In this document: in pieces, positions 1 to 60,244 of the stretch
Position numbering within the stretch: position 1 is the first letter of the stretch
Layout of the letters: each line of letters opens with the position of its first letter
Virus record (IMG/VR): IMGVR_UViG_3300013103_000002
Location: 1 to 60,244 of that record
Reading direction: 5' to 3' (one strand)
Origin: a virus
DNA: 60,244 bases
Translations under genes and position numbers: made by a program
The notes under the pieces: generated by a model
The model's input: only the letters and a program-made list of their open reading frames with translations
Database searches by the model: none
Told to the model about the DNA's origin: nothing

Positions 1-123
1 AGAGAAAAGAGAAGAAGATATATTGAAGTGGCTGGATGATAACACTGAATCCTTACCTGAAGATTCTTTTCATCCTGAACTTATACCTGATTATACTCCG
101 ATTCCTTCCAAGCCTGTTTTGAA
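1..123. repeat. Left copy of 123-bp terminal direct repeat
   Basis: The first 123 bases recur exactly at 60122-60244. An open reading frame crosses the join in frame, so this is an assembly overlap of a circular or terminally redundant molecule rather than two separate loci. Confidence 0.97.
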
Positions 124-3100
124 ACGGAAGCCCGAAAGGGTCTCTATGTTTTCTTTTGGTGTAGATTCAGATTTATCTCTGAAGAAGAAGATAGAATCAG
201 CGTATTCTATTTTTCAGAATGATTGGAGAGAGTTTTTACAGGCAAGGAAGGAGAGGCTTTCTCTGGCATGGAAGGCTGTATCAAAAGGCATAATTTCTCC
301 TGAAGAAGTAGATAAATTTGATTTTGTAGTTTCTGCTCTTGAGTGGGTAAAAGGAACTGATTTTAAGCATTTAATTAAGCGTGGGTTAGTAAATGAAAAG
401 GAAGCAAGGGTAAGGATTAAATTTTTTGAGACTTATGCCCAGAGAGTATGGAATGCTATTGGTGAAAGGCTTACAGGTTTAGATAATGTTTTAAAGAGCT
501 GGGCAAGGGGTGAGTTAAATTCAATAGATCCCAAAGATACTATTCATATAAGAGGATTGATTGAAGATGCTTTATCTGATTATCCTGCTTATACTCTCCA
601 GCAGTTAATAGAATTGCGTCGTGCTCATCGTATAGAGATTATTAGAAGGCTCTCAAAGAGTTATGCTTATACTTTACTGGACAGGTTTATTGAGAAAGGC
701 AGGAAGATAGATAAGAGTAGTTTAGATGCGATTTATAAGCAGTTAAGGAAATATGTAATCGGGTCTTATGTTTTAGCGATAGAAGGGAATGAGCGGAGTC
801 CTTTATTGAAAGAGTTAATGGGAGCTGGGTTATCAAAGCAACAAGCTATTCAACTTGTAAAGAATTCTTCTGCCAGAGCGACCCTGTTTTATCTTGATTA
901 TTTCTGGAGCAATTATGTTAAGGAATCAATGGGATTTTACAGGCTGGATACTCCTTTAGGCTGGGCTGGTGGTTTATTTAAATGGACCTGGGATTTAATC
1001 AAACTTGATTTCAATGCTCTACCTGCCAAATCAAAGAGATTACTGGTTGGCGAACTAGAAGATAACATTCTTCCTACAATAGATAAATTTATAGAGTTTG
1101 GTGATAAGTTATTAAGCATAAGGAAGACTCTGGAGCTTCCAGAGTATAAGCATATTTCAGCTATTAGGGCTTTAATGAAGAAGTTGCGGGATACTATTGA
1201 TGCTTATTTAAATAAGTCTTTGGATGTGAAGAAAGCCCAGAGAGAACTGGAGCATATCTGGAATGTTATTGTAGATAAATATGCAGTAGGGAATCACAGG
1301 GTTTTAGCCAAACTGGTTGCTAGAGAATTATTCCTTACTAATGCAAGGATTGGTTTACATAGGAAAGATGTTTCTGATTTTGAGAGATATAAATATCAAT
1401 CTGATGGTTTCCTGCGATTCTTGAAGCGGTATAATGATGCTTATAGTGCTTTATTGTATCTGGCAAAGAATGGAGAAGGTGCGACAAAGATTGTTGCAGA
1501 GCATTTATTGAAACTTCCTTATACCAGTATAGTTCTTCCACATGTTCCTATTAGGTTTGTAGAGAATTTATTTGGTGGAAAGACGACTGGTTTATATCGT
1601 CCCTATGAAGGTAACATGTTTGGAGAGATTATTGTTGATCCGAATGCTCTGCCCGATATTTTTGAAGCTACCATTTTTCATGAAATTTTACATGCATTGA
1701 CATTACATACACTTCATTTTTCCAAGAAAAGAGAAGAATATAGGGAAAGAATTAATAGTATTATAAACGATATTCGTCCATTGATTTCGGAGGAAGAATA
1801 CAAGTTAGGAAAATGGATAGTAGAAAATGAAGCAAGGCTTACCAAGCATGAATTGAAGGAAAAGATTGATAAGACTATTGCGAAAGATAGTCTTTTACAG
1901 GAGCATGTAGCTAGGTATGGAAAGCAGTCGTGGTTATCTTTTCTTGTTTCTCTACATGATCCTGATGAGTTTATTGTAACAGCTATAACTGAACCTGCGG
2001 GCAAGTTGTTCCTTATTGAGCATGATAAAAAATCCATCTGGAGAAAGATTCTTGATTTCATCAGGAACTTGTTAGGATTTCCAGTTGAAAAGAGAGAATT
2101 GTTTATCAGGACAGTTGACACTTTGATGGATATTGTTGCGGAATCTCATCCTATTTATGTTGCAGCTTTCAGGAAATACTTTAAGTTGCCTATAAATAAA
2201 ACTTTATATCAATTAGCTATGGCTTCTGCTGAAGAACTTTCTGATTTGGCTAACAGGATACAGAAAGAACATGAGTTAACAAGGCAAAGAATTAATCTTT
2301 CTGATTTTGAAGATAAGGTAAAAGATTTTGTTGAGCATATAAGGACATACAAAGCTCCTCCGCAAATGAAGGATATTAATATAATCAGGGAAAAATTTGG
2401 ATTACCTTTCTGGACAGCACTTCAAAATGAGTCTTTTAAGCCTTTATTTGATCATGTTACAAAGACAATGGAGAATAAGAATTTCACTTTACATGCTATT
2501 CTTCAGAAAGGAGAGACATATTTTAATGGGCTTGATGAAAAAAGAAGAAAGTATGTGGATTCTGCTATAAAGATAAGCGATGCTTTACAGGTCAGATTTA
2601 CGGAGGAGCATTTAAGGAATTTTCCAAGAGTTATTTCTAACATGAAGATTGCGTTCAATTTGATGTATCAGCTTTTGAAGCAGGAAGAAAGGTCTGGGTT
2701 AAATAGAAAGCAGAGAGCAGAGAGAAGGCAGGTTGTCCTGCAACGATTAAATGAAGCCACAAAGTTAGATTTACCAAAAGAATACTCTCAACCGCAGTAT
2801 GTTATCAGGTTTAAGCATTTCTTTGATTATGCAAGATTGCCAATAGACAAGTTATCCGATGAAGAAATAAAAGCATATAATAATTATGCAGAAGTAACTC
2901 AAGAGACTTTGAATCATCTAGGCGATACTTTCTTATCTCTGGTTTGTAAGCTGGTAATAAAGAACTATTTACAGAAGTTAAAGATAGATGTTCCTTCTAC
3001 TGTTCAGACTCAATGGATAAATACTTTAGTGGAGTTTGGTAAGGATATAGAGCAGGCTAGAGAGCGGGTTGCCCGAATGAATCCAGAAGCTAGAGAGATT

Positions 3101-5302
3101 TGGGAATCATTACTCAATGATTTGGAGGCTCATTCTCTCTATCAGAAATACAAAGAGATTCAGGATTTGATTAAAGATACCAAATTCTATTCTCCTCGTA
3201 TGAGAGATCCTGATGCTTCTGATATGATTGTAGTTGTAGAGAGAGAAAAATTCTTGGAAGAATACAGGAAGGCTTATAGAGAGACAGGTAATAGAGCGAA
3301 GGCTTTACAGCAAGCGTATTATGCGACTGCGAATGCCAATGGTGTCTATTTAAGAGAGCATGTTAGAAGAATAGATCCTGATTATAAGAGAAAGTTAGAG
3401 CATATTCAGTCTGTATTTAAAGATAGCAGGTTTCTTGTGCAGAGATTACCTAATTACAAGTTAGCGGAATCTGTCTGGGGCAATGTAAGTGAAGGAGATC
3501 TAGGAGCATTTCTCTCTGCTGTTGCAGAAAAAGTAAGGAAAGAAAATGTTGATTCTGAAACTTTAATGGGATTCTTGGAGAAGGTTGCAGATACAATTCA
3601 GACTGAATTGTTAGCTAAAAGTAGAGCAAAACAGAGATTTATTAAGAGAAATCCTTATCTGATTTTAGGATATACTCTGGATAATGTAAGGGAAGAATTA
3701 TTCAATTATGTAAACAATGCTTCTAATTATGCTGCCCGAATGGTAGCATTGGTAGAAGGATTACCTTTATTGAATCAAATAGATCCTTATCAGCAGAGAA
3801 GGTTGAGAGATTATGCTCATAAATGGTTCTTTGATCAATTGAAGCCACAGAGCCAGTTTGATCGTATTGTAGGAAAAGTAAAATCCTTGATGTTTATCTG
3901 GTATTTGGGCGGAGTGATTCGTCCTGCTTTAATTCAATTTACACAAATGTTTATTTCTACCATTCCAATGACAAGTATTGTTTATGATATTCCAATAACC
4001 AGAAGTATCTCTGTTTTTATGAAGGCTTATAGAGATGTATTGGATCACAGGAATTTAGATGAAAATAAGTATTTGACTGCGGACGAAAAAGAGTTCCTGC
4101 GGATTACATATACAAGTGGAATAACCACAGCTCAATTTATCAATCAGATGAGAGATGAAGTTGCGGGCAGAGGAAAAGTTCTCTCTACTCTGGCTACTTG
4201 GTTGACTACTCCTTTTGCATATATGGAAGAAAATAACAGGCTGGCAACAGCTTTAGGAATTTACAGGATTTTGAAAGAGAAAGGAATAGTCAGGCATGCA
4301 AAGGATAAGAAAGCTATGGAAGAAGCTACAACAATTGTTAATATGTCTCATTATTTAATGGGTAAACTCAATCTTCCTATTATAGCAACAGGTGGAGATG
4401 TGGCTTCTGGTTTAATGCGTCTAGCTCTTACTTTCCGTTCATTTACATTAAACTTATTAGAATCTTATATTTACATGCTCCGACATCTGCCTAAAGGACA
4501 GAGAGTTTGGGGTCTCAATAAAGAAGGATTGAGATTTGTTGGATATAGTTTTGCTGCCTTTACCTTATTCGGTGGAATTCTAGCAATACCTTTCCTTGAT
4601 GACTGGCTACAATTATTAGAAAGATTGACAGGAATTCCTATAAGAAAAAGGTTAGTTACTGTATTTGGAAATCCAGATTCTCCGCTATCTGTTGCTTTAG
4701 AAAGAGGATTACCTGCTGCCCTGATAGGTATGGATTTAAGCGGTTCATTGAAGATAGAATTCCCAAGACGACCAGAAGATATTTTGAATACTATTTTTGG
4801 AGTATATGGTGGACTTTCAAAGAGTTTTGCGGACGCAATGGTTGCTTTAGATGGTTATGATAGTTTGAACATCTTGTATAGGATTATGCCACAAGTGTTT
4901 GCCAATCCGATCAGGGCTTATGAAGCATATAAAGGAATAAAGAATCAATACAATAAAGTAATTCTGGACGAAGAAGGGCGACCATTGAGACTTACAGAAG
5001 GAGAAGCTGTCCTACTTGCACTTGGAATTAGACCAACAAGGTTGGGCAGAACTTATCTCTATAAGAGCACAAGTAGGAACATAGAAAAATACTTTGATAG
5101 TAAGCGGAAGGCTATATACAATGCTTATAGAAGTGCAAAGACTGCATCAGAGAGATGGAAAGTTTACAGGATGATTTATGAATATAACATGGAAGCTGCC
5201 AAATATGTATCTATTCCAAAGATTACTTTACAATCCCTGAAGGCAGCTTCCAAACCTGTTGAGAGCAAGCTAACACAAGAATTGAAACTTAAGGGTTATT
5301 AA
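2..5302 (+). CDS. Giant polyvalent virion protein, C-terminal part (continues from 60244)
   Basis: This is the remainder of the gene that starts at 57084; the codon spanning the join is GTA. The motif HEILHALTLH (His codon at 1679, about aa 1573) is an HExxH zinc-metallopeptidase signature. Long helical segments follow. Near the C-terminus are hydrophobic segments (around 3880-3975 and 4530-4620), and a region containing LTFRSFTLNLLESY resembles the LPD38-type domains seen at the ends of large polyvalent proteins. The likely role is an internal virion or ejection protein carrying enzymatic domains, but no substrate can be named. The gene ends with TAA at 5300-5302, overlapping the convergent DNA polymerase gene by 14 bp. 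Confidence 0.8.
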   Translation, partial: EKREEDILKWLDDNTESLPEDSFHPELIPDYTPIPSKPVLKRKPERVSMFSFGVDSDLSLKKKIESAYSIFQNDWREFLQARKERLSLAWKAVSKGIISPEEVDKFDFVVSALEWVKGTDFKHLIKRGLVNEKEARVRIKFFETYAQRVWNAIGERLTGLDNVLKSWARGELNSIDPKDTIHIRGLIEDALSDYPAYTLQQLIELRRAHRIEIIRRLSKSYAYTLLDRFIEKGRKIDKSSLDAIYKQLRKYVIGSYVLAIEGNERSPLLKELMGAGLSKQQAIQLVKNSSARATLFYLDYFWSNYVKESMGFYRLDTPLGWAGGLFKWTWDLIKLDFNALPAKSKRLLVGELEDNILPTIDKFIEFGDKLLSIRKTLELPEYKHISAIRALMKKLRDTIDAYLNKSLDVKKAQRELEHIWNVIVDKYAVGNHRVLAKLVARELFLTNARIGLHRKDVSDFERYKYQSDGFLRFLKRYNDAYSALLYLAKNGEGATKIVAEHLLKLPYTSIVLPHVPIRFVENLFGGKTTGLYRPYEGNMFGEIIVDPNALPDIFEATIFHEILHALTLHTLHFSKKREEYRERINSIINDIRPLISEEEYKLGKWIVENEARLTKHELKEKIDKTIAKDSLLQEHVARYGKQSWLSFLVSLHDPDEFIVTAITEPAGKLFLIEHDKKSIWRKILDFIRNLLGFPVEKRELFIRTVDTLMDIVAESHPIYVAAFRKYFKLPINKTLYQLAMASAEELSDLANRIQKEHELTRQRINLSDFEDKVKDFVEHIRTYKAPPQMKDINIIREKFGLPFWTALQNESFKPLFDHVTKTMENKNFTLHAILQKGETYFNGLDEKRRKYVDSAIKISDALQVRFTEEHLRNFPRVISNMKIAFNLMYQLLKQEERSGLNRKQRAERRQVVLQRLNEATKLDLPKEYSQPQYVIRFKHFFDYARLPIDKLSDEEIKAYNNYAEVTQETLNHLGDTFLSLVCKLVIKNYLQKLKIDVPSTVQTQWINTLVEFGKDIEQARERVARMNPEAREIWESLLNDLEAHSLYQKYKEIQDLIKDTKFYSPRMRDPDASDMIVVVEREKFLEEYRKAYRETGNRAKALQQAYYATANANGVYLREHVRRIDPDYKRKLEHIQSVFKDSRFLVQRLPNYKLAESVWGNVSEGDLGAFLSAVAEKVRKENVDSETLMGFLEKVADTIQTELLAKSRAKQRFIKRNPYLILGYTLDNVREELFNYVNNASNYAARMVALVEGLPLLNQIDPYQQRRLRDYAHKWFFDQLKPQSQFDRIVGKVKSLMFIWYLGGVIRPALIQFTQMFISTIPMTSIVYDIPITRSISVFMKAYRDVLDHRNLDENKYLTADEKEFLRITYTSGITTAQFINQMRDEVAGRGKVLSTLATWLTTPFAYMEENNRLATALGIYRILKEKGIVRHAKDKKAMEEATTIVNMSHYLMGKLNLPIIATGGDVASGLMRLALTFRSFTLNLLESYIYMLRHLPKGQRVWGLNKEGLRFVGYSFAAFTLFGGILAIPFLDDWLQLLERLTGIPIRKRLVTVFGNPDSPLSVALERGLPAALIGMDLSGSLKIEFPRRPEDILNTIFGVYGGLSKSFADAMVALDGYDSLNILYRIMPQVFANPIRAYEAYKGIKNQYNKVILDEEGRPLRLTEGEAVLLALGIRPTRLGRTYLYKSTSRNIEKYFDSKRKAIYNAYRSAKTASERWKVYRMIYEYNMEAAKYVSIPKITLQSLKAASKPVESKLTQELKLKGY

Positions 5303-7673
5303 AACTCAAATCCTTTCCTATTTTTCCTTCAGTTTCAATGGGGTATCCAACATTGATGCCCCAATGCTTTTTTATGTATTCTTTCGTTCTATTTTCAAAA
5401 CAATCTTTCAATATCTCTTGTGCTTTTTCGGCAACATCTTCTCTTGCTCTATAATAGTAGGCATCGTGGATAAAAAGGTTAGTCAGGATTACTTTATCTT
5501 TCAGGTCGGGGCGGGATTTTATTTCCTTCCAGAACAACATTATTCCAAGACATGCTAGTTCGCTACTGAAATTCTGAACAGGAGTATTGATTGCCTGCCT
5601 TTCCGCTTTACTTCTCAACCTGAAATCATCAGAATCAATATGCGGTAAATGTCTTTTCCTTCCTAAAACACATCTTATATACTTATGCTTTCTTGCAAAC
5701 TTAACCATTCGTTCATGATATAAAGGAAGTTTCCAGTATCCATTGGGTTTAGAGAAGAAAAGTTCTCTATATCGCTCTGCTTCTTCTAAAGTGAAGACGA
5801 CATCATAGTTTTTAAAAGCATAATCAACCAGAGAATTTGCCTGCATTCCGTATATTAATCCAAAATTTATCGGCTTTGAGAGCTGTCTCAAGTCTTTAGT
5901 AATTTCTTCTAAAGGCTTTCCTGAAATAAGGGAGGCTGTTCTTTTATGTAAATCTATCCCTTCATCTAAAGATTTCAGGATATTTTCATCTTGAGCCAGC
6001 CAGCCTATTATTCTCATTTCACTTTGACTTAAATCCTGACTGCATATAACCCAGCCATCTTCGGCTACAATATTTCCCAAAACCTTTTCAGAGAATTCTC
6101 CGTGTGCTGGAAATTGTTGCATAGGAGGGTCTAATATTACAGTTCTCCCTGTTACTGTTCCTGTTAGGAATATCTTTGGGTAAATATATCCATCTGGATA
6201 CAGATTTTTTCTTATTGCTTTGATGTAAGTGTTCAGAATTTTGCTTATCTGTTTATATCTTAATAGCTTTGCGACCCATTCGTTATCTTTGAATCGTTTT
6301 AGATGATATTTATCGGTAGAAGGTTGTTTTGTTTTTTCTGTAAATTCAACAGGTTTCAATCCCAGCCCTTTCTTTGTAAACATAAACTTTGCAATGATGT
6401 CGGGAGTTAATGAGTCTGCATCTTTCTTTATTGATTTAGGGATAGCATCCATTAATTCCTTTTCCAATTTTTTCATCTCTGTATAGAGAGAATCTTCGTT
6501 TTCATCTAGTTTATTCAGGTCTATTTTCCATCCGTTCGCAGATACATCGCTGAAAACGTTTTCAACGGGAAGGCAGTAATATTTGTAATATCTGGTTAAT
6601 TTTTTATCTTCCATAATCTTTTTCTTCAGGACATTGAAGACTTCAATAGTAACTTTAGCATCAAGACTGACATAATTCAGGAGCTTGCTTTCTTCTAATT
6701 TTTCCATCTCTGTCCTATTTCTATTCACTACATCTTTTATATTGTAGTAGGAAGTGAAGACATTTGCCAGATGCTCTAGGGAATAGGAAGCTAGGTTTTC
6801 ATCTACAACATGAGCCATTGTCATTACATCAAATATTTGTCCTTTAACTTCGCAACCAAGATTCTTTTTACATACAAGTTCATCAAAAGGACGATTATGC
6901 ACGACTTTCTTTATATTCTCATCTTCCAGTATTTTCTTTATACTTTCTTTGAGTTTATTGTCTTTGGTAAGGGATGCGTAGGGCAACCCTTCTTTTCCTG
7001 CCAGACCTATACATAAGACTTTTCCTTTCATGTGTGCGACCCGCAGGTTCTCTGTTTCAAGGTCAAAAGCTATTATTTTTCCTTTGGGCAAATTGATTGT
7101 TGTATATTCATGTTTAAAATCTTCCTTCTGTTTATAGAGAGCGACAGCATGTTTGATGTCGGCATAAAACAATTTCTCTACTTCATTCATCTTTTCTAAT
7201 GGAATATACGGATACCCACGCTTGCATTGTCTTAAAACATAGGCAGGATGAAATGTTGGAATAACAACAGCATCTCCGAAGGGAAATTGTAGTCCTCTGA
7301 AACTGGAAATTCTTTTCTTATTGAACATCTGATAGAGAGCCAGTTCTCCTAATAAGACAATCACTTTGGGTTTGAGGATTCCCAGAGCTTTTACAACATG
7401 TTCTTTACAGCACTTTGATGCTTTTTCTAAATCGGTTTTTTTATCCTGCCCTAATTTCTGGCACATTGTAGCATTCAAGATAGATATATCTACTCTAGAC
7501 ATCCCAAAGAGTGAAAACGTTTTCATTAAGAGTCGCCCACTTTCTCCTACAAAAGGACGACCTTCTCTTACTTCTTCCCACCCAGGACCTTCTCCTATAA
7601 CCACAAATTCAGGATTATTTTTCTCATATTTAACTTTCTTTCTTCCTTTAAAAGGACAATCTTTACAGCTCAT
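5289..7673 (-). CDS. polA: DNA polymerase I with N-terminal family 4 uracil-DNA glycosylase domain
   Basis: The 794-aa protein has two parts. Residues 1-180 carry family 4 UDG signatures: Cys3 and Cys6 plus later Cys residues fitting a 4Fe-4S site, GEGPGWEEVREGRPFVG and HPAYVLR. Next is a 3'-5' exonuclease with intact motifs FDLETE, HNRPFDE and YVSLD. The polymerase domain shows motif A DLSQSEMR, motif B KPINFGLIYG and motif C IHDAYYY. Canonical motif C is HDE, so the Glu is Ala here. SPO1-type phage polymerases also carry a UDG-like domain. Together with the dUTPase at 27846 it points to active handling of uracil in DNA. The SD is GGAGGG. Two operator palindromes lie inside the gene. Confidence 0.95.
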   Translation of the reverse strand: MSCKDCPFKGRKKVKYEKNNPEFVVIGEGPGWEEVREGRPFVGESGRLLMKTFSLFGMSRVDISILNATMCQKLGQDKKTDLEKASKCCKEHVVKALGILKPKVIVLLGELALYQMFNKKRISSFRGLQFPFGDAVVIPTFHPAYVLRQCKRGYPYIPLEKMNEVEKLFYADIKHAVALYKQKEDFKHEYTTINLPKGKIIAFDLETENLRVAHMKGKVLCIGLAGKEGLPYASLTKDNKLKESIKKILEDENIKKVVHNRPFDELVCKKNLGCEVKGQIFDVMTMAHVVDENLASYSLEHLANVFTSYYNIKDVVNRNRTEMEKLEESKLLNYVSLDAKVTIEVFNVLKKKIMEDKKLTRYYKYYCLPVENVFSDVSANGWKIDLNKLDENEDSLYTEMKKLEKELMDAIPKSIKKDADSLTPDIIAKFMFTKKGLGLKPVEFTEKTKQPSTDKYHLKRFKDNEWVAKLLRYKQISKILNTYIKAIRKNLYPDGYIYPKIFLTGTVTGRTVILDPPMQQFPAHGEFSEKVLGNIVAEDGWVICSQDLSQSEMRIIGWLAQDENILKSLDEGIDLHKRTASLISGKPLEEITKDLRQLSKPINFGLIYGMQANSLVDYAFKNYDVVFTLEEAERYRELFFSKPNGYWKLPLYHERMVKFARKHKYIRCVLGRKRHLPHIDSDDFRLRSKAERQAINTPVQNFSSELACLGIMLFWKEIKSRPDLKDKVILTNLFIHDAYYYRAREDVAEKAQEILKDCFENRTKEYIKKHWGINVGYPIETEGKIGKDLSFNNP
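6551..6564. promoter_or_regulatory. Operator palindrome inside polA (polymerase part)
   Basis: Exact 14-mer with flanks C and A, read on the minus strand as PVENVFS. Confidence 0.75.
7512..7525. promoter_or_regulatory. Operator palindrome inside polA (UDG part)
   Basis: Exact 14-mer with flanks G and T, read as LMKTFSL. Confidence 0.75.
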
Positions 7674-7692
7674 TATTGCCCTCCTTTATCTT

Positions 7693-8892
7693 TCATTGTA
7701 ATTTTAGGAAAGAAAAAATCCATGCTATTACATCAACAGTCCAAGCATTGCCTATTGTTTTATATCTTTGTGTGTCAGATATTTGTTTAATTCTGCCGTT
7801 TTCAAAAATTCCGTATTTTGTATAGTTATCGGGTAAAGTTTGTAATCTTTCACATTCAAGAGGAGTTAATCTCCTAATTTTTACTTTACTTCTATCTTTT
7901 TCAAACACAAGTTGTCTTCTATGCTTTTCAAAATACTGTTTCAGGTTTCCTCCTTTATAATAATTAGCATCAATACATAACGATTTGTTTCTATCTGTGA
8001 TATATTTTTCTTCAATTATTTTTGGTTGTCTGTAACCACCCTGCATTGTAGTCAATGTAGGAGATTTACCTTCAGAACTATAAATTCTTTTTATACAATC
8101 CTGTCCTTTTATAGCCAGCTCTGCTACTTGCCTGCATCTCAAACTTTCATTTACCCAACAATTTCCGTTTGAGAAATTTGTTCTCAATGTAGTAGCTTTT
8201 CCGTCAGTAATGTTCCTTCTGTTGTAAGGGTCTATAATAAAATCAAGTTTATCAGGAAGGTATTTAAAAGGCTTTTTTATGTAATATTTTTCATCTACTT
8301 CACTCTCCAAAATATCTTTCAGTAAAATACCTTTATCTTCTGGCAATCCTTTTATAGGTATATTTGTCCAATATAATCTCTTTCTATTTTGAGCTGATAC
8401 TAAAGCAGAATTGATTTCAACAGGTTCTACTTCCAGAGTTTCTGTTATTACTTTTTCCCATTTTTTCTGCATTTTTACATTTTCAAGCAAAAACCATTTA
8501 GGTCTAATTTCCTTTAATAATCTTACAAATTCCCAGAACAGATAAGATTGTCCTTCAAATTCAAATTTCTGCTGTTTTAATTCCAGATATTGTTCTAAAG
8601 TAGTAACTTCTATTTTTGTTTTAGTTGACATTCCATATCTTTTCCCACACAAAGAAAATCCCTGGCAAGGACTTCCTCCCATTATTAAATCAATATCTTC
8701 AAAATCTTCTCCTTTCAAATTTCTAATATCACCAACAAAGATTGTATTGGGAAAATTATATCTTGTTATTGCAATTGCATATTTATCAATCTCACTTGCA
8801 TAATAATTTTCATATTCAATACCTGCTCTATTCAGAGCTAATCTTCCACAAGAAATACCATCAAAAAGACTTAAGATATTCCTTAATTTCAT
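7693..8892 (-). CDS. DNA (cytosine-5-)methyltransferase
   Basis: The 399-aa protein shows the C5-methyltransferase motifs in order: SAM-binding LFDGISCGRLAL (aa 9-20), the catalytic Cys in GGSPCQGFS, LLENVKM, QNRKRLYWTN, and the C-terminal LTPLECERLQTLP and TIGNAWTVDVI. It transfers a methyl group from SAM to cytosine; the target sequence cannot be read from the protein. No restriction endonuclease was recognised beside it, so self-protection against host restriction or gene marking is more likely than a restriction-modification system. It sits between the polymerase and the nuclease genes in the leftward operon. Confidence 0.95.
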   Translation of the reverse strand: MKLRNILSLFDGISCGRLALNRAGIEYENYYASEIDKYAIAITRYNFPNTIFVGDIRNLKGEDFEDIDLIMGGSPCQGFSLCGKRYGMSTKTKIEVTTLEQYLELKQQKFEFEGQSYLFWEFVRLLKEIRPKWFLLENVKMQKKWEKVITETLEVEPVEINSALVSAQNRKRLYWTNIPIKGLPEDKGILLKDILESEVDEKYYIKKPFKYLPDKLDFIIDPYNRRNITDGKATTLRTNFSNGNCWVNESLRCRQVAELAIKGQDCIKRIYSSEGKSPTLTTMQGGYRQPKIIEEKYITDRNKSLCIDANYYKGGNLKQYFEKHRRQLVFEKDRSKVKIRRLTPLECERLQTLPDNYTKYGIFENGRIKQISDTQRYKTIGNAWTVDVIAWIFSFLKLQ

Positions 8893-8919
8893 ACTCCCCT
8901 TCTCCTATTTTCAGGGTTT

Positions 8920-9228
8920 TCAGGATTTCAAAAGTTCTAAAAAGTCTTTAACTCTAATAATCACAAAATCATTTTCATGTCTTTTTCCTGTAATATGCAC
9001 GACTACAATAGGGATCTTTCCTTTTGCCAGCGGGTCTTTTTTAGTGTATTCTTCCGCTTGCCGATACCATTTTTCTCCCACAAACTTCTTTCTTGATTTC
9101 GCTTCAATACAGAATTTCTCCGTTATTACATCGCTTTCTCCCAGCACTCCGACATCCTTTCCATTAAACAATTCAGCTATTGCTTTCTGGTTAGCCTTTC
9201 CTCTCCTTCTATTTCTCTTTGGATTCAT
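8920..9228 (-). CDS. PD-(D/E)XK nuclease, resolvase-like
   Basis: This basic protein of about 102 aa starts with MNPKRNRRRGKANQKA. The start at 9228 is chosen because AAGGAGG lies just upstream; it overlaps the end of the previous gene by 20 bp. The pattern GESDVITEKFCIEAKSR gives the Asp and Glu-x-Lys of a PD-(D/E)XK active site, and IPIVVVHITG forms the following strand. Size and layout fit phage Holliday-junction resolvase-like or VRR-type nucleases. The exact DNA structure it cuts is inferred only from its place among recombination genes. Confidence 0.7.
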   Translation of the reverse strand: MNPKRNRRRGKANQKAIAELFNGKDVGVLGESDVITEKFCIEAKSRKKFVGEKWYRQAEEYTKKDPLAKGKIPIVVVHITGKRHENDFVIIRVKDFLELLKS

Positions 9229-10018
9229 TTTTGTCCTCCTTAAAACATATACTTCTGAAAACACACTTCCTTGCAGGAGGAGATAATCTTGAATTACATA
9301 TTTTAGGAGAGTCTTTTGTGGGATTGAATAAATGCATGAGAAGTTCTTTTATTCTGTTTTCTATTGAATATTCGTTTTTATCCACAAAGAAAGGTTTGAT
9401 TTGCAGGTTTTGAAAGTCTTTTTTGAAATAGAGAACTACCGCTTTGTCTTTTCTGATATGGAATTTTTGTAATCCTTCGTCCAGCTTTACTTTCTTTCGT
9501 TTGAACATCCATAGGTAAGTTAGCACTTGAAAAACATGGTCAAATAAAGGTTCTTGTAAATCATCAAATTGTCGGGCATTTATGCTTTTAATTTCAGCAA
9601 TATAAATTCCTGTTGGGTCTTTATAGAGAGCATCAATGTTCCCTACCAGTTTGAACTTTTTATTTGATAATTCCAGTCTGTAATCTTCCTGAACCAGATG
9701 TTTGCAGGGAATACGATTCCAGTCCCTATAAGACAAATAGTAAACGGATTTGCATTTTGGGCATCTCCATTTTGAGATTAGATAGGAGCTATATCTAGAA
9801 AAGAAATGTTGAATCAGGATGCCGTAGGCATAGGCAAGCATAACGGGTTTAGCATAGACAGGAGATTTTCTGAAGGGCATATTGGTTTTTCTGCTGTAAT
9901 AGACCGCACGGGGGCAGATTGTTGGAAGGTCGGATACATGAAAATACAAATCATTTCTCTCCCTACCTTTAAACTCTGCCTTTAAATTGTTGTATATATC
10001 TTCAACTATTTCCTTCAT
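9209..10018 (-). CDS. Cas4/RecB-like exonuclease with Fe-S cysteines
   Basis: The 269-aa protein has ICPRAVYYSRK near aa 34, the usual Cas4/AddB-type first Cys. NIDALYKDPTGIYIAEIKS provides Asp and Glu-x-Lys, FQVLTYLWMF gives the Gln-x3-Tyr motif, and CNSRLSPPARKCVFRSIC supplies the C-terminal Cys cluster. An inserted Cys pair (WRCPKCKSVYYL, then IPC) looks like a zinc knuckle. Phage members of this family process DNA ends in recombination and replication. The start has GGAG at a 7-nt spacing. No CRISPR array or cas1 was seen, so this is a replication nuclease rather than an adaptation protein. Confidence 0.85.
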   Translation of the reverse strand: MKEIVEDIYNNLKAEFKGRERNDLYFHVSDLPTICPRAVYYSRKTNMPFRKSPVYAKPVMLAYAYGILIQHFFSRYSSYLISKWRCPKCKSVYYLSYRDWNRIPCKHLVQEDYRLELSNKKFKLVGNIDALYKDPTGIYIAEIKSINARQFDDLQEPLFDHVFQVLTYLWMFKRKKVKLDEGLQKFHIRKDKAVVLYFKKDFQNLQIKPFFVDKNEYSIENRIKELLMHLFNPTKDSPKICNSRLSPPARKCVFRSICFKEDKNESKEK

Positions 10019-10235
10019 CTAACATCTCCTTCTTTGTTTCGTTTAAAATAGACATGAGTTTGATAAATTTTTCCAATCTTTTATAGTTCAAAGGTTTTTC
10101 TACCAGAAGTCTATATACCTGTTGCATCTGGAATTTCAGAAGGGTCTCAAGAATTCGTTTTGCTTTCTCAAAATTTTTATCTGTCCAGTTATCTGGGTTT
10201 AGATAAATATTCATTAATTCTTCTACCAAACTCAT
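10002..10235 (-). CDS. Small helical protein of unknown function
   Basis: This protein of about 77 aa is predicted to be all alpha-helical (KAKRILETLLKFQMQQVYRL). The ATG at 10235 overlaps the TGA of the upstream endonuclease gene as ATGA, with GGAG at a good distance, so the two are translationally coupled. I recognise no domain. It lies between two nuclease genes and may be an accessory subunit, but nothing in the sequence shows that. Confidence 0.7.
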   Translation of the reverse strand: MSLVEELMNIYLNPDNWTDKNFEKAKRILETLLKFQMQQVYRLLVEKPLNYKRLEKFIKLMSILNETKKEMLDEGNS

Positions 10236-10648
10236 CACAACACTCCTATTTTTTTCAGAATTAGTTTATCCAAAATGAGCAAATTACCATATTCTTCCCT
10301 GAACATCCTTGCTTTCTTTTTCGCTCCAGCTTCCCATATACCTTTAATTTCAATGAAGTGTCCATTAACTTCAAAATCAGGAATATACCACTTCAGGTTG
10401 CTCAATCTGAAAGCATAAGGTTCATATTTCCATTTAAGTCTATATGCTTCGCAGAATTTTTTAGCGAAATCCAGTTCCCATCTGCTTCTGAAATTAAAAT
10501 GTGGAGGAAGTGGGAAGCCTCCTTTAATTCTCTGCGGAGGATAAGAAATCAAGTAATTAGCAAAACACTTTCCACTACAAAAAACACTATACTTATCCAC
10601 AAAAGGCATGATTACTCTTTTCTTACACCATAGACAATAATGTATCAT
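10235..10648 (-). CDS. PD-(D/E)XK endonuclease with N-terminal zinc knuckle
   Basis: The ATG at 10648 overlaps the TGA of recA as ATGA and has GGGAGGGG upstream. The N-terminus has CLWCKKR and FCSGKCFANY, a likely treble-clef zinc site. The core RSRWELDFAKKF, then WYIPDFEVNGHFIEIKG gives Glu, Asp and Glu-x-Lys as in T7 endonuclease I-like and TnsA-like nucleases. A role in resolving branched recombination or replication intermediates fits the location after recA. The family is clear; the substrate is inferred. Confidence 0.8.
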   Translation of the reverse strand: MIHYCLWCKKRVIMPFVDKYSVFCSGKCFANYLISYPPQRIKGGFPLPPHFNFRSRWELDFAKKFCEAYRLKWKYEPYAFRLSNLKWYIPDFEVNGHFIEIKGIWEAGAKKKARMFREEYGNLLILDKLILKKIGVL

Positions 10649-11628
10649 TTTTTCCCCTCCCACCATTTGTTTATGATTTGGTTTACTAAATTATCCCTGA
10701 ACTCTAAATTTTCCATCAAAGTTTTTTCTATCTCTTTTTGTGTCTTATATTTATTTCCAGCGTATTCATAGGAAGATTTATTTCTATTGATTATTCCCAG
10801 ATCAAGGGCAAATTTCAGGATAAGATTTTCATCAACAACCTTTCCCTGCTGAATATCAATTTTAAACTCTCCGCTAATGCGTGGGTAACCAGCTTTATTC
10901 TTTTCTATTGTGAATTGATGAACAGCTCTGTAAGGAATATCTCCTTTAGTTTCATATTTGGACAGGTATAAATGCACTATGAGATAGGAGAGATGTTCAA
11001 CTATATATCCTCCTGGCATTCTGATTTTTGATTCAAATTTCCTTGCTCCGACATTAGCCCTAGCTTGGTTTATCAGGATGCAGGTCAAAGGTCGCTTTTC
11101 CTTTTGAGCATTTGCCATACTAACCAATAACTTATTGAGCATTTTCCTTATTAACCTTGCCGACCCAGCTACTTGAGTATCTTCACTATCGTTTTCAACT
11201 TCACTAATAGAGATAATGGCAGGCAAGCTGTCTATCACAATAAGACTTACAGCGGGTTCTAAACTCATCTGATAAGCCAAATCCACTCCTTGTTCTCCAT
11301 AATCAGGAGAGATTATAACGATCCTTTTCATATCAGATACAAAATTAGACATCCATTCTTTGTTTAATGCCTGTTCAAAGTCAATATAGACAACATAATC
11401 CTGTGAAAACGTTTTCAAAAAGGAATCAATTACTTTAAAACTGAATGTGGTTTTGCCCGAACTCTTTGTGCCCCATAGGGTCGTAAATTTATTTACAGGA
11501 ATCCCTCCACCTGTAAGCAAATCAAAAGTAAATATTCTTGTAGGGATTTTTGTTATATTTGGGAATGTCTCTCCTATATTCAAAACATTCCCATATTCTT
11601 TTGTTATCTTTTCAAACAGTTCCTTCAT
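10645..11628 (-). CDS. recA/uvsX-like: RecA/UvsX-like recombinase
   Basis: The 327-aa protein has Walker A GTKSSGKTTFSF near aa 53, Walker B SLIVIDSLPAI, and a RecA-type loop near INQARANVGARKFES. It would form an ATP-dependent filament on ssDNA and drive strand exchange. It lies with SSB, an SF2 helicase, and three nucleases, a full phage recombination set. The protein is shorter than bacterial RecA and lacks its long C-terminal domain, as in T4 UvsX-type proteins. An operator palindrome falls inside the gene, encoding KTFS at 11404. Confidence 0.93.
   Translation of the reverse strand: MKELFEKITKEYGNVLNIGETFPNITKIPTRIFTFDLLTGGGIPVNKFTTLWGTKSSGKTTFSFKVIDSFLKTFSQDYVVYIDFEQALNKEWMSNFVSDMKRIVIISPDYGEQGVDLAYQMSLEPAVSLIVIDSLPAIISISEVENDSEDTQVAGSARLIRKMLNKLLVSMANAQKEKRPLTCILINQARANVGARKFESKIRMPGGYIVEHLSYLIVHLYLSKYETKGDIPYRAVHQFTIEKNKAGYPRISGEFKIDIQQGKVVDENLILKFALDLGIINRNKSSYEYAGNKYKTQKEIEKTLMENLEFRDNLVNQIINKWWEGKK
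11404..11417. promoter_or_regulatory. Operator palindrome inside recA
   Basis: Exact 14-mer with flanks G and A, read as FLKTFSQ. Confidence 0.75.
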
Positions 11629-11909
11629 TTTTTAAACCCCCATTTTGTTAATCTTTCTTTTATCCTTTTTTCAACAAACTTTCTTGCTTCTTCATAAGTT
11701 TGTTGTATTTCTCCCTTCCTGCAAGGAACTGTTACTCCCACCCGCAGAGATAGACTTTCATATTCAGCCAATTTCAATGTTCTTTTTAACTCATAAGTAA
11801 CCCATGCGGGTTCTTCATCTGCGGGAGTTTTAGATGGGATTTGAACCATCTCATTATCTTCCACTATTGTCATCTGAACTGTTTTGTTCTTCATATCTTT
11901 TTTTGACAT
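11625..11909 (-). CDS. Small protein with RVGVTVPC motif
   Basis: The 94-aa protein is of unknown function. The motif SLSLRVGVTVPCRKGE is followed by a helical segment, TYEEARKFVEKRI. The neighbouring 76-aa protein (12019-12249) has a similar stretch, SVCLYRVGMTNPCKG, so the two look like adjacent paralogs. The SD is GAGGAGG. The gene overlaps recA by 4 bp, so translation is probably coupled. A role in recombination or replication is inferred from position only. Confidence 0.8.
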   Translation of the reverse strand: MSKKDMKNKTVQMTIVEDNEMVQIPSKTPADEEPAWVTYELKRTLKLAEYESLSLRVGVTVPCRKGEIQQTYEEARKFVEKRIKERLTKWGFKK

Positions 11910-12018
11910 AGTTCCAAACCTCCTCTGGTTTATGATAGGGTTTTTGTCTAAAATAGTAATAAGCCTCCTCCAAGATTTTCAGAGAAACACCTTTCTCTGC
12001 CAAATATCTGGCTTGGAG
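11854..12018 (-). other. In-frame open extension after the TGA of the 76-aa gene
   Basis: Directly after the TGA at 12021-12019 the same frame stays open for 54 codons. It encodes a protein-like sequence containing LAEKGVSLKILEEAYYYF and KPEEVWNYVKKRYEEQ. No SD precedes the TTG that could start it separately. It may be a readthrough product (context TGA C), a recent nonsense mutation, or chance. It overlaps the start of the 94-aa gene in another frame. Confidence 0.35.
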
Positions 12019-12249
12019 TCAGAAATCAAATAGCCAAGTAAACCTTGCAGTATTCTCTACAACACCTTTGCAGGGATTTGTCATTCCTACTCTATATAAG
12101 CAAACGCTTACAGGATAATTTTTATAAAACCCAAATTTTCCTTCTAGTTTATAGTATAGCAAAGTATTTATTTTGTTCTTCAGGAAAACTTTTGCTTTTT
12201 TTGGAGAGAGATTTCTCTTTTTTGCTAGTGGAGTATTTCCTCTTGGCAT
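12019..12249 (-). CDS. Small basic protein with RVGMTNPC motif
   Basis: The 76-aa protein starts with ATG after AAGGAGGG. The N-terminus is strongly basic (MPRGNTPLAKKRNLSPKKAK), and SVCLYRVGMTNPCKG resembles a motif in the next gene. The reading frame continues after its TGA stop for 54 more codons, so a longer form or a broken ancestor is possible. Function is unknown. Confidence 0.7.
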   Translation of the reverse strand: MPRGNTPLAKKRNLSPKKAKVFLKNKINTLLYYKLEGKFGFYKNYPVSVCLYRVGMTNPCKGVVENTARFTWLFDF

Positions 12250-12260
12250 CCAGCCCTCCT

Positions 12261-13538
12261 TTAGAGTTTGATTATTTTAATTTTACAACCTTCATAATCC
12301 TTACTGCGTTTAGTGAAATAATTTCTCATCAAGGGAGAAAAGTTATCCACAATATCAACAATTATTGGCTGTCTTTTGTGTTCACTGATTCTCAAAACTC
12401 TCCCTATTGCCTGTTTGACTGAAGTTCTGGGAGTAGCCAGAATTAGACAATCAATATCAGGAGCATCAAACCCAATTCCCGATGCCTGATATGTCCCTAA
12501 AATAATCCTTTCCTTTCCTGTATAAGTTTTCTTTTCTCCTATAACCCACGCTTTATCAGGAACATCTATCAGCTTATTATACTCATAGAGCAATTCAAGA
12601 ATATCACTCAATATCAGAACTTTGTATCCTTTTTTGTAAGCCTTCAATGCTAGCTGGGCAACAATCTTATTCCTGCGTGGAATATTCAATTTCTTCAGGA
12701 ATCTACTTTTTATAAATCGCTTATTAATGAAACAATCTTTTGTGCTGGTCAATGGACTGTTGAATTCAATCTTCAGCACCTTTGGAGTAAGCAGGGTTGC
12801 TTCAGTCTTGGCTATAATAGGACCTATATGCCAGAAGAACAGATTTTCCATTCCATCTTCTCTATGCGGAGTAGCTGTCAGCCCTGTCCTGAATCTGGGA
12901 TTAAACAAAGTAACAGTTTGATTAAACTTCTCTGCTCCCAATATATGAACTTCATCATAGATTACATGTCCAAAATATTCTTTATAGGGAACTTCTTTCT
13001 TTCGTAATAATGTCTGGATCATGGCTATTGTAACAGGACGCAGGTCTTCTTTCTCCTGCCTGATTTCTCCCACTTCCATACCTAAAAATTCCTTTACCGC
13101 TCTTTTCCATTGTTCATAGAGTATTTCAGTATGAACGACAATCAGAGTGCGGTATTTTAATAGAGTAGCAAGATATAACCCAACAACTGTTTTTCCTGTT
13201 CCTGTTGGCATCTGGATAATTCCACCATAAGGAGCTTTTGTCTTTACTGCTTTTGCGTATTGAATCAGCACATCTTTCTGATATGGACGCAATTTGATGT
13301 TGTGTTTTAGCTTAACCCTTTCCCACTTTCCTTTTACTGGAGGATATTTTTTCAGCTTTAGGAAATAACGGGGGACTCCCACATAGTCCCCCTTGTTTTC
13401 ATAGAGAATGAGTGGCTCTTGCTCCCTACCAAAGTAGTCCTGTCTGGTTATAACCAGACGATTTAAATCTACTCTGGATTTGGGAACATAGAGCCACTCT
13501 TTACAGACAATTTTAGAACGGGACTTCATCGTCGTCAT
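12261..13538 (-). CDS. SF2 DEAD/DEAH-type helicase (UvsW/XPB-like)
   Basis: The helicase motifs run in order: Walker A QMPTGTGKTVVG, motif Ia VVHTEILYEQW, motif II YDEVH, motif III LTATPHRED, the C-terminal GTYQASGIGFDAPDID, and motif VI KQAIGRVLR. It is an ATP-dependent DNA or RNA translocase. Next to recA, ssb and nucleases, a UvsW-like branch-migration role is likely. The start at 13538 follows AAAGGAG; another ATG lies 9 nt downstream with a longer spacing. It overlaps the end of ssb. Confidence 0.9.
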   Translation of the reverse strand: MTTMKSRSKIVCKEWLYVPKSRVDLNRLVITRQDYFGREQEPLILYENKGDYVGVPRYFLKLKKYPPVKGKWERVKLKHNIKLRPYQKDVLIQYAKAVKTKAPYGGIIQMPTGTGKTVVGLYLATLLKYRTLIVVHTEILYEQWKRAVKEFLGMEVGEIRQEKEDLRPVTIAMIQTLLRKKEVPYKEYFGHVIYDEVHILGAEKFNQTVTLFNPRFRTGLTATPHREDGMENLFFWHIGPIIAKTEATLLTPKVLKIEFNSPLTSTKDCFINKRFIKSRFLKKLNIPRRNKIVAQLALKAYKKGYKVLILSDILELLYEYNKLIDVPDKAWVIGEKKTYTGKERIILGTYQASGIGFDAPDIDCLILATPRTSVKQAIGRVLRISEHKRQPIIVDIVDNFSPLMRNYFTKRSKDYEGCKIKIIKL

Positions 13539-14352
13539 CGTCTCCTTTCTCATCATCTAAATCGCTAAAATCTAAATCGTCATCTTCTTCGTCTTCTTCT
13601 TCGTCAATATCATTTTCTTCATTATCTTCTTCATCTTCTCCATCATCATTTTCTTCAAAGAGATCATCAAGTTCTTCTTCTTTTTCTTCTTCGTTATCTT
13701 CTTCCACAAAGAGATCGTCCAGTTCTTCATCAAGATTTTCTTCAGACCCGACAACAGTTACATCAAAACCCATGTTTTCTAATTCTTCATCAGTAGGAGG
13801 AGCTAGGACTTTCTCATAATCATAAGGTTCGGAGTCCTTTAGCTTCTTCAAATCTACTCTACCCAGTCTTTCAAATACAGCTCCGCAGTTTGGATCTTGG
13901 GCTGTATATCTTTTCACTTCAAATACAAGACCTCTTAAATTCTTTACCTTCTTCTTAATGTCTTCAATGATATTTATTGCACTCCCTTTTAAAGGCAACA
14001 GAACCTTCCTGTTTTTGAGCTTCCTTCCATCACTTGTTACGATTGTTCTAGTATCTATAATTGTGTAATATGCGGTATATGTTGGTCTATCTCCGCTCTG
14101 GCAGACAGGACAAGGCTTGAAGTCAGAAGTGCAGGTTACATAGTTGCCCCATCTTCCTGCTATTTTTAGGTTATGCTCTTTGATGTAGAAACCATCTGAA
14201 TCAAGAAAGATGATCTTCGCAGTTTCCTGCGGTCTTAACCTGAAGCGTGGGACGCTTTTCTCTTTCTTCATTTCAGCTATTGCATCTAATCTCTGCTTTT
14301 CCTTGAAACCTTCTTCTCCGATCCTAAACCATGTTGCATTTTTCTTTGCCAT
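13513..14352 (-). CDS. ssb: Single-stranded DNA-binding protein with long acidic tail
   Basis: The 279-aa protein has a nucleic-acid-binding core of about 200 residues containing a CPVC zinc-type pair (CTSDFKPCPVCQSG), similar in layout to T4 gp32. The last ~75 residues are almost all Asp and Glu, with an internal repeat of EELDDLF, and end in DDDEVPF. A terminal DDxxPF-like tip is the protein-docking peptide of bacterial SSBs. It should coat ssDNA and recruit the helicase, primase, recombinase and polymerase encoded around it. The SD is AAAGGAGG. Confidence 0.88.
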   Translation of the reverse strand: MAKKNATWFRIGEEGFKEKQRLDAIAEMKKEKSVPRFRLRPQETAKIIFLDSDGFYIKEHNLKIAGRWGNYVTCTSDFKPCPVCQSGDRPTYTAYYTIIDTRTIVTSDGRKLKNRKVLLPLKGSAINIIEDIKKKVKNLRGLVFEVKRYTAQDPNCGAVFERLGRVDLKKLKDSEPYDYEKVLAPPTDEELENMGFDVTVVGSEENLDEELDDLFVEEDNEEEKEEELDDLFEENDDGEDEEDNEENDIDEEEDEEDDDLDFSDLDDEKGDDDDDEVPF

Positions 14353-14364
14353 AACAGACCTCCT

Positions 14365-15291
14365 TTATATTTTTTTGATTGATTTTAATGCCTTGTTAAT
14401 AACTCCTTTTTCAACCATCTCTGCGGGATCATTACATCCTTGATAATCCTTTACTTTGTAGAAGACCATGTAATCTTTGAGCTTCTCATAAATTCTTTTT
14501 TCAGCTTTCTCTCCTGCCTTATCATTGTCAAAAAACAATACCAATTCTTTAGCTTCGCAGGTTCTCAAAGTTTTCAATTGAGCATTACTTATTTCCGATC
14601 CTCCCGCAGACCATACATTGTATATCCCAACATCCCATAACTTCAAAAGATTCCTTTCTCCTTCTACCAGAATTAAAGGCTCATCTGGATTTATAGGAAG
14701 ATGATAACCAAACCATACTCCCAAGCTGTGGGGCATCTGCCCCCCAAACTCTTTGTAAAATCTATATCTTGGTTGCTCTGGATCTAACCCTAAATATCTT
14801 CCTTTCAAGGCTATTACTCTATTGTTGTAGTAGCGAATTGGAATCACGACCCTTCTCTCTTTCGGATCATATCTCAATGAAAACGTTTTCACTGTTTCCT
14901 TCTTGAATAATTTTCCTGTGTAAATAGGGAAAGGAATATAGTTTATATATCTTGGTTTCTTCGGAGATATATCTCTGAACAGAGTAGGGATAAACAATTC
15001 CTTCTTCCCAAACTCTTTTAGAGAAGGATCATCTATTCCTGTTACATTTTTCCATGTATTATAGATACGGCTGACATGTCCTTTTATTCCGCACCCAAAA
15101 CAATGAAAGACACCGTTAGCTAGATTGATTCCAAACGATGGATTTCTATCCACTCCACCTTCATGAGTCCATTTTGCGAATGGGCAAGAGCTGTTTATCC
15201 AGTTCCCGTTTTTTCTGACCTGCGGGTTTTCTATCCCTAATCGGCGAAGCAAGTCTATATAAATGTGCAGGTTCATATATGTTTTGCCCAT
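14365..15291 (-). CDS. dnaG-like: DNA primase (zinc finger plus TOPRIM)
   Basis: The start at 15291 (MGKTYMNLH) follows AAAAGGAGGAGG. The zinc-binding motif is SSCPFAKWTHEGG, then VFHCFGCGIKGH near aa 35-75. The TOPRIM core is LILVEGERNLLKLW and LVLFFDNDKAGEKA near aa 215-285. It makes RNA primers for the phage fork. The helicase is a separate protein encoded upstream, unlike T7 gp4. An operator palindrome inside the gene encodes KTFS at 14878. Confidence 0.93.
   Translation of the reverse strand: MGKTYMNLHIYIDLLRRLGIENPQVRKNGNWINSSCPFAKWTHEGGVDRNPSFGINLANGVFHCFGCGIKGHVSRIYNTWKNVTGIDDPSLKEFGKKELFIPTLFRDISPKKPRYINYIPFPIYTGKLFKKETVKTFSLRYDPKERRVVIPIRYYNNRVIALKGRYLGLDPEQPRYRFYKEFGGQMPHSLGVWFGYHLPINPDEPLILVEGERNLLKLWDVGIYNVWSAGGSEISNAQLKTLRTCEAKELVLFFDNDKAGEKAEKRIYEKLKDYMVFYKVKDYQGCNDPAEMVEKGVINKALKSIKKI
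14878..14891. promoter_or_regulatory. Operator palindrome inside primase
   Basis: Exact 14-mer with flanks A and C, read as TVKTFSL. Confidence 0.75.
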
Positions 15292-15514
15292 TTTCCTCCT
15301 CCTTTTCAGGTTTTCTAATGTTCCATTTTTTAAGATATTCATCATATAAATCCCACTCCTTATCTGTCATTATTAATTCTGGCTCTCCCATAAAACACAT
15401 TACAACAAACATCTCCATCATATAGGGAGTCCAATCTAAAGCCTGTTCTCCGAAATAGTGAATAAATGTCCTTATGATTCTATGTTGCTCTGGATGCAGT
15501 TTGATTTTCTTCAT
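15161..15514 (-). CDS. Small protein between helicase and primase
   Basis: The 117-aa protein of unknown function has GGAGGTGAAAA before its ATG. Its first ~72 residues (with IRTFIHYFGEQALDW) lie outside other genes except for 35 bp shared with the helicase end. Its last ~43 residues overlap the start of primase by about 130 bp in another frame, and that tail is low in order and basic. The position between helicase and primase would suit a helicase loader, but no motif supports that. Confidence 0.65.
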   Translation of the reverse strand: MKKIKLHPEQHRIIRTFIHYFGEQALDWTPYMMEMFVVMCFMGEPELIMTDKEWDLYDEYLKKWNIRKPEKEEENGQNIYEPAHLYRLASPIRDRKPAGQKKRELDKQLLPIRKMDS

Positions 15515-16697
15515 TTTTCACCTCCGAAAAATCCATTCTTTCCCAGTCCCAATTGATTTCAAAGGACTGGGTTATTCCTTCTCTATTTGCAAAAACATCT
15601 ATCACTTTTGTAGGAGAATTATCTTCTCCATGAATTCCTATTGCAACCGAAACTAATTGGCTCAAAGCATCGGTCAATTGTATCTTTTCCAGATCTCCTC
15701 CTTTAGTTCTTGATGCTTGTCTATTAAATTGGAACGAAACCACAAAAGGTTTGGAGTAAGTAAGAGCAAGGTTCTTTAGCTCATTGGCTAATACAGTCGC
15801 ATTCTCCCACAAACTCTTATAGTGCTTCTGGATTTTAATCAGATACCCGCCGTCAATGAACACAATATCTGGATTATATTTCTCTACAAGGAATGCAATA
15901 TCATCTATGGTTTTTGAAAACCTGCCTTCAACATATAAGAAAGGTAGTTCTGTATCCAGCAAGGAAGCGATTTCTCTTTCTGCAAATGAACTGATTTCTC
16001 CTGTATGAAGTGCAGAGAAATTCAGCTTGGAATGCAGAGCAATAATCCTTTTAGCTTGTTGCTTTATACTCATCTCCATTGAAATAAGCATAGGAATATA
16101 TCCCTGTTGGGCTACATGTAGAGCAGAATAAGCCATGATAAGAGATTTTCCCATCTTCGGTCGGGCAACAATCAGGTCCAAATCTTCTGGTTGATAGCCT
16201 CCAGTCAAGAAATCCAGCGTATCCCAGCCTGTTGGAATCCCAATTGGCTTATCTATCTTTGTTCTTTTCTCCTGAATATAATCCAGAACTGTTTGGGCTA
16301 AATCTCTGAAAGTTTTAACTCCATCTTCTATTTGCTTCAATCTCTTATATCTGGCAATAAACCTTTCCATTCTGGAAATAAGAGCATCAATCTCATGCTT
16401 CCGTATATCTTCTTCTATTTCAGTAGAGAGATTTAACAAATCTTCTTTGAGTTTCCTTTCTATGCACCGTTGATAGAGAAGATCAATAGGAGCATCGGGC
16501 ACTAGGATTTCTTCTTCATCTATCAGCTCGGCAAAGGTCTGGATTGATGGAAGGCTTCTATATTTCTCTACATATTCCTTTATTATTTTATATTGTTCCT
16601 TTTCGTAATCAATGAAAATGTTTTCATTCAGCAAACGAAATAACTTCAGATCCCTGTCTCGCAGTATTGCTACCAACAAATTTGTCCCGATTGACAT
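15480..16697 (-). CDS. dnaB: Replicative DnaB-like helicase
   Basis: The 405-aa protein has the RecA-fold C-terminal domain of DnaB: IPTGWDTLDFLTGGY, Walker A ARPKMGKSLIMAY, Walker B NPDIVFIDGGYLI and a conserved Gln in SFQFNRQASR. The N-terminal ~110 residues correspond to the primase-interacting domain. It unwinds DNA at the phage fork with the primase encoded just downstream. An operator variant near its N-terminus encodes NENIF and also supplies the stop codon of the upstream gene. Confidence 0.92.
   Translation of the reverse strand: MSIGTNLLVAILRDRDLKLFRLLNENIFIDYEKEQYKIIKEYVEKYRSLPSIQTFAELIDEEEILVPDAPIDLLYQRCIERKLKEDLLNLSTEIEEDIRKHEIDALISRMERFIARYKRLKQIEDGVKTFRDLAQTVLDYIQEKRTKIDKPIGIPTGWDTLDFLTGGYQPEDLDLIVARPKMGKSLIMAYSALHVAQQGYIPMLISMEMSIKQQAKRIIALHSKLNFSALHTGEISSFAEREIASLLDTELPFLYVEGRFSKTIDDIAFLVEKYNPDIVFIDGGYLIKIQKHYKSLWENATVLANELKNLALTYSKPFVVSFQFNRQASRTKGGDLEKIQLTDALSQLVSVAIGIHGEDNSPTKVIDVFANREGITQSFEINWDWERMDFSEVKNEENQTASRAT
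16613..16626. promoter_or_regulatory. Operator variant at the helicase start region
   Basis: TGAAAATGTTTTCA; on the minus strand its TGA stops the upstream gene, and in the helicase frame it reads NENIFI. Confidence 0.7.
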
Positions 16698-17112
16698 CTA
16701 TGATAACTCCTTCTTCTTCTAAATATTCTATGTTTTTCCCAAATATTTCCTGAAGTTCCAGCTTTCCCAGAACATCCATAACGATTTCTTTCTTTAACCG
16801 AAGGAGCTTAAATATATGTTTATACTTCACATCTGTTGTGGAAGAATCTACCAGCACCACCGACCCTTGAACTTCAGGATAGATAGAAAGAGAATCTACC
16901 TTTAAATTCCCATACTTGTAAATTTTATATAATTTTTTAGCAACACAATAACAAACAAGGCTTTCCTTTTTGATTGATTTCCTTCCCATTAGGATAATAG
17001 GATTTCCGTTTATTCTCCGCAGGAACTCCTTTTCATACCCGTAATCATAGGGAGAAAGAATCCTGATTCCGTGCGTTTTCATCACAACAAACACTGGGTT
17101 AGTCTTCATCAT
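16624..17112 (-). CDS. Hypothetical early protein
   Basis: The protein of about 162 aa has its start set at MMKTNPVFVVM, which has AGGAG upstream; an upstream in-frame Met lacks an SD. It contains alternating strands such as GSVVLVDSSTTD and a C-terminal YLEEEGVIIDVNRDKF. No family was recognised. Its TGA stop at 16626-16624 is the first three bases of an operator palindrome read on this strand. It overlaps both neighbours slightly. Confidence 0.7.
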   Translation of the reverse strand: MMKTNPVFVVMKTHGIRILSPYDYGYEKEFLRRINGNPIILMGRKSIKKESLVCYCVAKKLYKIYKYGNLKVDSLSIYPEVQGSVVLVDSSTTDVKYKHIFKLLRLKKEIVMDVLGKLELQEIFGKNIEYLEEEGVIIDVNRDKFVGSNTARQGSEVISFAE

Positions 17113-17449
17113 TCTTAAATCTCCTGTAAATCTTGCCATAATTAAAACAGAAAGATACAAGACTTCCATTATAGTTCTTAATCTTCCAAGCTAAATAATC
17201 TTCATTCTGGATTGCAAATCGGATCACTTGTGGAAGATCATCTGTGGCTATTTCATTAAGAAACTTTTTCAGGATTGCTTTGACCTTATATGTCATAGGA
17301 ACTAAATCGCTGGCAAGCCCTTCTACTTTGTGAGCCAAAACCCAAAATTTAACCAAATCTTTTTCTTTCCAACCTTTGCTTTTATACAATTTGATAAGGG
17401 ATCTCAAAGATTCTTCTCTGTCAACGGAAGGCAACCTTAAAACTTTCAT
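17099..17449 (-). CDS. First gene of the replication operon, hypothetical
   Basis: The 116-aa protein is helical and starts after AAGGAGGG. Its ATG lies just downstream of a clear leftward promoter. The segment EESLRSLIKLYKSKGWKEKD resembles a helical DNA- or protein-binding module, but no family was identified. As first gene it may be an early regulator or replication initiator; that is inference from position. Confidence 0.75.
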   Translation of the reverse strand: MKVLRLPSVDREESLRSLIKLYKSKGWKEKDLVKFWVLAHKVEGLASDLVPMTYKVKAILKKFLNEIATDDLPQVIRFAIQNEDYLAWKIKNYNGSLVSFCFNYGKIYRRFKNDED

Positions 17450-17470
17450 TCCACCCTCCTTCGTTTTTCA

Positions 17471-17501
17471 ATTATATAACATCAGTATTTGTTTTTGTCA
17501 A
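17471..17501 (-). promoter_or_regulatory. Leftward sigma-A promoter of replication operon
   Basis: On the minus strand TTGACA (17501-17496) is followed after 17 nt by TATATA, with TATAAT two bases further on (17476-17471); TG just upstream makes an extended -10. It lies 22 bp before the first ATG. Confidence 0.8.
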
Positions 17502-17553
17502 TATCAAAAATAAAAATTTTGATTTTCTTTTCAAAATATGTTAGAAAGAAAGT

Positions 17554-17823
17554 ATGCAAGAGTTAATTCCAGGATTCCCACCTTTTCCGCTTGAGAAAAA
17601 AGTTAGGAGAGAGACAAAACTTTTCTGGACTTTCTTTGCAAGATGTCCGAAGGTTGATAATTTTTGTATCTACTATCGTCCTGCGTGGAGAAGATGTATG
17701 TTGTTGAAGGACAATAAGGGTAGGGAAGGGCGACCGATTAAGCAAGTAAAAGAATGTCCAGATGAATACGGATTCAAGTTTGGTCCTTCTGCATATAGAA
17801 AGATATATGAACCTTTAGATTGA
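17554..17823 (+). CDS. Small Cys-containing protein, divergent from replication operon
   Basis: The 89-aa protein has four Cys residues (RCPKVDNFC, RRCML, KECPDEY), which could hold a metal. It is the only rightward gene between 5.3 and 22.1 kb. The upstream AGAAAGAAAGT is a weak SD. Its TGA stop at 17821-17823 is also the first three bases of an operator palindrome. No family was recognised, and it could be a small regulator made in the opposite direction to replication genes. Confidence 0.6.
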   Translation: MQELIPGFPPFPLEKKVRRETKLFWTFFARCPKVDNFCIYYRPAWRRCMLLKDNKGREGRPIKQVKECPDEYGFKFGPSAYRKIYEPLD

Positions 17824-17834
17824 AAACGTTTTCA
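17821..17834. promoter_or_regulatory. Operator palindrome overlapping a stop codon
   Basis: Exact 14-mer with flanks T and C. Its TGA stops the rightward 89-aa gene; it also lies just past the leftward terminator. Confidence 0.85.
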
Positions 17835-17837
17835 CTC

Positions 17838-17868
17838 TAAAAATTAAAACCCCCTCATTTGAGGGGGT
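17838..17868 (-). terminator. Rho-independent terminator for the leftward accessory operon
   Basis: ACCCCCTC, a 4-nt loop and GAGGGGGT form an 8-bp GC-rich stem (17849-17868). On the minus strand it is followed by TTTTAATTTTT. It lies 66 bp after the AAA ATPase gene and before the next leftward promoter. Confidence 0.85.
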
Positions 17869-17934
17869 CGGAAGAAGGAGGGGAAGGAGGACTTTTGGGT
17901 ATCAGTTATATTTTACTGTTTTTTGTTTGAATAG

Positions 17935-19461
17935 TCAATTCAATAATACCTTTTTATTTGCGGATTTTTTCTTTGTGGTAGAAGAATTAGCAAGTCTTGC
18001 TCTTGTCTTTCCCCATTCCCGCAACGCTTCAATTTCTTCTTTCCTGCTTACAGACAAAGGTATAGTTTCTTCTATTGCTTCCAGTATATCGTTATCATTC
18101 ATGTCTCTATCTTCATAGAAAGCCTTGAGTTTTGCTTGTTTTATTGCAGTTTCTATTTCCGCTCCTGTAAATCCTTTTGTTGCTTCTGCGATTTTATCCA
18201 GATCAAAGATTTCTGGTTTCTCTCCTACTTTTCGCAGATGTATCCTTGCAATTTCTTTCCTTTCATTAGGAGCGGGCAAATCCACAAACCATATCTCATC
18301 AATTCTTCCTCTCCTTTCTAATTCTGGAGGAAGGGCTAGGACATTATTAACTGTAAATGCAAAGAAAAGTGGAGCTGTATTTTCCTGCATGAAATAGAGA
18401 AAAGAACTAATTACTCTTGCAGTAGTTCCTGCATCAGAAGAATCTGATGAAGATAACCCTGAAAATGCTTTTTCCGCTTCATCTATCATTACCACTGCGG
18501 GAGCTTGGGCTTCTATTTCCTTTAAGACCTTGCGTGTGTTTGCTTCTGTTTCTCCTAATCTACTGTTAAATAACTTTCCTATATCCACACGCAATAAAGG
18601 AATCTGGAAAAGGTTAGCCAGAATTTTACAGGAGAGAGTCTTCCCTGTCCCTGGAACTCCAGCCAAAAGCATTCCTTTAGGGACAGGAACTTTCTTTTTT
18701 ATTGCCTGTTCTCTATTCTTGAAAACTTTGCTGACCATTATTGCCCATTGTCTTAAATTATCCAGCCCGCCCAGATCATTAATTGTTTCCTGTGGAGCGA
18801 TATATTCAACCAGCCCTTCTTTCTTTACCTTTTCCGCTTTCAATCTTTGAATCAATTGCGGATCTATTTTTCCTTTACCTTTCACAATCGCTATTTCAAA
18901 CATCTTTTGGGCTTCAATCAGAGTAAGCCCTGATAAATACTCCGCACATTCTTCTAATAAAACTTTCCTTACTTTCAGTTCTTCTCTTTTACAGATCTCT
19001 TTCAGGAGATCAAAAATTTCAGTCTTTGAAGGTAGCGGAATATCAATTACTTGGCAGTATTGGCTGATTTCTGGTGGCAGATTGAATTCTCCCTGCAGGA
19101 TTACATGAACGAATTTAGAACTGTTCGCTATTTTCCTGATAAAAGAAATAATCGCAGGAACATTTAATCCTTCCCTGATGAAGCGATGATAGTTTAGTAG
19201 GAGATAAATGGTAGGCTCATCTTCTTCTTCAGCGATATGCCGAAGGATGTCAAGATAATTAGCATATTCTCTATTCCCAAGTCCATCAATAGCGTCCCAG
19301 ATTTTTAATTGGTATTCGCTCAAATCTTCTATGCGGGAAGATTCTTTTAGCTTCTTATTCAGAACTCCCACCTGTTCCTTAACATATTCAATTGCTCTTT
19401 CTGTTTCTATTGTGTTTAAGACAATTATTTTACATTGACTTCTGATCAGAAGTTCCAGCAT
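17935..19461 (-). CDS. ycf46-like: AAA+ ATPase, Ycf46-like
   Basis: The 508-aa protein has an N-terminal degenerate ATPase-like region (aa 1-220) and a C-terminal AAA+ domain. Walker A is LLAGVPGTGKTLSCK (about aa 264), Walker B VVMIDEAEKAF, sensor-like FAFTVNN and the Arg finger region ELERRGRIDEIW. This two-part layout matches Ycf46-type ATPases. The same operon encodes DUF2997 and a DUF1257-like protein, genes that commonly accompany Ycf46. It is probably a remodelling ATPase acting with these partners; its substrate is unknown. SD AAGGAGGG. Confidence 0.85.
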   Translation of the reverse strand: MLELLIRSQCKIIVLNTIETERAIEYVKEQVGVLNKKLKESSRIEDLSEYQLKIWDAIDGLGNREYANYLDILRHIAEEEDEPTIYLLLNYHRFIREGLNVPAIISFIRKIANSSKFVHVILQGEFNLPPEISQYCQVIDIPLPSKTEIFDLLKEICKREELKVRKVLLEECAEYLSGLTLIEAQKMFEIAIVKGKGKIDPQLIQRLKAEKVKKEGLVEYIAPQETINDLGGLDNLRQWAIMVSKVFKNREQAIKKKVPVPKGMLLAGVPGTGKTLSCKILANLFQIPLLRVDIGKLFNSRLGETEANTRKVLKEIEAQAPAVVMIDEAEKAFSGLSSSDSSDAGTTARVISSFLYFMQENTAPLFFAFTVNNVLALPPELERRGRIDEIWFVDLPAPNERKEIARIHLRKVGEKPEIFDLDKIAEATKGFTGAEIETAIKQAKLKAFYEDRDMNDNDILEAIEETIPLSVSRKEEIEALREWGKTRARLANSSTTKKKSANKKVLLN

Positions 19462-19479
19462 ATCTCCCTCCTTTTTATA

Positions 19480-19500
19480 GCCCCAGCATAGAGCTGGGGC
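19480..19500. other. Intergenic stem-loop
   Basis: GCCCCAGC, loop ATAGA and GCTGGGGC form a perfect 8-bp stem between the DUF1874 and AAA ATPase genes. No T-run follows on the transcribed strand, so it is more likely an RNA-processing or expression-balancing element than a full terminator. Confidence 0.6.
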
Positions 19501-19510
19501 ATTTGTTTGC

Positions 19511-19843
19511 TTATAGAGAGCGGTATCTTACATAGAAGAACTCAAAATCATCTTCTCCTACTTCCTTTCCTTTGTCTGCGGGATTGCTAACCCTGTATTT
19601 CAATTTCATAACCAGCATCTCATCTCCATCATTTAAATCAGTTTCCGCTCTATTAAGTGGAACTTCTATTCCTGTCCATTTTCTTATTAACTCAACATTC
19701 TGCGGATACCCTATATAAGACTCTAACTCACCCCTTTTGTGGGCTTTTTGGAGCAAGAGCTTAAACTCCTGAAAAGAAATTTTGTATGCAGAATACTGCC
19801 CTTCCTTTGGCATTACTGCAGAATTTAACAACTTTACTGCCAT
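19511..19843 (-). CDS. DUF1874 protein (AcrIII-1 / STIV B116 family), catalytic His absent
   Basis: The 110-aa protein matches the DUF1874 pattern: LLNSAVMPKEGQY at the start, YKISFQEFKLLL, SYIGYPQNVELI and VPLNRAETDLNDGDEMLVMK. Members in archaeal viruses and phages (SIRV1 gp29, YddF) are AcrIII-1 ring nucleases that cleave cyclic tetra-adenylate and switch off type III CRISPR immunity. The family's catalytic His follows a Gly (IGH); here the residue is Tyr46 (IGY). It may bind cA4 without cutting it, use another residue, or have another role. It sits in the early accessory operon, as expected for a counter-defence gene. SD AAAGGAGG. Confidence 0.85.
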   Translation of the reverse strand: MAVKLLNSAVMPKEGQYSAYKISFQEFKLLLQKAHKRGELESYIGYPQNVELIRKWTGIEVPLNRAETDLNDGDEMLVMKLKYRVSNPADKGKEVGEDDFEFFYVRYRSL

Positions 19844-19865
19844 GATAAACCTCCTTTTTTGGTTT

Positions 19866-19937
19866 TTATCCGCAAGGGATTATTTTGCACTCTTTACAAT
19901 TCTTGAACGGGCAGATGGAGCACTCACTTAAATCCAT
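19866..19937 (-). CDS. Tiny Cys-rich peptide (23 aa)
   Basis: The peptide MDLSECSICPFKNCKECKIIP ends in CG and has six Cys in 23 residues, spaced like a metal or Fe-S ligand set. The start is after AGGTGG, a poor and close SD. It lies directly after the DUF2997 gene, overlapping nothing. The frame is open further upstream, but there it overlaps DUF2997 and lacks a signal. It could be a ferredoxin-like or zinc-binding partner; that is inference. Confidence 0.45.
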   Translation of the reverse strand: MDLSECSICPFKNCKECKIIPCG

Positions 19938-19957
19938 ATCCACCTGCCCGTTCTCTC

Positions 19958-20131
19958 CTATTCGGAGACAGATATAATGCAATCTGTCTCCGTCAGATCT
20001 TCTTGTTCCAGAATTATTCCTAGTCTGTCTGTAATTTGCCTTATTGGTTCTCTGCATTCTTCCCCCCAAAAATTTTGCCCTTCTATTCTTACTTCCCCGT
20101 TTTCTTTGATTTCAATTTTAATTACAGGCAT
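19958..20131 (-). CDS. DUF2997-like small protein
   Basis: The 57-aa protein starts at MPVIKIEIKENGEVRIEG after GGAGGG. The strand-rich N-terminus, the FWGEEC motif and the helix PIRQITDRLGII match DUF2997 (dG.v...f.G..C). Genes of this family usually lie beside DUF1257/Ycf35 and Ycf46-type AAA ATPases, as here. The role is unknown. Confidence 0.75.
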   Translation of the reverse strand: MPVIKIEIKENGEVRIEGQNFWGEECREPIRQITDRLGIILEQEDLTETDCIISVSE

Positions 20132-20142
20132 GTATCCCTCCT

Positions 20143-20403
20143 TTATAGTTGTATAAAAATTGTGTTTTCTTTCTGTTCTACTATACCATTAACGAAATTT
20201 GATAAATAATCTGCAACAATACCAGTCAATTTTTCCGTATCCATATTATCGTATTTTACATATCCGTTATCATCTACATAAATAGGAGCGAACAAGCCTT
20301 GCCCAGTTATACGACCATTTTTCACTTTAAATCCTTTGCGTCTGGCACTTTCTAAAAACAAATTCTTTTCTACCTTTAGGCTTAATTTTACTCTTTGAGA
20401 CAT
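20143..20403 (-). CDS. ycf35-like: DUF1257/Ycf35-like protein
   Basis: The 86-aa protein starts after AAAGGAGG. Its pattern is VKLSLKVEKNLFLESARRKG, then KVKNGRITGQG, APIYVDDNGYVKYD and a helical C-terminus. This resembles DUF1257 proteins in order and length, though individual matches are weak. The position next to DUF2997 and a Ycf46-like ATPase supports the call. The exact function of the family is not known. Confidence 0.6.
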   Translation of the reverse strand: MSQRVKLSLKVEKNLFLESARRKGFKVKNGRITGQGLFAPIYVDDNGYVKYDNMDTEKLTGIVADYLSNFVNGIVEQKENTIFIQL

Positions 20404-20421
20404 AATGACCTCCTTTATCTT

Positions 20422-20877
20422 TTACCACCAAAGTTTTTTATTGGATTTCTTTAATATCTTTAATTCTTCTTTTCCTTTAGTGAAAATGTTTTCAATGTTT
20501 CCTTCTACAAAGAACTTGGTTTTCGTATGGACTATTTTCTTATAACTAGCTTTCTTGCTCACCTTTGCTCCCACAATAGTCGCAGAATAAGGATGCCCAA
20601 ATACTATAAATACAATTCTCATCACGATCCAGATTCCGTCTGGAAGCCATACCGCCATCTCTCTACTGTTCATGTAAGGATACTCGTTTACAGGACGCAA
20701 GTATTCTATTTCGTCTGCAAGGAATCGGTAATTTATATAAGCATTCCACTCCGACAGCCTTATTGCGTTCTTTGGCAAAGTATTTGCTTTCCCTATCGCT
20801 ACTCGCAAGCTCCTTTCCGTATCCAGCGTATATGTTCCACAAAAAAACCTTATTTTATTCTTCATTGAACAATTCAT
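20422..20877 (-). CDS. Hypothetical early protein
   Basis: The 151-aa protein has GGAGTTGGAAA before the ATG, overlapping the upstream gene by 23 bp. It is strand-rich, with a hydrophobic segment WIVMRIVFIVFGH in mid-protein and a Lys-rich C-terminus (KKSNKKLWW). I recognise no family. An operator variant at 20481 is read as NIENIF within the protein. Confidence 0.7.
   Translation of the reverse strand: MNCSMKNKIRFFCGTYTLDTERSLRVAIGKANTLPKNAIRLSEWNAYINYRFLADEIEYLRPVNEYPYMNSREMAVWLPDGIWIVMRIVFIVFGHPYSATIVGAKVSKKASYKKIVHTKTKFFVEGNIENIFTKGKEELKILKKSNKKLWW
20481..20494. promoter_or_regulatory. Operator variant inside an early gene
   Basis: TGAAAATGTTTTCA with flanks G and A, read on the minus strand as IENIFTK. 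Confidence 0.7.
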
Positions 20878-21460
20878 TTTCCAACTCCTGCCTATTTACC
20901 AGAAATTCTTGGCAAATATATTCTAATGCAGAACTAACACTTTCTACTCCTATCTCTTTCTTCGCTCTTTCCACTGCGGATATTATCACATCATACTGGT
21001 CGTTTTTCAACTTCAGGGTCAAAGTGGTAGTCTTTTCTTCCCTTCCGCCCACTTTCTCTTTTCGCTGTTTAATTTCAGCCTCTAATTCCCTAAAAGACAT
21101 AGAAGGAGCTTTTTTTAATAACTCCTTTATATCTTCAATAGACTCTAATTTTGCTATTTCTTTTAATTTAGTCCATGAAATTTCCATAACCACTTGTCGT
21201 GGGAGATCAAATCGCTCTATAAATTCTCCAATCTGGGCATACCACAACCCTACTCTATAAGGAATGCCCAGATCCTCCTCTATCCATTCCCTAAACTTTG
21301 AGAATCCCCAATTCACAAACAGTTCTTCCTTCTTAACCTGATACACTTTTAAGTAAAGATCATACTTTTTTTCATCTATTTCCCGCAACAACTCTTTTAT
21401 CTCCTCTCGGATTGTCTTCTTTACTTGTTTTGTCTTCTTTGTGGAAAGTTTTTTACTCAT
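20855..21460 (-). CDS. ParB/DUF3102-like DNA-binding protein
   Basis: The protein of about 201 aa starts at MSKKLSTKK after GGAGG (6-nt spacing). A basic coiled-coil N-terminus is followed by GFSKFREWIEEDLGIPYRV and LPRQVVMEISWTKLKEIA, which fit the helix-turn-helix region of ParB-like and DUF3102-type phage proteins. Then comes SMSFRELEAEIKQRK. The C-terminal ~70 residues may be a dimerisation domain. It is the best candidate in the window for a phage DNA-binding regulator or segregation-like protein, but the operator palindrome is not a known target of this fold. Confidence 0.5.
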   Translation of the reverse strand: MSKKLSTKKTKQVKKTIREEIKELLREIDEKKYDLYLKVYQVKKEELFVNWGFSKFREWIEEDLGIPYRVGLWYAQIGEFIERFDLPRQVVMEISWTKLKEIAKLESIEDIKELLKKAPSMSFRELEAEIKQRKEKVGGREEKTTTLTLKLKNDQYDVIISAVERAKKEIGVESVSSALEYICQEFLVNRQELENELFNEE

Positions 21461-21827
21461 CTCCAACCTCCTTTATTTTCTTTAAGGAGTAACGGAAATA
21501 ACCTGTTGTTTTCTTAATATACTCCTGTAGCTCCGTCTGCGGTATGTATTTTTTCACCGCAGATGTTACAGTAACAACTTTCACAAAATCCTTTTTTAAT
21601 CTCTTTGCGACCTTTACAGGGTCATATTCCGCCCGCTCACTGTAAGAAATCGTCAGCTTAAACCTCTCTCCATAATAAGTTCCTTCTTCCTGCGGAAGAA
21701 GGGCTTTTAACTTTTCTTTTTCTTCATTTAATTTTTTTATCTTCTGATCAATCTCTCCATATTTATCAATTAATTTTTTCAAATCAACCTTCTGTCCGTT
21801 TTTCCTTCCATTATTTTTCCTTGCCAT
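21453..21827 (-). CDS. Coiled-coil protein of unknown function
   Basis: The 124-aa protein starts after a GGAGG site. Residues 15-45 (KLIDKYGEIDQKIKKLNEEK) form a coiled coil, followed by a strand region (RFKLTISYSERAEYD) and a helix. The shape recalls Gam-like or siphovirus nuclease-inhibitor proteins, but the match is too weak to name. It overlaps the next gene by 8 bp. Confidence 0.7.
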   Translation of the reverse strand: MARKNNGRKNGQKVDLKKLIDKYGEIDQKIKKLNEEKEKLKALLPQEEGTYYGERFKLTISYSERAEYDPVKVAKRLKKDFVKVVTVTSAVKKYIPQTELQEYIKKTTGYFRYSLKKIKEVGDE

Positions 21828-21846
21828 GATACCCCTCCTTTGTTTG

Positions 21847-22044
21847 TTATTTTGTTTTTTGGTATATTGTTAACCATTTGTGCAAGGTTTCTTTCTTACA
21901 ATATTCACAGTATTGTAGGAGAAACGGATTCTTTACATATTTGCTTTTTATGAATGGTATATCTTTATCCGATACTCCCATCATATAAAAGATATTAGTT
22001 TTACCACATCTTACGCACCGTGCTTCGTAAACCCATTGTTTCAT
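21847..22044 (-). CDS. Small zinc-ribbon protein, first gene of accessory operon
   Basis: The 65-aa protein has ARCVRCGKTN and LQYCEYCKKETLHKW, two CxxC knuckles that form a zinc ribbon. The SD is GGAGG, and the gene is the first after the leftward promoter at 22089-22117. Such early ribbon proteins may bind host polymerase or DNA, which cannot be shown here. Confidence 0.75.
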   Translation of the reverse strand: MKQWVYEARCVRCGKTNIFYMMGVSDKDIPFIKSKYVKNPFLLQYCEYCKKETLHKWLTIYQKTK

Positions 22045-22088
22045 CCTTTTCCTCCTTTGTTTGTTTTTGTTAAACTTTTGTTAATTCT

Positions 22089-22117
22089 AATTTAATCACA
22101 GGTTTTGTTTTTGTCAA
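22089..22117 (-). promoter_or_regulatory. Leftward sigma-A promoter of accessory operon
   Basis: On the minus strand TTGACA (22117-22112), a 17-nt spacer and TAAATT (22094-22089) precede the zinc-ribbon gene by about 45 bp. It is divergent from the promoter at 22126-22153. Confidence 0.75.
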
Positions 22118-22125
22118 GAAAAAGT

Positions 22126-22153
22126 TTGAAAATTTTTTCAAATTTATTATAAT
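22126..22153 (+). promoter_or_regulatory. Rightward promoter before terS
   Basis: TTGAAA (22126-22131), a 16-nt spacer and TATAAT (22148-22153). The predicted start, about 22160, falls on the first base of an operator palindrome (22160-22173), a classic repressor position. Confidence 0.75.
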
Positions 22154-22159
22154 TGTCAG

Positions 22160-22173
22160 TGAAAACGTTTTCA
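22160..22173. promoter_or_regulatory. Operator palindrome at the rightward start site
   Basis: Exact TGAAAACGTTTTCA with flanks G and A. It covers about +1 to +14 of the terS promoter, so bound protein should block initiation or early elongation. Confidence 0.8.
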
Positions 22174-22199
22174 ATTCAACAAAAAAAGGAGGTTGAGCG

Positions 22200-22676
22200 A
22201 TGAAATATTATTTGCCACCACCAAGAGAGTTCACAGATGAAGAATTGGAAGGTTTTGACAAACTTGGAGAGAAGGTCAAGAAGTTTGCCCACTATTATTT
22301 GACTACAAGGAAGCCTGTATCTTCTGCAATAAAGGCTGGGTTTAGTAGGGAGAAGGCAAGGTCAGCTGCGAATCGCTTACTCCAGAACAAGAAAGTCCGA
22401 AGGTATATTGAATATCTCAAAGCACAAATGAGACAGATGGCAGAAGTGGATAGGGATTATATTGTGTTAAAGCTCAAGGAGATTGTAGAGAAAGAGAATG
22501 CATCAGATCAGGTCAAGATTTCGGCATTGAATACGCTGGCAAAGATCGGAGGCTTTCTCCAAGATTCAAAGCCTCCGCAAACTTTCGTGTTAAATGTGAT
22601 AGGGCTAGATGAGGAAAAAGATAAAGTGAAGGAAGTTGGAGTGAGTGTTCAATTTGACAAGGTTGATAAAATTTAA
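22200..22676 (+). CDS. terS: Terminase small subunit
   Basis: The 158-aa protein follows the Terminase_2 pattern: KKFAHYYLTTRKPVSSAIKA, then AGFSREKARSAANRLLQNKK and VRRYIEYLKAQMRQ, a helix-turn-helix N-domain followed by an oligomerisation helix. It recognises phage DNA and activates the large subunit for packaging. The large subunit is about 11 kb downstream, beyond the leftward island, which is unusual because the two are normally adjacent. SD AAAGGAGG. The last codons contain a copy of the recurring promoter-like motif. Confidence 0.85.
   Translation: MKYYLPPPREFTDEELEGFDKLGEKVKKFAHYYLTTRKPVSSAIKAGFSREKARSAANRLLQNKKVRRYIEYLKAQMRQMAEVDRDYIVLKLKEIVEKENASDQVKISALNTLAKIGGFLQDSKPPQTFVLNVIGLDEEKDKVKEVGVSVQFDKVDKI
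22641..22672 (+). promoter_or_regulatory. Recurring promoter-like motif, copy 1
   Basis: GTGAGTG starts a 26-nt block followed by TAAAAT. It lies in the last codons of terS and precedes the 74-aa gene at 22717. The same spacing occurs in three other copies. Confidence 0.55.
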
Positions 22677-22716
22677 GTGAAAGCAAAAAAACAAAACCAA
22701 AAAAAGGAGGGGAGTT

Positions 22717-22941
22717 ATGGCAAACTTTATAAGCAAAAGAGCACCTAAAAACTGGTATCCTTCACCGCACGAATGGGTAAAAGGAAAAAGTGGGAAGAAG
22801 GAGTATGTAGGAAGGGTTATCCCTTCCATCAAAAATGAGAAAAAACCTGCAATATTTAGGAAGGGGCGGGGGGTCTTCTGTTACATTTTGACTCCCGCAG
22901 GGAAAAGAGTGGCTGTTTATGAATTAGAGCCATTAACCTAA
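22717..22941 (+). CDS. Small basic protein
   Basis: The 74-aa protein has a strong AAAGGAGGGG SD. The sequence ISKRAPKNWYPSPHEWVKGK, followed by a strand-rich C-terminus (FCYILTPAGKRVAVYEL), suggests a compact beta domain. No family was identified. Confidence 0.7.
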   Translation: MANFISKRAPKNWYPSPHEWVKGKSGKKEYVGRVIPSIKNEKKPAIFRKGRGVFCYILTPAGKRVAVYELEPLT

Positions 22942-22963
22942 ACTAAACAGAAGGAGGGGAGAT

Positions 22964-23473
22964 ATGATTTGTCCTGTATGTAATCTCAATTATCCTGATA
23001 GGCAGTGTCCTAGATGTGGCTGGAAGCCAGGGCACTGTCCTAACTGTGGTTTTGTTCTCATTAATGATGAGTGTTTTAGGTGCGGATTTAAACTCCTAAA
23101 AATTGAAAACGTTTTCACTCAAAAGGAGGGGAAAATGCTTAATTTAAGGCTAATTAACGAAGAAGGTAAAGAAAAAGAAATAACCGCATTAGATTTTGAA
23201 CATTTAGCAGAGAAGGTTTTTGATTTCTATTACAACGGTCAACCTAATTTCATCACTCCGCACATTTTAGAATACAGCCATAAACGGAATGGAAATAGAT
23301 TTCTGTTCGTAGAATTAAGTAAGGGAGAAGGGATTTATCATGAGCGGATATATGGAGTTACAGTTTTGGAAGGCAGACTAAAAGGGAACAAACTGTATCT
23401 GAAGCGGAGAATAGACAAAATGAAGTGTTTTAAGAATATCAATGAAGCCAAGACCTACATCAGAAGTTTATAA
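22964..23473 (+). CDS. Double zinc-ribbon protein, possibly two overlapping products
   Basis: The 169-aa frame starts with MICPVCNLNYPDRQCPRCGW and has four CxxC or CxxxxC knuckles in the first 40 residues. An operator palindrome is then translated as IENVFT, followed at once by AAAAGGAGGGG and an internal ATG at 23135 (MLNLRLINEEG). The two halves may be separate genes joined by loss of a stop, or one mRNA giving a long and a short protein. The C-terminal 112 residues alone form a plausible domain of unknown function. Confidence 0.7.
   Translation: MICPVCNLNYPDRQCPRCGWKPGHCPNCGFVLINDECFRCGFKLLKIENVFTQKEGKMLNLRLINEEGKEKEITALDFEHLAEKVFDFYYNGQPNFITPHILEYSHKRNGNRFLFVELSKGEGIYHERIYGVTVLEGRLKGNKLYLKRRIDKMKCFKNINEAKTYIRSL
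23104..23117. promoter_or_regulatory. Operator palindrome before an internal start
   Basis: Exact 14-mer with flanks T and C, translated as ENVF in the long frame, 18 bp before the internal ATG and its SD. Confidence 0.75.
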
Positions 23474-23484
23474 AGGAGGGGGAG

Positions 23485-23853
23485 ATGAGACCAATAAAGC
23501 GAAGGTATTATAAAGTGATTATTGAGGAGTATTGTTGTAGGTGTCCACGAGAGGTCAATAAGATGGTTTTAAGCAATGTAATCGCAGAGACTTTTGAAGA
23601 CATGGAAGGGGTAGAATGGTTTTTGGAGGAGCGATACGGTAAGATTCCAAGAATAAAGAAACATAACCTTCTCTATGATGATGAGGAAAGGGAAGTTGGT
23701 TTTACTTATTCCTTCTGGAATAGGGATATTAGAGACTTCTCTACGAGATGGTGGCAAGTGGACTTCATTTTTATCTTTAAAGTGATAGAGGAAAGAGATC
23801 CTGTTCATAGGTTTTTACACAGACAAAAGAAAGTGAATGCAAAAGTTGCATGA
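23485..23853 (+). CDS. Hypothetical protein
   Basis: The 122-aa protein has a strong SD (AAAGGAGGGGG). It contains EYCCRCPREV, a possible metal site, and aromatic strands WWQVDFIFIFKVIEE. I recognise no family. Its 3' end contains a copy of the recurring promoter-like motif. Confidence 0.7.
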   Translation: MRPIKRRYYKVIIEEYCCRCPREVNKMVLSNVIAETFEDMEGVEWFLEERYGKIPRIKKHNLLYDDEEREVGFTYSFWNRDIRDFSTRWWQVDFIFIFKVIEERDPVHRFLHRQKKVNAKVA

Positions 23854-23864
23854 TTTGTTAAAAT
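23833..23864 (+). promoter_or_regulatory. Recurring promoter-like motif, copy 2
   Basis: GTGAATG begins the 26-nt block and TAAAAT ends it at 23859-23864. It overlaps the stop of the 122-aa gene and precedes the gene at 23897. It is the most divergent copy in the middle part. Confidence 0.5.
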
Positions 23865-23896
23865 AAAAACAAAAAACCAAAAAAAGGAGGGGAGAG

Positions 23897-24910
23897 ATGA
23901 AGCACTATTATTCAAATTACGAGCTTATAGAGATGTTCGTTGAGGGAAAAATCCCATCTGGAGAAGTAATTTATAGTTACAATGGAAATCTTACAGCGAT
24001 GGACAAGATTATTTGGACCTATAACTCTCCATTGGGAATAAAGAAAAACGGATTTATCTTAGTGAACGGTGATAATTACTCTTTTACTTCAAATAGGCAT
24101 AGAAACATGTTGCTAGAATGCACTAACACTAGAGGAACAGGGGTAGCGGTTTCATTTTCCGCTATTTCAAACCTTATAGAAGAGTTTGACTGGGACTTTA
24201 CTAGGAACTGGGATTCTGACGATAAGATTCCTGTATTACCGTTTAAAGCAAAGAGTGCATGGTTTGATTGGGTTGAGGTTATTGACTTTATACCTGATAA
24301 GCATGAATATCATGATTTTAAGTATGAGTGGAAAGCTGAAGAAAAAATGAAGGGGTATCCTGAAGATGTAAAAGTTTGTTTAGAGAGATTGAGGAAGAAT
24401 TACACAGCGACGGGAGTGAGTAAATCTAGGTGGAATGGTAAACTTATCTTTACTGTTTGGGGACACACAGCGGCGACAGTTCTCCTACGGATCAGAGGTC
24501 TGAATATCTTAGCTGGATTTGATGAAAGAAGTTATTACTGTTCTTTATTACCAAGTGGGGCTTGCACTGTAAAAGAAGCATTTGAGATATTAAAACCTGA
24601 ACCTGTAAAAAGAGCGGAAGCTGAAGGTAAGCAAGTTTTAAGACAAGGGGAATGGTTTTTTGTTAAAGTTGCGGACGATCCCAAAGAGATCGGGTTAAGA
24701 AATAAAGACTTTAAAAAGAGCTGGTTGCCATGCAGGAAGGGCGGAAGTCGGCACTGGTGCAGACTTCTCTATAAAGATGAGAAAATTTATGCTACTGGAT
24801 TAGTAAGGCACGAAGGTAGGGAACACAGGGCTTTGAAGCTGGACGGCATTTACCAAGCATATTACAATACGGCAATAATGAGTGTGAGTGCCGACTCCAG
24901 AGTTGACTAA
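23897..24910 (+). CDS. Hypothetical 337-aa accessory protein
   Basis: The SD AAAGGAGGGG precedes the ATG. The N-terminal 220 residues are mixed alpha/beta with many aromatic residues. The C-terminal third has GEWFFVKVADDPKE and a His-rich stretch (HWCRLL, then VRHEGREHRALKL) and resembles an unnamed phage domain with a paired His motif. Metal binding is possible. The function is unknown. Confidence 0.75.
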   Translation: MKHYYSNYELIEMFVEGKIPSGEVIYSYNGNLTAMDKIIWTYNSPLGIKKNGFILVNGDNYSFTSNRHRNMLLECTNTRGTGVAVSFSAISNLIEEFDWDFTRNWDSDDKIPVLPFKAKSAWFDWVEVIDFIPDKHEYHDFKYEWKAEEKMKGYPEDVKVCLERLRKNYTATGVSKSRWNGKLIFTVWGHTAATVLLRIRGLNILAGFDERSYYCSLLPSGACTVKEAFEILKPEPVKRAEAEGKQVLRQGEWFFVKVADDPKEIGLRNKDFKKSWLPCRKGGSRHWCRLLYKDEKIYATGLVRHEGREHRALKLDGIYQAYYNTAIMSVSADSRVD

Positions 24911-24945
24911 CTCCAAACTCCATATTCCACAAAATAAGCCAATAA

Positions 24946-24968
24946 CACCGCACCTTTTCGGTGCGGTG
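24946..24968. other. GC-rich stem-loop after the 337-aa gene
   Basis: CACCGCACC, loop TTTTC and GGTGCGGTG form a perfect 9-bp stem. No T-run follows, so termination would be incomplete; its right arm overlaps promoter-like motif copy 3. Confidence 0.6.
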
Positions 24969-24997
24969 AATGTTCAAGTTGACAAGAAATTTAAAAT
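24966..24997 (+). promoter_or_regulatory. Recurring promoter-like motif, copy 3
   Basis: GTGAATGTTCAAGTTGACA with TAAAAT 26 nt from its first base (24992-24997). It lies 25 bp before the start at 25023. Confidence 0.6.
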
Positions 24998-25022
24998 AGA
25001 AGCAAAAAAAGGAGGGTTTGCT

Positions 25023-25388
25023 ATGTTAAAGATTAAGTTTAAAAAAGTTTATATCTATGAGCCTGAATTGGGGAAAAAATATTGCTGCAGGTTATACGTG
25101 TATTTACCAGCCTGCAATAATTGCTTACTAAAAAAAGAACTATTAAGCGAAACCCAATTGTTGGGATCCGTTCTGCATGAAAATTGGGGAACTTTCATAG
25201 ACGAAAATGGCGAATACTGGCGACGAAAACATATCGTCTTGTTCGCAAAACATGGGTGGCAAGACCTACAACAACAGGTCAACGATGAAATAAAACATAT
25301 CATTAACCAGCTGAAAGAAATAGTAAACTTCAATAAGGAACAGGAACAAAAGAAACCTAGCGACGAGTCCCTTATAGTTGAAATATAA
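25023..25388 (+). CDS. Hypothetical protein, first of a duplicated pair
   Basis: The 121-aa protein starts at MLKIKFKKVYIYEPELGKK after AAAGGAGGG. A strand-rich N-terminus is followed by a helix of about 40 residues and a charged tail ending LIVEI. The next gene encodes a clear paralog with the same start, the same WG motif (ENWGTF / ESWGCY) and the same tail shape. The function is unknown. Confidence 0.75.
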   Translation: MLKIKFKKVYIYEPELGKKYCCRLYVYLPACNNCLLKKELLSETQLLGSVLHENWGTFIDENGEYWRRKHIVLFAKHGWQDLQQQVNDEIKHIINQLKEIVNFNKEQEQKKPSDESLIVEI

Positions 25389-25396
25389 TAAACCGT

Positions 25397-25410
25397 TGAA
25401 AACATTTTTA
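25397..25410. promoter_or_regulatory. Degenerate operator palindrome
   Basis: TGAAAACATTTTTA differs from the palindrome at two positions. It follows the stop of the first paralog and precedes a stem-loop, as in the second paralog. Confidence 0.5.
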
Positions 25411-25413
25411 ATC

Positions 25414-25434
25414 GGGCTACCACAACGGTAGCCC
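25414..25434. other. Stem-loop between the paralogs
   Basis: GGGCTACC, loop ACAAC and GGTAGCCC form an 8-bp stem with no T-run after it. The order gene, operator, stem-loop is repeated after the next gene, so the whole unit was probably duplicated. Confidence 0.65.
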
Positions 25435-25474
25435 TAGACCTTACCTATAATTAAACCAAAAAAGGGGGTTGAAA

Positions 25475-25840
25475 ATGTTAAAGGTTAAAGTCAAAAAAAG
25501 TTACATTTATGATCCGACTCACAAAAGACCTTTTATTGGAATGTTAGAAGTATCCCTTCCAGCAGAAAAATGTTATATTAAAGAGCCTCTCAGGAAGTAT
25601 AAGGTTTATCTGTTTGACGAAGAATTACTTGAAAGCTGGGGTTGTTATACAGAAGATAAAGACGGTAAATGGAGATCCAGAACATATATCACCTACAAGT
25701 CTTCATGGGAAGAAGCAAAAGAAGATCTAAATAAAAAGACAGAAGAAGTGATAAACACCTTGCGTCAAATTTATAGAGAATATAAACAAAATGTCGAATC
25801 CGCTCCTAATGAAGAAGAAAACATCTATATCATAGAATAA
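25475..25840 (+). CDS. Hypothetical protein, second of a duplicated pair
   Basis: The 121-aa protein starts at MLKVKVKKSYIYDP after AAGGGGG; a TTG 6 nt upstream is less likely. It is a paralog of the preceding gene: the first strand block, the ESWGCY motif, a long helix (SWEEAKEDLNKKTEEVINTL) and an acidic, hydrophobic-ended tail (NIYIIE). The function is unknown. Confidence 0.75.
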   Translation: MLKVKVKKSYIYDPTHKRPFIGMLEVSLPAEKCYIKEPLRKYKVYLFDEELLESWGCYTEDKDGKWRSRTYITYKSSWEEAKEDLNKKTEEVINTLRQIYREYKQNVESAPNEEENIYIIE

Positions 25841-25845
25841 ATCAT

Positions 25846-25859
25846 TGAAAACATTTTCA
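25846..25859. promoter_or_regulatory. Operator variant after the second paralog
   Basis: TGAAAACATTTTCA (central CA) with flanks T and A, between the stop codon and a strong terminator. Confidence 0.7.
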
Positions 25860-25861
25860 AC

Positions 25862-25890
25862 GGGCGGGCTTTTTGCCCGCCCTTTTTTTT
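25862..25890 (+). terminator. Strong rho-independent terminator
   Basis: GGGCGGGC, loop TTTTT, GCCCGCCC and then eight T. It ends the rightward transcript before the hairpin-rich region. Confidence 0.92.
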
Positions 25891-25908
25891 GCTCTCACTC
25901 TATAGACC

Positions 25909-25921
25909 TACGACCTAGCAC
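25909..25921 (+). repeat. 13-bp inverted pair, left copy
   Basis: TACGACCTAGCAC; its exact reverse complement is at 31650-31662, so the pair frames the leftward island. Confidence 0.7.
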
Positions 25922-25927
25922 AGCCTA

Positions 25928-25987
25928 TATAGACTAATACTCCATTATAAATCTCTTAAAGAGATTTATAATGGGTATATGTCTATA
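25928..25987. repeat. Inverted repeat 1 (cruciform type)
   Basis: A perfect 16-bp stem (25942-25974) around one central A, then a mismatched zone, then outer TATAGAC and GTCTATA. The almost loop-free centre favours a DNA cruciform over an RNA hairpin terminator. Confidence 0.8.
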
Positions 25988-26001
25988 AGGTCGTCAGCCT
26001 G

Positions 26002-26061
26002 TATAGACTTATATCCCATATAAAATATCTTAAAGATATTTTATATGGGTATTAGTCTATC
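26002..26061. repeat. Inverted repeat 2 (cruciform type)
   Basis: A perfect 17-bp stem (26015-26049) around one A, with outer TATAGAC and GTCTAT as in repeat 1. The inner stem sequence differs from repeat 1, while the architecture and outer bases are kept. Confidence 0.8.
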
Positions 26062-26102
26062 AGGTCGGATATATACAGCTAGCACTATAGACGAGCACTC
26101 CA

Positions 26103-26170
26103 CCCTTATATGTCTATATGCTATTATTAATTCTTTAAAGAATTAATAATAGCTATAAGACATATTAGGG
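26103..26170. repeat. Inverted repeat 3 (cruciform type)
   Basis: A 17-bp perfect stem centred between 26136 and 26137, a 4-nt internal bubble, then an 8-bp stem (TATGTCT) and 4 more pairs. The order of elements matches repeats 1 and 2, with a third inner sequence. Confidence 0.8.
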
Positions 26171-26184
26171 CGGGCTGGAGTGAA
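26168..26184 (+). repeat. 17-bp direct repeat, first copy
   Basis: GGGCGGGCTGGAGTGAA; the second copy is at 26992-27008. In this copy the sequence runs into promoter-like motif 4. Confidence 0.8.
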
Positions 26185-26211
26185 TGTCCAGGTTGACAGG
26201 TTTGATATACT
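26180..26211 (+). promoter_or_regulatory. Recurring promoter-like motif, copy 4
   Basis: GTGAATGTCCAGGTTGACA with TATACT 26 nt from its first base (26206-26211), 33 bp before the gene at 26245. Confidence 0.6.
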
Positions 26212-26244
26212 GGAAGCAAAAAAACAAAACAAAGGGGGTCGCTT

Positions 26245-26526
26245 ATGGAACTCATTATTAAAAGCATTGAAAAAATGTTCTTAAAGAGCGGGGAAAAATC
26301 TAGTAATGTGGACAAAGGAAAATTGATTGTAGATAGGGACAAATTGATTTATAAAAACGGTAAAGAGATTGAAGTAGAGCTGGAGCGGGTAGAAAAAGAA
26401 AAAAGTTATTCGTTATTATACGCAAGACTTGAATTAGAGGGCGGGATTGTTGCTCAATTAAATGTGTATGAATTGAAAAGAAAAGAAAAGAAAAATCAAC
26501 GAAAAAAATCCAGTAGCTTGATTTAA
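26245..26526 (+). CDS. Small charged protein
   Basis: The 93-aa protein has an AAAGGGGG SD. It is rich in Lys and Glu, with a strand region YSLLYARLELEGGIVAQL and a basic tail (KRKEKKNQRKKS). It stands alone between its own promoter-like motif and its own terminator, so it is a one-gene unit. I recognise no family. Confidence 0.7.
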   Translation: MELIIKSIEKMFLKSGEKSSNVDKGKLIVDRDKLIYKNGKEIEVELERVEKEKSYSLLYARLELEGGIVAQLNVYELKRKEKKNQRKKSSSLI

Positions 26527-26534
26527 AGTTGCAA

Positions 26535-26565
26535 GGGGCGGACAAAATGTCCGCTCCTTTTTTTT
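26535..26565 (+). terminator. Rho-independent terminator
   Basis: GGGGCGGACA, AAA, TGTCCGCTCC and then eight T. It ends the one-gene transcript. Confidence 0.92.
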
Positions 26566-26640
26566 GCCCAAATAACCCCACCCCTATCGGACACAGGGGG
26601 GTTTATATAGGGGACGGGGCGGGGCTTTTTGTGAACCTCT

Positions 26641-26930
26641 CACAAAAATCCCGAATTTCAGAAAATCCCAAATTCTAGAAAATCCTAAACTTTTAAAAAT
26701 TCTAAATTTTAACTTTCTCACAAAAATCTTAAATTTCAGATGAACTTCTCACAAAAATCCTAAATTTCAGAAAATCTTAAATTTCACAAAAATCCTAAAT
26801 TTTGTAAAAATCTTAAATCTTGAATTTTGTAAAAATCCTGAATTTTAGAAAACCTTAAAATTGAAAAATCCCGAATTTCAGAAAATCTTGAATTTTGTAA
26901 AATTCTGAATTTAGGAAATCCTGAATTCTT
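26641..26930. repeat. Degenerate tandem repeats of about 17 bp
   Basis: About 15 imperfect copies of a unit like AAAATCYTRAATTTYRG follow one another. They do not form a long open frame on either strand. Unit length and phase drift, as in old tandem arrays. Confidence 0.75.
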
Positions 26931-26991
26931 CTATAAGGAATTTTAAGAGTTTTTATATAGGGAGAGTTTTTGGGTAGGGAAGCCCGCAGGT

Positions 26992-27008
26992 GGGCGGGCT
27001 GGAGTGAA
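26992..27008 (+). repeat. 17-bp direct repeat, second copy
   Basis: Same 17 bases as 26168-26184. Here they run into the operator at 27005 instead of a promoter-like motif. Confidence 0.8.
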
Positions 27009-27018
27009 AACGTTTTCA
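27005..27018. promoter_or_regulatory. Operator palindrome, first of a pair
   Basis: Exact 14-mer with flanks G and A. It is followed 29 bp later by a second copy, close to three turns of B-DNA, the only tandem pair in the genome. Confidence 0.8.
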
Positions 27019-27033
27019 ATCCGTCCCTGCCAG

Positions 27034-27047
27034 TGAAAACGTTTTCA
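27034..27047. promoter_or_regulatory. Operator palindrome, second of a pair
   Basis: Exact 14-mer with flanks G and A, two bases from the stop codon of the leftward kinase gene. Confidence 0.8.
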
Positions 27048-27049
27048 AT

Positions 27050-27595
27050 TTAAACAGTTACATAAGACGCACCATAGTAAATTTTGTCGTCTCTATTAAT
27101 CTTAATTACCCGCACATCGTTTTTTATCCCGTCCAGCATCCGCTCTAAACAATGATGAATAAAAAATCCGTCCCGATCATCATACCCATCAGGCAACTCA
27201 TATAACAAAATTACATCATATAACTTGTCCACAGACTCAACACATTTCCTTGCCTGCACAAAATATTCCGCAAGAAAAGGATACTTCGCTACCTGTAAAA
27301 GAATATAGGAGAAAACATCAAATATCGTCCTGTCCGCTACAAAACTGGGCATCGTCCTTACACAAAATAAATAAGATAAAAGAATCGCTGACTCAAACCT
27401 TGCCCACGAAACTAAATCCTCCTTCGCTGGATTCCTCCAGTTAAAATGAGTTAATTTCAATAAATCCCTCGCAAACTCTGGAATCAATGGTAAATCAGAA
27501 ATTCTGCTTAACTTTGTAGCAAGCGTGGTCTTCCCTACTCCATGTGCTCCAGAAATACCAATTCTTTTATACTCACTTAAATCTAAAACCTGCAT
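27050..27595 (-). CDS. P-loop kinase/ATPase (AAA_28, NadR-like)
   Basis: The protein of 181 aa starts at MQVLDLSEYKRIG after GGAGGG; a longer frame upstream reads through the operator at 27613 and has no SD. Walker A is GISGAHGVGKTTLATKL, and VADRTIFDVFSYIL supplies the DR motif of nucleotide-type kinases. This pattern is typical of AAA_28 or NadR ribosylnicotinamide kinase-like proteins in phages. It probably phosphorylates a nucleoside or NAD precursor. It is the last gene of the leftward island. Confidence 0.75.
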   Translation of the reverse strand: MQVLDLSEYKRIGISGAHGVGKTTLATKLSRISDLPLIPEFARDLLKLTHFNWRNPAKEDLVSWARFESAILLSYLFCVRTMPSFVADRTIFDVFSYILLQVAKYPFLAEYFVQARKCVESVDKLYDVILLYELPDGYDDRDGFFIHHCLERMLDGIKNDVRVIKINRDDKIYYGASYVTV

Positions 27596-27612
27596 ATTAC
27601 CCTCCTTTTCAG

Positions 27613-27626
27613 TGAAAACGTTTTCA
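27613..27626. promoter_or_regulatory. Operator palindrome between DUF1653 and kinase genes
   Basis: Exact 14-mer with flanks G and A. It fills most of the 28-bp gap, upstream of the kinase SD. Confidence 0.8.
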
Positions 27627-27833
27627 ATGTTTGAGTTTGAATCTCGGCACAAGTTTGCCATTATAAAATACAACTTCTTCCCACATAGAAAGCGGTCTCG
27701 CCCACACAACATCAGGACTCCTTATATCATGATAAATTACCATATCTTCCTTCGTCTCCGTATGCTTCGCAATACACAAAACTTTATACAAACCTCCTTT
27801 AAAATGCTTATAAATCCTCCCAACTTTTACCAT
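27624..27833 (-). CDS. DUF1653 family protein
   Basis: The 69-aa protein matches DUF1653 along its length: VGRIYKHFKGGLYKVLCIA, KHTETKEDMVIYHD, WARPLSMW and VPRFKLKH. This is a small SH3-like beta fold found in bacteria and phages, with no proven activity. SD AAAGGAGG. Its stop region touches the operator at 27613. Confidence 0.88.
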   Translation of the reverse strand: MVKVGRIYKHFKGGLYKVLCIAKHTETKEDMVIYHDIRSPDVVWARPLSMWEEVVFYNGKLVPRFKLKH

Positions 27834-27845
27834 CCTTTCCCTCCT

Positions 27846-28334
27846 TTAAATCCCAGTCTGCCCAATCCCTCCTCTATTCTCATTTAACAACCTTTCAACT
27901 TCAATAAACTCAATCTTCTCCATATTCTTTATTATTCGGAATTGACAGAGTCGGGCATATAAAGGAACAAAAGTCCCTCTGGTCGCATAAGCAAGAAAAT
28001 GCCAAATATCATCATCTCCACAATAAGAATTATCAATAACCGCAGGAGGATTCGTCTGCTGTAAACCATATCTTCCAAATGTAGAAGACCTTGCCACAAT
28101 CCATGCTTCATGTCCTTGTGGTAATTCTATAGAAACTCCAAGCCCAAATTTTACATACTCTCCCCCACCAATAAACCAACCTTTCTGTTTCTCTCCATTA
28201 ATTTCCCATTCAACAGGTTTCCGTTCTTTCTCATCTATAATCAATTTTGTCGCATACAAATCAATCCAGTCTCCTTTCTCTATAACTTTCAATCTGGGCA
28301 TTGAAGGATCATGATATTTAACTTTTATCTTCAT
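27846..28334 (-). CDS. dut: dUTP diphosphatase (trimeric type)
   Basis: The 162-aa protein has the conserved dUTPase motifs: ARSSTFGRYGL (motif 2), VIDNSYCGDDD (motif 3, uracil-binding hairpin), RLCQFRI (motif 4) and the C-terminal NRGGIGQTG (motif 5, Gly-rich flap). It converts dUTP to dUMP and limits uracil in phage DNA. It complements the UDG domain fused to the polymerase. It overlaps the upstream gene by 4 bp. Confidence 0.93.
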   Translation of the reverse strand: MKIKVKYHDPSMPRLKVIEKGDWIDLYATKLIIDEKERKPVEWEINGEKQKGWFIGGGEYVKFGLGVSIELPQGHEAWIVARSSTFGRYGLQQTNPPAVIDNSYCGDDDIWHFLAYATRGTFVPLYARLCQFRIIKNMEKIEFIEVERLLNENRGGIGQTGI

Positions 28335-28693
28335 CGGATAGCCTCCTTTACAACCAGAGACTCTAAAATGTTCTCTACTATCAAATAAAGCCTGTAATTA
28401 TCTTTCAAAACCACATCGCTTACTTTCATTCCCATGATTTCTTCAATAGGGAATCCGACCATATCCATGATTCCATGTGCCGTGTCCACAATCACAGTAG
28501 AATTGATAAAAACCAGCTTATTTTTATTTTCTTCATATTCTCCATTCTTCGCATCAAGCAAAATCCTGATCGCATCGTCTATTCTTTCTTTATACGCTTC
28601 ACTTCTCCTGCTCAAACTCTCCTTCGCTACATTTAAATTTGCAGAAAGCATATTCTTCTTTTCCATATAGTCTAAACATTCCTTTACTGTCAT
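28331..28693 (-). CDS. Hypothetical protein
   Basis: The 120-aa protein is coupled to both neighbours by 4-bp overlaps. It has an N-terminal helix (NLNVAKESLSRRSEAYKERI) and a strand-rich second half. No family was recognised. It lies between the M15 peptidase and dUTPase genes. Confidence 0.75.
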   Translation of the reverse strand: MTVKECLDYMEKKNMLSANLNVAKESLSRRSEAYKERIDDAIRILLDAKNGEYEENKNKLVFINSTVIVDTAHGIMDMVGFPIEEIMGMKVSDVVLKDNYRLYLIVENILESLVVKEAIR

Positions 28694-29118
28694 AATTCCC
28701 CCCGCAAAGTTTTGACTAATACTCTAGTTAAATTATTGATTCCGTAATAATATGCTCCGTTCCTATCCCGATACCATACAGTCCGCACAAGACTTTCTCT
28801 AATGTCAATATGCCACCCTGGATTGTTCCAGAATGGATAAAACCCAATTGCTCCTATTTTTCTAAATTGGGACAATAAACAAAATTGCTCTAAATAGGAA
28901 AATCTATCTGGACTCACTTTCCAATGAAAATCCACTGCCATTCCTTTATAATGGAGTGATTTAGGAGAGTGCCCGCTGTCGTCCCACGCAACATGGATTA
29001 TAATCGGAAACCCAGACGCTTCTCTTATTTCATCCATCAGAAATACAAGGGAAGGAATAACTTTGTCGGGATCTTTCCTGAATTCTTCTTTTTTAAAATG
29101 TTTTACTCTCTCCCACAT
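28690..29118 (-). CDS. M15-type peptidase, probable endolysin
   Basis: The protein of about 142 aa starts at MWERVKHFKKEEF after AAAGGAGG. The zinc ligands are in DSGHSPKSLHYKGMAVDFHW (SxHxxGxAxD) and PGWHIDIRE (WHxD), as in D-Ala-D-Ala carboxypeptidase-like lysins of the M15 family. It would cut peptidoglycan stem peptides at lysis. No signal peptide is visible, so a holin is needed; a candidate lies at 38201. Confidence 0.85.
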   Translation of the reverse strand: MWERVKHFKKEEFRKDPDKVIPSLVFLMDEIREASGFPIIIHVAWDDSGHSPKSLHYKGMAVDFHWKVSPDRFSYLEQFCLLSQFRKIGAIGFYPFWNNPGWHIDIRESLVRTVWYRDRNGAYYYGINNLTRVLVKTLRGEL

Positions 29119-29766
29119 AAAATCCTCCTTTAATTTAAAATGATGTTGTGCAAAGAAAAGCAAAACTCAACAATGCCACAGCAAGGGATTGGTAAACTTG
29201 GCACTGCCGTTGCCGCTCCTTACGAAACAATGCCTATGCTACTCTTTACGAAACAACACCTATCCTTACGAAACAGCACCTATGCTGCTCCTTACTGAAC
29301 TATACCCTGGCGATTCCTTACAAAACAATGCCTCTGCGATTCCTTGCCATACTAAACCTACGCCGAACACAACGATACTGCACTTAACCCCTGCCTATAC
29401 AACGCTACGCATTGTAGCACACCGCCCTTGCTATGATATTCAGTGCTTTGCCAATGCAAAACTTCTTGAAGCATTGCTCCGCCTTTGCTAAACCTGACTC
29501 TGCTAATCTCTGCCTCTGCTATACCTAGCCACTCCTTACTACTCATCACCACTGCTGGACAACTCATTACTTTCCGTCGCTTCACCGTTGCGAAACTAGG
29601 TATTACTTCGCCATTGCAAATCAGCACTCTACTTGACCATGCCTTTCCATTGCGTCCCACAACCCAACCATACAGAGCAATACCATAGCTTAACGGCACA
29701 GCACTAAACCATCGCCCGACTGGGCAACGCCTCTGCTCTGCAAAAATATACTATACGATGCCATTA
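29119..29766. other. Non-coding block of degenerate GCAATGG-like repeats
   Basis: This 648-bp block has a base composition unlike its neighbours and no convincing gene. It holds six tandem 26-bp units (29202-29351) and then more decayed words such as GCAATGG and GGCATAGC on the minus strand. An open frame at 29358-29699 (minus) has no SD and reads like translated repeats. Confidence 0.7.
29202..29351. repeat. Six tandem 26-bp direct repeats
   Basis: Units begin at 29202, 29228, 29254, 29274, 29300 and 29326; the third lacks 6 bp. A typical unit starts with CAATGCCTATGC and ends with CTCCTTACGAAA. There are no spacers, so this is not a CRISPR array. Confidence 0.88.
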
Positions 29767-30390
29767 CTACTTAACTCTTTCCCAAGTAAATCTTCCATAC
29801 CCACCATTTCTCCATTGCCCTAGTCCCTTCAGTTTTCCATAATCCAGCAATGTTTCTATTACTTTCCAATTCAATTCTTTATGTGGAAGAAGGGCTATTT
29901 CTATTTCAAATTCAACAGGATCAATAAAATCGGAACTGATTAATGAAACTCTAGGACCTTGTGGAGTGTTGGCACGCAGAGACCGCTCTAATCTTCCATC
30001 AGGCTTCTCTTTCAACCAGATATATCGTGGAAAAACAAACACATAATTGTCAATCTTGCTCCGCAAGTTCTTTATTTTCAGTATATCTTTCAACACATTC
30101 CCAGCTTCTTTCAGGAAACCTTTGATATGATAATCCATTAAATAAACTCCATCAGCGTCAGTGTAGAAACCAGTTTCTCCCTGCCCTTCAGGAGCTAATT
30201 TCTGTTCTATCTGCATCTGCATTTCTTGCTCATCTAACTGCTCTGGATCAGCATCCATTAAATCTTCTTCCTTTCCATAATACTTTGCCTGAACATATCT
30301 TGTGAAAACTTTTAAATCTTTAGGGATACTGCCCAGCAATTTCTCAATCAAAATGATTTTATACTTTCTCTTATCCATCTCTATACCCAT
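29767..30390 (-). CDS. Hypothetical protein with RAMP-like Gly-rich loop
   Basis: The protein of about 207 aa starts after AAAGGAGGG. Its last residues, KGLGQWRNGGYGRFTW, resemble the glycine-rich loop (GxG...GyGrf) that closes RAMP-fold proteins such as Cas5, Cas6, Cas7 and Csm3. Before it are SLISSDFIDPVEFEIEIALL, a strand, and a helix (VIETLLDYGK), in the order expected of a ferredoxin-like fold. The phage also carries a DUF1874 protein, the AcrIII-1 family. Whether this is a true RAMP relative cannot be settled by eye; it might be a structural or regulatory phage protein. Confidence 0.55.
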   Translation of the reverse strand: MGIEMDKRKYKIILIEKLLGSIPKDLKVFTRYVQAKYYGKEEDLMDADPEQLDEQEMQMQIEQKLAPEGQGETGFYTDADGVYLMDYHIKGFLKEAGNVLKDILKIKNLRSKIDNYVFVFPRYIWLKEKPDGRLERSLRANTPQGPRVSLISSDFIDPVEFEIEIALLPHKELNWKVIETLLDYGKLKGLGQWRNGGYGRFTWERVK

Positions 30391-30401
30391 CACGCCCTCC
30401 T

Positions 30402-30857
30402 TTAAAAATATTTTTCTATCAAATCCAAATCTTTTAAAGCCTCATCCATATAACTTTCAGCATTGATTTCTGGATCAAAGTAGAGATAAATATTGAACAG
30501 ATGCTCAAGAATTTTGCCGAAATAGGCAAACTCAAACCTGTTCCTGACCGACGACCAGATGTCATCTCCTAATGCCAGCAGAAAATTCAAATAATACCTG
30601 ACATCAAACTCTTTCTTACTTTTCTTCACATCTTCAAAAAATTCTTCTGCCTTCTTGCTAGTAATCGCAAGCTCTTTTCCTAAATCTCCCTTGAATGTAG
30701 CATAGAGATACTCCCGAAGTCTATCTCTCCTTCTCTTGATTGCATTTAACCATGCCCAAACTTTAATAGGGAGATGCTTCTGCCTGAACATTTCAATGAA
30801 GGCTTCATCAGATAGGCAGGCAAGATAGAAGAATTTACGCTGATCTTTGCGTGCCAT
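30402..30857 (-). CDS. Helical hypothetical protein
   Basis: The 151-aa protein is almost entirely helical and rich in Lys and aromatic residues (YYLNFLLALGDDIW). The SD AAGGAG directly touches the ATG, though AGGGG lies a little upstream. It precedes the RAMP-like gene by 9 bp and is probably co-expressed with it. No family was recognised. Confidence 0.75.
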   Translation of the reverse strand: MARKDQRKFFYLACLSDEAFIEMFRQKHLPIKVWAWLNAIKRRRDRLREYLYATFKGDLGKELAITSKKAEEFFEDVKKSKKEFDVRYYLNFLLALGDDIWSSVRNRFEFAYFGKILEHLFNIYLYFDPEINAESYMDEALKDLDLIEKYF

Positions 30858-30871
30858 CTCCTTCCCCTTAT

Positions 30872-30885
30872 TGAAAACATTTTCA
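30872..30885. promoter_or_regulatory. Operator variant at gene end
   Basis: TGAAAACATTTTCA with flanks T and C. It abuts the TAG stop of the leftward 82-aa gene and precedes the SD of the next gene. Confidence 0.7.
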
Positions 30886-31134
30886 CTACAACTTTTTCTT
30901 CTTATACTTCCTTGCCATGTTCACTTTTCTCAATCTAACACTCTTTGGCTCTTTATAATGCTTGGACAACTTCTTCCTGCCCTTCGCAGTCAAATCCAGC
31001 GTCCCTTTTTTCAAATATCCCAACTTTTGCCAATGTCCAACAATAATCCTATACGCTTCCTCTCTTGGAATCTTTTTCTCTCTCATTAAAGCTGCGACAG
31101 CATGCTCTACTGGTTCTGGAACTTTCTTTCCCAT
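30886..31134 (-). CDS. Small basic protein
   Basis: The 82-aa protein is strongly basic at its C-terminus (MARKYKKKKL). The first half, VEHAVAALMREKKIPREEAY and VGHWQKLGYLKKG, is helical. It could bind nucleic acid. A clear promoter lies just upstream. Confidence 0.7.
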   Translation of the reverse strand: MGKKVPEPVEHAVAALMREKKIPREEAYRIIVGHWQKLGYLKKGTLDLTAKGRKKLSKHYKEPKSVRLRKVNMARKYKKKKL

Positions 31135-31160
31135 CCCTTCACCCCTTTTTGTTAATGTTT

Positions 31161-31189
31161 ACTTTAATTACTAATTTTAAAAATGTCAA
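31161..31189 (-). promoter_or_regulatory. Leftward promoter of the island
   Basis: On the minus strand TTGACA (31189-31184), a 17-nt spacer and TAAAGT (31166-31161), 27 bp before the 82-aa gene. Confidence 0.7.
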
Positions 31190-31207
31190 TACTAAAATTT
31201 TAATTTT

Positions 31208-31414
31208 TTATTTTCTCTTACTCAATTTTCTCAAAGTAAGAGCAAGTCTTGCTTTTCTCGCAACCCTTCCACTTCCTTTTGCTTTCTTTCTCAACCATGA
31301 AACTTTGATTGTTCCATCAGGATTCAATGCTCCTTCTCTCTTTGCAATTGCCCGCAGAGACCCTGGTCTCTTAATTGCCTTCTGAATCCATTTGTTATCT
31401 TTCTTCTTTGCCAT
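31208..31414 (-). CDS. Small basic protein of phage type
   Basis: The 68-aa protein starts at MAKKKDNKWIQKAIKRPG after AAGGAG. The basic motif KWIQKAIKRPGSLRAIAK occurs in small proteins of many phages, some thought to be virion-associated; I cannot give a function. It is the outermost leftward gene of the island. Confidence 0.7.
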   Translation of the reverse strand: MAKKKDNKWIQKAIKRPGSLRAIAKREGALNPDGTIKVSWLRKKAKGSGRVARKARLALTLRKLSKRK

Positions 31415-31611
31415 TTTTCTCTCCTTTTTCTGATCTTCCGAAATTATTTCCAATTTTCCAAAAATATCTCCGATTTTTAAAAATTATTCCCAATCCTATC
31501 AAAATATTCCCAAATCTCCAAAATTCTAAAATTTTCTCCTTTTTTCTGATTTATTTACCAAAATCCCTGATTATTTTCAATCTCCAAGTATTGAGCAGGG
31601 AATCAAAAATT

Positions 31612-31640
31612 TTGACATTAACAAAAAGTTTACATAATTC
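31612..31640 (+). promoter_or_regulatory. Rightward promoter facing a non-coding region
   Basis: TTGACA (31612-31617), a 17-nt spacer and TAATTC (31635-31640). No gene starts within 600 bp, so it may drive a non-coding RNA or a long leader. Confidence 0.5.
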
Positions 31641-31649
31641 TCCGTCGGC

Positions 31650-31662
31650 GTGCTAGGTCGTA
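31650..31662 (-). repeat. 13-bp inverted pair, right copy
   Basis: GTGCTAGGTCGTA, the reverse complement of 25909-25921. It lies at the predicted start site of the 31612 promoter. Confidence 0.7.
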
Positions 31663-31832
31663 TTAGTGTATTGATAAAGACGGGAAAATTTGTTTTTGTT
31701 TTCAAAAAGTTGTAGAGAATCCCTACTAGAAAATTCCAATTAGAGTCAAAAAATTAATTTTTGCAAAAAGTTTTTCAATTTTTCTCAAAATTTCTCAAAA
31801 TTTCTTCACAAAGCTCAATGTCAGTTCAGATA

Positions 31833-31855
31833 GCCTTAAGCCTTAAGCCTTAAGC
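31833..31855. repeat. GCCTTAA heptamer repeat
   Basis: Three head-to-tail copies of GCCTTAA plus GC. The related CCTTAAGCC recurs at 32056-32064. Each join creates CTTAAG, a palindrome. Confidence 0.85.
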
Positions 31856-31899
31856 AGACCAAAATAAACCACGAGTTCTGGAAAGAAAAGAAAAGTGCA

Positions 31900-31935
31900 T
31901 CTCTAAATAAAATATTAAAATATTTTATTCAGAGA
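31900..31935. repeat. Inverted repeat 4
   Basis: A 17-bp stem with one mismatch around a central AA (TCTCTAAATAAAATATT and its complement). It is AT-rich and similar in style to the three repeats at 25.9-26.2 kb. Confidence 0.8.
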
Positions 31936-31939
31936 CTTA

Positions 31940-31978
31940 TAGTAAAATATAGACATTTACATGTCTTATATTTTACTA
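31940..31978. repeat. Inverted repeat 5
   Basis: TAGTAAAATATAGACA pairs with TGTCTTATATTTTACTA through a one-base bulge, with loop TTTACA. It contains the TATAGAC/GTCTTATA words of repeat 3. Confidence 0.8.
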
Positions 31979-32259
31979 AAGGCAAAAGAAAAGAAAGATA
32001 AACAACTAAATAAAACTAAAAATAAAAAAATATATAAATAGCCCTAGCACTATACCCTTAAGCCATTTTTTATTTTACTTTCAATTTTTGTAGGGAGACA
32101 CTTGATTTCTCCTATAAACCATTGAAAAATAAAGTTTCGCTGGAAATTTTTGATTTTGTCAGTTTAAATTTGAAATGTTGGTAAGGCAGAGAAAGCAACG
32201 CTTCCTGTTGTTTGATTTTGTCAAAAATGAAATTTCTCTATTTTTTATTGAAGTTGTTA

Positions 32260-32288
32260 TTGACAAAATGATTTTTGTGTATTATTGT
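32260..32288 (+). promoter_or_regulatory. Rightward promoter of the packaging/structural operon
   Basis: TTGACA (32260-32265), a 17-nt spacer and TATTGT (32283-32288), 20 bp before the SD AAAGGAGG and the ATG at 32309. Confidence 0.8.
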
Positions 32289-32308
32289 TAAGGAAAAAGG
32301 AGGTGGGC

Positions 32309-32659
32309 ATGGAAGAAAAATTGCGGAATAAGTTGATTGACTGGTATTACAAAGAAGGGCTTTCTCCTGGAGAGATTGCGGACAAGATTGGGAGGAGCAG
32401 GTCTGCGGTTTATTTTTTGCTTCGCAAGTATGGTCTTCCATTGAGAGGAGATGAGAAGGGAAGGAAATTGTTATCTCCTGCCTGTCCGAAGTGTGGCTCT
32501 CATGAAGCGATTACGCTAGTGTCTGCGAATGGAGGGAGTGAAATTATCCGCTACCGAATTTGTAGAAAGTGCAAGTATAAGTTCAGAACAAAGGAGGTGA
32601 TAATTGGAAGGGCAGATAGCGATAGTGGAGACATGGTCTCCAGCAAACAGGACTCTTGA
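32309..32659 (+). CDS. HTH and zinc-ribbon protein
   Basis: The 116-aa protein has an N-terminal helix-turn-helix (EGLSPGEIADKIGRSRSAVY) of the resolvase/IS type and a zinc ribbon (CPKCGSHE, then YRICRKCKYKFR). It heads the terminase operon and likely binds DNA or RNA. It might be a transcription regulator or an extra packaging factor; terS is at 22200. Confidence 0.8.
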   Translation: MEEKLRNKLIDWYYKEGLSPGEIADKIGRSRSAVYFLLRKYGLPLRGDEKGRKLLSPACPKCGSHEAITLVSANGGSEIIRYRICRKCKYKFRTKEVIIGRADSDSGDMVSSKQDS

Positions 32660-33059
32660 TATTACAGTGATAGCAGAGACTTTAGATGAGATTGTAGATA
32701 AAATTGGTTTAGTCAAGCATGGAGATGCGAGGATAATAACTTATGATCCCATCCCTTTACACCCCTTATTGGTGCAGTATGTAAAATTGCCTAAAAACGA
32801 AATAGAAGGAGGTTTGAGCGTTTTACAGCCATTAGAAGAATCTTACATTGCGATGGATTTTTGGACTGATGTTTATTACAGGCTTCTATTGGAAAAAAAG
32901 ATTGATAAATCTGTGCCTGAGTTTGTGTATGGGAACATTGTATTGAATTCTTGCAAGAAGTTTGATCCGAATGTTATAATAAGAGTGTTGGAAAGGAATT
33001 TCTTGGCATGGAAGACGAAGGTGAAGGTTTTTCGTTATACTGGAAATCCAGCGGATTGA
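32604..33059 (+). CDS. Hypothetical protein, TTG start
   Basis: The 151-aa frame starts with TTG after AAGGAGGTGATAA, a very strong SD, overlapping the previous gene by 56 bp. It is strand-rich with a helical C-terminus. No family was recognised. Its TGA stop (33057-33059) is the first three bases of an operator palindrome. Confidence 0.75.
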   Translation: MEGQIAIVETWSPANRTLDITVIAETLDEIVDKIGLVKHGDARIITYDPIPLHPLLVQYVKLPKNEIEGGLSVLQPLEESYIAMDFWTDVYYRLLLEKKIDKSVPEFVYGNIVLNSCKKFDPNVIIRVLERNFLAWKTKVKVFRYTGNPAD

Positions 33060-33070
33060 AAACGTTTTCA
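33057..33070. promoter_or_regulatory. Operator palindrome before terL
   Basis: Exact 14-mer with flanks T and C. It supplies the stop codon of the upstream gene and sits 13 bp before the terL ATG. Confidence 0.85.
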
Positions 33071-33083
33071 CTAGAGGAGGGCG

Positions 33084-35966
33084 ATGGAGAGTTTCTCTAT
33101 AAACGAAGTTCCTTATAACTTCAATGATGTTCCTACCATTAAGAAGTTTTATCTTTCAAACAAGAAAATCAGGGCTATTGTAGGACCGTATGGTTGTTTT
33201 CCAGAATATTGTGAGTATTTGAGTTTTTCTGATGGAGAATATCGCTGGAAGAAGATCAAGGATTATCAAGAAGGGGAAAAGATTGCGGTTTATGATTTTG
33301 AGACAAAGGAGCTTCGGTTTGAGAAGCCTTTGGCTTATGTAAAGCTCCCTATGAATGATCTCTGGATTCATATTCGTGGCAGTAGATTTTTTGAAGCGAT
33401 AGTTTCTCCTGAACATGTCTTTCCCTATATTGTGTCTCATTCTGGGAAATATGGAGTGAAGTCCATTACTGAATTGATTAAGTGGGGGATTACGAATGCA
33501 AGGGTGGTTAATACTTTTCGCATTTGTGGGGAGACTTTTGGTTTAGATGAGTGGTTGGTCAGGTTTATAGCGATGCTTTCTGCTGATGGGCATAAGTGTT
33601 CTGATACCAGATGGCAGGTTTCTTTGAGGAGACGGAGGAAGATTGAGAGGTTGGAGTTTTTGTGCAGGAAGGTAGGAGTTCCTTATTCTCGTAAAGTTTA
33701 TGATTCCCGTCCTACTGAAAATGTTTTCATTTTAGATTTATCTTCTCATCCGCAACTTGCGGGGTTGACCAAGAAGTTTCCGAATTATTTTTACAATTTA
33801 TCTTCTGATTTACTTGATGTTTTAGTGGATGAGATTTTGTATTGGGACGGCTCATTTTACAATGGGAATGATAGGAGATATTTTACGACCATTAAGGAGA
33901 ATGCTGAATTTATCCAGTATGCTTCTCATGCAACGGGCAGGCGTGCTTCCGTTCTTAAAGTTTCGTATCCGAAAGATAATTGGAAGGATTGTTATATTGT
34001 TCATATTTCTGGGAAGGGGGTAAAGAAGACCTGTTTTATTGACAAGGATGCTCCTAAAGATAGGTCAATAAGGTATATTTCTCCGAAGGAAGGTGAATTT
34101 AAGTATTGTTTTACCACTTCAACAGGGTTTTTTCTTGTTAGGTTTAATGGAGCTGTTTATATTTCTGGGAATTCGGGCAAGTCATCTGGTTGTGTTATTA
34201 CTATGCTTCGTCATACTTGTGAGCAGATGCCAGATCCGCATGGGATAAGGAGAACTAGATGGGTTGTTGTTAGAAATTGTTATTCTGATGATACAGAGAT
34301 TCTGACAGAGAAGCGGGGCTGGGTATTGTTTAAAGATTTACTTCCTGATGATAAGGTGGCTCAATATAATCCTGCGACTGATAGATTGGAATTTGTAAAG
34401 CCGACTTATTATTATCGCTCCTATTATAGTGGAGATATGATTTGGGTTCATTCCAGTAGAAAGGAGCTTGATCTTCTTGTTACTCCAGATCATAGGCTTT
34501 ATGTTGCTGATTATAAAGATGGAAAGTGTGGGTCTTTTGATTTTAAAATGGCAAAGTTTTGTTATGGGAAGAAAGTTGCTTTTATTGGTTCTGATGGAGA
34601 GTTGATAGTTGCAGATGAATCTGATTGGGATATGGTAGCTTATAGTGGAATGGTTTATTGTGTAGAAGTTCCTACTCATATCATTTTGGTTTGCAGGAAT
34701 GGAAAACCAGTTCTTTGTTCCCAGACTTACAGACAGCTGAAGGACACAACCAAAAAGACAATAGACTACTGGTTGCGGTTTGCAGAATGGAGAGAATCAG
34801 AGTTTAAGTATATTCTCAAGTTCAGGTTGCAGGATAATACGATAGTGGAGTCTGAATGGCTTTTGAGAGCGTTGGACAGACCAGAGCATATTGCGAATTT
34901 ACTTTCTTTAGAGATAACGGGTGCGTGGTTGAATGAAGCAAGGGAGATTCCGAAGGAGATTTTTGATGCGATAGAAGGAAGATTGCGTTATCCTCCTACA
35001 ATAAGAGACAGAGATGGGAAAGTTTTATATGGTCCTACTTGGTTAGGGATTTTGTTAGACACGAACCCTCCTGATGAAGATCATTGGTTTTACAAGTATT
35101 TTGAAGAAAATAGACCAGAGAAAGCGGAGATTTTTCATCAGCCATCTGGTTTATCTCCTGAAGCGGAGAATATCAGGAATCTTCCTCCGAATTATTATCA
35201 GGATCTTTGTGTTGGCAAGGATCAGGATTGGATAGATGTTTATGTGCATGGGAAATATGGTTCTGTAAGGTCGGGCAAGCCTGTATTTTCTCTCTACAAT
35301 GATGAGATTCATTGTGCGAAAGAGCCGTTAGCTCCATTGATGGGATTTCCGTTGATAATTGGAATGGATTTTGGTTTAACTCCTGCTGCTGTGATTTTAC
35401 AGAAGCCTCCACGCAGGTTATTTGTTCTTGATGAAGTTGTAGCTGAAGAACCGATTGATGTAATTGAGTTTATTCGTTATATGCTTCTTCCTTTTATGGA
35501 GGAGAAGGAATTTTATCGGGGCAAGAATTTCATAATTGTGGGAGATCCAGCAGGTAAGGCAAGGTCGCAGGTTGATGGAAGGAGTGTATTTGAAGCGATA
35601 AATCAGTTAGGGTTGCGTGCTTATCCTGCCTATACGAACTCTTTACAAATCAGGTTAAATGCGGTAAATCAATATTTAACAAGATTGGATACTTTTGCTG
35701 GGGAGATGAAGCCAGCGTTTTTATTATCTCCTACTTGCAGGATGCTGAGGCAAGCCTTGAAAGGGAAGTATAGGATGAAAAGGGTAGCGACTGGGACAGA
35801 TATGTATTCTGATGTTCCTGTGAAGGACAAGTGGTCGCATGTTGCGGATGCGTTGCAATATGGAGCTTTAGGGTATAGGAAGCCGACTTTTAATGAAGAA
35901 TTTGATGAGTTTTCTAACATAGAAGGGCGGGGAGGACCAACGCATTTAGGAACAGGTATTTATTAA
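33084..35966 (+). CDS. terL: Terminase large subunit carrying two inteins
   Basis: The 960-aa precursor splices to about 485 aa. The joined extein reads VGPYGSGKSSGCV (Walker A), then RWVVVRNTYRQLKDTT, then SLEITGAWLNEAREIP (Walker B region). The nuclease domain has GMDFGLTPAAVI, FIIVGDPAGKARSQVDG and KWSHVADALQYG. It pumps DNA into the prohead and cuts it. Intein 1 splits the P-loop after GPYG; intein 2 splits RN|T. Both must splice out for activity. SD GAGGAGGG. Confidence 0.93.
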   Translation: MESFSINEVPYNFNDVPTIKKFYLSNKKIRAIVGPYGCFPEYCEYLSFSDGEYRWKKIKDYQEGEKIAVYDFETKELRFEKPLAYVKLPMNDLWIHIRGSRFFEAIVSPEHVFPYIVSHSGKYGVKSITELIKWGITNARVVNTFRICGETFGLDEWLVRFIAMLSADGHKCSDTRWQVSLRRRRKIERLEFLCRKVGVPYSRKVYDSRPTENVFILDLSSHPQLAGLTKKFPNYFYNLSSDLLDVLVDEILYWDGSFYNGNDRRYFTTIKENAEFIQYASHATGRRASVLKVSYPKDNWKDCYIVHISGKGVKKTCFIDKDAPKDRSIRYISPKEGEFKYCFTTSTGFFLVRFNGAVYISGNSGKSSGCVITMLRHTCEQMPDPHGIRRTRWVVVRNCYSDDTEILTEKRGWVLFKDLLPDDKVAQYNPATDRLEFVKPTYYYRSYYSGDMIWVHSSRKELDLLVTPDHRLYVADYKDGKCGSFDFKMAKFCYGKKVAFIGSDGELIVADESDWDMVAYSGMVYCVEVPTHIILVCRNGKPVLCSQTYRQLKDTTKKTIDYWLRFAEWRESEFKYILKFRLQDNTIVESEWLLRALDRPEHIANLLSLEITGAWLNEAREIPKEIFDAIEGRLRYPPTIRDRDGKVLYGPTWLGILLDTNPPDEDHWFYKYFEENRPEKAEIFHQPSGLSPEAENIRNLPPNYYQDLCVGKDQDWIDVYVHGKYGSVRSGKPVFSLYNDEIHCAKEPLAPLMGFPLIIGMDFGLTPAAVILQKPPRRLFVLDEVVAEEPIDVIEFIRYMLLPFMEEKEFYRGKNFIIVGDPAGKARSQVDGRSVFEAINQLGLRAYPAYTNSLQIRLNAVNQYLTRLDTFAGEMKPAFLLSPTCRMLRQALKGKYRMKRVATGTDMYSDVPVKDKWSHVADALQYGALGYRKPTFNEEFDEFSNIEGRGGPTHLGTGIY
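33195..34172 (+). mobile_element. Intein 1 with LAGLIDADG-type homing endonuclease
   Basis: 326 codons from Cys38 (CFPEYCEYLSFSDGEYRW) to GN before SGKSS. Splicing blocks are at both ends; the C-terminal residues are VYISGN with Gly in place of the usual penultimate His, and Ser is the next extein residue. The central region has WLVRFIAMLSADG and VDEILYWDGSF, the two LAGLIDADG-type motifs, so homing may be active. An operator variant (33716) lies inside. Confidence 0.88.
33716..33729. promoter_or_regulatory. Operator variant inside intein 1
   Basis: TGAAAATGTTTTCA translated as TENVFI. Its presence inside a potentially mobile intein suggests the intein has been resident long enough to acquire the genome's signature. 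Confidence 0.65.
34278..34724 (+). other. Intein 2 (mini-intein, no endonuclease)
   Basis: 149 codons from Cys (CYSDDTEILTEKRGW) to SQ before TYRQLKDTT. Block B is LDLLVTPDHRLYV and the C-terminal blocks are YSGMVYCVEVPTHIILV and PVLCSQ. The last residue is Gln rather than Asn, a known but uncommon variant. No LAGLIDADG motif is present. Confidence 0.85.
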
Positions 35967-35973
35967 GGAGTGA

Positions 35974-37980
35974 ATGATGTTGGAGTTTATACCAGTTTCA
36001 GCTCTCCCGCAATCAGAGACAGGTGAGCCTGTTGAAGAAATGCAGGAATTGAAAGTAGATTCTCCTATAACGCAACAGAATTTAGCTGCTTATGTTTTAT
36101 CAAAGTTTGAAGAAGCAAAAAGGGCGAAGCAACCAATTGAAGAAAGGTTAGTTGATTGTTTGGAGCGGTATCAATCAAAGTATTCACAACAGAAGTTAGC
36201 TGAATTAAGGGAGATAAATGCTCCTGAAGTTTATATTCCATTGACTTCAATTAAGTGCAGGGCTTTGACTGCATGGCTTGTGGATATTTTATTTAGCACT
36301 GATGAATTGCCTTATGATATTTCTCCTACTCCTATTCCCGAACTTCCGCTTGAAGTTCAGAATGTAATTTGGGAGAGGGTGAAGGATGCGGTTGCTCCTA
36401 TTGTAGAGCATATTCCTTTTGATGAATTGCGTTCTTTAGTTATGGATGCGAAGACTTTAGCTGAAAGGGAATTGAAGAAGCAGATAGAGAAATATTCTGT
36501 GAAACTTGCGGAAGGGTTTAAGAAAAGATTAGATGATGTTTTGATTGAAGGTGGGTTTCATGAAGCCTTATCCAAATTTTGTGTTGATATTGCGATTTAT
36601 CCCACTGCGATAATCAAAGGTGGGGTGTTGAAGAAAGAGAAAGGGTATGTCAGGACTGCGTATGGGTTAGAACCGCAGGACAAAGAAGTTTATGTTTTCA
36701 AGACAGTTTCTCCTTTCAATATTTATCCATCTCCTTATTCAGTGAATTTTGATGATTATGTGATTGAAGTTTTACAGCTTCTTCCGCAGGATTTGTATGA
36801 TTTAAAAGACCTTCCTGGGTATAATTCTGATGTAATAGAAGATGTTTTGAACAGGTATGAGTCTGGGTATAGGTTTCATCATTTAAATTATAAGTGGGAT
36901 GTGGATAGTTTGGAAGGTAATGAAGGGGCAGTGGAAGCTGATTATCCCTATATTGATGTTTTAGAATTTTGGGGATCTGTTAGAGGCAAGCTACTTCAGG
37001 ACTATGGAATAAATGTGAAAGATCCAGATCGTTATTATGAAGCGACGGTTTGGGTTATAGAGAATCATGTTTTGAAAGCTGTTTTGAATGAAGATCCGTT
37101 AGGAATGAAGCCTTATGCGAAGGCTTCGTTTATCAATGTTCCTTATTCTTTTTGGGGCATTGCCTTACCTGAAGTTCTTGCTCCGATTCAGGATTCTATA
37201 AATGCGATGGCTAGGGCTATTGTAGTGAATGCGGTTCTTTCTTCAGGACCAATTGTTGAAAGGAATATAGATAGGATTTCTCATTCTGATCCAAAGGTAT
37301 TGATGCCCTGGCATATATATGATGTGCATGAATCTGCGATGAACAATGCTCCTGCTTACAGATTTAATTATCCGCAATTGACTGCGGACAGGTTAATAAA
37401 CACAATGATGTTTTATATCAAGTTAGCGGATGATACTTGTGGGATTCCAAGTTATACTCATGGGAGTTTGATGCCGACTGGTTCTGTTGGTCGCACTGCG
37501 ACTGGGTTATCAATGTTTATTAACAATGCGACCAGAGGAATCAAGGCAGTTCTTCGCAATATTGATACTGGGATAATTGAGCCGATAATCAAGCGGATGT
37601 ATTATACTTTAGTAACCAAGTCTAGGTTGACTGATATTCCTGATTTAAAGATAAGGACGAAGGGAACTATTGCTCTTGCTGAAAGGGAGATGGAAGCCAA
37701 CAGGGCGTTGGAGCTTCTCCGAATTATATCCAATCCATTAGATCAGCAGTTAACTGGGCTTGAGGGTCGCAAGTATCTTCTCACTTCCATTGCCAAGTCA
37801 ATTGGTATTGATCCAGACAAGGTATTTGCTCCTACTGATGAGATACAGGAGTTATTGCGTCCTATTATTGAGCAGACGCAGGCACAAATGGCACAAACCA
37901 AGAGTCCTTTGAATTCTGTGCAGAATGAAGCTGTGCAGAAAGGGTTAGATGTATCTCAATTTGTGGAGGAGAATGGATGA
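35974..37980 (+). CDS. Portal protein
   Basis: The 668-aa protein directly follows terL. The N-terminal pattern EERLVDCLERYQSKYSQQK and NAPEVYIPLTSIKCRALTAW is typical of portals of short-tailed phages, as are the long helical C-terminus and the acidic mid-region. It forms the dodecameric ring through which DNA is packaged and ejected. AAGGAG is followed by two adjacent ATGs; the second (35977) has better spacing. Confidence 0.88.
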   Translation: MMLEFIPVSALPQSETGEPVEEMQELKVDSPITQQNLAAYVLSKFEEAKRAKQPIEERLVDCLERYQSKYSQQKLAELREINAPEVYIPLTSIKCRALTAWLVDILFSTDELPYDISPTPIPELPLEVQNVIWERVKDAVAPIVEHIPFDELRSLVMDAKTLAERELKKQIEKYSVKLAEGFKKRLDDVLIEGGFHEALSKFCVDIAIYPTAIIKGGVLKKEKGYVRTAYGLEPQDKEVYVFKTVSPFNIYPSPYSVNFDDYVIEVLQLLPQDLYDLKDLPGYNSDVIEDVLNRYESGYRFHHLNYKWDVDSLEGNEGAVEADYPYIDVLEFWGSVRGKLLQDYGINVKDPDRYYEATVWVIENHVLKAVLNEDPLGMKPYAKASFINVPYSFWGIALPEVLAPIQDSINAMARAIVVNAVLSSGPIVERNIDRISHSDPKVLMPWHIYDVHESAMNNAPAYRFNYPQLTADRLINTMMFYIKLADDTCGIPSYTHGSLMPTGSVGRTATGLSMFINNATRGIKAVLRNIDTGIIEPIIKRMYYTLVTKSRLTDIPDLKIRTKGTIALAEREMEANRALELLRIISNPLDQQLTGLEGRKYLLTSIAKSIGIDPDKVFAPTDEIQELLRPIIEQTQAQMAQTKSPLNSVQNEAVQKGLDVSQFVEENG

Positions 37981-38204
37981 TTGATTTGAAGCAATTAAGG
38001 AAAGTTATTCGTTCCAATCCTGCTCTTTATCAGAATTTAAGAGAGTATTTTCAGTCCAGATTGCGGGAGAATTTTTTAAAGATGGTATCCTGTGAGGATA
38101 CCACGAGGCTTCATTTTCTTCGTGGTGTAGCTTTTAGTAATCTTCAGGTTATAAATGATCTTTTTGAAGATAAAGAGGAGAAACAGACAGGAGTGAAGTT
38201 ATGA
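37977..38204 (+). CDS. Small hypothetical protein after portal
   Basis: The 75-aa protein overlaps portal by ATGA. It is helical (SNPALYQNLREYFQSRLRE). The position suggests a small head-completion or packaging accessory factor; no motif confirms this. Confidence 0.7.
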   Translation: MIDLKQLRKVIRSNPALYQNLREYFQSRLRENFLKMVSCEDTTRLHFLRGVAFSNLQVINDLFEDKEEKQTGVKL

Positions 38205-38545
38205 TATGGGATTCACTCAATTTTGGTGTTTCTCTTTTAACAACTATTACAGGTATAGCAATTGTATGGGGGAAGATGGTGGAGAGGGTAAAGAGGATTG
38301 AGGATGATGTATTAGGGTTGAAGAAGGTTTTGGGGAGGACAGGGAACGGCTCATCGCTCTATATTACTTCCAGAGAGCATGAGAAGGATATAAATGTTTT
38401 AAGGGAAGACATACAGGAAATAAAGGATATGGTGAGACAATTGCAATTGGATTTACAGGAGCATGCAAGGCAGAATACTGAAGAATTACAGGCAATTCAG
38501 GCAACGATAGGCAAGATGCAGTATTATTTAGATACGCACAAGTGA
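38201..38545 (+). CDS. Membrane-anchored coiled-coil protein, holin candidate
   Basis: The 114-aa protein has one N-terminal transmembrane helix (FGVSLLTTITGIAIVWGK) and a coiled coil to the end. This layout is seen in XhlA-like lysis accessory proteins and some holins. It starts by a 4-bp overlap, and its TGA stop is the start of an operator palindrome. The M15 peptidase at 28690 would be its partner. Confidence 0.5.
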   Translation: MIWDSLNFGVSLLTTITGIAIVWGKMVERVKRIEDDVLGLKKVLGRTGNGSSLYITSREHEKDINVLREDIQEIKDMVRQLQLDLQEHARQNTEELQAIQATIGKMQYYLDTHK

Positions 38546-38556
38546 AAACATTTTCA
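38543..38556. promoter_or_regulatory. Operator variant overlapping a stop codon
   Basis: TGAAAACATTTTCA with flanks G and A. The TGA is the stop of the holin-candidate gene; the next SD begins 5 bp later. Confidence 0.75.
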
Positions 38557-38573
38557 ATCAAAGGAGGGTTCTG

Positions 38574-38855
38574 GTGCTGGTAAAAGTTCCCTTTAATCAA
38601 ATTCAGGTAAACATGGTAGCGTTTGAGGGTGCGGAGGTTATTTTTCCTTATGGAGATAAATGGTTCAGAATGAAGTGGGACGATGTTCCTACGAGGTTCA
38701 AGCAACTGTATGTTCTCAAGTTAAGGCTAGGAGGGGTCAGAGTTCCTGATGCTTTACAACAGCATTTTGTTGATAACATAGATGTGGTTGATTTAAGTAT
38801 AGAATTGGATTTAGACAAAGCTGAAGAAATAGATGAGAGTTATCCTGTGAGGTAG
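38574..38855 (+). CDS. Hypothetical protein, GTG start
   Basis: The 93-aa protein starts with GTG after AAAGGAGGG. It is a compact alpha/beta sequence (VIFPYGDKWFRMKWDDVP) with an acidic tail. It sits between the lysis candidate and a fibre gene; no family was identified. Confidence 0.7.
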   Translation: MLVKVPFNQIQVNMVAFEGAEVIFPYGDKWFRMKWDDVPTRFKQLYVLKLRLGGVRVPDALQQHFVDNIDVVDLSIELDLDKAEEIDESYPVR

Positions 38856-38861
38856 AGATAA

Positions 38862-40484
38862 ATGCCAATTTCCTATGACAGTTCAACCAATACAATATCA
38901 GTGGTTGGCGGAAGCGAAGCAAGTCCCTATTCTTTTGAAGATATTTATCAAGCGGATCAGAATAATGGTTGGGGTGTTGTAAGCAAGCCTACTGGTGATA
39001 GTTATGTTATTGGGTCTAAGTTAGTTATTGGAGATGGTTCAACATGGACTTATTTTGCAGATAAGGAAAAGCTGGTTATATTCACGCCTACTTTAGATTA
39101 TCATGAGGCAATAATTTTAATAAAGAGGCATGCTTATTTTTGGATTGGAGAAGGAGATGAAGATACTCGGACTGGGCATAAAGGGTGTGTATTTGATGTT
39201 AGGGAAGCAGTATTTAACAGCTGGGCTTTTGTAATTTATAATGAGTCTGAAGGAGATATAAGATTATATGGAGTAACGATATTTAACAAGAGGTTTGAAG
39301 GCTATAGGCACAATTTATGGCTTAGAGGTTCTGTTAATAGAGTATGGAGTTGTCAAGTGAAGGGAGGGGGTTCGGGGATATATCCGACTGAGAATTTAGA
39401 TATAAATGAATTTTTGGTTCAAGATTGTGGTCAAGGGTGGATTTATGGTTATAATCCTGTATATCCGATTACCAAGATAAATGTTGAGTATAATAATACT
39501 GGAGTTTATTTTTATGCTGATCAGGTGTATAATCTTAGGAATGCGAGGTTTATGAAGAATAATAGGACAATTCATACAAGTGATTTGAGAGCTTCGGCGA
39601 GGCTAACTGATTGTGAAGCGGATGATTGGAGTATAGACTGGGCAGGAAGTCCAGATTTAGATAAAGCTAAAGTAGAAAGGGCTTATACTTTTAGTGTTAA
39701 GATTACGGACAGGAGTGGTAATCCTATTCAAAATGCTTTAGTAGAGTTATATGACAGAGATGGTAATTTAGTGTTTGCAGAGTTGACTAATGTAGATGGG
39801 GAGATTTCTGAACATTCAATAGTTTCTATAACCTATACTCCGACTGAGACTATTGATAATAATCCTTATACGGTTAAGATAACCAAAGATGGTTATACTT
39901 CTTTGGAAGCTCAAATAACAATAGATAGACCAATGAAAAATCTTATCTGGCAGTTAGATGCTCTTGATTATACTTTAGATGAGATTATGCAGGAGCTTCA
40001 GAGTCATCGTGATGCGGTAGAACCAAAGATAGATGTTTCTATATCTTCCCGCAGTTCTCACACTCCTGCCGATGTCTGGACTTATCCTACAAGAGAGCTA
40101 ACTAACCCAGACAATTACAAAGCTGATATAAGCGACCTAGCTAGAGAAAGCACTGTTCAGGCTATAAAGTCTCAAACGGATAAATTACAATTTAATACGG
40201 ATAGTGATGTGAAGGCGACGCTTGATGGAGAGAGAGTAAGGCTGACTTCGGATATTGAATTATTGTTAAATATCATTTTAGGTCTTGTTCAGCATAATTA
40301 CAGGTTGTTTAATACGACTTATACAGAGATAAAGGGAATGAAGAAGCTGACTTCTGCTACTGTTAAAGTTTATTCTTCAAGGGAAGATTGTGAGAATGAT
40401 GTGAATCCTTTGAAGGTTTATGATTTACAGATAAGTTATGATGAAGATGGTTGTGTAGTTGATTATAGGAGTGTGGAGTCCTGA
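38862..40484 (+). CDS. Tail fibre/spike-like protein with beta-helix and Ig-like domain
   Basis: The 540-aa protein has a repetitive strand-rich region (aa 60-260) like a right-handed beta-helix of spike proteins. Next comes TFSVKITDRSGNPIQNALVE, a carboxypeptidase-regulatory/Ig-like fold, and a helical C-terminus (LDEIMQELQSHRDAVEP). It probably binds or modifies the host surface. The beta-helix is inferred from pattern, and no catalytic residues were identified. Confidence 0.65.
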   Translation: MPISYDSSTNTISVVGGSEASPYSFEDIYQADQNNGWGVVSKPTGDSYVIGSKLVIGDGSTWTYFADKEKLVIFTPTLDYHEAIILIKRHAYFWIGEGDEDTRTGHKGCVFDVREAVFNSWAFVIYNESEGDIRLYGVTIFNKRFEGYRHNLWLRGSVNRVWSCQVKGGGSGIYPTENLDINEFLVQDCGQGWIYGYNPVYPITKINVEYNNTGVYFYADQVYNLRNARFMKNNRTIHTSDLRASARLTDCEADDWSIDWAGSPDLDKAKVERAYTFSVKITDRSGNPIQNALVELYDRDGNLVFAELTNVDGEISEHSIVSITYTPTETIDNNPYTVKITKDGYTSLEAQITIDRPMKNLIWQLDALDYTLDEIMQELQSHRDAVEPKIDVSISSRSSHTPADVWTYPTRELTNPDNYKADISDLARESTVQAIKSQTDKLQFNTDSDVKATLDGERVRLTSDIELLLNIILGLVQHNYRLFNTTYTEIKGMKKLTSATVKVYSSREDCENDVNPLKVYDLQISYDEDGCVVDYRSVES

Positions 40485-40657
40485 TGTTATTTTTGGGCAA
40501 GATTATATTTGGTGGAGAAGTTTTTTATACAGGAAATTACACATTGCCTTTGCAATTGAAAGTGAAGAAAAGCGAATTTAAGTTAGTTGTTAGGAAGAAA
40601 GGGATAGTTGTGAAGTTGACTATTCCCAATTATAATATTTTGATAGACAAAAAGTGA
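40484..40657 (+). CDS. Small hypothetical protein
   Basis: The 57-aa protein starts at MLFLGKIIFGGEVFYTG by an ATGA overlap with the fibre gene, so translation is coupled. It is strand-rich and basic. Its TGA stop (40655-40657) is the start of an operator palindrome. No family was recognised. Confidence 0.65.
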   Translation: MLFLGKIIFGGEVFYTGNYTLPLQLKVKKSEFKLVVRKKGIVVKLTIPNYNILIDKK

Positions 40658-40668
40658 AAACGTTTTCA
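40655..40668. promoter_or_regulatory. Operator palindrome overlapping a stop codon
   Basis: Exact 14-mer with flanks G and A, directly before the SD GGAGGGAG of the next gene. Confidence 0.85.
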
Positions 40669-40685
40669 ATTTTTTGGAGGGAGAT

Positions 40686-41033
40686 ATGGCTGGCATTCCT
40701 GATTTTTACAGGGGGGACACGCAGATATATGAGCTTACCATTACTGATGAGAATGGTAATCCTGTGGACATAACTGGTGCTACTGTTTGGTTTACTTTAA
40801 AGACGGATAAGAGTTTGCCTGATAATGAAGCAGTGATTCAGAAGGTAGTAACCGACCATGTTGACCCTGCGAATGGGAAGACGAAGGTAGTTTTGACTGC
40901 TGATGAGACAGCGAATTTAGTTCCCAATACTTATTATTTTTATGATTTTCAGATTAAGTTTCAGAATGGGGATGTATTTACGCTTATTGCGGACAAGGTA
41001 AAGATTTTAGAAGATGTAACCAAGTCATCGTAG
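40686..41033 (+). CDS. Ig-like/BppU N-terminal-like fibre protein
   Basis: The protein of 115 aa starts after GGAGGGAGAT. YRGDTQIYELTITDENGNPV and DITGATVWFTLKTDKS match the N-terminal domain of baseplate-upper or fibre-anchor proteins. It is a single beta-sandwich likely fixing the fibre to the virion. It lies between two fibre genes. Confidence 0.75.
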   Translation: MAGIPDFYRGDTQIYELTITDENGNPVDITGATVWFTLKTDKSLPDNEAVIQKVVTDHVDPANGKTKVVLTADETANLVPNTYYFYDFQIKFQNGDVFTLIADKVKILEDVTKSS

Positions 41034-41042
41034 GGCAGGGCG

Positions 41043-42521
41043 ATGGCGATAATCAAGTTAAATGTCTCTATAAAGAAGCCAGTAATAAATTGTTCTATTC
41101 AGAAGAAGGAAATTAAGTGCACTTTTAGGGAAGTGCTTTTTACTTATAATGAGGATTATGAAGTTGATTTTTTAGCGAATCATTTAGAAGGTGCGGGCAA
41201 CATAAAGATAACCGAAGATGAGCAGAATAAGAAAGTTATTATAGATGATACACATGATCATGATTCGCAGTATTTAAAGAAGGATGAGAAGGCTGTGGAT
41301 TCGTTCAAGCTGGACGGCAAGGATTCTTCCTATTACACTACTGCCCAGAATATAACTTATGATAATTCCACATCGGGGCTTTCTTCTACAAATGTCCAAG
41401 ATGCAATAGATGAATTAGATGATGCGTTGGACAATTTATCTACTGATGCAAAGGATATAAATTATGATAATTCTACATCAGGCTTATCTGCTACCAATGT
41501 TCAGGATGCTTTAGATGAGATAGACAATAATGTAGATTCGTTAGAGAGTGATGTAAGCAATTTGAATAATGAAGTGAGTGGTTTAAATAATGATGTAGGT
41601 AATTTAAGTAATGAAGTTAGCAATTTAAGCGATGAGTTTGATGCACATAAGGCAGATACCAATAATCCGCACAATGTAGTAGCGTCGCAGGTTTCCTACG
41701 ACAATACCACTTCAGGTTTAAGTGCGGGCAATGTTCAATCTGCTATTGATGAAGTAGTTTCGGATTTAATTTCTCATATAAATGATCAGAATAATCCGCA
41801 TAATGTAACAGCGTCCCAGATAGGGGGGCAGAATATTTTAAATGAGCTTTTGAATGTAGATGGTAGCGGGTCGGGTTTAGATGCTGACCTATTAGACGGT
41901 TTTCATGCGGATACCAATCCTGCTCCAAATACTATTATTCCTTTGAATAATGTAGGTATTTTGGATTTATCGGAGACTTCAGCTAAGATAAATGCTTATA
42001 CTATCAGAAGGGTGGATTTGACTGATGCAGAAGAAGATTATTTTCTGGAGGTTGGGGAGGAAGCATATATAGAATTTACAAACACAACAGAAGTTCCTTT
42101 GCATATAGCTACAAGTAGTGGTTCTTATTATGAGCTTGATTTACTTCCCACTAATGAAGGTAGTCAAAGTGGGGGAGGAGTAGCTCCTATTTTTCTCAAA
42201 CCTAACAACACAACCTATTCAAATGCTTTTAAGTTTGCTCAAATGTTCAGGAATAGAGATACACACAGTTCTTCTTATGAAACTTTTTCGGCTTTTAGAA
42301 TTGGTTTTAATTGGGCACATATAAGATGTTATATATGGAACACGACGCAATATAAATCTATAATTAGTTTAAATAATCTGTATGGAGGTGATCCTGATTA
42401 CCCTGGTTTAGTAATTGCAAGCACTAATTGGCGGAATACAACTACTCCCTGGACTTCTCTTGGGACAATAACTTTTCCACAACTATCGTCAGGAAAAATT
42501 CTTATAAGGAGAATTTTATAA
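41043..42521 (+). CDS. Tail fibre protein with repeated segments
   Basis: The 492-aa protein has three copies of YDNSTSGLSxxNVQ-DAIDE (aa ~105, 140, 220), a heptad-like stretch (VSNLNNEVSGLNNDVGNL) and SGLDADLLDGFHAD, all common in trimeric phage fibres. The C-terminal ~190 residues are probably the receptor-binding head. The repeats would let fibre length change by recombination. Confidence 0.85.
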   Translation: MAIIKLNVSIKKPVINCSIQKKEIKCTFREVLFTYNEDYEVDFLANHLEGAGNIKITEDEQNKKVIIDDTHDHDSQYLKKDEKAVDSFKLDGKDSSYYTTAQNITYDNSTSGLSSTNVQDAIDELDDALDNLSTDAKDINYDNSTSGLSATNVQDALDEIDNNVDSLESDVSNLNNEVSGLNNDVGNLSNEVSNLSDEFDAHKADTNNPHNVVASQVSYDNTTSGLSAGNVQSAIDEVVSDLISHINDQNNPHNVTASQIGGQNILNELLNVDGSGSGLDADLLDGFHADTNPAPNTIIPLNNVGILDLSETSAKINAYTIRRVDLTDAEEDYFLEVGEEAYIEFTNTTEVPLHIATSSGSYYELDLLPTNEGSQSGGGVAPIFLKPNNTTYSNAFKFAQMFRNRDTHSSSYETFSAFRIGFNWAHIRCYIWNTTQYKSIISLNNLYGGDPDYPGLVIASTNWRNTTTPWTSLGTITFPQLSSGKILIRRIL

Positions 42522-42592
42522 GGTTGGTATTTGTAGCTTTACTTGACACATATAAAAAGTTTCGTTAATAAATAAAATAAAGGAGGTCAGAT

Positions 42593-43426
42593 ATGCCTGA
42601 AAATGCAGTAAGGAAGGATGAAGATCAGTTTACACAACAGCAAGATGCTCAACAGCAGGATAGTCAGCAGGATATTCCTGATGAAGGGATGCAGGGAGAA
42701 CCGCAAGCTCCTGCTGTTGATTGGGAACATAAGTATAAAACCCTTCAAGGGAAGTATAATGCGGAGATAGGCAGGCTTCAGACTTCTCTGCGGGATCTTC
42801 AAGCGGAGAATGAAGCGTTGAAGACGGAGTTAAAGACTTTGAAAGAGATGATTGAAAAGAGGAATACGACTGAAGCGAATGAAGAAATGTTGCAGAATTT
42901 GAAGGAGACTTTTCCTGAAATATATGATGTTTTGAAGCAAATGAGTTCTAGGTTTGTAACCAGAGATGAGTTAGAGAGGATCAAGCAGGAAGTTGCTCAA
43001 GAGATTCAGCCTGTTATGAAGACCACATTTGAAGCTCAATTGACAGCTCTTGTTCCTGATTGGCAGGAGTTAAATTATGATCCAGATTTTATTAATTGGT
43101 TACAGCAGAAAGCTCCTTTTTCAACCAAGACTTTACATGAGTTGATGTTAGATGCTTATAATGCGGGCGACGCACAAGCGGTTGCCCAATTTTTTATAGA
43201 GTATAAGAATCAGAAGAAGCAGAAGTCCACTTTGCCCCCACAAAGCAATGTAAGTCCTGTGGGGAGACAAGTGGCGAGGACGACTACATCTCCCAGACTG
43301 ATAAAGCGGGAGGAGATTGTGAAGTTTTATAGGGATTGTGCGTTAGGTAGATATACTCCTGAAGAAAAGGCAAAGAAGGAGGAGGAGATCAGGAAGGCTA
43401 TTGAGGAGGGAAGGGTGATAGACTAA
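42593..43426 (+). CDS. Scaffolding protein
   Basis: The 277-aa protein has a Gln/Asp-rich start, a central coiled coil (KYKTLQGKYNAEIGRLQTSL) and a basic, charged C-terminus (AKKEEEIRKAIEEG). It lies directly before the coat gene. This is the usual shape and place of a head scaffold. A promoter-like TTGACA at 42544 with an A/T-rich -10 lies upstream. SD AAAGGAGG. Confidence 0.82.
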   Translation: MPENAVRKDEDQFTQQQDAQQQDSQQDIPDEGMQGEPQAPAVDWEHKYKTLQGKYNAEIGRLQTSLRDLQAENEALKTELKTLKEMIEKRNTTEANEEMLQNLKETFPEIYDVLKQMSSRFVTRDELERIKQEVAQEIQPVMKTTFEAQLTALVPDWQELNYDPDFINWLQQKAPFSTKTLHELMLDAYNAGDAQAVAQFFIEYKNQKKQKSTLPPQSNVSPVGRQVARTTTSPRLIKREEIVKFYRDCALGRYTPEEKAKKEEEIRKAIEEGRVID

Positions 43427-43447
43427 CTCTAACAGGGAGGTGTGGTC

Positions 43448-44371
43448 ATGCCAATACCAAGACTTCCGAATTATCCTGATTATAATGCAACCAAGAATAT
43501 TCCTGTAATATTTGCGGGGAAAACTCTTGAGAAATTTTATGCTGCTTCTACTGTGGCTAATATAGCCACAACTGATTATGTGGGGGAGATTAAGAATCAA
43601 GGAGACACTGTTTGGATCAGGACTGTTCCATCTATTACTATCAAGCCATATAAGAAAGGGCAGAGGTTAGAGCTGGAATATCCAGAATCTACATATGTAG
43701 AGTTTACTGTTAATCGTGCTAAATATTACAATTTTGCTCTTGATGATATTGATATTAAGCAGTTTGATTTGAATATGATGGATAAATATGCTCAAGATGC
43801 CAGTCAGCAGTTAAAGATTGTGTATGATAGGGAAGTATTTGGGACTATTTATGTGGATGTAGATGAGAATAATCGTGGTCCTAATGCAGGAAAGCAGACT
43901 CATGCGTTTAATTTAGGAGAGACTGGTTCTCCGCTTGAAGTAACGAAAAATAATATAATTGATCTTATAGTAGATATGGGAACTGTTCTTGATGAGCAGG
44001 ATAGGCCAAGAACTGATAGGTATATTGTTCTTCCTCCGAAGATTGCTGGTCTTATCAAGAAATCTGAATTGAAAGATGCATCTCTTACTGGAGATAGGCA
44101 GTCAGTATTGAGAAGTGGTCTTATAGGCAGGATAGATGATTTTGATATTTATATTTCTAATTTACTTCCTATTGTAGAAGATGGTGGGAGCAAGTGCACT
44201 TACATTTACTTTGGGCATAAATCTGCGTTAGTATTTGTAATGCAGTTAGTAAAGGAAGAAACCTATCGTCCACCTGATACTTTTGCGGAGGCAATGAAGG
44301 GGTTAGTTGTTTATGATTTTAAGGTATTACAGCCTGCAAGTTTAGGTGTTGCTTATGTTAAATTAGTATAA
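43448..44371 (+). CDS. Major capsid protein
   Basis: The protein of 307 aa starts at MPIPRLPNYPDYN after GGGAGG. The pattern KNIPVIFAGKTLEKFYAAST, GDTVWIRTVPSITI and, later, RYIVLPPKIAGLIKKS matches HK97-fold coats of the P22/short-tailed type. It should be the most abundant virion protein. It follows the scaffold gene and precedes a decoration-like gene. Confidence 0.88.
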   Translation: MPIPRLPNYPDYNATKNIPVIFAGKTLEKFYAASTVANIATTDYVGEIKNQGDTVWIRTVPSITIKPYKKGQRLELEYPESTYVEFTVNRAKYYNFALDDIDIKQFDLNMMDKYAQDASQQLKIVYDREVFGTIYVDVDENNRGPNAGKQTHAFNLGETGSPLEVTKNNIIDLIVDMGTVLDEQDRPRTDRYIVLPPKIAGLIKKSELKDASLTGDRQSVLRSGLIGRIDDFDIYISNLLPIVEDGGSKCTYIYFGHKSALVFVMQLVKEETYRPPDTFAEAMKGLVVYDFKVLQPASLGVAYVKLV

Positions 44372-44383
44372 GGAGGTAAACAA

Positions 44384-44818
44384 ATGGCAGTAATAGATGC
44401 ATTAAACGGATATGAAGCAGGAGTCCCATTCAGGACTTCTGGGGCATTATTTGTATTAGAGAACACTATTGATTTTGATGCTTTAAATGTAGCCAGTGGA
44501 GATGTTATTCAAGCTCTTCCTGTTGGTGCGGGCATGAGAGTTTTATTAGTAGAGACTGAGATAGTAACTCCTTCTGATGCTGGCACTTCTGCTACTGCTA
44601 CAATAGGAGATGGAGATGACGATGATGGTTTTGATGCTGATGTGGATTTAAAAGCGACAGCGGGCACAATTGTTTCTACTGGTTCTGGTGATGCTTATGC
44701 TGTATCTGGAAAGAGATATACTGAAGATGATACTATAGATATTATTCCTACTTGGAGTGGAGATGTTTCTGTAAAAGGTAAGGTGAAAATCAGGGCACTT
44801 GTTGCCAAGATGGGATAA
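44384..44818 (+). CDS. Head decoration-like protein
   Basis: The 144-aa protein is strand-rich with an acidic loop (GDGDDDDGFDADVDL). Together with the strong SD AAGGAGG just after the coat gene, this fits a capsid decoration or head-fibre protein. A terminator follows, so coat and this protein may be the most abundant transcripts. Confidence 0.65.
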   Translation: MAVIDALNGYEAGVPFRTSGALFVLENTIDFDALNVASGDVIQALPVGAGMRVLLVETEIVTPSDAGTSATATIGDGDDDDGFDADVDLKATAGTIVSTGSGDAYAVSGKRYTEDDTIDIIPTWSGDVSVKGKVKIRALVAKMG

Positions 44819-44825
44819 TCAAGAA

Positions 44826-44847
44826 GGGGGCGGTTGCCCCCTTTTTT
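44826..44847 (+). terminator. Rho-independent terminator after the coat module
   Basis: GGGGGC, loop GGTT, GCCCCC and then six T. An operator palindrome follows within 4 bp. Confidence 0.9.
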
Positions 44848-44850
44848 AAT

Positions 44851-44864
44851 TGAAAACGTTTTCA
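44851..44864. promoter_or_regulatory. Operator palindrome after the coat terminator
   Basis: Exact 14-mer with flanks T and C, between the terminator and the SD AAAGGAGG of the next gene. Confidence 0.85.
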
Positions 44865-44880
44865 CTAAAAGGAGGCAATG

Positions 44881-45066
44881 ATGGCAAAGAAGAAAGATAT
44901 AATAGAATTAGTAGATCAGAAGGCAGAGAAGGAAGAAGTGAAGGTAAAGAAGGAAGAACCTGAACATCCTCCTTATCTTAAGCATGTTCCTACTGGAAGG
45001 ATTTATCCTTATCATCCGATTACAGCCCAGCGGGGGGATATGATTCCTTATTATAAGAAGGAGTAG
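44881..45066 (+). CDS. Small lysine-rich protein
   Basis: The protein of 61 aa starts with the second of two ATGs, 5 nt from GGAGG. The N-terminus is charged (KKDIIELVDQKAEKEEVKVK), followed by a Pro/Tyr-rich tail (TGRIYPYHPITAQRGDM). This type is common in head-completion regions; the function is unknown. Confidence 0.7.
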   Translation: MAKKKDIIELVDQKAEKEEVKVKKEEPEHPPYLKHVPTGRIYPYHPITAQRGDMIPYYKKE

Positions 45067-45069
45067 TGA

Positions 45070-45687
45070 ATGACCCGACTTGAAGTATTGGATCAGGTGC
45101 GGAAGTTTTTATCAGATGAGAAAGCTCCTTATTTATGGAGTGATGATGAATTAAATTTTTATTATGATTTAGCTGTAAAGGAGTTTTGTAAGCATACAAG
45201 GATTTTTCTGAAGACGGTAGAGTATAGCACGGAGGCTGGGAAGTTTCTCTATGATTTTCCTTCATCTTTAATTGATATTGATTTTGTTTCTGTGGAAGGT
45301 AGGGATTTAGACAAGATTCCTTATGAGTTTATTTCTTCTCATAAAGGGATTTTAGGAGAGGTTAGATGGTTTTGTTTGGATTATCGTCCTGATAAAGTTT
45401 TATTGCATTATGCTCCAGAGTCGGATGGGATGAAGGTAGAGATAACAGGACCAGCAATTCCTGAAGGTGCGGAGATTGATTCTGCTGTTCCTGTGAAGTA
45501 TTCTCATTATTTAGTTGATGGAGTGATAGCCACTGCTTTTACGAAGACTGATACGGAGACGATTTCTCCGTTAGCTGAAAAGTATTTAGCGTTATGGATG
45601 GCTGATATTGAGAAGGTAAAGAGAGATTTAGAAAGGCAGTATCAGCATTATATTAACAGGACTATAATACCGAAAGGTTTGTTATAA
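45070..45687 (+). CDS. Head-tail adaptor (neck) protein
   Basis: The 205-aa protein starts by coupling (TAGTGAATG). The N-terminal helices EVLDQVRKFLSDE and WSDDELNFYYDLAVKEFC match the adaptor fold of phage connectors (DUF6682-like). The middle is strand-rich, and the C-terminus is helical. It should bind the portal ring. Confidence 0.7.
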   Translation: MTRLEVLDQVRKFLSDEKAPYLWSDDELNFYYDLAVKEFCKHTRIFLKTVEYSTEAGKFLYDFPSSLIDIDFVSVEGRDLDKIPYEFISSHKGILGEVRWFCLDYRPDKVLLHYAPESDGMKVEITGPAIPEGAEIDSAVPVKYSHYLVDGVIATAFTKTDTETISPLAEKYLALWMADIEKVKRDLERQYQHYINRTIIPKGLL

Positions 45688-46409
45688 TGGCAAAGGCAGG
45701 AGCGGATTATAGAAGGGATTTATTAAAGGCTTTTGGTTTCAGGGGGGAAGCCAAACTTCCTCCCTATCATGTTTTTAATCAGCAAGAGCCTTATGTTCCT
45801 TCTCTTATAAATGGATTTATTACAGATGATTTTACCATAAAGAATCAGCCGATTTCTGGGCTTATTTTTGTAGGGGAAGCGAAAGTTCCTCCATTACATT
45901 TTACTTTCAGGGCATTAGCTCGTGAGTGGGAAGTGAGAGATAATGTTCTTATTTATTCCAAGCCTTTTGGGAAGTTAATTAAAGGAGATTTACATTTTCA
46001 GGATGAGAGTTTGAAGCCGATTATTTTTGATTCACTTATTAATGCTGTGAGTATTTCTCCCAGTGGAGAGACTCCACGCTGGGGTCTTTATATTTCTACT
46101 CATCAAGGAGTTTATGAATTAAAGTTTTCTGAAAGCAAACCTGTTGTATCAAGGGTTATAGATGCTCCTGCGTGTGGGAGTATTGGAGTATTTACTTTAG
46201 AGAAAAGCACTGAAGATTTAGTTGCGGGGACGCAGGTTTGTGTTATTCCGACCAAAGTTGGGATTTATCTTGCCACTTCTTCTGGGATTAAGATTTTGAC
46301 TCCGCAGGAATCTGATGTTTTGAAAGATATTGATTATGTGCATATTGCTTTAAAGAATGATGATTATGGGCAGTATCTTTTGTTTTTAGTTGCTCCATAT
46401 AAGCAATAA
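45687..46409 (+). CDS. Hypothetical neck/tail structural protein
   Basis: The 240-aa, strand-rich protein overlaps the adaptor gene by one base. The repeat of LPPYHVFNQQEPYVPS and GEAKVPPLHFTF suggests two similar beta modules. The position fits a tail-nozzle or connector component; no family was recognised. Confidence 0.65.
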   Translation: MAKAGADYRRDLLKAFGFRGEAKLPPYHVFNQQEPYVPSLINGFITDDFTIKNQPISGLIFVGEAKVPPLHFTFRALAREWEVRDNVLIYSKPFGKLIKGDLHFQDESLKPIIFDSLINAVSISPSGETPRWGLYISTHQGVYELKFSESKPVVSRVIDAPACGSIGVFTLEKSTEDLVAGTQVCVIPTKVGIYLATSSGIKILTPQESDVLKDIDYVHIALKNDDYGQYLLFLVAPYKQ

Positions 46410-46411
46410 AT

Positions 46412-46425
46412 TGAAAACGTTTTCA
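46412..46425. promoter_or_regulatory. Operator palindrome in the tail gene cluster
   Basis: Exact 14-mer with flanks T and A, between the TAA stop and the SD GGGAGG. Confidence 0.85.
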
Positions 46426-46442
46426 ATTTTAGGGAGGTAGGT

Positions 46443-47243
46443 ATGGGAAATATAATGATTTCAACAGGGTTAGCTGGTGCTTTAGCAACAAAAGGTTCTC
46501 TAAAAGAGCTTTTAACTGATTTTGTGTTAGAGATATTTAGTGGTGCGATTCCTGCTTCTGCTGATGATGCAGAGAGCGGGACTAGGTTAGTAACCATTAC
46601 TACTGATGGGGAGGATTGGAGTCCTTCTAAAAAGCAGGTAGTTTCTTTTGATGTAACCAATGAAGGGGCTGAAGGGGATTCTGTTACTATAACCATAACT
46701 CCTGTTGTTCCATCTGGGAGCAATGAGGTTATTCAGTATAACAGGACTGCTGATGATGATACTACTTTAAAGGTTGCGTTAGGTATTGCAGAAGCGATAA
46801 ATGCGAATTCTAATTTAGTGGAAGCGGTAGCTTGTGGTTCGGGCACGGTAGTTGTATCCAGCAAGTATAAAGGAGATGGGTTTTCTTTGAATGTAGTGGC
46901 AAGTGGTTCTCTTGCTGTTTCTGATGTGCAGGAGGTTGTAGCGAATGTAAGGGGCAAGGGATTACATTTTGAGAGTCCGCAGACTGTTACTGCTGGGGTG
47001 TTAGAGAAAGCCAATGATGATGTATGGAAAGGGACTGTGGTAGCGACTGGGACAGCTTCTTATTTTCGTATAAAGGCTCATGATGATAATGGTGGTGCGG
47101 ATTCAAGCAAGTTAAGGATACAGGGCACTGTAGGCACTCTTTCAGATTCTCCATTGCAGATTTCAGGTTCTTCTACTTTAACTGCTGGCACTAGTGTAAC
47201 GATTGGGACTTTTTCAATAAGAATTCCGTTAAACAATGGTTAA
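46443..47243 (+). CDS. Strand-rich tail/virion protein, shorter paralog
   Basis: The 266-aa protein starts ISTGLAGALATKGSLKELL, with FSGAIPASADDAESGTRLVTI in its first third and a C-terminal FRIKAHDDNGGADSSKLRI. The gene at 49155 shares both parts. The central region (VSFDVTNEGAEGDSVTITI) is a beta domain of its own. It is probably a surface or fibre-base protein. Confidence 0.65.
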   Translation: MGNIMISTGLAGALATKGSLKELLTDFVLEIFSGAIPASADDAESGTRLVTITTDGEDWSPSKKQVVSFDVTNEGAEGDSVTITITPVVPSGSNEVIQYNRTADDDTTLKVALGIAEAINANSNLVEAVACGSGTVVVSSKYKGDGFSLNVVASGSLAVSDVQEVVANVRGKGLHFESPQTVTAGVLEKANDDVWKGTVVATGTASYFRIKAHDDNGGADSSKLRIQGTVGTLSDSPLQISGSSTLTAGTSVTIGTFSIRIPLNNG

Positions 47244-49143
47244 GAAGATATTACAGGGGGATGTGTGGCACAAGTATGTTGGTCTTGCCCAGCATTTATT
47301 TAACAAGTTACCTGCTGGGCAGAAGAAGGTTTATCGTGTTGGTGATGCGGTAATAGAAGTATGCAAGAAGAATCCTAGTGATTATATTCGGATAAGGGTT
47401 TCGGAAGAACGGGGGAAGGATGTTGCTATTTTCGCTACTTTTCAATGGGATTTTGCTGGGGATGAAGACCATTTTAAGTTAGATTTAGCTTTTTGGAAGA
47501 TAGATAGTGCAGGGAATATTGACACGATTTGGGCTGACCAGTTTGACTGGTATAATGGATATATCAATGAGCCTTTATGTGGTCGCTTCGGAGTAATCAA
47601 TCCTTTATCCTTCTATTTATATTTTTATGACAATCTTTCTCATACAACCACTGATAAGGAGAATGTTAGGGTTTGTTATGATAGGTGGGGTAATGAGAAG
47701 CGTGTTTTTTGTGATAGAGAACATTCTTCTTATACCAGAGCGTATGTTTACAGGTTTGATTTAGATTATAAGAAGCTCTCCTTTTCGGCTAAAAAGATAA
47801 AGACTTATACGGATAGTAGTTATTATGAGTGGCAATGGATGCATCCTTATTGTGAGCAATATGATCCCAATGATTGGCATTGGGATGATTGGTTGAATGC
47901 GTGGTCTTATGCCAAGTTAGGGAATCGCATATTTGAGAAGAAGTGGAAGTCTGTTTTAGATATTTATCCTTTAGGAGATGATATAAAAGAGCTTTATCTG
48001 GAGCATCATTCAAAGGTTCAGTATTTTGATATTAATGATGTTCCTTATAATCCTGAAGGGCAGGCTAGTGAATATTGTCCTGCCAGTCGTTATACTCATT
48101 ATCCTAGATATACGCAACTTGAAGAAGCGTATAAGCGTGATCCCAGAGCCAGAGCGAGTGTGCATAATTCCCTAAAGTATAATGGTCATAGTATTACTTT
48201 AGAGAATACGAAAGTTCATTGTTGTATGCGTTTTTATTATACGGGGTTGTATTATGAAAGAGATATTCCCTGTTTTGGTGGGAGAGATGTTTCAAAGAAT
48301 CCCATAAATGCTTTTATTGTTAACGAATCGGATTTTGTGTGGTGTTATTATGAGAAAAGGGATATGAATCATTTTTATGTGGATTGTATTCGTAAGTCTT
48401 TGGGTTCTTATGATATTCCGCAGGAGTTATATGGTCCTTATACTTATGTTTCCTGTTATGATCCTTATCAGCCTGATGGGTTTTTGGGTGCGGGAGTTCC
48501 CTATTGTCATGTAGCCCAGCATCATGGGTATGTGAAAAGAGTAACTTTTCCTGCTTTATCTTTATTGACCAGAAACAGGATGGTTTTTACTGCGAATTTA
48601 AGGATAATCAGGGAGTTTTCTTATGCGGATAATGTATTTGATGTAGTTCCGCTGGACGAGATTTCTTTTTTTACAGACAAGCATGGGAATGATGCGTTAA
48701 TTTTTGATAGAATGGTTTTAATGTATCCTGATCCTGCTTTTGAGAAATCTGATCAGGAGCGGTATAAAGGTTTCCTAATAGTTGATGATGCGGATTATAG
48801 TTATTGTGGATTGGGTTTTTCTAATCCTATTTTTTTCAAAGGTCCTTATTTTCTTCCTTTTGTTCAGTTTAAGATAGAGGATGATACTATTTTTTATAAG
48901 CCAAAGAAGAAGGAACATTTTGGGCAGAGTTTATTGAATCCCACATATTGGGATTGTATAATTTTTCCTAGAATTCCAGATGCAGGGTTTTTTATAGGGA
49001 AGCAGGGTGCTCCTCCAGGGTTAAAGAGTGTTTTGTTGGGGGAGAGAGTTTTATTAGATGTTCAATACTTGCAAAAGTATAAAGACAAGTGGTATAAGAA
49101 TGGTGATGAATTAGAAGATTTTAATGAAAAACTTTTAGGATAA
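47236..49143 (+). CDS. Large Tyr-rich virion protein, function unknown
   Basis: The 635-aa protein overlaps the previous gene by 8 bp. It is rich in Tyr, Phe, Trp, Asp and Cys and reads like a long beta structure (DYIRIRVSEERGKDVAIFAT). No enzyme motif was seen. The place between two paralogous strand-rich proteins suggests a tail spike or nozzle. Confidence 0.65.
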   Translation: MVKKILQGDVWHKYVGLAQHLFNKLPAGQKKVYRVGDAVIEVCKKNPSDYIRIRVSEERGKDVAIFATFQWDFAGDEDHFKLDLAFWKIDSAGNIDTIWADQFDWYNGYINEPLCGRFGVINPLSFYLYFYDNLSHTTTDKENVRVCYDRWGNEKRVFCDREHSSYTRAYVYRFDLDYKKLSFSAKKIKTYTDSSYYEWQWMHPYCEQYDPNDWHWDDWLNAWSYAKLGNRIFEKKWKSVLDIYPLGDDIKELYLEHHSKVQYFDINDVPYNPEGQASEYCPASRYTHYPRYTQLEEAYKRDPRARASVHNSLKYNGHSITLENTKVHCCMRFYYTGLYYERDIPCFGGRDVSKNPINAFIVNESDFVWCYYEKRDMNHFYVDCIRKSLGSYDIPQELYGPYTYVSCYDPYQPDGFLGAGVPYCHVAQHHGYVKRVTFPALSLLTRNRMVFTANLRIIREFSYADNVFDVVPLDEISFFTDKHGNDALIFDRMVLMYPDPAFEKSDQERYKGFLIVDDADYSYCGLGFSNPIFFKGPYFLPFVQFKIEDDTIFYKPKKKEHFGQSLLNPTYWDCIIFPRIPDAGFFIGKQGAPPGLKSVLLGERVLLDVQYLQKYKDKWYKNGDELEDFNEKLLG

Positions 49144-49154
49144 GGAGGTTTGTT

Positions 49155-50006
49155 ATGGCTTTCAGGTTTTCAACAGGGTTAAAGAACAAACTTTTAGGCA
49201 AGACTGTTGATATAATTGAGAATGGGTCTTTTAGTTCAGATGCATCTGGCTGGTCTGCTATTGATGCCACACTTCAGGCTGTTGAAGGTGGATATGAAGG
49301 TAAATGTTTACAGATTACTAACACGACTACTGCGAAAGGGTATGCATATCAAGGTAAGCCTGTAAAGATGGGGCATCGGTATATGCTGGAGTTATATCAT
49401 AAGAATGGGACTGCGAAGGGTAGGGTGAAGGTAGGACCAGACATAAATGATGGTTCTTATGTAGATCAGCAGTTAGATGATTCGGAGTGGACTCGTCATC
49501 TTTTTCTGATAGAAGTTCCTGATGATGTGAATACTATTTATATAACTCTTGTTGTGGATTCTGAAACTGCGAATGATACGACACTTTTTGATGAGATTAA
49601 GTGCACTTGGGAGGCTTCTTCTATTAAGGAGATTTTTAAGAATTCCAAGCTCATAATTTATTCAGGCACTCAACCTGATAGTCCTGATGAAGCTCCAGTA
49701 GGGACGAAGTTAGTGGAGATTACGAAGAATGCGAGTGGTAATTTTGATTTAGAGTTTGCGGAAGCGGAAGATGGTTCTATTGACAAAGTTCCAGTAGATA
49801 ACTGGTCTGGGTATGCTACTGCTGATGGAGATGCGGGCTGGTTTAGACTTATAACCAATGGAGATTCGGGGGTATATTCTGAAACAGATTGTCGTATAGA
49901 TGGGTCAGTGGGAACTGCGGATGCAGAGTTAATTATGGCGGATACACATATAACCAATGGGTCTATTCAGACGATTTCAGTGTTTAGGATAAGTATCAGT
50001 ATTTAG
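49155..50006 (+). CDS. Paralogous virion protein with an inserted CBM-like module
   Basis: The 283-aa protein begins FSTGLKNKLLGK and resumes with SIKEIFKNSKLIIYSGTQPD, matching the paralog at 46443. Between them (aa 18-155) is a module with IIENGSFSSDASGWSAID and YMLELYHKNGTAKGRV, the pattern of CBM4_9-type carbohydrate-binding domains. The C-terminus GDAGWFRLITNGDSGVY also matches the paralog. It likely adds sugar binding to the tail. SD AAGGAGG. Confidence 0.75.
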   Translation: MAFRFSTGLKNKLLGKTVDIIENGSFSSDASGWSAIDATLQAVEGGYEGKCLQITNTTTAKGYAYQGKPVKMGHRYMLELYHKNGTAKGRVKVGPDINDGSYVDQQLDDSEWTRHLFLIEVPDDVNTIYITLVVDSETANDTTLFDEIKCTWEASSIKEIFKNSKLIIYSGTQPDSPDEAPVGTKLVEITKNASGNFDLEFAEAEDGSIDKVPVDNWSGYATADGDAGWFRLITNGDSGVYSETDCRIDGSVGTADAELIMADTHITNGSIQTISVFRISISI

Positions 50007-50028
50007 AATAAGTATAGGTATGTAAGCT

Positions 50029-52311
50029 ATGGGATTTAAGGACAAAAAAGAGTTTAGTTGGAAAGTTTTTGAGAGAGGAGCTTATTGGACTATATATACT
50101 CATGTTGGCGTGTTTGGATGGAAGAATTTTTATTTTATTTTGAGGCAGTATGGAAATGTTCTTTTCTTGAGAAAATATAAATTTCCCGATGTATTACTAT
50201 GGGAAAGAAAGGTATATAATAAACCAGACTGGAAAGCTCTACCATTAGGAGCTGGGGTAGTAACACCATCTAGGATCTATTTTGCTAGATGGATAGATGA
50301 AGATGTAGGATGGATAGAACATAAAGATGATGTAGGGGATTATCCTACTTTCCATCCTATTTTATCGGCAGGTGGTAGAAAAGAAAATTTACAAGGACTT
50401 GCGTCTGTAAAAAAATGGTCAGCTACATTATACAGAGATGCTTATTTGTTTCATTGTGATGTAGGAGCACATCGTATTTTAGTTACTGATCTTGATGGGG
50501 GGTATATAGGAGAATTTGGAAGTTATGGTAGTTTACATGGGCAATTTAAAAAACCGCATCAATGTGCTTTATATTGGCATCCTGTATTTGGAGATATACT
50601 TTTTGTAGCGGATTATGGTAATGGGAGAATAACGGTATGGCAGATAGAGTCTATAAATCCTTTTAAAGTAAATCCAGTGGCAGGTGGGATTGAAGGTTTA
50701 GTTGATGATGATCGTCCGTGTGGGGTAGCGGTTTGGAGGAATCAACTATATATAAGATGTTATAAACATAAAGTAAAAGAATTTAAAATAAATTCGGATT
50801 TAACATTGGAGGCGACTGGAAATGAAGATTCTTTTGATTCTGATTGGGTTAATGGATTATGTATGTATTTAGCAAAAGATTCTAATTCTCTTGTTACTCT
50901 TGTTCAGAGTTATGCTGGTGAATTTCAGGCTTCAAGAGTAAATTTAGTTACTTATACAATAACTGCCATTGAAAATACAATGGAAGGTTCGGTAGGGTTT
51001 CGTTGCGATGCTTTGAGTTTTGGGATTGAAAATAGTTTTGGGTTTAGTATTCGTGCTGGACATCAAGGAGTATGGAAAGGATTTGATTTAGAATTTGAAG
51101 GGTATGCACCACCTCCTCCTGTTGTAGATGTTGATTTTAAATTTTCCTGTTCTGCGAAGCATGATATTCGTGCAATGATTCGCTCCTTTGGTTTCAAAGG
51201 ACGTGTAGAACAAAGGCAGATAATAGAATTTATATTCTTCTCTTTTTTAGGACATTCTAATTATATGTTTGGAAATGTAGATTTTTCCATAGACATGGAT
51301 ATAATCGTTACTGAATTTCTCACTGGTGAAAACATTTTCAATTTTAAGATGATAGCGAATGCTCCGCTGGTTTATACCTGCCATCTTGACACAAAGCCTA
51401 TTGAACTTGAAGGAGAGCTTATTAATTCTTCTTTTGTTTCCTGTTCTCTTGAATTACCTTCATTAGAGATTGTTATCAGAGAGAGTCCTGCAGGGAGCGT
51501 TGATTTACCTGCGATAGATATTTTTGGAGAGATAGAAGTTCCTGTTGTTGGTAATGTGGGTTTGAATTTAGCAAGGTTGCAATCATCAGGGCAGATAGTA
51601 AATCCGTTCTTTGTTGGTGGGCAGGCAATTGTGCCTGCAATGAAAGTTTCTGGTCTTATTTATCGTCCTGATTTAATCAGTGGTAATTTAATTTTCAGAG
51701 CTTTACAGACAAATGGAATTGGGTATGCGTCGCTGGATAGATTAGATATTCATTGTATTTTGAATGAGTTACAAATGAATAGTGAAATTCTTGTGAATCC
51801 TGTTTTGGTAGGAGAGTGTGAACTGGCTCTATTTGAAGTAAGGGCTGTTGAAAGGAAGGAGATTTCTTCTACTGAAGAAATTTATCAGAATGATGAATTG
51901 AATGTTGTTTCTGCTGAATATCCTGAAGTTGAAGGTAGGGAATTGTTAGGTGTTGCTGTAAATCTTTTGAACAAGGGAATTACGAAATTAGCGAATACTT
52001 CAAATATGGTTATAGATTTAGGTTATATAGACCTTCACAAGTCTGTAATAAATCAGTATTTGGAAGTTTTTATTAGTGGAAAATCTGACCAGCCAGCTAT
52101 TGGAGAGTTAATTATAGGAGATTATTCTTATTCAATTGATGAGTGGGTAACGGAAGGGGAGTGGAGGATTCTTGTTGGTAAAGGTTTGACAAGACGCACG
52201 GCTTCCAATCCTGATAAAAGATATATTCCTATTAAGTTAAAATTAGTTTCAGGTTTTGAGTTAAAGAGTGTGGTTGTGAAGGCAATACCAGTTGCTAGGA
52301 GAGGAAGGTAA
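50029..52311 (+). CDS. Tail protein with NHL-type beta-propeller
   Basis: The 760-aa protein has NHL-like repeats in its first half, best seen in GEFGSYGSLHGQFKKPHQ and LFVADYGNGRITVW. The second half is strand-rich with several similar short segments and an operator variant read as GENIF at 51327. NHL propellers usually bind proteins or sugars. The SD is weak (TAGGTATG), so the start is less certain. Confidence 0.7.
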   Translation: MGFKDKKEFSWKVFERGAYWTIYTHVGVFGWKNFYFILRQYGNVLFLRKYKFPDVLLWERKVYNKPDWKALPLGAGVVTPSRIYFARWIDEDVGWIEHKDDVGDYPTFHPILSAGGRKENLQGLASVKKWSATLYRDAYLFHCDVGAHRILVTDLDGGYIGEFGSYGSLHGQFKKPHQCALYWHPVFGDILFVADYGNGRITVWQIESINPFKVNPVAGGIEGLVDDDRPCGVAVWRNQLYIRCYKHKVKEFKINSDLTLEATGNEDSFDSDWVNGLCMYLAKDSNSLVTLVQSYAGEFQASRVNLVTYTITAIENTMEGSVGFRCDALSFGIENSFGFSIRAGHQGVWKGFDLEFEGYAPPPPVVDVDFKFSCSAKHDIRAMIRSFGFKGRVEQRQIIEFIFFSFLGHSNYMFGNVDFSIDMDIIVTEFLTGENIFNFKMIANAPLVYTCHLDTKPIELEGELINSSFVSCSLELPSLEIVIRESPAGSVDLPAIDIFGEIEVPVVGNVGLNLARLQSSGQIVNPFFVGGQAIVPAMKVSGLIYRPDLISGNLIFRALQTNGIGYASLDRLDIHCILNELQMNSEILVNPVLVGECELALFEVRAVERKEISSTEEIYQNDELNVVSAEYPEVEGRELLGVAVNLLNKGITKLANTSNMVIDLGYIDLHKSVINQYLEVFISGKSDQPAIGELIIGDYSYSIDEWVTEGEWRILVGKGLTRRTASNPDKRYIPIKLKLVSGFELKSVVVKAIPVARRGR
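51327..51340. promoter_or_regulatory. Operator variant inside the NHL-propeller gene
   Basis: TGAAAACATTTTCA with flanks G and A, read as GENIFN. Confidence 0.65.
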
Positions 52312-54278
52312 TGGATTTAAATGAGTTAGTGAATTATTACAATCAGATTACGAATAATATTTCGGTGATAGGGAATGAGATTGTGAATTTTTCTGATGAA
52401 GTAAAGAGCGTTGTGGTTAACACTTTTACCGTGCCTGAAGGAGATGATGATCCGTCTGCCTATGATCATTTTGCAGGAGATAGCTGGACAGATTTTTTAG
52501 ATGAATTAGAAAATAAAGTTCCTGATATAGATATAGACATTCCAGATTTCAGCGTGGATTCTTCTGATTATAAAGCGATTATTTCGTCTTTAAATGATGC
52601 GTTGGATCAACTTTTTGAAGAAGCGTCTTCCTATGTAATAAACCTTCCTTCTATTTCCATTCGTGAAGGAGATGATATTCCTGATTATTCTTTTGAATAT
52701 ACTTATCCAGAGAATATTTCTCCTTCTATTCCAGAGTTGCCGACGATTCCCGACCCTTATATTTTTCAGATTCCTGATTTAGATATTGAAGTTCCAGACA
52801 AGGAGACTTTTTCTGTTAATGATTTATTGATTTACATAAATGATTATGTAGCACAAATTGTGGAGGCTCTGGATAGTATTTCGGTTAATTTAGATGTATC
52901 TCATGATTTCAATTTAGATATTGATACTTCTTTTTATAGAGACGCAAAGAGTCTTGATGACTGGAAGAAGGATTATGATAGGGTTTTAGGGTATCAGGGT
53001 CGGATTGATTTGAATTTGATTAAGGAAGTGGTGGAAGGGGAGCGGTTGGATTCGTATGTATTTTCAGAAGAAATGATAAAATCTCTGGCTGATTTTTCAG
53101 AGAGAGTAGTCAGGGTTGCTCCATTGAAGCATTTGAAGACTCTGGAATTAGAGAAAGAATTAGACCAGCTTTCAAGCGAAGCTGTATCCAGAGGCTTTTC
53201 TGATGATGTGATTGATGGGAGTCTTTATTATGATATTTCTCTACATAAGTTAAAAGTTAAGAATGAATTAGCTGAAATTAAAGCTAAAGTGCTTTCTGAA
53301 TACGGTGAGCGTGTGTGGAAAATGGTGGAGAACAAATCTGCTCTATTCAATATTTTTTCTTCTTTCTTACTTCTTTCTTATTTTTCATTAGTTGATATGG
53401 TTTCAAAGATTTATATGACAGAGATACGCAGGGTAAATCAGTATATTTCAATACTGGAGAGATTCTGGCAGTTGAAGATTCGGCAGGTTGATTCTTTGAT
53501 AAACAAAGTAAAATCCAATCTTTCTATGCTTGTTGCGGATGTGCGACAGAAGTTATTAAATGAAACAATTGATTTAGATAGTGAGATTTTTTCCAAACAG
53601 GCTTTGTCTCTATTGGTAGAGAATGTAAATCAGAAGATTCAGAGATTTTTGCAGACATTGAAAACATTTTCAACGAAGGTGCGGGAAGAAAGAACGAAAT
53701 TAGACCTTTATCAGATTAAGTCTTATTTAATTCAGCAACAGATGAGATTAGAGACGATAAAGAGCGACCAGTATATAGTAAAGAACAGGAATAATCTTCT
53801 TACTGCTTTAAGAGATATAACAGATATGGATATTTTGAGTTCCAAGCTGGATTTTATAAGCAGGAGTCAGCGGGCTAAATTGGAAGTAGTCAGGACTTAT
53901 TTAGATTATATTTCAACCGCATTGCGGAAGTATAACAATGTTCCAGATTTAACCAGACGGATTGAGAATTTGCGGGCAGAGATAGACAAGTTCTCTATTC
54001 AATCCAATGCAGAGAGCAGGATAAAGAATTTGTGGTTATCTACTATGGATGAGAGAGCGGGGAGAGATACTTTTGATTATAGATTGTTTATGAAGAAGGC
54101 TTTATTTGATGTGGACAGGGCTGTTGATTTTGCTTTAATGCATTTAAGGGACAGGTTGAATAAAGACACGACAAAGTATAGGATTTTAGGAGAGTATTAT
54201 GAAAGGAATATTCGTGGAGTGTTATCTGCGGCACATACAATTGTTTCCATGACTGATAAGCTATTGGAGGGTGGTTAA
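52311..54278 (+). CDS. Internal virion coiled-coil protein A
   Basis: The 655-aa protein overlaps the previous gene as TAATG. An Asp/Pro-rich first part (SPSIPELPTIPDPYIFQIP) is followed by some 400 residues of long helices. It shares this plan with the next gene. Such paired helical proteins before a giant polyvalent protein suggest an ejected internal core like that of T7 or N4. This is inferred, as no specific family was recognised. Confidence 0.6.
   Translation: MDLNELVNYYNQITNNISVIGNEIVNFSDEVKSVVVNTFTVPEGDDDPSAYDHFAGDSWTDFLDELENKVPDIDIDIPDFSVDSSDYKAIISSLNDALDQLFEEASSYVINLPSISIREGDDIPDYSFEYTYPENISPSIPELPTIPDPYIFQIPDLDIEVPDKETFSVNDLLIYINDYVAQIVEALDSISVNLDVSHDFNLDIDTSFYRDAKSLDDWKKDYDRVLGYQGRIDLNLIKEVVEGERLDSYVFSEEMIKSLADFSERVVRVAPLKHLKTLELEKELDQLSSEAVSRGFSDDVIDGSLYYDISLHKLKVKNELAEIKAKVLSEYGERVWKMVENKSALFNIFSSFLLLSYFSLVDMVSKIYMTEIRRVNQYISILERFWQLKIRQVDSLINKVKSNLSMLVADVRQKLLNETIDLDSEIFSKQALSLLVENVNQKIQRFLQTLKTFSTKVREERTKLDLYQIKSYLIQQQMRLETIKSDQYIVKNRNNLLTALRDITDMDILSSKLDFISRSQRAKLEVVRTYLDYISTALRKYNNVPDLTRRIENLRAEIDKFSIQSNAESRIKNLWLSTMDERAGRDTFDYRLFMKKALFDVDRAVDFALMHLRDRLNKDTTKYRILGEYYERNIRGVLSAAHTIVSMTDKLLEGG
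53659..53672. promoter_or_regulatory. Operator variant inside coiled-coil gene A
   Basis: TGAAAACATTTTCA with flanks T and A, read as LKTFST. Confidence 0.65.
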
Positions 54279-56119
54279 TGTCCACGATAGGTAGTTTAAT
54301 AGACGAACGAATTAATACGATTCTTACTGAATCCGCAGAGATAACTTCTGCTATAAATCATTATGTTGAAGAAATCAGGAGAAGGGGAAGCATCAGGATA
54401 ACAGCTCCGCCCCCGCCAGACATTGATTTTGATTTATATCCCTTACCTGATTTTCCGACCGAATCTCCCATATCAGATATAGATGAATTACCAGAGAGAG
54501 TTTATCCTGATAGGGATATTGTTGATTTTGATGTGTCTTCTTATCTGTCGGAGATAGAAGATTTGATTAAGGAAGTGAGCGTTCAGTCTCCTACTTTTGA
54601 TTCCATTAATTTGGAAGTATCTTCTGTATCTCCTCCAGAGATTCCTGATGAATTACAATCAATAGAATCTCCGACTTTAGATTCTTTACCTTCTTTTACT
54701 GCTCCTGAATTAGAAGGGATTGAGCGTCCGCTTCTATTCAATCCAAGATATGATTTTGATTTTTATCAGGATGATTTAGTTATTGAGTCTAAAAAGTTTT
54801 TTGAGCAGATAGATTCTCTATTGAATCAGGATTTACAATATGGGATATGGTTGAAACAGCTTATTGAAAAGAGAAGGTCGGATGTAGAAAGGGTAATAGG
54901 TTTTTATGAGCAGGTTATTTCTATTTTAGAGAGTAAGGATTTTCTTGAGCGTTCGGAGCTGGCTAGGCAAAGGATTGATTCTATCATTAGTGATAAATAT
55001 GACCAATATATTGAGCCTGTTTATGATGTTTATACTGCCAATGCTCCTGCATTTTTAAAGGAGAAATTGAGCAAGTTAGACCAGCAAATAGACAATCTTG
55101 TTAGTGGTCGGGCAGATGAGTTGGTTTTCAGTGAAAACGTTTTCAAAGATAAAGATAGGCAGGACAGGCTTTATGAGCTGATAATGAAAGCGAAGGAAGA
55201 ATTAAACAGGCAGGAAGAATTATTTGTAAACACTTTAGTTTCTCTACAAGAGCTTTTTCAGTCTTATGTTTTGCTTTATCTCAATCGGGTTTATTTAAAT
55301 GCGTATATTTTGTATGAGAAGGAGAATTTATTAACTGCTTTGCGGGATGTTTATATTGTGGTTGTGGGACGATATGTTTCTCTATATAAGGAAACTTATT
55401 CTGATTATTATTCTGTTATTCTCAAAAGAAGTCGGGCAGTTCTGGAGTATATAGATTCAATTTTGAGAAAGAACAATGCTTTGTGGCAGGCATATAATAA
55501 TCAAGTTTCTCTATTAGAAGATTTTGTAAATCAATATCAGTCTTTAGCTAGGACTTATAGTTCTCGTGTGGATTTTGAAGCTAGCAAAGTTTCTCTAATG
55601 GAGGGTATGTTTAGGATCAATCAATCCAAACAGGATTTATTTGAAGCTATTGCAAGGAAAGTGAGAAATATGTATTCTTTAAGAAAGGAGAAGATACAGG
55701 AGATACTTACAAAGGCAGATGCGGAGATGGGATTAGAGAGAATGTATCAGCAGATAACACAGGAGAAGGGCAGGGTTCTGGAGAATATTCAAAGGCTTCA
55801 ATCTCAAGTTTTATCTACTGATGTAATCAGGTATGGGAAGGAATTTAATAAATGGCTTGAAGATATAATGGTAGATTATAGGGCAAAAGTCAGGGCTAAT
55901 GCGGTAAAGATTAATTTATTATCGCAAGCGTATGATACTTTTGTGCGGAGGGCACTCAAGTATGCTTCCTATTTAAGAACAGCACAAGGAATGATTAATG
56001 ATTTTACAGAGAGATTAGCCCTGATGGCATTTAGTCCATTGGCAGAGATGTCTAATGGGCTAAATAGTGCAATAGATGCAGTAGTTAATGGTATGTATGA
56101 GTTTGTAGTGGAGGCTTAA
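54278..56119 (+). CDS. Internal virion coiled-coil protein B
   Basis: The 613-aa protein overlaps its neighbour by one base. It repeats the plan of the previous protein: a Pro/Asp/Glu-rich N-terminus (APPPPDIDFDLYPLPDFPTE) and a long helical body (QSLARTYSSRVDFEASKV). The two are probably ancient paralogs forming one assembly. It carries an exact operator at 55132. Confidence 0.6.
   Translation: MSTIGSLIDERINTILTESAEITSAINHYVEEIRRRGSIRITAPPPPDIDFDLYPLPDFPTESPISDIDELPERVYPDRDIVDFDVSSYLSEIEDLIKEVSVQSPTFDSINLEVSSVSPPEIPDELQSIESPTLDSLPSFTAPELEGIERPLLFNPRYDFDFYQDDLVIESKKFFEQIDSLLNQDLQYGIWLKQLIEKRRSDVERVIGFYEQVISILESKDFLERSELARQRIDSIISDKYDQYIEPVYDVYTANAPAFLKEKLSKLDQQIDNLVSGRADELVFSENVFKDKDRQDRLYELIMKAKEELNRQEELFVNTLVSLQELFQSYVLLYLNRVYLNAYILYEKENLLTALRDVYIVVVGRYVSLYKETYSDYYSVILKRSRAVLEYIDSILRKNNALWQAYNNQVSLLEDFVNQYQSLARTYSSRVDFEASKVSLMEGMFRINQSKQDLFEAIARKVRNMYSLRKEKIQEILTKADAEMGLERMYQQITQEKGRVLENIQRLQSQVLSTDVIRYGKEFNKWLEDIMVDYRAKVRANAVKINLLSQAYDTFVRRALKYASYLRTAQGMINDFTERLALMAFSPLAEMSNGLNSAIDAVVNGMYEFVVEA
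55132..55145. promoter_or_regulatory. Operator palindrome inside coiled-coil gene B
   Basis: Exact 14-mer with flanks G and A, read as SENVFK. Confidence 0.75.
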
Positions 56120-56120
56120 T

Positions 56121-57074
56121 ATGGCTACTTTTGATTGGAGAGAACAATTTAGGAGAGAGAATAGGCAGTTTTTGAAAGAGATAGAGCCATATATGGTTGG
56201 GATGATGGGTGGGCTTGGTGGTAAGTTTGGGAGAGGATTAGGGAAGGTTGCGAAGTGGGCATTACCTACTTTTGGTTTATACTGGTTTATGTCTGGGAAG
56301 AAAGAGAAACCACAACAACCTGTATCTGCGATCCCGCAGACTCCTGTTATTACACAGGAGCAATATGAAGCTGTAAAGAATATGGTAAAGGGAATGGTAT
56401 CTGGGGCAGGGACTCCTGATTATTTTACACAGGCTTTAAATCTCCCACAGAGTTTCCTACAACAATATCAGGATATTGTTTCGGCATTAGGGAAGACTCA
56501 AAAAAGGCAGAGTCGGGCATTAAAGAATTTAGCCAGTGCTATTCCTTTAGTATCAACAAGTGGGCTGGCTTACTGGAATCCCAATATTGTTTCTGCGTTA
56601 GAAGATAGGATTACGACTTTAGCCAGTATGGCTATTCCCAGAGATACAAGTTGGGATTCTCTGTTAAGAGCGAAGTATGCAAGGAGAGCATTACAGGCTT
56701 TATTGCCAGCGTATTCTAGATTAGTTTCTGCTACAAGGCAGACGATTACTCCTTCTGCTGTTGCTCCTAATTTATTAGTTCAAGCTATGCAATTAGAGAC
56801 TGCCCCACAGACAGCTTTATTACAGGCATTACCTTCTGTTTATGAATGGCAACAGAGAGCATTAATTGAAGCTGCAAAAGCTCAAGCAAAGGCAGAGCAG
56901 GAAAAGAGAGCATTGATTGATAAAGCGATACAGCAACAACAGGAGATACCAATCAAGGTAGCACAGGCATTATCAAGGTTGACTTTATCTCCAGAGCAAA
57001 CACAGGCATTATCCAATTTCTTATTTAGTCTTTTGAATTTACAGAGAAGTGCTTTACCAATTCCTACTATGTAG
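56121..57074 (+). CDS. Ala/Gln-rich internal virion protein
   Basis: The 317-aa protein has a short hydrophobic N-terminal segment (WALPTFGLYWFMSG), then Ala/Gln-rich helices (AKAQAKAEQEKRALIDKA). Size, composition and position directly before the giant protein fit a small ejection protein. No family was recognised. Confidence 0.6.
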   Translation: MATFDWREQFRRENRQFLKEIEPYMVGMMGGLGGKFGRGLGKVAKWALPTFGLYWFMSGKKEKPQQPVSAIPQTPVITQEQYEAVKNMVKGMVSGAGTPDYFTQALNLPQSFLQQYQDIVSALGKTQKRQSRALKNLASAIPLVSTSGLAYWNPNIVSALEDRITTLASMAIPRDTSWDSLLRAKYARRALQALLPAYSRLVSATRQTITPSAVAPNLLVQAMQLETAPQTALLQALPSVYEWQQRALIEAAKAQAKAEQEKRALIDKAIQQQQEIPIKVAQALSRLTLSPEQTQALSNFLFSLLNLQRSALPIPTM

Positions 57075-57083
57075 GAGTGAGTT

Positions 57084-60000
57084 ATGGCAGAAAAGAAACA
57101 GGTTTTACCAACAATAGATGATCAATATGTAGAATTTCTTACTCGCAGGATGTTAGGGCTTCCTTTAACAGGACAGCTCAATTTACCTAAAGAGAAAGAT
57201 TTATTAAAGGTTCAGAGTCAAGGGCAGACAGCTTTACCTGTTTCAGTTCCGACGATGCAAGTTCCGCAAGCTCCTTCTGTTCCTATTCAGACACAGCAAG
57301 AAGAAGGCTGGCTTCCTGTTCTTGGTAAAGCGGTAGCCAGAGGATTAGCTACTCCTGTAATAGGTGCTACTGGAGCAATATCTGCTCTGGGAGAGCGGTT
57401 AGGTTTTGATACAAGTAAAATTCAGAAGTGGGCGAATGAGTTGTCTAACTTATTAGCTCCCAAAGTGGGTAAGAATAAAGCGAAGGCTTATGCTTATGGG
57501 ATTATAGATTCAACGATAAATAGTATTACTCAATTTCTCCTTTCAAGGTTTACCAGAGTTCCGCTTCTTCCTATGTTTGGTATTACTTCTGGTGGTGAAA
57601 AGTTCTTACAGGCAAGAGCGGAAGGGTATCCTTATGAGAAGGCAATAAAGACAGCTGTTCCTACTGGTTTATCTGAAGCTCTGACAGAGATGATTCCCTT
57701 CCACAGTCTTACAAAGACAATGAAGAAATCTATCATTAAGGGAGTTGTTGAGTTATTTGGTGGTGAGTTAGTGGGAGAGAATTTAAATACTATTGTTGAA
57801 AACATATCTGATCAGCTAGCTTTAGGTAAGCATAAGACTTGGAGTGAATTTTTACAGGATTTAGTGGACACAACTATTACCACATTAGGGCAGACTGCTC
57901 TTACTGCTGGATTGGGAGCGGGGGTTCACAGATTAGCACGAAGGGTAGAAAAGAAAGCAAAGGCAATAGAGCAACCTGCTCCTGAAGTTCCTCCACAACC
58001 ACAACCAGCTCCAGCAACATCTCCTTATGAATTACTAACTGCTTTACCACAGAAGCCAGAGCAGGTATCTGCGGGAGTAGCTTCTATATATGATAGGATT
58101 GCGGATAGGTTAGAAGGAAAACAGAAAGAAAGGGCAAGGAAACATGCTTCTGTATTGAGAGATATAAGTCAGAAGAAAGTTCCTGCTGTTGAAGATATAA
58201 AGGAAGTTAGGGAAGATATAAGTAAATCTGAAAGGTTGCCTAAATCTGTAAAGAATATTTTAGTAAAGCATTTAGATTCTCTGATTAAGCAGGCTGAAGA
58301 AAAGAAAAAGAAAGAGCTTATTCCTAAAGAAACCAAGCCAGAAGTTAAAGAAGAAAAGCCGAAACCAAAGGAAGAAAAGCCAAAGGAAGAAGTCAAAACA
58401 GAAGAAAAAATTGAAAACGTTTTCACTCAACCAGAAGAAGAAAAGTTGACTGATGAAGAAATAAAGATTTTGAAGGATAGAGGATTTACTGACAATCAGA
58501 TTAAGAAACTCCTTCCTGAAGAAGGGAGGAGGTTAATAAAAGAAAATCTTGCTCCTGAACAGGTAAGCGTTCTCCCTAATGGAAAGGTAAAAGTTATAGA
58601 GAAGAAGAAGGAAGTTTCTGTTCCTGAAAAAGAAGAAGCGAAGGAAAAAGAACCCTGGCAATTGACGAAGAAAGAATGGGAAAGTTTATTGGAGAAAGAT
58701 TTAACTCCAGAAGAAGCAAACAAATTCTTTCCTAAAAAGCGAATTGATAAATACAGAATTTATCACAAGAAGTATGGGGAGAAAGTTGTTCCTACATATA
58801 AGCGTATAGATAAAAAGACGAAGGGCACTTTTGAGATAAACAAGTATATTTTACAATCTGAACCTGATTTGATTGATGTAATTAGGAGATGGCATGTAGA
58901 GCAGGCTTTAAAGGAAGGTAAACCCGTTCCTGAAGAAGTTTTGAAGGAATTTCCTGATTTAGTAAAAGAAGAAAAGAAACCAGAAAAAACCAAACCTTTA
59001 TTTGAAGGAGTAGATAATTATCGTCTTACTTCTAAAGGACATGAGTTAAGGGTTGTAAGGGCAGGAGAAGCACTTTCTCATCCTGATAGGAAAGGGACTT
59101 GGTTTGTTGTTGAAAAATATAAAGGGCAGATTCCTCCGTATGCAACTTCTCCTATAACAAAAGGTGGAGTTGCTGGTGTTGGTGGAAAAGAGATATGGAG
59201 GACTTCTGTTACTTTGCGTAATCCTTATTTGTTTGAGATTCCTGAAGATATAAAGAGTGAAGGAGAGATTCCTTTAGCTCTCTATAAGGAAGTTACAGGG
59301 AAAGAGCCTCCAAAGAGAGGATTAAAAGGAAAGAATGCAGAAAAAAGGTTTGCGAAATTAGAAAGTGAGATAGCGGATACTTTAAGAAAGAAAGGTTATG
59401 ATGGAGTAATTCTTTATCAGAGAGTTGGGGAGAATACTTATCCCGACCAAGTATTTGTTTTTAGGGATACAGAGGCTCATAAAGAGTTGGAGAAAAGTTT
59501 AGAGAAGAAATCAGAAGCGAAAGAGAAAGAGACCAAGAAAGAACTTATCCCTGCTGAAAAGAAGGAACAGAAGAAGGAAACCAAGCAAGAGCTTATTCCT
59601 ACTGAAGAAAAGAAGGAAAAGAAAGAACAGAAGAAGAAGGAACTTATCCCTTCTGCTGAAGAAGTAAAGAAAGCGAAACCTGTTTCTAAAATTTCTTTTG
59701 AATATGGAAAGACCAAGAGTCAGATGAAAGTAAGGCATGAGGTTTATGGAGAGTTGCCTTTCTTTATAAAGAGAGGGTTTAAAGGCTGGAAATTATATGG
59801 AGAGAGAGCTGTAAAGTTAAAGAATGGCAGGGTTGTTATTGTTCGTCAATTAAGGGCACAGGGATTAAAATCTGTTGAAGATGTTAGGAAGAAGATTCAG
59901 TCTTTTATTGATGAAGGTGAGCCTGTAATTATAGCTGATAAGGATGTATTGAAAGAGCGTCCGCTGGAGGATATAAGCGGGAAGGTAATCAGACCTGAAG

Positions 60001-60244
60001 ATATAGATTTGAAGGAATTAAAGAAGGTTGCTGTTTTTAAGGAGATAGGGAAGAAGGCAAAGCAGGAATCTGCGGAGATTAGGGAAAGGGTAGATGAAGT
60101 TGAGGAGATTCTTTCTGAAGTAGAGAAAAGAGAAGAAGATATATTGAAGTGGCTGGATGATAACACTGAATCCTTACCTGAAGATTCTTTTCATCCTGAA
60201 CTTATACCTGATTATACTCCGATTCCTTCCAAGCCTGTTTTGAA
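57084..60244 (+). CDS. Giant polyvalent virion protein, N-terminal part (continues at base 2)
   Basis: The start is ATG with AGGAGTGAGTT upstream, and the frame stays open to the contig end and continues at base 2, giving about 2,779 aa. The first ~300 residues are rich in Gly, Ala and hydrophobic stretches, as in phage proteins that enter the cell with the DNA. Around aa 390-620 there is a long Lys/Glu/Pro-rich linker. Around aa 640-795 a region with the motif KKGYDGVILY, followed by DQVFVF, resembles the ADP-ribosyltransferase-like (ART-PolyVal) domains of phage polyvalent proteins. A second charged Lys/Glu linker with repeats of KKELIP follows. The gene is last in the virion operon. The polyvalent assignment rests on architecture; the ART call is tentative. 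Confidence 0.8.
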   Translation, partial: MAEKKQVLPTIDDQYVEFLTRRMLGLPLTGQLNLPKEKDLLKVQSQGQTALPVSVPTMQVPQAPSVPIQTQQEEGWLPVLGKAVARGLATPVIGATGAISALGERLGFDTSKIQKWANELSNLLAPKVGKNKAKAYAYGIIDSTINSITQFLLSRFTRVPLLPMFGITSGGEKFLQARAEGYPYEKAIKTAVPTGLSEALTEMIPFHSLTKTMKKSIIKGVVELFGGELVGENLNTIVENISDQLALGKHKTWSEFLQDLVDTTITTLGQTALTAGLGAGVHRLARRVEKKAKAIEQPAPEVPPQPQPAPATSPYELLTALPQKPEQVSAGVASIYDRIADRLEGKQKERARKHASVLRDISQKKVPAVEDIKEVREDISKSERLPKSVKNILVKHLDSLIKQAEEKKKKELIPKETKPEVKEEKPKPKEEKPKEEVKTEEKIENVFTQPEEEKLTDEEIKILKDRGFTDNQIKKLLPEEGRRLIKENLAPEQVSVLPNGKVKVIEKKKEVSVPEKEEAKEKEPWQLTKKEWESLLEKDLTPEEANKFFPKKRIDKYRIYHKKYGEKVVPTYKRIDKKTKGTFEINKYILQSEPDLIDVIRRWHVEQALKEGKPVPEEVLKEFPDLVKEEKKPEKTKPLFEGVDNYRLTSKGHELRVVRAGEALSHPDRKGTWFVVEKYKGQIPPYATSPITKGGVAGVGGKEIWRTSVTLRNPYLFEIPEDIKSEGEIPLALYKEVTGKEPPKRGLKGKNAEKRFAKLESEIADTLRKKGYDGVILYQRVGENTYPDQVFVFRDTEAHKELEKSLEKKSEAKEKETKKELIPAEKKEQKKETKQELIPTEEKKEKKEQKKKELIPSAEEVKKAKPVSKISFEYGKTKSQMKVRHEVYGELPFFIKRGFKGWKLYGERAVKLKNGRVVIVRQLRAQGLKSVEDVRKKIQSFIDEGEPVIIADKDVLKERPLEDISGKVIRPEDIDLKELKKVAVFKEIGKKAKQESAEIRERVDEVEEILSEVEKREEDILKWLDDNTESLPEDSFHPELIPDYTPIPSKPVL
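58412..58425. promoter_or_regulatory. Operator palindrome inside the giant gene
   Basis: Exact 14-mer with flanks T and C in the charged linker, read as IENVFTQ. The next site around the circle is over 8 kb away, at 6551. Confidence 0.75.
60122..60244. repeat. Right copy of 123-bp terminal direct repeat
   Basis: This copy is identical to bases 1-123. Removing one copy gives a circle of about 60,121 bp and joins the two halves of the giant polyvalent gene without a frameshift. Confidence 0.97.

Follow-up and report, generated by a model that had tools for sequence, protein, structure and literature searches.

What a viral protein of the DUF1874 (AcrIII-1) family does once it has lost the family's catalytic histidine is the question raised by the gene at 19511-19843 (minus strand, 110 aa) of a 60,244-bp contig, the whole of which constitutes the window analysed here. 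The contig (C1) is assigned to a 1.97-Mb bacterial bin of 360 contigs. Its ends are identical over 123 bp and it encodes a polymerase, helicases, a primase, a UvsX-like recombinase, terminase, portal and major head protein, from which it is judged to be the genome of a tailed phage, complete or almost so.

The original prediction had placed the reading frame at exactly these positions and had assigned its product to DUF1874 by pattern, and both points were borne out. The protein scores 54.2 bits against the Pfam profile PF08960 (STIV_B116-like; cutoff 26, E 1.7e-14), matches PHROG 5063 in a profile search and finds Csx1-Crn2 of Marinitoga (8y7f/8y6z/8y7g), AFV3-109 and STIV B116 in a phmmer search of the PDB, where its IGY46 is aligned to IGH in the natural relatives and to IGA in the H495A mutant. 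A Shine-Dalgarno sequence, AGGAGG, stands a few bases before the ATG (19850-19855, minus strand), and the codon-usage score is 0.24 bits per codon in frame, like that of neighbouring phage genes, while the two remaining frames score about 0; because of these two features the gene looks intact and real.

The replacement of the histidine is confirmed by the alignment. The codon TAT at 19706-19708 (minus strand) puts Tyr46 in the place of the family His (H47 in SIRV1 gp29, H45 in AFV3-109, H495 in Csx1-Crn2). For comparison, DUF1874 members were gathered from public phages, plasmids, IMG/VR and whole genomes, including one CRISPR operon, and placed in a single profile alignment, in which Tyr46 is unique among the 42 distinct members covering the site, the other 41 all having His. 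One scan for members used two peptide patterns of which one contained GH, giving a bias towards His; GH-free searches, by tblastn and by a later IMG/VR scan with the patterns G[IT]EVP[LMA]NR and G[DQ][KE][AM][LI][VI][FM]K, also yielded GH members only, four of them in that scan. The IMG/VR and GTDB contigs hold no close relative of the protein that these searches could find, no second GY homologue was found in the IMG/VR, GTDB, public phage, plasmid and genome sequences searched, which makes the GY protein a singleton, and neither the sequence searches nor those of the literature gave a natural AcrIII-1 lacking the His.

Tyr46 is not the only change in the active site. Sixteen positions are at least 80% conserved in the relatives; eight of them are kept (L6, N7, S42, G45, N64, R65, L81 and R84) and eight are replaced, namely F27 (consensus Ala), Y43 (Ala), Y46 (His), N49 (Thr), V50 (Ala), T57 (Leu), N87 (Glu) and P88 (Gly). 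Near the histidine, the family Thr49 (40 of 41 relatives) has become Asn (codon AAT, 19697-19699; T48 in AFV3-109) and Ala50 (38/41) has become Val. In the lid loop, where R-x-x-E-G reads R-V-S-N-P, Glu87 (38/41) is replaced by Asn (codon AAT, 19583-19585) and Gly88 (36/41) by Pro. The equivalent of this glutamate in AFV3-109, Glu86, receives through its carboxylate a hydrogen bond from His45 of the opposite subunit; in the same structure a bound glycerol contacts Asn6, Glu86', Val90, Leu80, Thr48 and His45, Arg64 touches His45, Arg83 is a dimer contact and residues 81-93 form the lid segment (PMC1796864). Residues retained in the phage protein include Asn7 (19823-19825; N6 in AFV3-109) and the invariant arginines Arg65 of the pocket (19649-19651; R64) and Arg84 (19592-19594; R83), these codons and those of Asn49 and Asn87 all being on the minus strand. 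Thus, the lost residues correspond to those that in AFV3-109 touch each other or the glycerol (His45-Glu86', Thr48), while those kept (Asn6, Leu80, Arg64, Arg83, Gly44) line the same cavity. The His-Thr-Glu cluster has been lost as a set, which needs at least four base changes, and its joint loss with the pocket Asn, Leu and both Arg kept excludes a single miscalled base and is unlike the scatter expected of simple decay.

The predicted structure agrees with the family assignment. An AlphaFold2 model built from 20 sequences has a mean pLDDT of 90.7 and a pTM of 0.83, with the lid as its least confident part (mean pLDDT 71 over residues 81-90). In Foldseek it matches all solved AcrIII-1/Crn2 members with E values of 6e-10 to 1e-4 and nothing else convincingly; the TM scores are 0.83 for Csx1-Crn2 H495A with cA4 (8y7g), 0.80 for STIV B116, 0.75 for AFV3-109 and 0.73 for SIRV1 gp29 (6scf). 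The protein is a DUF1874 member by sequence and by fold. It had been considered that another histidine might occupy the active site; as far as the sequence and the monomer model allow, none does. The sole other histidine and only candidate, H35, stands close to the C-terminus of helix 1 (residues 24-36), just before the strand 40-44 that leads to G45-Y46, and is predicted to sit at the end of the fold opposite to the beta3-alpha2 loop, in which residue 46 lies. By secondary structure and topology, this helix and this strand end on opposite faces of the sheet, so that H35 is unlikely to replace the missing histidine within the same subunit. The His and its Glu partner, two features that define the enzyme, were looked for and are absent, for which reason the protein should not be named an AcrIII-1/Crn2 ring nuclease, while it may still have an anti-CRISPR action by binding. 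Naming DUF1874 genes 'AcrIII-1 ring nuclease' from a profile alone can mislead, as this protein easily passes the Pfam cutoff with none of the known catalytic residues.

Three functions had been offered for the protein in the original prediction, a sponge, a protein acting on another cyclic nucleotide and a regulator, and among these the sponge appears to have the most indirect support. The explanation that we prefer, while giving it slightly less than an even chance, is that the protein is a catalytically dead AcrIII-1 which would bind cyclic oligoadenylate in a sponge-like manner instead of cutting it. It would then be an accessory ('moron') protein of the AcrIII-1 fold that has lost the ring-nuclease chemistry, would still form the cradle-shaped dimer of the family and would bind cyclic oligoadenylate (cA4 being the likeliest) without cutting it rapidly. 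Stoichiometric sequestration would lower the free alarm signal during infection and thereby shield the phage from the ancillary effectors of type III CRISPR; a very slow remaining cleavage would not contradict such sequestration. In evolutionary terms, a viral ring nuclease may have been naturally converted into a sponge for cyclic oligoadenylate, or into a receptor for another signal, by removal of the His-Thr-Glu cluster with the binding arginines kept, a conversion that is plausible at rather less than even chances.

Binding of cA4 by the His-less protein is proposed by analogy with SIRV1 gp29 H47A, an inactive mutant that binds cA4 tightly, with a KD of about 25 nM compared with 130 nM for the effector Csx1 (PMC7213978). 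In Csx1-Crn2 the H495A substitution abolishes cA4 cleavage, and the authors suggest sequestration at the dead site as one possible cause of a slowed initial rate (PMC7293037); this mutant has been crystallised with cA4 (PDB 8y7g). Like the phage protein, both mutants are without the His and their binding of cA4 is published (PMC7213978; 8y7g), but they are single substitutions made in the laboratory, whereas the phage protein is natural and has changes of the Thr, the Glu and the lid in addition. The changed lid (E87N, G88P, pLDDT about 71), a loop that shuts over the cavity, could weaken cA4 binding. Furthermore, SIRV2 AcrIII-1 gave no protection against type III immunity during infection when produced from its native promoter (PMC11065993), and hence even intact viral members may have another role.

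Set against known systems, the protein is closest to the AcrIII-1 ring nucleases (SIRV1 gp29, 6scf/2x4i; AFV3-109, 2j6b; STIV B116, 2j85), which are of the same family and fold (TM 0.69-0.80), virus-borne and of similar length, and which share with it the invariant Arg pair, Asn7, Gly45 and Ser42; it differs from them in having Tyr for His, Asn for Glu, Asn for Thr and NP for EG in the lid, the sampled AcrIII-1 proteins all having His. The cellular Crn2/YddF members (Csx1-Crn2, a Vibrio plasmid member next to cas1 and the Cmr-operon member of genome G076) have the domain and the pocket in common with the phage protein, but they are GH proteins linked to CRISPR, while the phage gene stands in a phage operon. 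With the phage sponges Tad1, Tad2, Acb2 and Acb4 the likeness would lie in the proposed sequestration in place of cleavage, and Foldseek found no sequence or fold link to any of the four. A PADLOC 'Csx16' match of the protein was followed as a lead to another ring-nuclease family and rejected, as the profile concerned, PDLC01147, scores typical AcrIII-1 proteins at 66-118 bits, so that the match tells no more than that the protein belongs to the family; scanned with the phage protein and seven relatives, it indicates that 'Csx16' calls by PADLOC may be Crn2/AcrIII-1. AcrIII-1 has been described as an enzyme whose advantage is the fast catalytic turnover of cA4; a natural member that is non-catalytic would be a test of sequestration alone against type III signalling, or would alternatively show the AcrIII-1 fold moving to another signal.

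The latter possibility is the first of the alternatives to the preferred sponge-like reading. The rebuilt pocket (Y46, P47, N49, V50, N87, P88) could bind a different cyclic or linear nucleotide, or cut it by another mechanism, candidates being a cyclic oligoadenylate of another ring size, a CBASS signal or SAM-AMP; we regard such a shift of specificity, together with its candidate ligands, as unlikely. The changes do cluster at the ligand site and the lid, as the eight lost residues include the H, T and A of GHxxTA and the EG of the lid while N7, R65 and R84 remain, and CARF-type ring nucleases are not known to depend on a catalytic His. However, the new pocket is shared by no homologue and so gains no support from conservation, and no particular signalling system is indicated within the window.

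The position of the gene bears both on the sponge-like reading, for which its insertion as a discrete cassette and the GH member of a related phage speak, and on the second alternative. The next gene downstream encodes an AAA ATPase (17935-19461, minus strand), a conserved operon partner that is 62-70% identical in four related phages. Immediately upstream lies a small Cys-rich ORF (19866-20069, minus strand), whose true start is uncertain and whose Cys-rich C-terminus is conserved in relatives; it overlaps the DUF2997 gene further upstream (19958-20131, minus strand), a gene conserved in the relatives' operon as well. A perfect 8-bp GC-rich stem-loop (19480-19500, minus strand; fold z-score -3.5) lies in the gap that divides the stop codon of the DUF1874 gene from the start of the AAA ATPase gene; on the plus strand it is terminator-like. 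The four related IMG/VR phages have the same AAA gene and the same upstream genes, and in them the AAA start abuts the Cys-rich ORF with no gap, so that the DUF1874 gene with its stem-loop is, on this comparison of sequences, an accessory insertion of about 0.4 kb peculiar to this phage within the set compared. In its nearest relative (L012, contig G148) an intact GH DUF1874 member is present elsewhere, in an accessory region (L026:6001-6357 / L017:1486-1842; IMGVR_UViG_3300028908_000010), which shows that the phage lineage does carry the counter-defence family; given its different place and its identity of 23% to the protein studied here, the lineage seems to have acquired the family twice, separately. 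The location in the first leftward operon had been read as that expected of early counter-defence, and of this the leftward part stands, the gene being in a leftward block of replication genes about 2.3 kb from a divergent promoter region (22045-22199), while nothing shows that it is early; as a sign of counter-defence the position is context, not evidence.

With this neighbourhood in mind, a role apart from signalling may be considered, in which the protein binds nucleic acid or another protein, for instance in regulation, and the nucleotide pocket has fallen into disuse. AFV3-109 bound dsDNA in a fluorescence titration, although its authors report no strong positive surface patch (PMC1796864). 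Several archaeal-virus members carry the RefSeq label 'DNA binding protein', and the failure of SIRV2 AcrIII-1 as an anti-CRISPR from its native promoter (PMC11065993) fits here as well. The adjoining AAA ATPase could be a partner, but the AAA gene is without an adjoining DUF1874 gene in the four related phages and hence does not require one as its partner, and the pocket arginines and Asn7 have been kept. We view a role of this kind as improbable, to the same degree as the shift of specificity.

Slightly less probable still is that the gene is a neutral AcrIII-1 remnant, recently inactivated and nearing loss since its transfer to hosts that have no type III CRISPR. No Csm1/Cmr2 (Cas10) and no Cas1 was found in the assigned bin, a result that counts against the sponge-like reading and that, together with the singleton status of the protein and the loss of several conserved residues, would suit a remnant. 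On the other hand, the bin is just 88.8% complete and the phage is linked to it by binning only, so that the missing Cas10 and Cas1 neither support nor exclude a type III target. The frame is open over the full family length and has a strong Shine-Dalgarno sequence, neighbour-like codon usage and a confident fold, and the losses centre on the active site with other conserved pocket residues untouched. A weak Csm1 match in the bin proved to be the HD part of an apparent RNase Y and not Cas10. Csm1 (type III-A) is over the cutoff in two of 18 genomes of the same bacterial order, a point in favour of the sponge-like reading. For a CRISPR-spacer link to hosts, a 20-kb part of the phage was compared at the DNA level with sequences of the order, which gave short scattered matches only. 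In genome G076, of the same class, a GH DUF1874 (Crn2) gene (L011:569-1006) directly follows Cmr5 and RAMP genes in a type III-B operon. That the change of the His codon is an error of assembly or sequencing, for which one C-to-T change (CAT to TAT) would suffice, is very improbable indeed, as T49N, A50V, E87N and G88P at the same site need several more changes and the frame is intact.

Other observations concern the family beyond this phage. On the Vibrio aerogenes plasmid pLMG19650 (L009), a YddF/DUF1874 gene of the GH type and a very long cas1 of about 1000 aa, possibly a fusion, are divergently oriented. Erwinia phage proteins in BFVD (A0A1B2IEC3 and A0A1B2IEJ3 of phage Kwan, J7KCD4 of phiEaH2) have a DUF1874-like fold with TM scores of 0.65-0.69 at 10-13% identity and are possibly an unrecognised, expanded branch of the DUF1874 fold.

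Within the phage genome itself, the ORF of the terminase large subunit (33084-35966, 960 aa) apparently contains two inteins, of which the first splits the Walker A region (GPYG...SGKSSG); the intein stretches give PHROG matches to PhoH-like and ribonucleotide reductase families, presumably to intein-bearing members of these. The palindrome TGAAAACGTTTTCA, allowing at most two mismatches, occurs at 26 sites throughout the phage genome, within genes as well as between them, where 0.37 would be expected (6551, 7512, 11404, 14878, 16613, 17821, 20481, 22127, 22160, 23104, 25397, 25846, 27005, 27034, 27613, 30872, 33057, 33716, 38543, 40655, 44851, 46412, 51327, 53659, 55132 and 58412). The site at 22160 is within the divergent promoter region, and the same dispersed palindrome is found in the four related phages (L012-L015); it looks like a set of operator or stoperator sites of a phage regulator or one of the LacI/CcpA type.
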